IMG/VR virus record: IMGVR_UViG_3300031631_000036
Location: 1-20,488 of that record
Source of the DNA: a virus
Reading direction: 5' to 3' (one strand)
DNA: 20,488 bases
The notes under the pieces were generated by a model, which was not told the origin of the DNA, did not search any database, and was given only the letters and a program-made list of their open reading frames with translations. A program made the position numbers and the translations under genes. Shown one piece after another: positions 1 through 20,488 of the stretch. How positions within the stretch are numbered: the stretch's first letter is position 1; each line of letters begins with the position of its first letter.

Positions 1-3000
1 CGGCTGTCTTCGGGCTGTCTGGCATTTGTCCGACAGCTATGTCAAACAACTTCTTGGGTAGGGCCAGGAGGCCCTTGACGATGCCGCTGACGATGCCGCC
101 AAGGAGATCGAGTCCCAGGTCGCCTATGCCGCTAAACGTATCTCCGATGAAACCGCCGATGCCGAGCTTAGGGACTGTCGTGTTGCCGCCATTGACGACG
201 CCGCCTGCGGCATACAGGTCGTTGCCGAGCGACGCATAAAGGTCGCGGGCACGAGAGCGGTAGCGTGGGTCGGTCGGGATCACGTATTCGTCATGAATAG
301 ATGAACCTTCACCCACGATTGCCCGCGCCCCGTCAGTAATAAACCCTGACCCAACCTCAGATGCGCCCATGATGGCGCCCTTGGCGTGCCTCGGCGGCCC
401 CGATTGACCAGAGATTTGGGGGATTTCGGGGATCGCCGGGATTCCAACTACCCCGGTTACAGTGTTGAAACCACCGATCAAGAAGTTCATTATTCTAATG
501 GCGCCACGGAGTTGGTTTCGCAGGATTCCCTCTAGGCCCGACATGGCGGTTTTTATGCCATCCTTGATTCCGGTGAAAGCACCAACGATCTTTTCCTTGG
601 CGGTCTCGAATGCGCCAACGAACGTGTCCCTGACCCAATCCTTAGCGGTCTTCATGTAACCCCTGAGCGTCATCCAATATCCAAAGAATTTGCTGCCGAG
701 ATCACTGAGACTCTCACTGAACTTAGTTTTGACAGTACCCCATATAGCACCGAAGATGTCGACGATCCAATTCTTTGCTGTAACCATGACAGATTTGAGA
801 AGTGTCCACGCCGTGTCGAATGCGATCTTGATTAGGCCCCACCCTACGGATAGCAAATTTTTGAGAACCGTCCACGCAGTCTTCCATAATAGGGTTATGG
901 CGGCAATGCCTATCTTGAATGCTCCCTTGAATAGGGCCCATCCGATGTCGACAAGACCTTTTATGACGGACCAAGCGCCGGACAGGATGCTCTTCATGCC
1001 ATCCCACATCTTGCCCCAGTCGCCGGAGATGATGCCGGTGGCAACCTGGATGACGCCCTTGATGATGCGTAATGCTCCAGCAATGATGTCGCGGATTGAC
1101 TCGAATACATCCTTGACGACATCCCACAGAACCCAGAATACTGTTATGATAAAGTCGATCCCGCCCTGGATGATGTCCCAAACGCCACCAAGAAGGCCCA
1201 TGGCTACGCCTATGGCATCCCCCCAGCCCTCCCAAACGGTTAAAGCGACTCGCTTCAAGGCGTCGAAGGCTACTAGGAGTAATCCTCCTATGATGTGGAG
1301 AAGCGGTTGGATCAACCTCCACAGGTTAGAGAACGCTTCGCCGATCTTTTGTATTGCCGACCAAGCAACGTTACCCCAGAACACAAAGGTGGTAACCAGA
1401 ATGTCAAGGATGGGCTTGATTATATTCCAAAGGGCCACGAAGAATGCACCGCCTTCGGTGATGATCCCCCACACCTCCTTGAATATCGGGACCAAGAATT
1501 CCCAGACAGCTTTACCTATTTTGGAGGCCCACTTGGCAATCCATTTGGCGACCCATACGAGTGGCTTAACTATGTAGCTCATCACGAAGCCCGCTATAGC
1601 GGAGCCGATCAGCTTAGCCATGTTTACAGTCCAATTCCAGACCGCTACAGCAGCGGCCGCCACCGCTTTTGCCATGTCGACGAAGAACCCTGCTACCGCT
1701 TTCGACCATTTAACAATGGTGTCAATAATGAGGGGACCCCACTTGATAGCAATAACTGCGAGGGCCGCTATCAAGAATACAAATATACCGCCAAGCAGGT
1801 AGGCGAGGATTGGGCCCCATATCCAGAATGATCTACCTATGGCATCGATGACGGGTTTAACTTTATTGTCAAGGAAGTCGCCGAACGATGCCATCTTGTC
1901 CTTGAGGTCATCGAACACGCCAGCGATGTTCTCCAGAGATTCGACTGGGAAGCTCGTTGAGAGTGAGTCGGTCAGCTTTTTGAGTTCGTCCTGTAGTTTG
2001 ATTGTGTCGAAACCTTTTTCGGCTTCTGCCAACCATTCTTCGGTCAAGGCGTTAATTTCGTTTACGCCGCCGTTTGTGGGAAGCAGTCCGCCCGTGCCGC
2101 CGGGGACTTCGAAGTCTCCGCTCAATTCGTCGGCACCGCCGCCACCACTGCCAGGGGTACTGGTGACGGTGGCCCAGAAGTCTATGGCGTTGTTAATCTC
2201 GTCAATCTCATCCTTGATACCACTGTAAGTATCTTTGATCTGGGACAGTTTGTCCAGTTCCATATCGTACTTGGTAAGAATGAGGTCCCTTTCGGCGCTG
2301 AGCTGAGCGACAATTGCCTGCTGAGCTTCGACCGCAAGGTTCGCTGAGAGTTGTTGTTGCTCTAAATCGGTGACCAAAGCTACCTGTGCAGAAATGTCTG
2401 CGAACAGTTGGTCGAATGACAACTCTTCGGTCGTATCTGCGACAGCGTCGAGGGCCTCTTTCATCGGGTCAAATACCGTCTCGAACTCAAGGCGAAGTAT
2501 TTGGCCTTGAGTTTCAAGCAGGGCAAGCTGTTGTTCCATGCCGTTGATGACACCGCCACCGCCGCCGCCGCCCGATCCGAGCGAACTCTTGGCAGATTCT
2601 AATGCCGTTATTTGGGCGTCGTAGAATCCGAGAATGTCTGAACCGGCCCCGGCGTTGCGGAGGTTTGTGCGCTCGCCGGTGAGTGAATCGATTTCTGATT
2701 GCAGGCCGCTGATGCGACCCGCTATGTCGTCGATTGTCGAACCAGTATCACCAAGCCGGAGAAGTTCAAGACGTAACAACTTCTGGGCCTGGGTGTTGGC
2801 AAAGATTTCAGCGTTAGCGTCCTTCATTCCCGTGAGGGGGGTGTCCAGCAACGCCCGTAGGTCACTCTTGGCATCCCTCAAGGCATTGCTGACGGCATCG
2901 GCGACGCCTTCGAGTCGTTCCAGTTCGGCTGCGAATGGGGCAAGTTTGCGTTCGGCGTCCTCTAAAGCCTGACCCCACAGGTCAACAATAGACTGCTGGT

Positions 3001-5101
3001 TTGACATCTGAACGCCCACGAGGGCGAGGGCGTTCTGCAACTTCTGTAGCTCGGCTGTTGCCATGTCGAATGAAGGCAGGAGGCTCGGGTCAAACTTTTC
3101 TACGGCGATACGGGATTCGCCGATCTTGTCCATACGTAGGGCGGCCCGAGCCCGTTCGGTTGCCGATAGGAAGGTGCGGAAATCTTGTGCAGCGCGTCGG
3201 AAGACGTTTCCTACTTTGCCGAGGCTTGCGTACTCTGCTGCGATGATGGCAACGCCGTCCTTGACCTGGCTGACCAGGGATGGGGAGTGGGTGGCAAATG
3301 GGTTCATCCATTGGAGCCATTCATAAACGGCCATGGCAGCCTTGGACACAACCTCCACGACTGCGTTCATCGCTATAGCGAAAGCCTCCGGCACGGCGTA
3401 GATTGCCGTGATTATCCCCTTCACTGTTGCGATGGTGGCCGATACCATGGCTGTATAAACCGTTTTTGTAACATCCCACATGGCGGCCAATGCACCGGGG
3501 ATTTCGTTCCGATACATATAGGCCAACATGGCGAGGGCGGTGAGAACTATGAGGACAACAGCCACCCAACCCAACGTTGCCAATCTAGCCATCAGTGTGG
3601 CGACCGTTTGCCTACGCGTCCATAGAATCAGCAATTTGGTCTTCAGGATCAACCAGCCCATAGACTTGGCTGTGAAAAGTAATGCGTTGCCGAAAAAGAA
3701 TAACGGCTTAAGAATGATACCTATAAGAATGAATAGGGTACCGAGTATTGCGACAAGAGGCCCGAGTATGCCCAAGAAGAGCGCTACAGCAAGGACCACT
3801 TCCTGAACCCTCGGACTAAGTTCTGTAAACCAGCGAACCCCATTGACCACTTCTCGGAAGACGGCGATGATTGCTGGCAGTAGTGGCATGATTGCTTCAG
3901 CCATGAGATTCTGTAACTGTGTGCTAACAATCTTCATGGCCTGCGGCTGGGAGGACAGAACGATGCCGAGTTCTCGGTTCATCCTCGCGACGTTGGCTTC
4001 CGCATCGGCGGTAGCGTTTAGGGCGTTCGCATATTTGCTGTTCTCGGAAATTAGGTCATCGAGCAGTCCCACCAGACGGCCACCCTGACGCAACTGGGCG
4101 ATGTCTCGGGCCGCCGCGAGACGTTGTACCTGATCCAACCCCTCGTAGCTGCCAGCGAGCTGATGAAGCCTCTCAGTGAATGTGGCGTTCTGCCACCCTG
4201 CTTCCTCTGTGGCAATGCCTAAACGCTTGAATGCTTCCGTTGCCTGAACGGTCGGGGCCATCATTCGGAAAATGATTGAACGCAGGGCAGTACCGACCTC
4301 TTGGGCGGTACCGAAAGCGGGCACGAGGGCTGCCGTCATGGCAGCGAGTTCGCGGATCGAAACACCTGATGTTCTGGCGGTAGCGCCAGCAATACTAATA
4401 ACCTTAACCAAGCCCGTTAAAGAGGCGGCCGATTCGTTCTCGACGACGTTCAGGACCGCAATGGCCCCAGTCATCTCTTCCACCGAAAAGCTGTACGCCT
4501 GCATCGTGGTAATCAACGCTTTAACGGTAGCGTCCGCTTCCATGCTGCCGAGGATCATTGTTTCAAGTGTCAGCCGGGTGGCTTCCGCCAAGCCTGCGCC
4601 TGATGCGCCAGCCTGCGCCCAAACGGCACCAATCCTAGTGACCTCGGACTGTTGGACACCAAACACGTCAGACAGGGCGCGCATCGCTTCACGCAAAGCG
4701 TCAACTTCTTCGGTTACCTGTGCTATAGGGGTCTTTACTGTTCCGTAAACCTTACGGAGCCGCGTGAGAGCAGTCTCGTTCGCCAGGGCAAACTTCGTTG
4801 CCGCCCCAGCAGCAAGAAGGAGAGGCAGCGTTATGCGAAATTCAAGCTGTCTACCCGTCCACTGTAAATTCTTGCCAAACTTAACCAGATTAGCAGCAGC
4901 AGCCTTGCCGAATGTTCTACTGAGAGCAGCCCCGACCTTACTAAGACCAGTTCGCATTCTGCCTAGACCGGCAGTCATGTTCGACAGGTTGAATTTGCGT
5001 GCGCTGGCCCCAGCAGATTTGATGGCAGCGTCAACCTTCGCCACCTCGACGGCGGCACGTTTAGCACGGGCTTCAATGACTATTCGTAATCTTGCATTCA
5101 T
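1..5101 (-). CDS. Phage tail tape measure protein, TP901-like (partial, C-terminus beyond left edge)
   Basis: This minus-strand frame starts at ATG 5101 and stays open to position 1, giving at least 1700 residues; the stop lies outside the window. Tape measure proteins set tail length and help DNA ejection. The N-terminal 430 or so residues have the helical, Ala/Gly-rich look of the TP901 tape measure core. Strongly hydrophobic segments lie near residues 434-480, 507-528 and 1090-1120. The middle (about residues 680-1030) is Glu/Gln/Leu-rich and coiled-coil-like, broken by poly-Gly linkers (one at plus 2550-2580). The C-terminal third has repeated Trp/Ile/Lys helices, then a Gly-rich tail. 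The start follows a GGGGTG ribosome site about 8 bases upstream and lies 15 bases after the chaperone fusion stop. The position directly after the frameshifted chaperone genes is the classic one. The long plus-strand frames across it are antisense shadows. Confidence 0.95.
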   Translation of the reverse strand, partial: MNARLRIVIEARAKRAAVEVAKVDAAIKSAGASARKFNLSNMTAGLGRMRTGLSKVGAALSRTFGKAAAANLVKFGKNLQWTGRQLEFRITLPLLLAAGAATKFALANETALTRLRKVYGTVKTPIAQVTEEVDALREAMRALSDVFGVQQSEVTRIGAVWAQAGASGAGLAEATRLTLETMILGSMEADATVKALITTMQAYSFSVEEMTGAIAVLNVVENESAASLTGLVKVISIAGATARTSGVSIRELAAMTAALVPAFGTAQEVGTALRSIIFRMMAPTVQATEAFKRLGIATEEAGWQNATFTERLHQLAGSYEGLDQVQRLAAARDIAQLRQGGRLVGLLDDLISENSKYANALNATADAEANVARMNRELGIVLSSQPQAMKIVSTQLQNLMAEAIMPLLPAIIAVFREVVNGVRWFTELSPRVQEVVLAVALFLGILGPLVAILGTLFILIGIILKPLFFFGNALLFTAKSMGWLILKTKLLILWTRRQTVATLMARLATLGWVAVVLIVLTALAMLAYMYRNEIPGALAAMWDVTKTVYTAMVSATIATVKGIITAIYAVPEAFAIAMNAVVEVVSKAAMAVYEWLQWMNPFATHSPSLVSQVKDGVAIIAAEYASLGKVGNVFRRAAQDFRTFLSATERARAALRMDKIGESRIAVEKFDPSLLPSFDMATAELQKLQNALALVGVQMSNQQSIVDLWGQALEDAERKLAPFAAELERLEGVADAVSNALRDAKSDLRALLDTPLTGMKDANAEIFANTQAQKLLRLELLRLGDTGSTIDDIAGRISGLQSEIDSLTGERTNLRNAGAGSDILGFYDAQITALESAKSSLGSGGGGGGGVINGMEQQLALLETQGQILRLEFETVFDPMKEALDAVADTTEELSFDQLFADISAQVALVTDLEQQQLSANLAVEAQQAIVAQLSAERDLILTKYDMELDKLSQIKDTYSGIKDEIDEINNAIDFWATVTSTPGSGGGGADELSGDFEVPGGTGGLLPTNGGVNEINALTEEWLAEAEKGFDTIKLQDELKKLTDSLSTSFPVESLENIAGVFDDLKDKMASFGDFLDNKVKPVIDAIGRSFWIWGPILAYLLGGIFVFLIAALAVIAIKWGPLIIDTIVKWSKAVAGFFVDMAKAVAAAAVAVWNWTVNMAKLIGSAIAGFVMSYIVKPLVWVAKWIAKWASKIGKAVWEFLVPIFKEVWGIITEGGAFFVALWNIIKPILDILVTTFVFWGNVAWSAIQKIGEAFSNLWRLIQPLLHIIGGLLLVAFDALKRVALTVWEGWGDAIGVAMGLLGGVWDIIQGGIDFIITVFWVLWDVVKDVFESIRDIIAGALRIIKGVIQVATGIISGDWGKMWDGMKSILSGAWSVIKGLVDIGWALFKGAFKIGIAAITLLWKTAWTVLKNLLSVGWGLIKIAFDTAWTLLKSVMVTAKNWIVDIFGAIWGTVKTKFSESLSDLGSKFFGYWMTLRGYMKTAKDWVRDTFVGAFETAKEKIVGAFTGIKDGIKTAMSGLEGILRNQLRGAIRIMNFLIGGFNTVTGVVGIPAIPEIPQISGQSGPPRHAKGAIMGASEVGSGFITDGARAIVGEGSSIHDEYVIPTDPRYRSRARDLYASLGNDLYAAGGVVNGGNTTVPKLGIGGFIGDTFSGIGDLGLDLLGGIVSGIVKGLLALPKKLFDIAVGQMPDSPKTA

Positions 5102-5116
5102 TGAAACATCACCCCG

Positions 5117-5895
5117 TTACCTTCTTGATGCAGTCTTAGCTTTATTCGCATCCTTCTGCTGTTGTTCGCTGGTCTTCTCGTTTAGCGTTCTTGATATTTC
5201 TGCAAACTGATCGACCAGATCGGGGTGCTGATCATAAATTCCACCTGCTACCGGGAGAGCCGTCCACTCGGTGTTGGCCGCCCATGCGTAGAGTCTAATG
5301 GACTCACACGGGTGATCGATCGAGCGATCGGATTTCCAAGCACTTAACTGGTCACAGAATCGCCTTTTCCCGACTCACGCGCCTCGACCTCGTCACGGAG
5401 GGACATAAGGTCCTCGATCTCCTTGTCGATGTCTTCAACGGAAAGTTCGTCGAGAAGCCAGGGGTTAGCTTTTCTGATAGCAGATTCGAGGGAGTCAACG
5501 ATCTTGGGGTTGGCCGAATCGAGGAAGCGATCGAGCGCACTGCCCGAGAATCGCACCTCTTGGCCGTCACTCCTCAAGTTCCAGCCAGTCACGGCTGCCT
5601 TGATGAGGAACATACGATCGTCACCAGGCTTGGTGTCGATGTGTGCGTCGCCGGTCGTTTTCTTTACGGTGACGCCGTTATTGGCCTTATTCATGTACTG
5701 TCGACGCTTGCCCTCATTCATGGTCGAATGAGTGATGGTCGAAACGCCATCAGGGAAAGTGAAGACGTTGTCTTCGCCAAAGCCGAAGTAGTCGGTCTGG
5801 ATGTGTTCCTCAACAGTTTGACCTGCCGCCACCATATTGGCTTCAATACTAGCGTTGCGGCGATCTTCTGCGGTGAGTGTGCTTTCGTCTGCCAT
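5117..5895 (-). CDS. Tail assembly chaperone G-T fusion made by -1 frameshift
   Basis: Ribosomes translating the 183-residue chaperone meet GGGAAAA (minus strand, 5371 to 5365), phased as G GGA AAA, the X XXY YYZ form used for -1 slippage. The -1 frame continues from 5365 for 82 codons and stops at TAA 5119-5117, giving a fusion of about 259 residues. Without slippage the protein ends 6 codons later, at 5344. The T extension contains YAWAANTEWTALP and a hydrophilic Lys/Gln-rich tail, and has no start codon with a ribosome site of its own. In siphophages the G and G-T products bind the tape measure protein and recruit tail tube subunits; the tape measure gene follows at once here. The frame analysis is read directly from the sequence. 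The frameshift itself is inferred, but the fit is very close. Confidence 0.9.
5344..5895 (-). CDS. Tail assembly chaperone, G-like (unshifted product)
   Basis: This encodes 183 residues. The ATG at 5895 follows a GGAGG site 9 bases upstream. The sequence has family features of siphophage G-type chaperones: a beta-rich N-terminal half with FTFPDG, an EGKRRQY segment, the stretch MFLIKAAVTGWNL, and a C-terminal helical part with NPWLLDELSVEDI followed by acidic residues. It lies between the tail tube and tape measure genes, the expected position. It binds the tape measure protein during tail assembly and is usually absent from the mature virion. The reading frame ends just after the GGGAAAA slip site, as is usual for such genes. 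Confidence 0.9.
   Translation of the reverse strand: MADESTLTAEDRRNASIEANMVAAGQTVEEHIQTDYFGFGEDNVFTFPDGVSTITHSTMNEGKRRQYMNKANNGVTVKKTTGDAHIDTKPGDDRMFLIKAAVTGWNLRSDGQEVRFSGSALDRFLDSANPKIVDSLESAIRKANPWLLDELSVEDIDKEIEDLMSLRDEVEARESGKGDSVTS
5365..5371 (-). promoter_or_regulatory. -1 programmed frameshift slippery site GGGAAAA
   Basis: The heptamer is phased exactly for a -1 slip in the chaperone frame (codons GGA AAA become GGG AAA), and the -1 frame is open for the next 82 codons. About 35-50 bases downstream lies a palindromic stretch, CGATCG-AG-CGATCG (plus 5317-5330), which could act as a stimulatory structure. Confidence 0.88.
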
Positions 5896-5995
5896 AATTT
5901 TGAGCCTCCATGTGCTCGTTTGGTTTTGTTAGAAATCTGTGTAGCACCTGAGCCAACAGGCCCCCCGAGCCTGTCGACCCAGGGGCGTCTCTTGG
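5896..5995 (-). promoter_or_regulatory. Structured 100-base gap between tail tube and chaperone genes
   Basis: Most gaps in this operon are 0-22 bases, so this one stands out. It holds a GC-rich hairpin with arms 5956-5961 and 5969-5974 (ACAGGC/GCCTGT), and a wider complementary pair AGCCAA/TTGGCT at 5951-5956 and 5992-5997. No long T-run follows on the minus strand, so it is not a textbook terminator. It may be a partial terminator or RNA processing site between the abundant tail tube protein and the low-copy chaperone and tape measure genes. That role is inferred from position. Confidence 0.4.
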
Positions 5996-7030
5996 CTATC
6001 GAACAGTCAGAAGACCGTTCGTGATGGCGACGTTCATGATGTCAACGCCTGCGGCTGGGCGCACTGCCTGAATCTCGATGTCGTTTTCGATGACATCATC
6101 ACCCGAAGCTGAGTTCTCGAATGGCTTCAGGATTGCCTGCGGGATGTTGATTACCATGGTGTATGGCACGGCCGTGTTGTAGATGTTCTCGAAGCTCGTG
6201 ATCGTAATGGCCACTGCCTCTTTGGTAGCGGCCCCGGCGATAGGTCCGGTAGCTACTTCGGTGCCGTAAACGGCTTGACGCCACAGGGTTGAATCTGTTG
6301 GTCGGAGGCTCATTCCCATTGTAATTTCACGGCGCTTTTCTTCGATGCCGCTAAGGGTGATACTTCCGAGAACGAATACGTCGTCTTCGAGGTTGTTGCT
6401 GATGTCGATGCTGAACGAGCGAAGGGAGTATGAGTTGCCGTCCACTGTAATGACTACCTGCGAGCCCACCATGAGTGGGGTGATGTCCCAGGATGGGGCC
6501 ACCGTGCGGGTGATGCCAGCAAGCTGAGTTGTTGCTACCAGGCCAACACTACCCGTGAGGTAGCCGTCGGCGTCAGATTCGAGGTGGAAGGTGTTGACCT
6601 TGACGTTCGTGTAACCGAACGACTCGTAGGACGAAGCCAAACCCTCTTCAACGGAGAGCCAAGGTAGGGCGGCACCGTCAACGGGAGTGATCGTGTGAGT
6701 CACATTAGCATCATCGCGTTCTACGGTTCCAGCGTTCGTGACGCTAGCAACCTCACCCAAAGCCGCTGCGAGCAGAGTCGTGATGGACTCCATGCGGGGG
6801 TAGAACTCGAATTCACCTGAATAGGAAGCTGACCCAAGAACGGCATCCGGTACGTCACGGTTGCCACCAATCTCGGGATCGGGGATAAGAAGTTCGCGGT
6901 TGGCATTCATTGACCCACTACGAAGGCGCATGAAGATACCATCATTAGGGATGGCTGCACCGGGGTCTTTGTAAACGTCGACCGTTGGTTGGGTTATGAA
7001 ACCGACCTGTCCGTCTTGACTCTGTGGCAT
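5996..7030 (-). CDS. Major tail (tail tube) protein
   Basis: This encodes 344 residues, starting at ATG 7030 after an AGGAGT site about 9 bases upstream. It is beta-rich throughout, with alternating hydrophobic residues and many Thr, Val and Ile, and has no membrane or signal segment. The N-terminus (MPQSQDGQVGFITQPTVDVY) and the segment with SYSGEFEFYPR and SYESFGYTNVKVNTFHLE resemble the tail tube subunits of actinobacterial siphophages. Its place just before the frameshifted chaperones and after the tail terminator supports this. The protein forms the hexameric rings of the non-contractile tube. The assignment rests on length, composition and position rather than a single diagnostic motif. 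Confidence 0.85.
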   Translation of the reverse strand: MPQSQDGQVGFITQPTVDVYKDPGAAIPNDGIFMRLRSGSMNANRELLIPDPEIGGNRDVPDAVLGSASYSGEFEFYPRMESITTLLAAALGEVASVTNAGTVERDDANVTHTITPVDGAALPWLSVEEGLASSYESFGYTNVKVNTFHLESDADGYLTGSVGLVATTQLAGITRTVAPSWDITPLMVGSQVVITVDGNSYSLRSFSIDISNNLEDDVFVLGSITLSGIEEKRREITMGMSLRPTDSTLWRQAVYGTEVATGPIAGAATKEAVAITITSFENIYNTAVPYTMVINIPQAILKPFENSASGDDVIENDIEIQAVRPAAGVDIMNVAITNGLLTVR

Positions 7031-7043
7031 GACTCAGGTACTC

Positions 7044-7331
7044 CTAGTTATCGTTACTACTGGATGACGAAGAACCCGAGGCAGACGAGCTGCCTCCAGA
7101 GTTAGACGTCGCGGGTGCGGGTGTGGGTGCCGGGGCGGGACTGGAGCCGCCTCGTGCGACTGCGTCGGCCTTTAGGTCGGCTTCGCGAGCTTTGAGCTTC
7201 GCCAAGTCGTGAACGCGGCCCTTCTCGGCCAAGGCACGGCGATCCTCGTGTTCGGCTCGACGGGCGTCGGCCTCCAAACGCGCTACGTTGTTTCGGGCCG
7301 TTTGGAGTTCTTTTTCGGTTACGTCTGCCAT
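7044..7331 (-). CDS. Small coiled-coil protein with Ser/Gly-rich tail, unknown function
   Basis: This encodes 95 residues. The ATG at 7331 has a TAGGAG site just upstream, and the gene sits 13 bases before the tail tube gene. Residues 1-60 are highly charged (Ala, Arg, Glu, Lys, Asp) and look like one long helix or coiled coil. Residues 62-75 are Pro/Ala-rich, and residues 75-95 are almost entirely Ser, Gly and Asn. It has no cysteine, no signal peptide and no membrane segment. Function is not recognised. Its location between the tail terminator and the tail tube suggests a minor virion or assembly role, but that is inference only. Confidence 0.75.
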   Translation of the reverse strand: MADVTEKELQTARNNVARLEADARRAEHEDRRALAEKGRVHDLAKLKAREADLKADAVARGGSSPAPAPTPAPATSNSGGSSSASGSSSSSSNDN

Positions 7332-7348
7332 TTTGGCTAGCTCCTAGA

Positions 7349-7822
7349 TCAGAGGGTTTCTGTTTTCACAGTGATCCCTGTGACCGACAAATAAGTGAAT
7401 TGTGAGTTTATCCCGTTCGAGAGATACCGTTGTGAAGTTACATCCGCTTGCCTTGACTTTTCCGTTAAACCGCCATCAGAAAAAGATAAAGTGTGCATGG
7501 CGGTCCGAAGAGCGCCGGTTCTATGCAGAACATTTTTGATTCGATGGGCTACAAGGAACGACTGAAGGCCGCCCTCTTCCTCGTTGGTGTGCTTCACTAA
7601 ATGCTGAATTGTGAAGTTATATACGTCATCAACTGGGCCGTTCTTGCCGCCAATCTGAAACCCCGTTGGCGTATATGATTCGGGGAAGATGCCGATGGTC
7701 CCGTTGGGGTCGTTAGTCCGCAATGGGCGCATGATGGCCGTGTCGACCCCTTCGATCTGGGCGAGGTGGAGTTTAAGAACCCCAAGGACGTTGAGTGGAA
7801 AGGGTTTACTGCTTTCGGGCAT
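7349..7822 (-). CDS. Probable tail terminator / head-tail completion protein
   Basis: This encodes 157 residues. The ATG at 7822 overlaps the stop of the preceding gene by one base (TAATG), implying translational coupling. The sequence is of mixed alpha/beta type with no strong motif. The opening helix (LNVLGVLKLHLAQIEGV) followed by a short strand region and a middle helix (EGGLQSFLVAHRIKNVLHRTG) fits the fold of tail terminator proteins, which cap the tail tube and dock it to the head. Position (after connector and gp10-like genes, before the tail tube) is the main argument. A related neck protein is the alternative. Confidence 0.6.
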   Translation of the reverse strand: MPESSKPFPLNVLGVLKLHLAQIEGVDTAIMRPLRTNDPNGTIGIFPESYTPTGFQIGGKNGPVDDVYNFTIQHLVKHTNEEEGGLQSFLVAHRIKNVLHRTGALRTAMHTLSFSDGGLTEKSRQADVTSQRYLSNGINSQFTYLSVTGITVKTETL

Positions 7823-8358
7823 TAGAAACCTTTCGTCAATATCTCGGCGTAAATGTGTGCTTTGAGGGCACCCAAGACGTACTGGGCATCAGCTTCGTCA
7901 AACGCTGCAACAGGTCGCGCAGGCGTCTTGCCACGTAGCTTAGCCTTTTTGGAACCAACTTGCGCTGTAGCGTATTTGTCCTCCAGGGCTTTGCGCCCAC
8001 TTTGCCCCGGCCAGAGGACAGATGTGCTCTCGGCACCGATGTCGATAATCTCGCCCTTGTTGCCGGTAACGAAGTTCTTGAGCTCACCGAAGCGCTCATT
8101 GATTGGATGATCTCGGGGGAAGCCCAGAGATTCACGGATGTCTTCGGTGCTCGGGGATAGTGGAAGCCATTGTCCACCAGCGGCAGCGTCGCCTTCGCCA
8201 GCGAATCGTTTTGTCGCCTGATCTCGAAGCCTGAGAACCACATCACCCATGATGAACTCTGCCATCTTGGGTGGGCCGATCGCCCGCTCGACGGCGAGTA
8301 GCATCCTGCTGACGTCCTTGGCATTCAGCATGACGATCTTCATTGTCATGACTGCCAT
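7822..8358 (-). CDS. Virion morphogenesis / HK97 gp10-like head-tail joining protein
   Basis: This encodes 178 residues if translation starts at ATG 8358, four bases after the connector stop, behind a weak AGGT site. The open frame continues further upstream to 8646, but that part overlaps the connector gene and reads as out-of-frame filler. Key features are a helical N-terminus, a segment RFAGEG followed by QWLPLSPSTEDIRESLG, and a basic C-terminal part. The W-PLSPST-R pattern matches the phage virion morphogenesis (gpS-like/Mu G-like) family, which completes the tail end or head-tail joint. Starts at 8349 and 8343 are also possible. Confidence 0.65.
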   Translation of the reverse strand: MAVMTMKIVMLNAKDVSRMLLAVERAIGPPKMAEFIMGDVVLRLRDQATKRFAGEGDAAAGGQWLPLSPSTEDIRESLGFPRDHPINERFGELKNFVTGNKGEIIDIGAESTSVLWPGQSGRKALEDKYATAQVGSKKAKLRGKTPARPVAAFDEADAQYVLGALKAHIYAEILTKGF

Positions 8359-8362
8359 AAAA

Positions 8363-8833
8363 TTAGACCTGACCCGGATACCACGCCGCTGGTTCGCTAC
8401 CAGCAACAAACTGGTCGTACACGTCAAGGGCGCTACGCGTCTCGTTTTTGAAGATTGATGGGACGTTGTTCTCGCTGGCGTTAATCCGAACGGCCCCAGA
8501 GATGATGGGGTCGGATAGGAGCCAAAGCTCCAGGTCCCGAAATGCGCGGTTAAGCAGGGAAGCCCCGTAACTGTTGTAACCGTCATCACTGCTGTCCATC
8601 GGTTGCGACAGAATGATTCTAGCCGTAGCAACGTGAGCAACCACATTGCTGAGGATCAGCCCCGCCGCAGTCGAAATGACTGCTGGCAGGGGCAAGACCC
8701 AATACAATGCGAGTTTTGCGTCAACCTCATCGGTTGCTAACCGCAGATAGTCCTCACGAGATAATGCGGAACCGAGCGTCATATCTCCGAGAAGGAGATC
8801 GTTCGCATCGGCGCCGTAGTATTCGACAGCCAT
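8363..8833 (-). CDS. Head-tail connector protein, Mu gp36-like (DUF1320 type)
   Basis: This encodes 156 residues, starting at ATG 8833 with a GAGG site six bases upstream, in the 21-base gap after the capsid gene stop. The first 80 residues are helical and match the pattern of Mu gp36-like adaptors: an acidic helix with DYLRLATDEVDAKL, the segment YWVLPLP, then a long Ala/Val-rich helix (about residues 48-75). Such proteins bind under the portal as the first connector ring. The second half (residues 80-156) is unlike the short family members and is not recognised. Gene order agrees with the assignment. Confidence 0.65.
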   Translation of the reverse strand: MAVEYYGADANDLLLGDMTLGSALSREDYLRLATDEVDAKLALYWVLPLPAVISTAAGLILSNVVAHVATARIILSQPMDSSDDGYNSYGASLLNRAFRDLELWLLSDPIISGAVRINASENNVPSIFKNETRSALDVYDQFVAGSEPAAWYPGQV

Positions 8834-8854
8834 AAATGGCCTCGACTTTCGTGA

Positions 8855-9973
8855 TTACAGGACCTTCGCGGTGTAGGTGAACTCAAGGTGTGGCATGACT
8901 GGGAAAGCCTTGACACCGGAACCAACGTTGTGGCCCCAAGGGTCTTTGGTGGCTTCTTCCCACTCGTAGAAGCCGGAAGCCCATTCACCCTCTGGGTGTG
9001 GACTCGTCAGCGTCTTAGCGAAACCAATAGCGGTGTCATCCAACTCGTTGATGTCTTCCTGTGCGGGGAGGTACAGGATGGTGTCTTCATCAGAGAAGCG
9101 GTTGTTGACCGTGGTGGTTGAGCCGAGCGCACGAGTGCGGTAAATGCCGTCGTAAGCAATGAGCTGAATGCCGGTGGCACGCTCGAATACTGCCTGAGCG
9201 GCTTGCGGTCCCCAGCCATCGATAAGGTATGTGGGATCGACGGGCTTGCCGCCGGTTGCACCAGTCATACCGGATCGTGCAGCGAACTTCTCAGAGTTCA
9301 GGATGTTGCGAAGAACCTTGCTGGAGCAATAGCCCCGAGTCATGCGAACACCGTGGGTGTCAAACATGGTCTCTTGCATGGTCAAAGCGTCGTTGATCGG
9401 ATCAGCGGCAGCAGTGCTCCACAAGTTTCCAGGAACAACGTCGGTCTGCCCGGATGGGCGGCCGTAGTTGACATTGAACTGAATCTTGCCATCGTTGTAA
9501 ACGATCTCGCCCTTGAAGAAACCTTCAAGGATGAGCCATTCGATTCGGTTGTCGAGCTTTTTCTTACGCAACCGAGTATCGCGGGCCATCTTGCCAGCAA
9601 AGTCCTCGGTCATCGAAGAAATGGTCAACGGGAACGGAGTGCCGTTCGACAGTTCGGCGAGGGCGAGGTACTCGCGGTAGCGAGACACATCTGATGCCGT
9701 GTAGTGGTCCTTGATGGACCAGTCGATCAGTGATGCACGTCCTGTGCCACTGACGTCGTCCTTCTGAGCCATCTCGGCCTCAGAATCTTCAGCACGAGCA
9801 GGCGCAAGGCCTTCGACCTCTGGGGTCACGTACTGGAAGATGACGTCGTCAGACTGCACTTCCAACATGGGCGCAAGGTCAAGACCGATGCGACCATTTG
9901 GGGGCGTGATCTCACGGATCGTGCCCAGTGCGACTTCTTTACGGACCAGACGGTCCTGGGAGAGATCAGCCAT
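8855..9973 (-). CDS. Major capsid protein, lambda E-like
   Basis: This encodes 372 residues, close to the usual lambda gpE-family length (about 340-370). The ATG at 9973 follows AAGGAA eight bases upstream. Recognisable parts are the N-terminal GRIGLDLAPMLEVQSDDVIFQYV, a central helix rich in charged residues (residues 125-150, with ARDTRLRKKKLDNRIEWLIL), and the C-terminal PWGHNVGSGVKAFPVMPHLEFTYTAKVL-type ending common in this family. It forms the icosahedral shell. It directly follows the decoration protein, the same D-E order as in lambda. High confidence from both pattern and context. Confidence 0.9.
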   Translation of the reverse strand: MADLSQDRLVRKEVALGTIREITPPNGRIGLDLAPMLEVQSDDVIFQYVTPEVEGLAPARAEDSEAEMAQKDDVSGTGRASLIDWSIKDHYTASDVSRYREYLALAELSNGTPFPLTISSMTEDFAGKMARDTRLRKKKLDNRIEWLILEGFFKGEIVYNDGKIQFNVNYGRPSGQTDVVPGNLWSTAAADPINDALTMQETMFDTHGVRMTRGYCSSKVLRNILNSEKFAARSGMTGATGGKPVDPTYLIDGWGPQAAQAVFERATGIQLIAYDGIYRTRALGSTTTVNNRFSDEDTILYLPAQEDINELDDTAIGFAKTLTSPHPEGEWASGFYEWEEATKDPWGHNVGSGVKAFPVMPHLEFTYTAKVL

Positions 9974-9987
9974 GATATGTTATTCCT

Positions 9988-10773
9988 TTACAGCTCTGTG
10001 CTGGCGGTTCGGAACGTGATGTCGCAGTTCTTAGAACTACGCAGCGCGTCTGCGGTTGTATCGGTCAGTGCAATGACGGTGCCTGCGGCGTTCAACTCAA
10101 AGCACTTAGCCTGTGTTGCCGTCCCGTGGTAGATGTATGCAACTTCTACGTCACGTTCGAGCAACTGGGTTGGGAGGAAGGTGTCACAGATACCAACGTA
10201 GTTGGCGGCAGTTTGACGGCCATCCGTAGCCCCGACCACACCAGGTGTGGTTGTCGTCGGAACGTAGGTAGCACCCACAAGGAGCGAGCTATCTACGGTT
10301 ACGAGAGGCACATCTGCGCCACCAAAGGAGCCGATGAATGTCAACGTCATTGGAGTACCCGGAAGGGTGCCGCCGCCGACAGTGATGTCATCATTGAAGG
10401 TGAGAGCGTCGATTGCAGCCTGAACGGTAGCGACTGAGTCGTTCCAGTTAAGGAGGCCGGTCTCTTCGCCGTAAGCCGTGATGGTGTACGTTCCGGCAGT
10501 GGTCGTGCCACTATCGGTGATGGTCTGGACTTCGTCAGCGCCACTACCGGCAGACTCGACAGGGCCGAGCTTTCCGGCGTCGGAACCTACGGTGATTCGG
10601 GCCAAGGCCATACCTGGTTGCAGGACTCGCTGGGCGACTCCGTCGACGGTGACAAGAGGCAGAGTGTCAGCGGAGAATGTTCCGTGATCAAACTGCAAGT
10701 TCTTGGTCGAACCGAGGTAAACGTTCTTGCCGAATGGCGTCCCGTAACCGGGACCTTTGGTGAAACCTGGCAT
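9988..10773 (-). CDS. Head decoration protein, lambda D-like, with an inserted beta-rich domain
   Basis: This encodes 261 residues, about twice the length of lambda gpD (110). The ATG at 10773 lies just after the protease stop, with a GGGATGAAG site overlapping the end of that gene. Residues 1-74 (FDHGTFSADTLPLVTVDG, then LQPGMALARIT) and residues 183-261 (GRQTAANYVGICDTFLPTQL, then DVEVAYIYHGTATQAKCFEL) look like two halves of a decoration protein. Between them, residues 75-182 form a Thr/Gly-rich segment: a strand TYTITAYG, a helix SVATVQAAIDAL, then MTLTFIGSFGGADVPLVTV. That pattern recurs in phage surface proteins as a small all-beta module. The protein probably trimerises on the capsid with the insert displayed outside. 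Confidence 0.8.
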   Translation of the reverse strand: MPGFTKGPGYGTPFGKNVYLGSTKNLQFDHGTFSADTLPLVTVDGVAQRVLQPGMALARITVGSDAGKLGPVESAGSGADEVQTITDSGTTTAGTYTITAYGEETGLLNWNDSVATVQAAIDALTFNDDITVGGGTLPGTPMTLTFIGSFGGADVPLVTVDSSLLVGATYVPTTTTPGVVGATDGRQTAANYVGICDTFLPTQLLERDVEVAYIYHGTATQAKCFELNAAGTVIALTDTTADALRSSKNCDITFRTASTEL

Positions 10774-10774
10774 T

Positions 10775-11350
10775 TTACTTCATCCCTTCGGGGAGTTTGC
10801 CTGCTGATTTCAGCAGTGCGTAACTTGGTGTGTTCTCGATCATGGAAGCCGGTTGGCCGCCACGAGCGTGCATTGCGACGATTTCCAGGGCGGTGTCGAG
10901 GGCGCTTGGGCCTTCTCCGGTGTCTGGGTCATCCAGCGGGGCGATGAGATCACCATGCTTGTCGAAAATTGACTGGGGAACTGCGTTCTCGTAGCTCGCA
11001 GTGAAAGCTGTGAACTGGTCTGTGGAAAGGGTTCCGGCGAATGCCGTGAGTCCTTCAACCTGCGGGGCCGTAATGACGCCCGTCTCGGCGAGACCGTTTA
11101 CGAAGTCGGTGCGAGCTGCGGCAGCAGTTTCGGTGGCGAACGTTTCGAGCTTGTCGATGTGGGCCTGGACCGAAGCATAATTGGCTTCGGTAACACCGTT
11201 GACCGAGAAGGTCGCGGGGGCTTTGTCGTCCATGTCGGGTTTGGCGTGAGAGGCAATGCCCTCAGCCAGACCAGCAGCGTGGGCTGTGTCGGTCGCGTCG
11301 ACGACGGCCTCAGAGACCGCTTCGTCGAGTTGTTCTTGGGTGAATGTCAT
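10775..11350 (-). CDS. Possible nested scaffold protein from internal start in protease gene
   Basis: An in-frame ATG at 11350 (codon 185) is preceded by GAGGA at 11358-11362, a spacing of 7 bases. This is a stronger ribosome site than that of the full-length gene. The product would be 191 residues, starting MTFTQEQLDEAVSEAV, mostly helical, acidic and free of cysteine. Mu (Z inside I) and lambda (Nu3 inside C) both make their scaffolds this way. No separate scaffold gene is seen in the operon. The internal start is inferred. Confidence 0.6.
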   Translation of the reverse strand: MTFTQEQLDEAVSEAVVDATDTAHAAGLAEGIASHAKPDMDDKAPATFSVNGVTEANYASVQAHIDKLETFATETAAAARTDFVNGLAETGVITAPQVEGLTAFAGTLSTDQFTAFTASYENAVPQSIFDKHGDLIAPLDDPDTGEGPSALDTALEIVAMHARGGQPASMIENTPSYALLKSAGKLPEGMK

Positions 11351-11902
11351 ATCTGAGTCCTCAGTGTCGAGTTCTTTGGTGAAGAGGCCGGAAACGGCCG
11401 GAAGGTCTACGAATGCTACACCGTACAGGAAAGGCCAATGCTCAGCCTCACCGTCAGTGAATGTACCAATCTCGGAAGATCGGCTGCGGTATGTTCCGCG
11501 TTCCCACTTGTCGGCGGCTTCTGGTTCGGTGAACTCGATGTCAGCCATCAAATAACCGTCGGAGAATTTTGCGCCAGTGAAATAGCCGATAACACTTTCG
11601 ATACCGCGGTCGTGGTTTGCACGTACCGGGATGTTTGCGAATGTGCCATCTTTGCGGAACTTGTTGAAATTCGACACCATCTTGCGAAGGTCAGCGTCAG
11701 TCCATTCGGACTCACGGCCTAAACTATCAGTGTGGGTTCCTGAGCGGAATATACTCAAACCGCTAAGGCTTGCCGTACCATCATCGCCACGCGTGAACAC
11801 GGCGTCCGTGTTAGGGGCGCCTCCAAATGAGATCAGGCTGGTCTTATCGAGCATGGTTGGCATTGATGCTGACAGTACGGCTCCAACCTTTATCTTTACC
11901 AT
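10775..11902 (-). CDS. Prohead protease with scaffold-like C-terminus, Mu I-like
   Basis: This encodes 375 residues. The protease part covers about residues 45-175: an N-terminal GLSIFRSGTHTDSLGRES, a probable catalytic His97 in PVRANHDRG, serines at 140-143 in TYRSRSSEIG, and GVAFVDLPAVSGL. This matches the Mu I-type head maturation serine proteases. Residues 185-375 are helical, acidic and Ala-rich, as expected for a fused scaffold. A second ATG at 11350 with its own ribosome site probably yields a separate scaffold (see that entry). The ATG at 11902 has no clear ribosome site; later starts at residues 14 and 17 are possible. The gene lies between portal/Com and decoration genes, the usual place. 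Confidence 0.85.
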   Translation of the reverse strand: MVKIKVGAVLSASMPTMLDKTSLISFGGAPNTDAVFTRGDDGTASLSGLSIFRSGTHTDSLGRESEWTDADLRKMVSNFNKFRKDGTFANIPVRANHDRGIESVIGYFTGAKFSDGYLMADIEFTEPEAADKWERGTYRSRSSEIGTFTDGEAEHWPFLYGVAFVDLPAVSGLFTKELDTEDSDMTFTQEQLDEAVSEAVVDATDTAHAAGLAEGIASHAKPDMDDKAPATFSVNGVTEANYASVQAHIDKLETFATETAAAARTDFVNGLAETGVITAPQVEGLTAFAGTLSTDQFTAFTASYENAVPQSIFDKHGDLIAPLDDPDTGEGPSALDTALEIVAMHARGGQPASMIENTPSYALLKSAGKLPEGMK

Positions 11903-11920
11903 TAAAGAGCCGATCGAAAA

Positions 11921-12172
11921 TTACAACCTCAATGAAGTCGGGAGCCTTTGTTGGCGAGAGTTGACCCCTCCGGTCGTTATTCTGACCAAGTGCCATCTCT
12001 TGCATTCGCGGCATCTGAGATGTGTGACGCCTCCGGTTGCGATCATCTCGCCGAAGATTCGTCCCTGTTTGTAGACCTTTACGTGGACGAAGTGACCAAT
12101 CTTCTGATCATACCCACATCTAGCTAACAGGGCCCTGCTTGCACAGGTGCATCGAATCTCCAGATCGTCCAT
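11921..12172 (-). CDS. Small Com-like zinc-ribbon protein
   Basis: This encodes 83 residues. The ATG at 12172 lies 3 bases after the portal stop, with no clear ribosome site, so translation is probably coupled. Cysteines occur at residues 8 and 10 (IRCTC), 19 (ARCG) and as a pair in LRCRECKRWH near 54-57. This spacing, a Cys pair near the start and a CxxC after about 45 residues, recalls Mu Com-type zinc-finger proteins, in which two Cys pairs bind one zinc. Com activates translation of mom in Mu; related small proteins occur next to Mu-like head genes without mom. The role here is unknown. The first Cys pair is CxC rather than CxxC, which is atypical. Confidence 0.6.
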   Translation of the reverse strand: MDDLEIRCTCASRALLARCGYDQKIGHFVHVKVYKQGRIFGEMIATGGVTHLRCRECKRWHLVRITTGGVNSRQQRLPTSLRL

Positions 12173-12175
12173 TTG

Positions 12176-13858
12176 TTATAGGCCAGTTATTTGACTGTCC
12201 AAGGCTGATGAGAAGTTTTCCATAAATGCGTCGGTGTCCTTGTGAACACCCGAAGCGAGGGACTCCGTAGACCAGACTGACATTCTGTGAACCATGCTCT
12301 TGATGTCATCAGACGAAGCGTCTGGCAACAGGTCGCGTAACTGTGATTCGTGACCCATCGAGATTTGCACCCGATCGGTTGTACCCGCCTTGAAAGCGGC
12401 ACGAACCTGGCCTGAAACTCGACCCTCAATTCTGCCAGCAACCAAACCGAGCTTGCGACTGTTATCCGACTCGGTGTTGCCGGTGTCGGTGTCCGGTTCG
12501 ACAACTGGGTCGGCGGCCGGTGTCGGTTCGTCCTCGGTTAATTGCTGGACCACATCCAACTTCACACCAAGGACTTGTGCCAAGTCTTCAACGTTGGGCT
12601 TTAAGTGTTCCTGCTGGATAGACGCCTGGATCATGGCCCGGAGAGTTTCATCCTGCACCTTGCCCATCTGACGGAAAACGAATCGGGCCCGTGGGGCCTT
12701 CGGTCCGAAGTTGAAGTCGACCATCCTGTCGAGGACATAACGGTCGAGATACTCCTTGAGGTCACCGGCCAAGGTATTCATCATCCACATGAACATGCGC
12801 TCGTGCGCTTGCCCAAGGTTATAACTGCCCACGTCGGCGGTACGGAACAGGAGGACCGGCATAAACATGCCGATCGACATTTCCTCATCAAGACGAGTCA
12901 TATAGCGCTCAAAATCGACGCCTCTCATCTGTGATTCTAGGTATTCGATTTCGTAGTCGTACTGGGATGAACCGCCATTGGCTCCCGATCCCGGCGCCCG
13001 GTCTGATGGCAACACTACGGCAGCGCGGTTGCGGATGTTCTGAACGATGTCCTCCATCGCCTCGCGGCCCGAGACCGTAGTGCCATCACCCTTATCAAGT
13101 TCGGCGTCAAACGGCGCACGACCAATAGGGAGCGGCTCACCGAAGCGCTCGAAATAGCGGTTAGCGAACAGGTGGATTAGCTGGGAAAAGAACCATGCAG
13201 GGAACGCAGACTTCAACAGTTTGCGGCCGTACATATTACCGTTCTCCATAAGGAGTGGATACCACAGCGAGTGCTCTGAGGGGATGTGGCCGGTTGTGCC
13301 CTGCTGCTTAATCCCGTCATAGACATACCGTTTCGGTGCCGTACTACTACCAGTAACAGCGCCCGGTACTTGTTTCCAGTTCACGGAGCATTGCTCGGGA
13401 ACAAGGTCCTTGACCTTGCCGATGTCAATGAATCCGGTCTGAAGATCGTTCTCGTACTGAAGGGCCATTGGAGAGTACCCGGCCCAGTAAGCCTGCGACA
13501 CACCTCGGATAAGCCGTGTCCAGATTTCCCGCAAGTTCTCTTCCACATGGTTTTTGATGCGAGGGTCGGAACATTCAATGTTCCAATCCATCTGGTGCAT
13601 TGTGAAGGCGAGGATTGATAGGGATATATTGATTTGGTAATGGCTTCGCATTGACCTAAAATCGCCGAGCGTCAGCTTGGAAAGGTCGAACTGTAGAAGC
13701 CCTCCACCGGGAAGGGTTAAACTGGTTATGTCCGCACCTGGACCACCCCAAGCTCCAAAACTTGGACCCGTCTTGGGTGCTGCTGCTTTCTTATACTCTG
13801 ACCCGATTCCACCGGGGAGTAACAGTTGAGATGTTGCGCTTTTTTTATAATCGGCCAT
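12176..13858 (-). CDS. Portal protein, Mu gp29-like (DUF935 type)
   Basis: This encodes 560 residues. The ATG at 13858 overlaps the terminase stop by one base (TAATG) and has AGGAGT eight bases upstream inside the terminase gene. The recognisable core includes LLKSAFPAWFFSQLIHLFANRYFERFGEPLPIG (about residues 214-246), an IVQNIRNRAAVVLPSD segment (271-286), and the stem-like helix region LGQAHERMFMWMMNTLAGDLKEYLDRYVLDRMVDFNFG (348-385). This order and spacing match the Mu gp29-like portals. The N-terminal 50 residues and the C-terminal Asp/Thr/Pro-rich stretch with its following helices are variable. The protein forms the 12-fold ring through which DNA enters and leaves the head, and the terminase docks on it. 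Confidence 0.88.
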   Translation of the reverse strand: MADYKKSATSQLLLPGGIGSEYKKAAAPKTGPSFGAWGGPGADITSLTLPGGGLLQFDLSKLTLGDFRSMRSHYQINISLSILAFTMHQMDWNIECSDPRIKNHVEENLREIWTRLIRGVSQAYWAGYSPMALQYENDLQTGFIDIGKVKDLVPEQCSVNWKQVPGAVTGSSTAPKRYVYDGIKQQGTTGHIPSEHSLWYPLLMENGNMYGRKLLKSAFPAWFFSQLIHLFANRYFERFGEPLPIGRAPFDAELDKGDGTTVSGREAMEDIVQNIRNRAAVVLPSDRAPGSGANGGSSQYDYEIEYLESQMRGVDFERYMTRLDEEMSIGMFMPVLLFRTADVGSYNLGQAHERMFMWMMNTLAGDLKEYLDRYVLDRMVDFNFGPKAPRARFVFRQMGKVQDETLRAMIQASIQQEHLKPNVEDLAQVLGVKLDVVQQLTEDEPTPAADPVVEPDTDTGNTESDNSRKLGLVAGRIEGRVSGQVRAAFKAGTTDRVQISMGHESQLRDLLPDASSDDIKSMVHRMSVWSTESLASGVHKDTDAFMENFSSALDSQITGL

Positions 13859-15663
13859 TAGTACAAACTCCTAGTTGATCCCCCTGGAGGAAGCGGTGTC
13901 CGTAAATGGTCGCCGGTTCCACGATATGCGGGATGATGAACTTCACCCGAGGCCATCACTGTCTTCGGCTGATAGTCAGATACCCGCACGACCTTGCGGC
14001 GATACCGGCGATCTCCCATCAGTACGTTGACGACACCAGCCATGGCGTCTGCGACATCCTTCGAGCCTTTATTAGGATGGTCTATCTTCTTGTGATTATC
14101 CACTAATTGAGACAATTCAACGACAGCAATCTCAACTTCCTCCGTCTCATCCTTACGAGAATGCACCATATACGGGGGGAACGAGATTCTTTGCTCGTTG
14201 ATGGCGTCGCGTAGATCGTGGTACGGAACCAGTTTTAGGTCCATTGAAAGAGTGTCGGTGCGGAAGCGTTTCTTCTCTAACTGTTGACGCATATCGACGC
14301 CCTCGAACCCATCCATCGTGACCGTCTTTAGCTTGAATTTGCGGGTGTCACGGAGTTCATAGATCATCCGACGAATATCAGAGAAGTCCACCTGACGCCC
14401 ACCCTGTCCGCGTATTTGCATAAGCAGGTCGATTTCGATGAACGGTTTCGTTTCACCGTCGCCACAGTCCACCATCTCAGAGACATGACCCATACAGAAC
14501 CCAAGAGCGTCGCCGTTAGCCGAGTAGGCGATGTCCATGTGCGAGGTGCGCTCCACCGAATCCTGTGCCCGGAACCAGTCGGCAATGTTGCCGTCGACGT
14601 CAACCGGAGACTCCGAACCATGCTTATCCACCCAACGTTGAACGCATTCTACAATTCGGAACGTCTGGCTGATGAACGGATTGCCCACCGCTGGAGGGAT
14701 GCCTGCCAGGTCGCGTAATGCTTTGGAGGGGTTGGTCTTGAACTGCGGCAAGTAGAGGGAAGGTATCTCCATAACGTTGTCGCCGTCAGCGACCGTTGAT
14801 GCGAGGGCCGCGGGGATCACCTGCTTGCGCGCGACGTCGTAATGGAATGTGGGGAAGTTGCCATCCTGGTCCTGATAGCCGTGAAAATCCATGCCTCGGC
14901 TTTCCCAGATAGTCATTACGTGAGAATATGCGTCTGGGTCCGAAGCGAACTCTTCGACCATGTGAGCGGCGAAGCCGGTCGAGGACTTCATCTGACCAAT
15001 AATTAGAATAAACCCCTTGTCACCGAAACGGGATGTCATACGGTTTGAGATCGTCTCATAACCGGCCGCCGCGTAATCGCGGTGCTCCGTCACAGTATGA
15101 GAATCAGCCTCATCAAGAATACCACCAAGGATGTTGTAACCCTCGAAGGTTGTTTCCTTGCTGTCTCCTGGGACGATCCAAATGTCCTTCTCGGGCCAAC
15201 GGAACTGGTTCTTAAAGTTCGGGTCAGTGGGATAGTTCTTGAACCAAGGGGAGTGGTTGATTCGTGCCTTGATGTCACTGAAGATGACCTCACGCGCTTG
15301 CTTCTCATTCGTTGACATCTGCATGAACGCAATACGCGAACCGGGCATGAGGCCGAAGAACTTTTGCGGGTCCGACAGGCACAGAACCCAGTGAACGAGG
15401 TACGGGAGGACGATCGCAGCGATAGTTGTTTTACCAATACCAATACCGCCGGAGATGATGGCCTTTGGGTAACGGGTGGGGTTGGTCCCGCTCACCGTGT
15501 CGCCCATAATCTCAGCCAACACCCCCTTGATGGAGTCGCGAGTTGATTCCTCAATGTCGAGATACTGGGGCCCCAAAAACTCAAGCAGGGTCGCTGGACG
15601 TTGCCCGAAGTCTGGGTTGTCTCGTAACCAGGCTAGATCTTCAGACAGGGTCAGACTGGACAC
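13858..15663 (-). CDS. Terminase large subunit
   Basis: This encodes 601 residues, within the usual range of about 450-650. The start is GTG at 15663 with a GAGGTGA site just upstream; it overlaps the preceding gene by 23 bases. Motor domain: Walker A SGGIGIGKTT (71-80), Walker B GGILDEAD (180-187, Asp184/Glu185), and a probable coupling motif IIGQMKS (221-227). Nuclease domain: candidate metal-binding residues Asp377 (HMDIAY), Asp451 (TMDGF) and Asp536/Asp539 (KDVADAMAG), an RNase H-like arrangement. The protein powers DNA packaging into the prohead and cuts the concatemer. All catalytic motifs appear intact. The packaging strategy (cos, pac or other) cannot be told from this sequence. Confidence 0.93.
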   Translation of the reverse strand: MSSLTLSEDLAWLRDNPDFGQRPATLLEFLGPQYLDIEESTRDSIKGVLAEIMGDTVSGTNPTRYPKAIISGGIGIGKTTIAAIVLPYLVHWVLCLSDPQKFFGLMPGSRIAFMQMSTNEKQAREVIFSDIKARINHSPWFKNYPTDPNFKNQFRWPEKDIWIVPGDSKETTFEGYNILGGILDEADSHTVTEHRDYAAAGYETISNRMTSRFGDKGFILIIGQMKSSTGFAAHMVEEFASDPDAYSHVMTIWESRGMDFHGYQDQDGNFPTFHYDVARKQVIPAALASTVADGDNVMEIPSLYLPQFKTNPSKALRDLAGIPPAVGNPFISQTFRIVECVQRWVDKHGSESPVDVDGNIADWFRAQDSVERTSHMDIAYSANGDALGFCMGHVSEMVDCGDGETKPFIEIDLLMQIRGQGGRQVDFSDIRRMIYELRDTRKFKLKTVTMDGFEGVDMRQQLEKKRFRTDTLSMDLKLVPYHDLRDAINEQRISFPPYMVHSRKDETEEVEIAVVELSQLVDNHKKIDHPNKGSKDVADAMAGVVNVLMGDRRYRRKVVRVSDYQPKTVMASGEVHHPAYRGTGDHLRTPLPPGGSTRSLY

Positions 15664-16990
15664 TGGTCACCTCGATCGGTATGGGAGCAATTTCGCCCCT
15701 AAGCATGTGGGCCGCCAGCATGACATCCGTAATATCCTTACGGTGATGCCCAGCGGATTCAAGGGCCGACATCGACGCAGCCACCTGTTGCTGCTGGGTT
15801 AATTCGACTCGCTGCCCGCTGGCATTCAGGACATTAACGTTCACTCCCGCCGTCCTAAGCGTCGGGTCGACCAACTTGGCTAACTTCACACCATTGCTGA
15901 ACAGGCCGGAGAGAATCTTGGTTACCTCGGGGCTGAGTTCGCCGAACTCCTCCTCAACACGCAAACCCATTTCCAGACGTTCCGTGGAGTGGGCCATAAC
16001 CTCGCCGAGCCCCTCAATGATGCTGCCAGCATCTCTGGTCTTGAATAAGGCCGCCAGTTTGGCGCCATCTGAACTTGGCATAGAACACACATCTCCTACT
16101 CGGAAGTACTTACAGTTGTTTATCAGTGAACACGTATCACATGCCACTTTGTCGCCCGGAAGAACCTTCAAGGCCGACGACATCGATGATCCCGTCGTCG
16201 ACTTCACTGGAGAGTTGCCTGCCGCCCCGCGTGAACGGAAGTTGATGTTCTCCAGGTAATACTCGGCCGCCCAAAGGGACGACTTGATGTTGAACAGGCA
16301 TCTCTGGTTCGCTTCCTTTAGGTCCCCTAGAGAGAAGCCAATAACGTTGACCCACTGGGGCGTTTTTGCGGCTTCACTATAGCTCACAACCCGCCCATTA
16401 GGAAGGACAACCGAACCTTTCTGCGCCGATACCCGCGGGTGGAAATCAACCGAAGCGACCTCGGTCCCGAACATTGTGCGGAACGAATTTATGCCATGAA
16501 GGTGGACAATACAGTCGGGGTAGTCGCGTTGCATCTCCCGAAGTGCCCGATAGAAGGCCATACCTAAACCCGTGCGGCTGTCCGGCGGGCGGATAACCAC
16601 AACCCTATGTTCCTGGTGTATGACGGGACGAAGCTCGGGTGAAACGTTCGGATCGTCACGGGCCGCAGGGCTCTCCGCCACGTTTGATTCCATGAGGCTT
16701 TCAAGAATGGAAATGTTACTCGTCGTGTAGTCCCAAGTCGGGTACACGGCCGCGGGAAGGTCTTCGCCTTCGTTGCGATTTATTTCAGCCGTCCCCTGTT
16801 CTCCGATTAGAAGCATCCTGTACTCGCTTGTAATCGGATAGTTCAGCTCAATGAGCTTTCGGGGGTCGATGCGATGTTTCACTAGATAGCCGCGATCCCA
16901 AGCAATGTTCAACACATTGAGTTCGGCACATTGACGTATGTACTCGTTGGGGTTGGCGTACCAGATTTCTGTGGGGGTTCTGGAACTCAT
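15641..16990 (-). CDS. Unassigned Cys-motif protein before terminase; possible small terminase / packaging factor
   Basis: This encodes 449 residues. The ATG at 16990 has only a weak ribosome site. Residues 125-255 form an alpha/beta segment with RVVVIRPPDSRTGLGMAFYR, IVHLHGINSFRTMFG and WVNVIGFSLGDL. Residues 284-302 hold four cysteines spaced C-x2-C-x5-C-x8-C, which could bind zinc or an iron-sulfur cluster. The last 140 residues are helical (TRDAGSIIEGLGEVM, then EEFGELSPEVTKILSGLF). It is the first gene of the virion operon and overlaps the large terminase start, where small terminases usually lie. However, 449 residues is far longer than a typical small terminase and no classic helix-turn-helix is evident. 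I do not recognise the family; the packaging role is inferred from position. Confidence 0.6.
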   Translation of the reverse strand: MSSRTPTEIWYANPNEYIRQCAELNVLNIAWDRGYLVKHRIDPRKLIELNYPITSEYRMLLIGEQGTAEINRNEGEDLPAAVYPTWDYTTSNISILESLMESNVAESPAARDDPNVSPELRPVIHQEHRVVVIRPPDSRTGLGMAFYRALREMQRDYPDCIVHLHGINSFRTMFGTEVASVDFHPRVSAQKGSVVLPNGRVVSYSEAAKTPQWVNVIGFSLGDLKEANQRCLFNIKSSLWAAEYYLENINFRSRGAAGNSPVKSTTGSSMSSALKVLPGDKVACDTCSLINNCKYFRVGDVCSMPSSDGAKLAALFKTRDAGSIIEGLGEVMAHSTERLEMGLRVEEEFGELSPEVTKILSGLFSNGVKLAKLVDPTLRTAGVNVNVLNASGQRVELTQQQQVAASMSALESAGHHRKDITDVMLAAHMLRGEIAPIPIEVTSVQSDPV

Positions 16991-17153
16991 GATGACCAGA
17001 ATAATAGGCCGTTATCAACAACAACCCCACCTGCTGAAAGTCATACTCCCAGAGTATCTTTTAGAAATGCTGCAAAAGATAACGGATGTCAAACCACAGG
17101 GGGCCACTCACGTAGTAACGTCAGTACTCCACCGCCTGATATTCCCGCGGTGA
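16989..17153 (+). CDS. Possible ribbon-helix-helix-like mini-protein (54 residues)
   Basis: ATGs at 16989 and 16992 open a frame of 54 or 53 residues ending at TGA 17151-17153. After a basic N-terminus (TRIIGRYQQQP) comes a strand-like LLKVILP, a helix EYLLEMLQKI, a turn and a second helix ATHVVTSVLHRLI. This is the order of a ribbon-helix-helix DNA-binding domain. The start overlaps that of the leftward gene at 16990, and the stop overlaps a GTG (GTGA) in the primase frame. The ribosome site is weak (GGGGG about 12 bases upstream). If real, it may regulate the divergent operons. It could instead be a chance frame in a regulatory region. Confidence 0.45.
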   Translation: MMTRIIGRYQQQPHLLKVILPEYLLEMLQKITDVKPQGATHVVTSVLHRLIFPR

Positions 17154-17212
17154 CCCGACAGTTATCCAACCTGGTGACGCTACTACCACCAGTAACACCC
17201 CATTGGAGTTCC
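16991..17212. promoter_or_regulatory. Divergent region between virion and replication genes
   Basis: The leftward virion operon and the rightward replication genes diverge here, so promoters for both should lie in or near these 222 bases. A perfect dyad ATACTC-CCA-GAGTAT occupies 17043-17057 and could be an operator or small hairpin. A minus-strand TTGACA occurs at 17092-17087, but no good -10 box lies 16-19 bases beyond it. No convincing sigma-70 promoter could be assigned. The small open frame described separately covers most of this region. Confidence 0.4.
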
Positions 17213-18004
17213 ATGAAAGATCAACAGAACGAGATTATAGACCTCTTGGCTAAGCGTTTTATCGCCAGACCAGACGTCCACGCAGAACAATGGAACAACG
17301 GAGGCTGGAGTCCGAAAGAGGTCCCCTTCGGGCGCAAACTGTTGCAATCCCACCTCGATGGCAAGGCCACGCTCGGTCACTACATGCTCTCAGAAGAAGA
17401 TGAATGTAAACTCTTTGCATTCGACCTCGACCTCGACAAGCCAACCAAAGATCGCAATAGCGGCATGGTCATACCCATCTACTACCGGCTCGACGACGGC
17501 ACCGCCATCCCAATCAACCCACGCGAAGCATGGTACGGAGACAACCAGGAAATAGTCGCCGGACTCACCCTCGAACTACGCTCCCTCGCCGAAATACTCG
17601 CCCTGCGAGTCCGCACAATGTTTGACCTCGACGTAGCAGTAGCATTCAGTGGTAACAAAGGACTCCACGTTTACGCTTTCCTTGGAATGCCCCTCCCCGC
17701 TGAGCTGGCAATCGAAATGAGCAACGCCGTCCTCGGCTCGTTTAATGAAATGTTCTACGCCACCGACGGGAAGAATTTCTACAAACATCGGTCCCCAGCC
17801 TTCGAGCACGTAACCGTCGAGACATTCCCCAAACAAGCCAAGCGCCCCAACGGCGGCTACGGCAACCTCATGAAGCTCCCACTAGGAAAAGACAGTCGGA
17901 CGGGCCATAAAGGCTTCTTCGTTGACCTCGACGCCCCCGACGATGTACTACAATCTACTGACCCCATTCCGACCCTAAAGGGGATGGCGGTTCAGGGTGT
18001 CTAA
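17213..18004 (+). CDS. Small archaeo-eukaryotic primase (AEP, TOTE-type)
   Basis: This encodes 263 residues from ATG 17213, with GGAG four bases upstream. A GTG at 17150 would add 21 residues. Catalytic features are in order: FAFDLDLDK (metal-binding Asp71 and Asp73), FSGNKGLHVY (Ser146 to His152, nucleotide-binding), and VTVETFPKQ followed by GYGNLMKLPLGKDS (about 201-228). The last two resemble the EhFPKQ...GGN..LPLG signature of TOTE-type AEP primases, with the Glu203 region probably supplying the third metal ligand. Such enzymes make primers, and some also extend DNA. There is no zinc domain of its own; one lies in the next, overlapping gene. High confidence for the AEP family, moderate for the exact subgroup. 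Confidence 0.85.
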   Translation: MKDQQNEIIDLLAKRFIARPDVHAEQWNNGGWSPKEVPFGRKLLQSHLDGKATLGHYMLSEEDECKLFAFDLDLDKPTKDRNSGMVIPIYYRLDDGTAIPINPREAWYGDNQEIVAGLTLELRSLAEILALRVRTMFDLDVAVAFSGNKGLHVYAFLGMPLPAELAIEMSNAVLGSFNEMFYATDGKNFYKHRSPAFEHVTVETFPKQAKRPNGGYGNLMKLPLGKDSRTGHKGFFVDLDAPDDVLQSTDPIPTLKGMAVQGV

Positions 18005-19955
18005 TCAACCAACCCGAGCCGAACTGATTGACACGTACAGGGCCAAAGCCCGAGAGAGCCAAGGGTCGAAGCTCAAGAAGCCCGTCCCTGTATGGGACGA
18101 CGATCTAATCCCCTCCACGGGAGACAAGGCTTACGTCCATGACGACATTGACACACTTCTTGACAGTGTCGGCATTGTGCAGGCGTACCGTCTTTGGTGC
18201 GGCAAGATGGAACCCATCGAGGGGTCGCGCACCGAAAGTGTGATGGTCTCGTGCCCGATACCGGGACACCAGGACGACAACCCGTCCGCATGGCTCAACA
18301 CCGACAAGGATGTTTGGCATTGTGGGGCCTGTTCTGAGGGTGGGGACAAGTTTGACATCGCCGCCTACAGCAACGACTACAATGTCCCCGGCTATAAAAC
18401 TGACGGGTCATTCCCTGACCTGCGTCGCGATATGGCGTATGATCTTGGTTACCGCGTCACACCGGCAATCGGAACCGCAGACATTGTAACCCCCCTCACC
18501 GAAGATGAGTCAGACGACGAGGACCCCGAACCCGCCGAACCCATCTTCGCCGGAGATAAAGCCCCAGCACCAAACCTCCAGGTCGTCCAAGTCCCCGACA
18601 CCGACAAACTTGCATCAGCGACCGCCGACGCAAGCATCATCGAAATCCCGACCGACTACAACGCCGAAATTGAGATCGCCCCATCGATCGAATGGCCCGA
18701 TATTGTCACCGAAGGTACGTTCCTACGCGAATGGATGGAAACCTGCTCCGTTGACGACCTGCCCGAAGAATACTATTTCTGGCTCGGCCTCATGGCACTC
18801 GGCCTTGCCACCGGGCACGACGTTGTGCTCGATGACCGTATGCCCGTCAAAGCCAACCTGTTCGTCTGCCTATTTGGGCCGTCCGGTATCGGGAAAAGCC
18901 GTGCAACATATCCGTTCCGACGCTTACTGTCTGAAGCACTCCCCTATGACGCCGTCGACCCCTACTCAACCGGCGTACACCAGATGGCACAACCAGGGTC
19001 CGCTGAGGGGCTATTAGAGTCGTTCTCCAAGCCGATAGTCGACCCGATGACCAACGTCCCCAGTGGGCAGTACGCAATCGTCAGAGGGCTTCTGAATATC
19101 GCCGAGCTTTCATCCCTAATGGGGCGTGCCGCCCGAACAGGCAGCACCCTGCGGCCGTTAATGATCGAACTCTACGACGCCAACTCCAGTATCCAAGAGG
19201 TCACCGTTGGTAGGGGTGTGCGGAAAGCCGAAAAGCCTTTCTGTTCAACAATCACCACAACCCAGCCCAAAGTGGTTCGCGACGTGCTCGCAAAAGGTGA
19301 CGCCGAATCCGGTTTCGCTAACCGCTGGATATTCGCCATGGGGCCACCCAAAAAACTGGTCGCCATAGGCGGTGCGTCAATCGACGTATCTGAATCCGCA
19401 AGACTACTCATTCAGATACGCACCTGGACGTCCCAAAAACGAGCGATAAGGATGGATGATGAAGCATTAGCCGTCTGGACCAAATTCTTCGACCGGACTC
19501 TCGTCCCATTAAAGATGGATGCTGAATCAAGTGGGCTCGTAGCACGCTGCGACCTCACAATGAAGAAAGCCATACTACTATTCGCCATCAACGAAAAAGC
19601 CTCGGTTGTAACCAAGGACATTGTCGAAAGAGCTTTAACCCTCTGGCCTTACCTTGCGAAGACTTACAGTATGTTGGATTCCAGTCTCGGAACCGGCGAA
19701 TTTGATGAATGCGCCGAAGCAATCCTCGCATCGATAGCCCGCCTACACAGGTCCACAAAAAAGTGGCCCACCGTGTACCAAATCTCACGGGCAGTGCCCC
19801 GCAGGTTCGGACGCGACGTCGTAGAACGTGTCATAAAGACTATGGCCGCTATCAACGAAATTTCTGTCGCCCCCGACGTCAGCGGAAAGCGCGGCAGAAA
19901 CGCTGTACGCTACAAACCGGCGACAGACAGTGACCCCGCAACAGCATACAAATAG
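17997..19955 (+). CDS. Primase zinc finger fused to DUF3987-like replicative helicase/ATPase
   Basis: This encodes 652 residues from GTG 17997, overlapping the primase stop by 8 bases; a GGGGA lies about 13 bases upstream. Residues 86-112 form a DnaG-like zinc finger: Cys86, His91, Cys109 and Cys112, in CPIPGHQDDNPSAW and WHCGAC. An acidic, Pro-rich linker follows (about 165-235). The ATPase part has Walker A GPSGIGKS (294-301), a Walker B-like LLNIAEL (365-371, Glu370), a sensor-like STITTTQP (417-424) and GFANRW with Arg443, matching the DUF3987 helicase-like family. The C-terminal 80 residues look like a winged helix. With the primase gene it would form a two-subunit primase-helicase at the replication fork. 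Walker B lacks the usual Asp-Glu pair. Confidence 0.85.
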   Translation: MSNQPTRAELIDTYRAKARESQGSKLKKPVPVWDDDLIPSTGDKAYVHDDIDTLLDSVGIVQAYRLWCGKMEPIEGSRTESVMVSCPIPGHQDDNPSAWLNTDKDVWHCGACSEGGDKFDIAAYSNDYNVPGYKTDGSFPDLRRDMAYDLGYRVTPAIGTADIVTPLTEDESDDEDPEPAEPIFAGDKAPAPNLQVVQVPDTDKLASATADASIIEIPTDYNAEIEIAPSIEWPDIVTEGTFLREWMETCSVDDLPEEYYFWLGLMALGLATGHDVVLDDRMPVKANLFVCLFGPSGIGKSRATYPFRRLLSEALPYDAVDPYSTGVHQMAQPGSAEGLLESFSKPIVDPMTNVPSGQYAIVRGLLNIAELSSLMGRAARTGSTLRPLMIELYDANSSIQEVTVGRGVRKAEKPFCSTITTTQPKVVRDVLAKGDAESGFANRWIFAMGPPKKLVAIGGASIDVSESARLLIQIRTWTSQKRAIRMDDEALAVWTKFFDRTLVPLKMDAESSGLVARCDLTMKKAILLFAINEKASVVTKDIVERALTLWPYLAKTYSMLDSSLGTGEFDECAEAILASIARLHRSTKKWPTVYQISRAVPRRFGRDVVERVIKTMAAINEISVAPDVSGKRGRNAVRYKPATDSDPATAYK

Positions 19956-20052
19956 GGGCACAAAGACTCTCCACCGGAACCCGAAACTCGGGTATGGTGA
20001 GACCATCCTCGACATCTTTGTCGGGTCGAGGGTGATGGCAATACAGGCGTTT

Positions 20053-20092
20053 GGTACAGGCCGACCCGCGTTGGATCGGGTCGGCCTGTACC
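20053..20092. repeat. 16-bp perfect inverted repeat
   Basis: Arms 20053-20068 and 20077-20092 are perfectly complementary (GGTACAGGCCGACCCG and its reverse complement) around an 8-base loop. No T-run follows on either strand, so a simple intrinsic terminator is unlikely. It could be an RNase III site, a replication-origin hairpin, or a protein-binding site; the sequence does not decide. Confidence 0.8.
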
Positions 20093-20130
20093 CCCTGCAT
20101 GTGCCCTCCGTTTACCGTTTCTCTACACAC

Positions 20131-20169
20131 GAAAACGTAGCCACGTCCTACGGACGTGGCTACGTTTTC
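20131..20169. terminator. Bidirectional intrinsic terminator
   Basis: An 18-bp perfect stem (20131-20148 with 20152-20169) closes a 3-base loop. It begins GAAAACG and ends CGTTTTC, so each strand carries a short T-run at the 3' side of the stem. It lies between the convergent helicase gene (ending 19955) and the leftward right-edge gene (ending 20210), and would stop transcription from both sides. Confidence 0.85.
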
Positions 20170-20181
20170 TAACTAAAGTTT

Positions 20182-20208
20182 CGAGTCCCAGCCTTTAGCT
20201 AGGACTCG
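20182..20208 (-). terminator. Possible second hairpin after the right-edge gene
   Basis: Arms CGAGTCC (20182-20188) and GGACTCG (20202-20208) pair, with a further AGC/GCT pairing inside. It starts one base after the leftward stop codon and is followed on the minus strand by AAACTTTAG, so any T-run is weak. It may assist the stronger hairpin at 20131-20169. Confidence 0.4.
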
Positions 20209-20209
20209 G

Positions 20210-20488
20210 CTAATTAAAGTCTCCGGCGTGTTCCAGCTCATAGATGCGCCCATTGGCGACGCGCAGCTCGTCAGCCAATAGAACCATGTCGCACGGCCAG
20301 CGGAGGCTGCATTCAGCGCAGTGGGTGGGGTTAGTGTGACTCCGCTTGTGGTCCCCGTGAGGGAATGCGTCATTCACCCGAGACTCACCGCCCTCCATCA
20401 CCGAATCGCACTGTAAGCAAAATCGCCTGGTGACAATGAAATGTCTAAGCCCAACCTGTTCATAACTCCGCGTCTCTTTGTAGGCGTT
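20210..20488 (-). CDS. Zinc-ribbon-like small protein (partial, start beyond right edge)
   Basis: This minus-strand frame is open from the right edge to TAG at 20212-20210, giving at least 92 residues. A GTG at 20401 is the first possible start inside, but the frame upstream of it reads sensibly (SYEQVGLRHFIVTRRFCLQCDS), so the gene probably begins outside the window. Cysteine pairs FCLQC and HCAEC lie about 28 residues apart and could form a zinc ribbon; a WPC and a helical LLADELRVANGRIYELE tail follow. Function is not recognised. It is transcribed toward the replication genes and ends next to terminator-like hairpins. Confidence 0.6.
   Translation of the reverse strand, partial: NAYKETRSYEQVGLRHFIVTRRFCLQCDSVMEGGESRVNDAFPHGDHKRSHTNPTHCAECSLRWPCDMVLLADELRVANGRIYELEHAGDFN

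Follow-up and report, generated by a model that had tools for sequence, protein, structure and literature searches.

A predicted -1 frameshift at GGGAAAA joining two tail assembly chaperone frames in an unclassified virus fragment, and the varied slip sites of its relatives

Introduction

Are two overlapping reading frames between the major tail protein and the tape measure gene of an unclassified virus fragment joined into one protein by a programmed shift of the ribosome, and, if so, which parts of the device are kept among its relatives? Frameshifting that produces a G-T fusion is established in tailed phages and differs among them in being -1, -2 or +1 (PMC5009743), and GGGGGAA is known from SEA-PHAGES data to recur as a slip site of chaperone genes (PMC10885494). 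The sequence examined here, referred to throughout as the window, is a 20,488-base IMG/VR virus record.

Genomic Setting

The minus strand of the window carries genes for the small and large subunits of terminase, the portal, a head maturation protease, head decoration, major head and neck proteins, and the tail tube protein (PF18906), together with G, the T frame and the tape measure gene, while a primase and a helicase are encoded on the plus strand. Between the major tail protein and the tape measure lie two overlapping frames, G and T, as the G/G-T class requires (Table 1). The host is likely actinobacterial, since the terminase has its nearest counterparts in Rhodococcus and Gordonia phages (about 44–50% identity). 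A near-identity search of a phage collection with the window gave no match.

Other genes of the fragment have peculiarities of their own. A small cysteine-rich ORF of 83 aa with two Cys pairs (11921–12172, minus strand) lies between the portal and head maturation protease genes, and it matches PHROG 20049 and 6679, of unknown function, with no match in Pfam. Residues 77–153, in the middle of the head decoration protein (9988–10773, minus strand), match the tail-protein profiles phrog_10909 and phrog_2839, a match that points to an inserted domain. Finally, the primase ORF (16931–18004, plus strand) matches the AEP-TOTE archaeo-eukaryotic primase domain of Pfam and adjoins a DUF3987/helicase-like protein that carries a DnaG zinc ribbon.

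Table 1. Positions of the chaperone frames, the slip heptamer and the flanking tail genes in the window.
Feature	Position	Strand	Evidence and remarks
Tape measure protein	2..5101	-	phrog_5448, E 2.7e-199; PF10145; runs off contig end; ORF start 5101
T, -1 frame	5117..5371	-	84 codons from GGG (82 after slip); ends with TAA 5119-5117
Slip heptamer G_GGA_AAA, near G end	5365..5371	-	Frame reading; exact X_XXY_YYZ phase
G, 0-frame tail assembly chaperone, 183 aa	5344..5895	-	ORF; PHROG 3096, E 5.9e-40
Tail tube (major tail) protein, upstream of G	5996..7030	-	PF18906 Phage_tube_2, E 2.3e-23

Two Frames and a Slip Heptamer

G is preceded by a Shine-Dalgarno-like motif, TGGAGG, and its 0 frame ends with ...GAG TCG GGA AAA GGC GAT TCT GTG ACC AGT TAA, in which six sense codons separate the slip from the TAA at 5346–5344. 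Read in the -1 frame, the region around the slip becomes TGA GTC GGG AAA AGG CGA TTC..., where the TGA two codons before the heptamer closes the frame. Downstream, the T frame stays open up to a stop 15 nt before the tape-measure ATG, and a search of it for ATG, GTG and TTG found none. Being closed upstream and without a start codon, the T frame is therefore readable only by a shift. Its openness over 84 codons is beyond chance, having been kept in only 27 of 2000 dinucleotide shuffles, and joining G to T at the heptamer gives a predicted fusion of 259 aa. The first-pass annotation had described much of this from the letters alone, and its account of a GGGAAAA heptamer in exact X XXY YYZ phase, a 0 frame ending six codons past the slip, an 82-codon -1 frame running to a stop just before the tape measure, a T part without its own start and (as arithmetic) a 259-residue fusion was borne out.

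Conservation of G and T

In a profile search, residues 2–179 of G matched PHROG 3096, a tail assembly chaperone family. A Pfam search of G and T returned nothing credible, with no chaperone family, that of lambda gpG included, appearing up to an E of 1, and a PHROG search with T alone gave chance-level matches only. A translated search found 118 matching phage records, from Gordonia, Rhodococcus, Tsukamurella and Nocardia phages, and depositors had annotated a joined second chaperone CDS in eight of the nine relatives that were inspected (Rhodococcus and Gordonia phages). In the ninth, Gordonia phage Camerico, the T region (L026:2061-2276) was deposited as a separate hypothetical protein and no fusion was annotated; its -1 frame is nevertheless open, and G carries a G_GAT_TTC site at its end.

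Alignments of G and of T were also used to search viral contigs, which added further loci, and profile searches were then run on 80 distinct loci. An interrupted T frame in homologues had been named in the first-pass annotation as a finding that would speak against the frameshift, but 79 of the 80 loci proved to conserve T in a shifted frame, which is -1 relative to G in 74 and +1/-2 in five. At the remaining locus, L018 (2375–2903), T starts in the -1 frame whereas its homology appears past the G stop in the 0 frame, and the probable cause is an insertion or deletion within T, or else an assembly error. The T of the window aligns with its relatives from the slip site onward. Conserved motifs of T include F..Q and W.HLPVAGG.YDQ.P, with eight invariant columns across 12 aligned sequences, and LP.AGG.YDQ.P is conserved in the T of relatives.

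These alignments bear directly on whether T could be a separate protein, made by reinitiation or from a non-canonical start. The short overlap after the G stop makes such coupling conceivable, and the Camerico annotation lists the downstream part in just this way; however, besides the missing ATG, GTG and TTG, the first near-cognate start in the frame (ATC) comes only at codon 18 and would remove the conserved F..Q motif, and the homology of T in relatives reaches up to the slip site, leaving a separate T very improbable. Less probable still is a single gene split by sequencing or assembly error. The contig is metagenomic, yet the two-frame layout recurs in 74 independent loci, isolate genomes among them, with the shift at the same place, and the error is refuted by this family pattern. 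A programmed -1 shift, on the other hand, is supported by the gene order, the PHROG 3096 homology, the joined CDS annotations in relatives and the conservation of T in the shifted frame. Judged by these lines of sequence evidence, the locus is almost certainly a tail assembly chaperone pair of the lambda G/G-T type, with a programmed -1 shift at GGGAAAA giving a G-T fusion, as the first-pass annotation had proposed.

Slip Sites among the Relatives

Slip sites were counted over the 74 loci that have T in the -1 frame. Of these, 66 have an in-phase slip heptamer where G ends, and none has one in the G body. The G_GGA_AAN form accounts for 30 loci (GGGAAAA 19, GGGAAAC 8, GGGAAAG 3), with the others divided among G_GGG_GAA (24), A_AAT_TTC (7), A_AAA_AAN (5) and various other sites (8). 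Within the last 15 codons of G, there were 69 in-phase occurrences of the four recurrent heptamer kinds, compared with 0 and 6 for the other two phases, and in the G body of the 74 loci they were found at none of 9620 in-phase positions. Since G_GGG_GAA, A_AAT_TTC and A_AAA_AAN replace G_GGA_AAN in relatives that keep the T frame, the exact heptamer is interchangeable, and relatives keep its presence and phase. The earlier premise that the heptamer itself must be conserved therefore does not hold: other slip sites, and even a changed shift direction, occur with the T frame retained.

The same sites are relevant to a third explanation, in which the frames are joined by transcriptional rather than ribosomal slippage, as the run of A at the junction might suggest. 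Transcriptional slippage generally needs longer homopolymer runs, however; the run in the window consists of only four A residues, the GGGGGAA and AAATTTC sites of relatives are without long homopolymers, and the two-tRNA slip phase is exact. Slippage of the polymerase is thus scarcely credible here.

RNA Structure Downstream of the Slip

It had been suggested in the first-pass annotation that a palindrome at 5317–5330 may be a stimulatory element. This candidate was rejected: the stretch reads CGATCGAGCGATCG and its reverse complement CGATCGCTCGATCG, making it imperfect at the centre, it starts 34 nt after the slip, and it folds no better than shuffles. Folding downstream of the window slip was likewise no better than that of shuffles (z near 0, at 0.15, -1.43, -0.69 and -0.27, and 0.34 in a separate run). 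A stable structure 5–9 nt after the slip was sought in the window and found to be absent, with 3 of the 14 pairs of the relatives' hairpin and 3 of its 9 core pairs present. Because significant downstream structure is lacking in the window, the efficiency of its slip would be set by the heptamer alone, or by an upstream purine-rich stretch.

Several relatives have a long hairpin that starts 5 nt after the heptamer, an example being L128, TTCCGCGAACAAGTA-GAGA-TATTTGTTCGCGGGA, with a z of -5.3. Strong hairpins at this distance from weak slips (G_GGG_GAA, G_GAA_AAA), with compensatory changes, were seen at L128:1-3249, L015, L063, L097, L116, L007, L021, L119, L024 and L058, and are absent from the window and from nearly all G_GGA_AAN loci. 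In a hairpin alignment of 19 rows, 18 of them relatives mostly chosen for forming the hairpin (a selection that inflates the share of paired cells), 16 cells were changed on both sides against a shuffled mean of 6.7, and the covariation score was 0.248, where slid registers reached 0.154 at most.

Hairpins were also counted against slip sites in unselected loci, at fixed spacing and with a criterion of at least 8 of the 9 core pairs. By this measure, the hairpin is present in 8 of 24 G_GGG_GAA loci and 3 of 6 N_G[AC]A_AAA loci versus 1 of 30 G_GGA_AAN loci. The comparison of weak with strong slips (11/30 versus 1/30) gives a Fisher p of 0.0025, where loci are the units counted and the link was noticed in the same data. 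For this association, the tree yields only three independent pairs on supported branches, and a link between weak slips and hairpins that is independent of descent is not established.

Change of Shift Direction

The five loci with T in the +1/-2 frame are L009, L020 (Mbo2), L023 (Trogglehumper), L127 and L130, with '+1/-2' serving as one label, as the sequence cannot tell +1 from -2; the products of the two shifts would differ in length by a single residue. Mbo2 was annotated as -2 by its depositors. In four of the five loci, an in-phase TTT followed by C occurs near the start of T, a pattern that would be compatible with slipping by +1, off TTT and onto TTC. The +1/-2 state requires four changes when placed on the G tree, at least three of them forced by supported branches, and the direction of the shift has changed more than once within one chaperone family.

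A broader reading, which we put forward tentatively and regard as the less probable side of the question, is that the slip mechanism of this family turns over as T is kept. The direction would have changed between -1 and +1/-2, and weak, non-canonical slips (G_GGG_GAA, N_GAA_AAA and N_GCA_AAA) would be compensated by the hairpin 5 nt downstream, which strong G_GGA_AAN members such as the window would not need.

Predicted Mechanism and Closest Known Systems

In the window, most ribosomes would translate G, of 183 aa, to its TAA. In a minority, at the moment when GGA is in the P site and AAA in the A site, the two tRNAs would re-pair one base back, with GGG and AAA, and these ribosomes would continue in the T frame to produce the G-T fusion. 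By analogy with lambda, the fusion would be made at a low ratio to G, with the G part coating the tape measure protein and the T part recruiting the tail tube protein. That the slippage itself takes place, how efficient it would be and what G and G-T do in tail assembly are inferred from the class to which the pair belongs.

The likeness to lambda gpG/gpGT (G_GGA_AAG) lies in the gene order, in a G_GGA_AAN heptamer for the -1 shift placed shortly before G stops, and in a T that has no start of its own and is followed by the tape measure gene. In contrast to lambda, the heptamer of the window ends in A, and its G and T match no Pfam chaperone family; the relation is one of position and mechanism, without detected sequence homology. 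A second comparison is with the chaperones of PHROG 3096 from phages of Gordonia, Rhodococcus and Tsukamurella (Mbo2, Reynauld, Jumbo, GMA3 and others), where G (about 33–38% identity) and T are homologous and the gene order and two-frame layout are identical. These relatives differ in their slip sites, which include AAATTTC in Jumbo and GordDuk1 and GGGGGAA in Reynauld, and the T of Mbo2 and Trogglehumper lies in the -2/+1 frame, unlike the -1 frame of the window. Finally, the GGGGGAA ('fivetwo') chaperone slip sites of SEA-PHAGES (PMC10885494) resemble that of the window in role and position, whereas the window uses the canonical XXXYYYZ form.

Implications

The frameshift proposed for the window is well supported as correct and as belonging to a textbook class of tailed-phage devices. 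The annotated product of the locus should include the 259-aa fusion, which goes unseen by simple ORF callers. Of wider interest are the relatives, where one homologous family combines several slip sites with two shift directions. Such a family provides a natural set of cases for studying the trade-off between the strength of the slip site and RNA structure by which the ratio of G to G-T is held.
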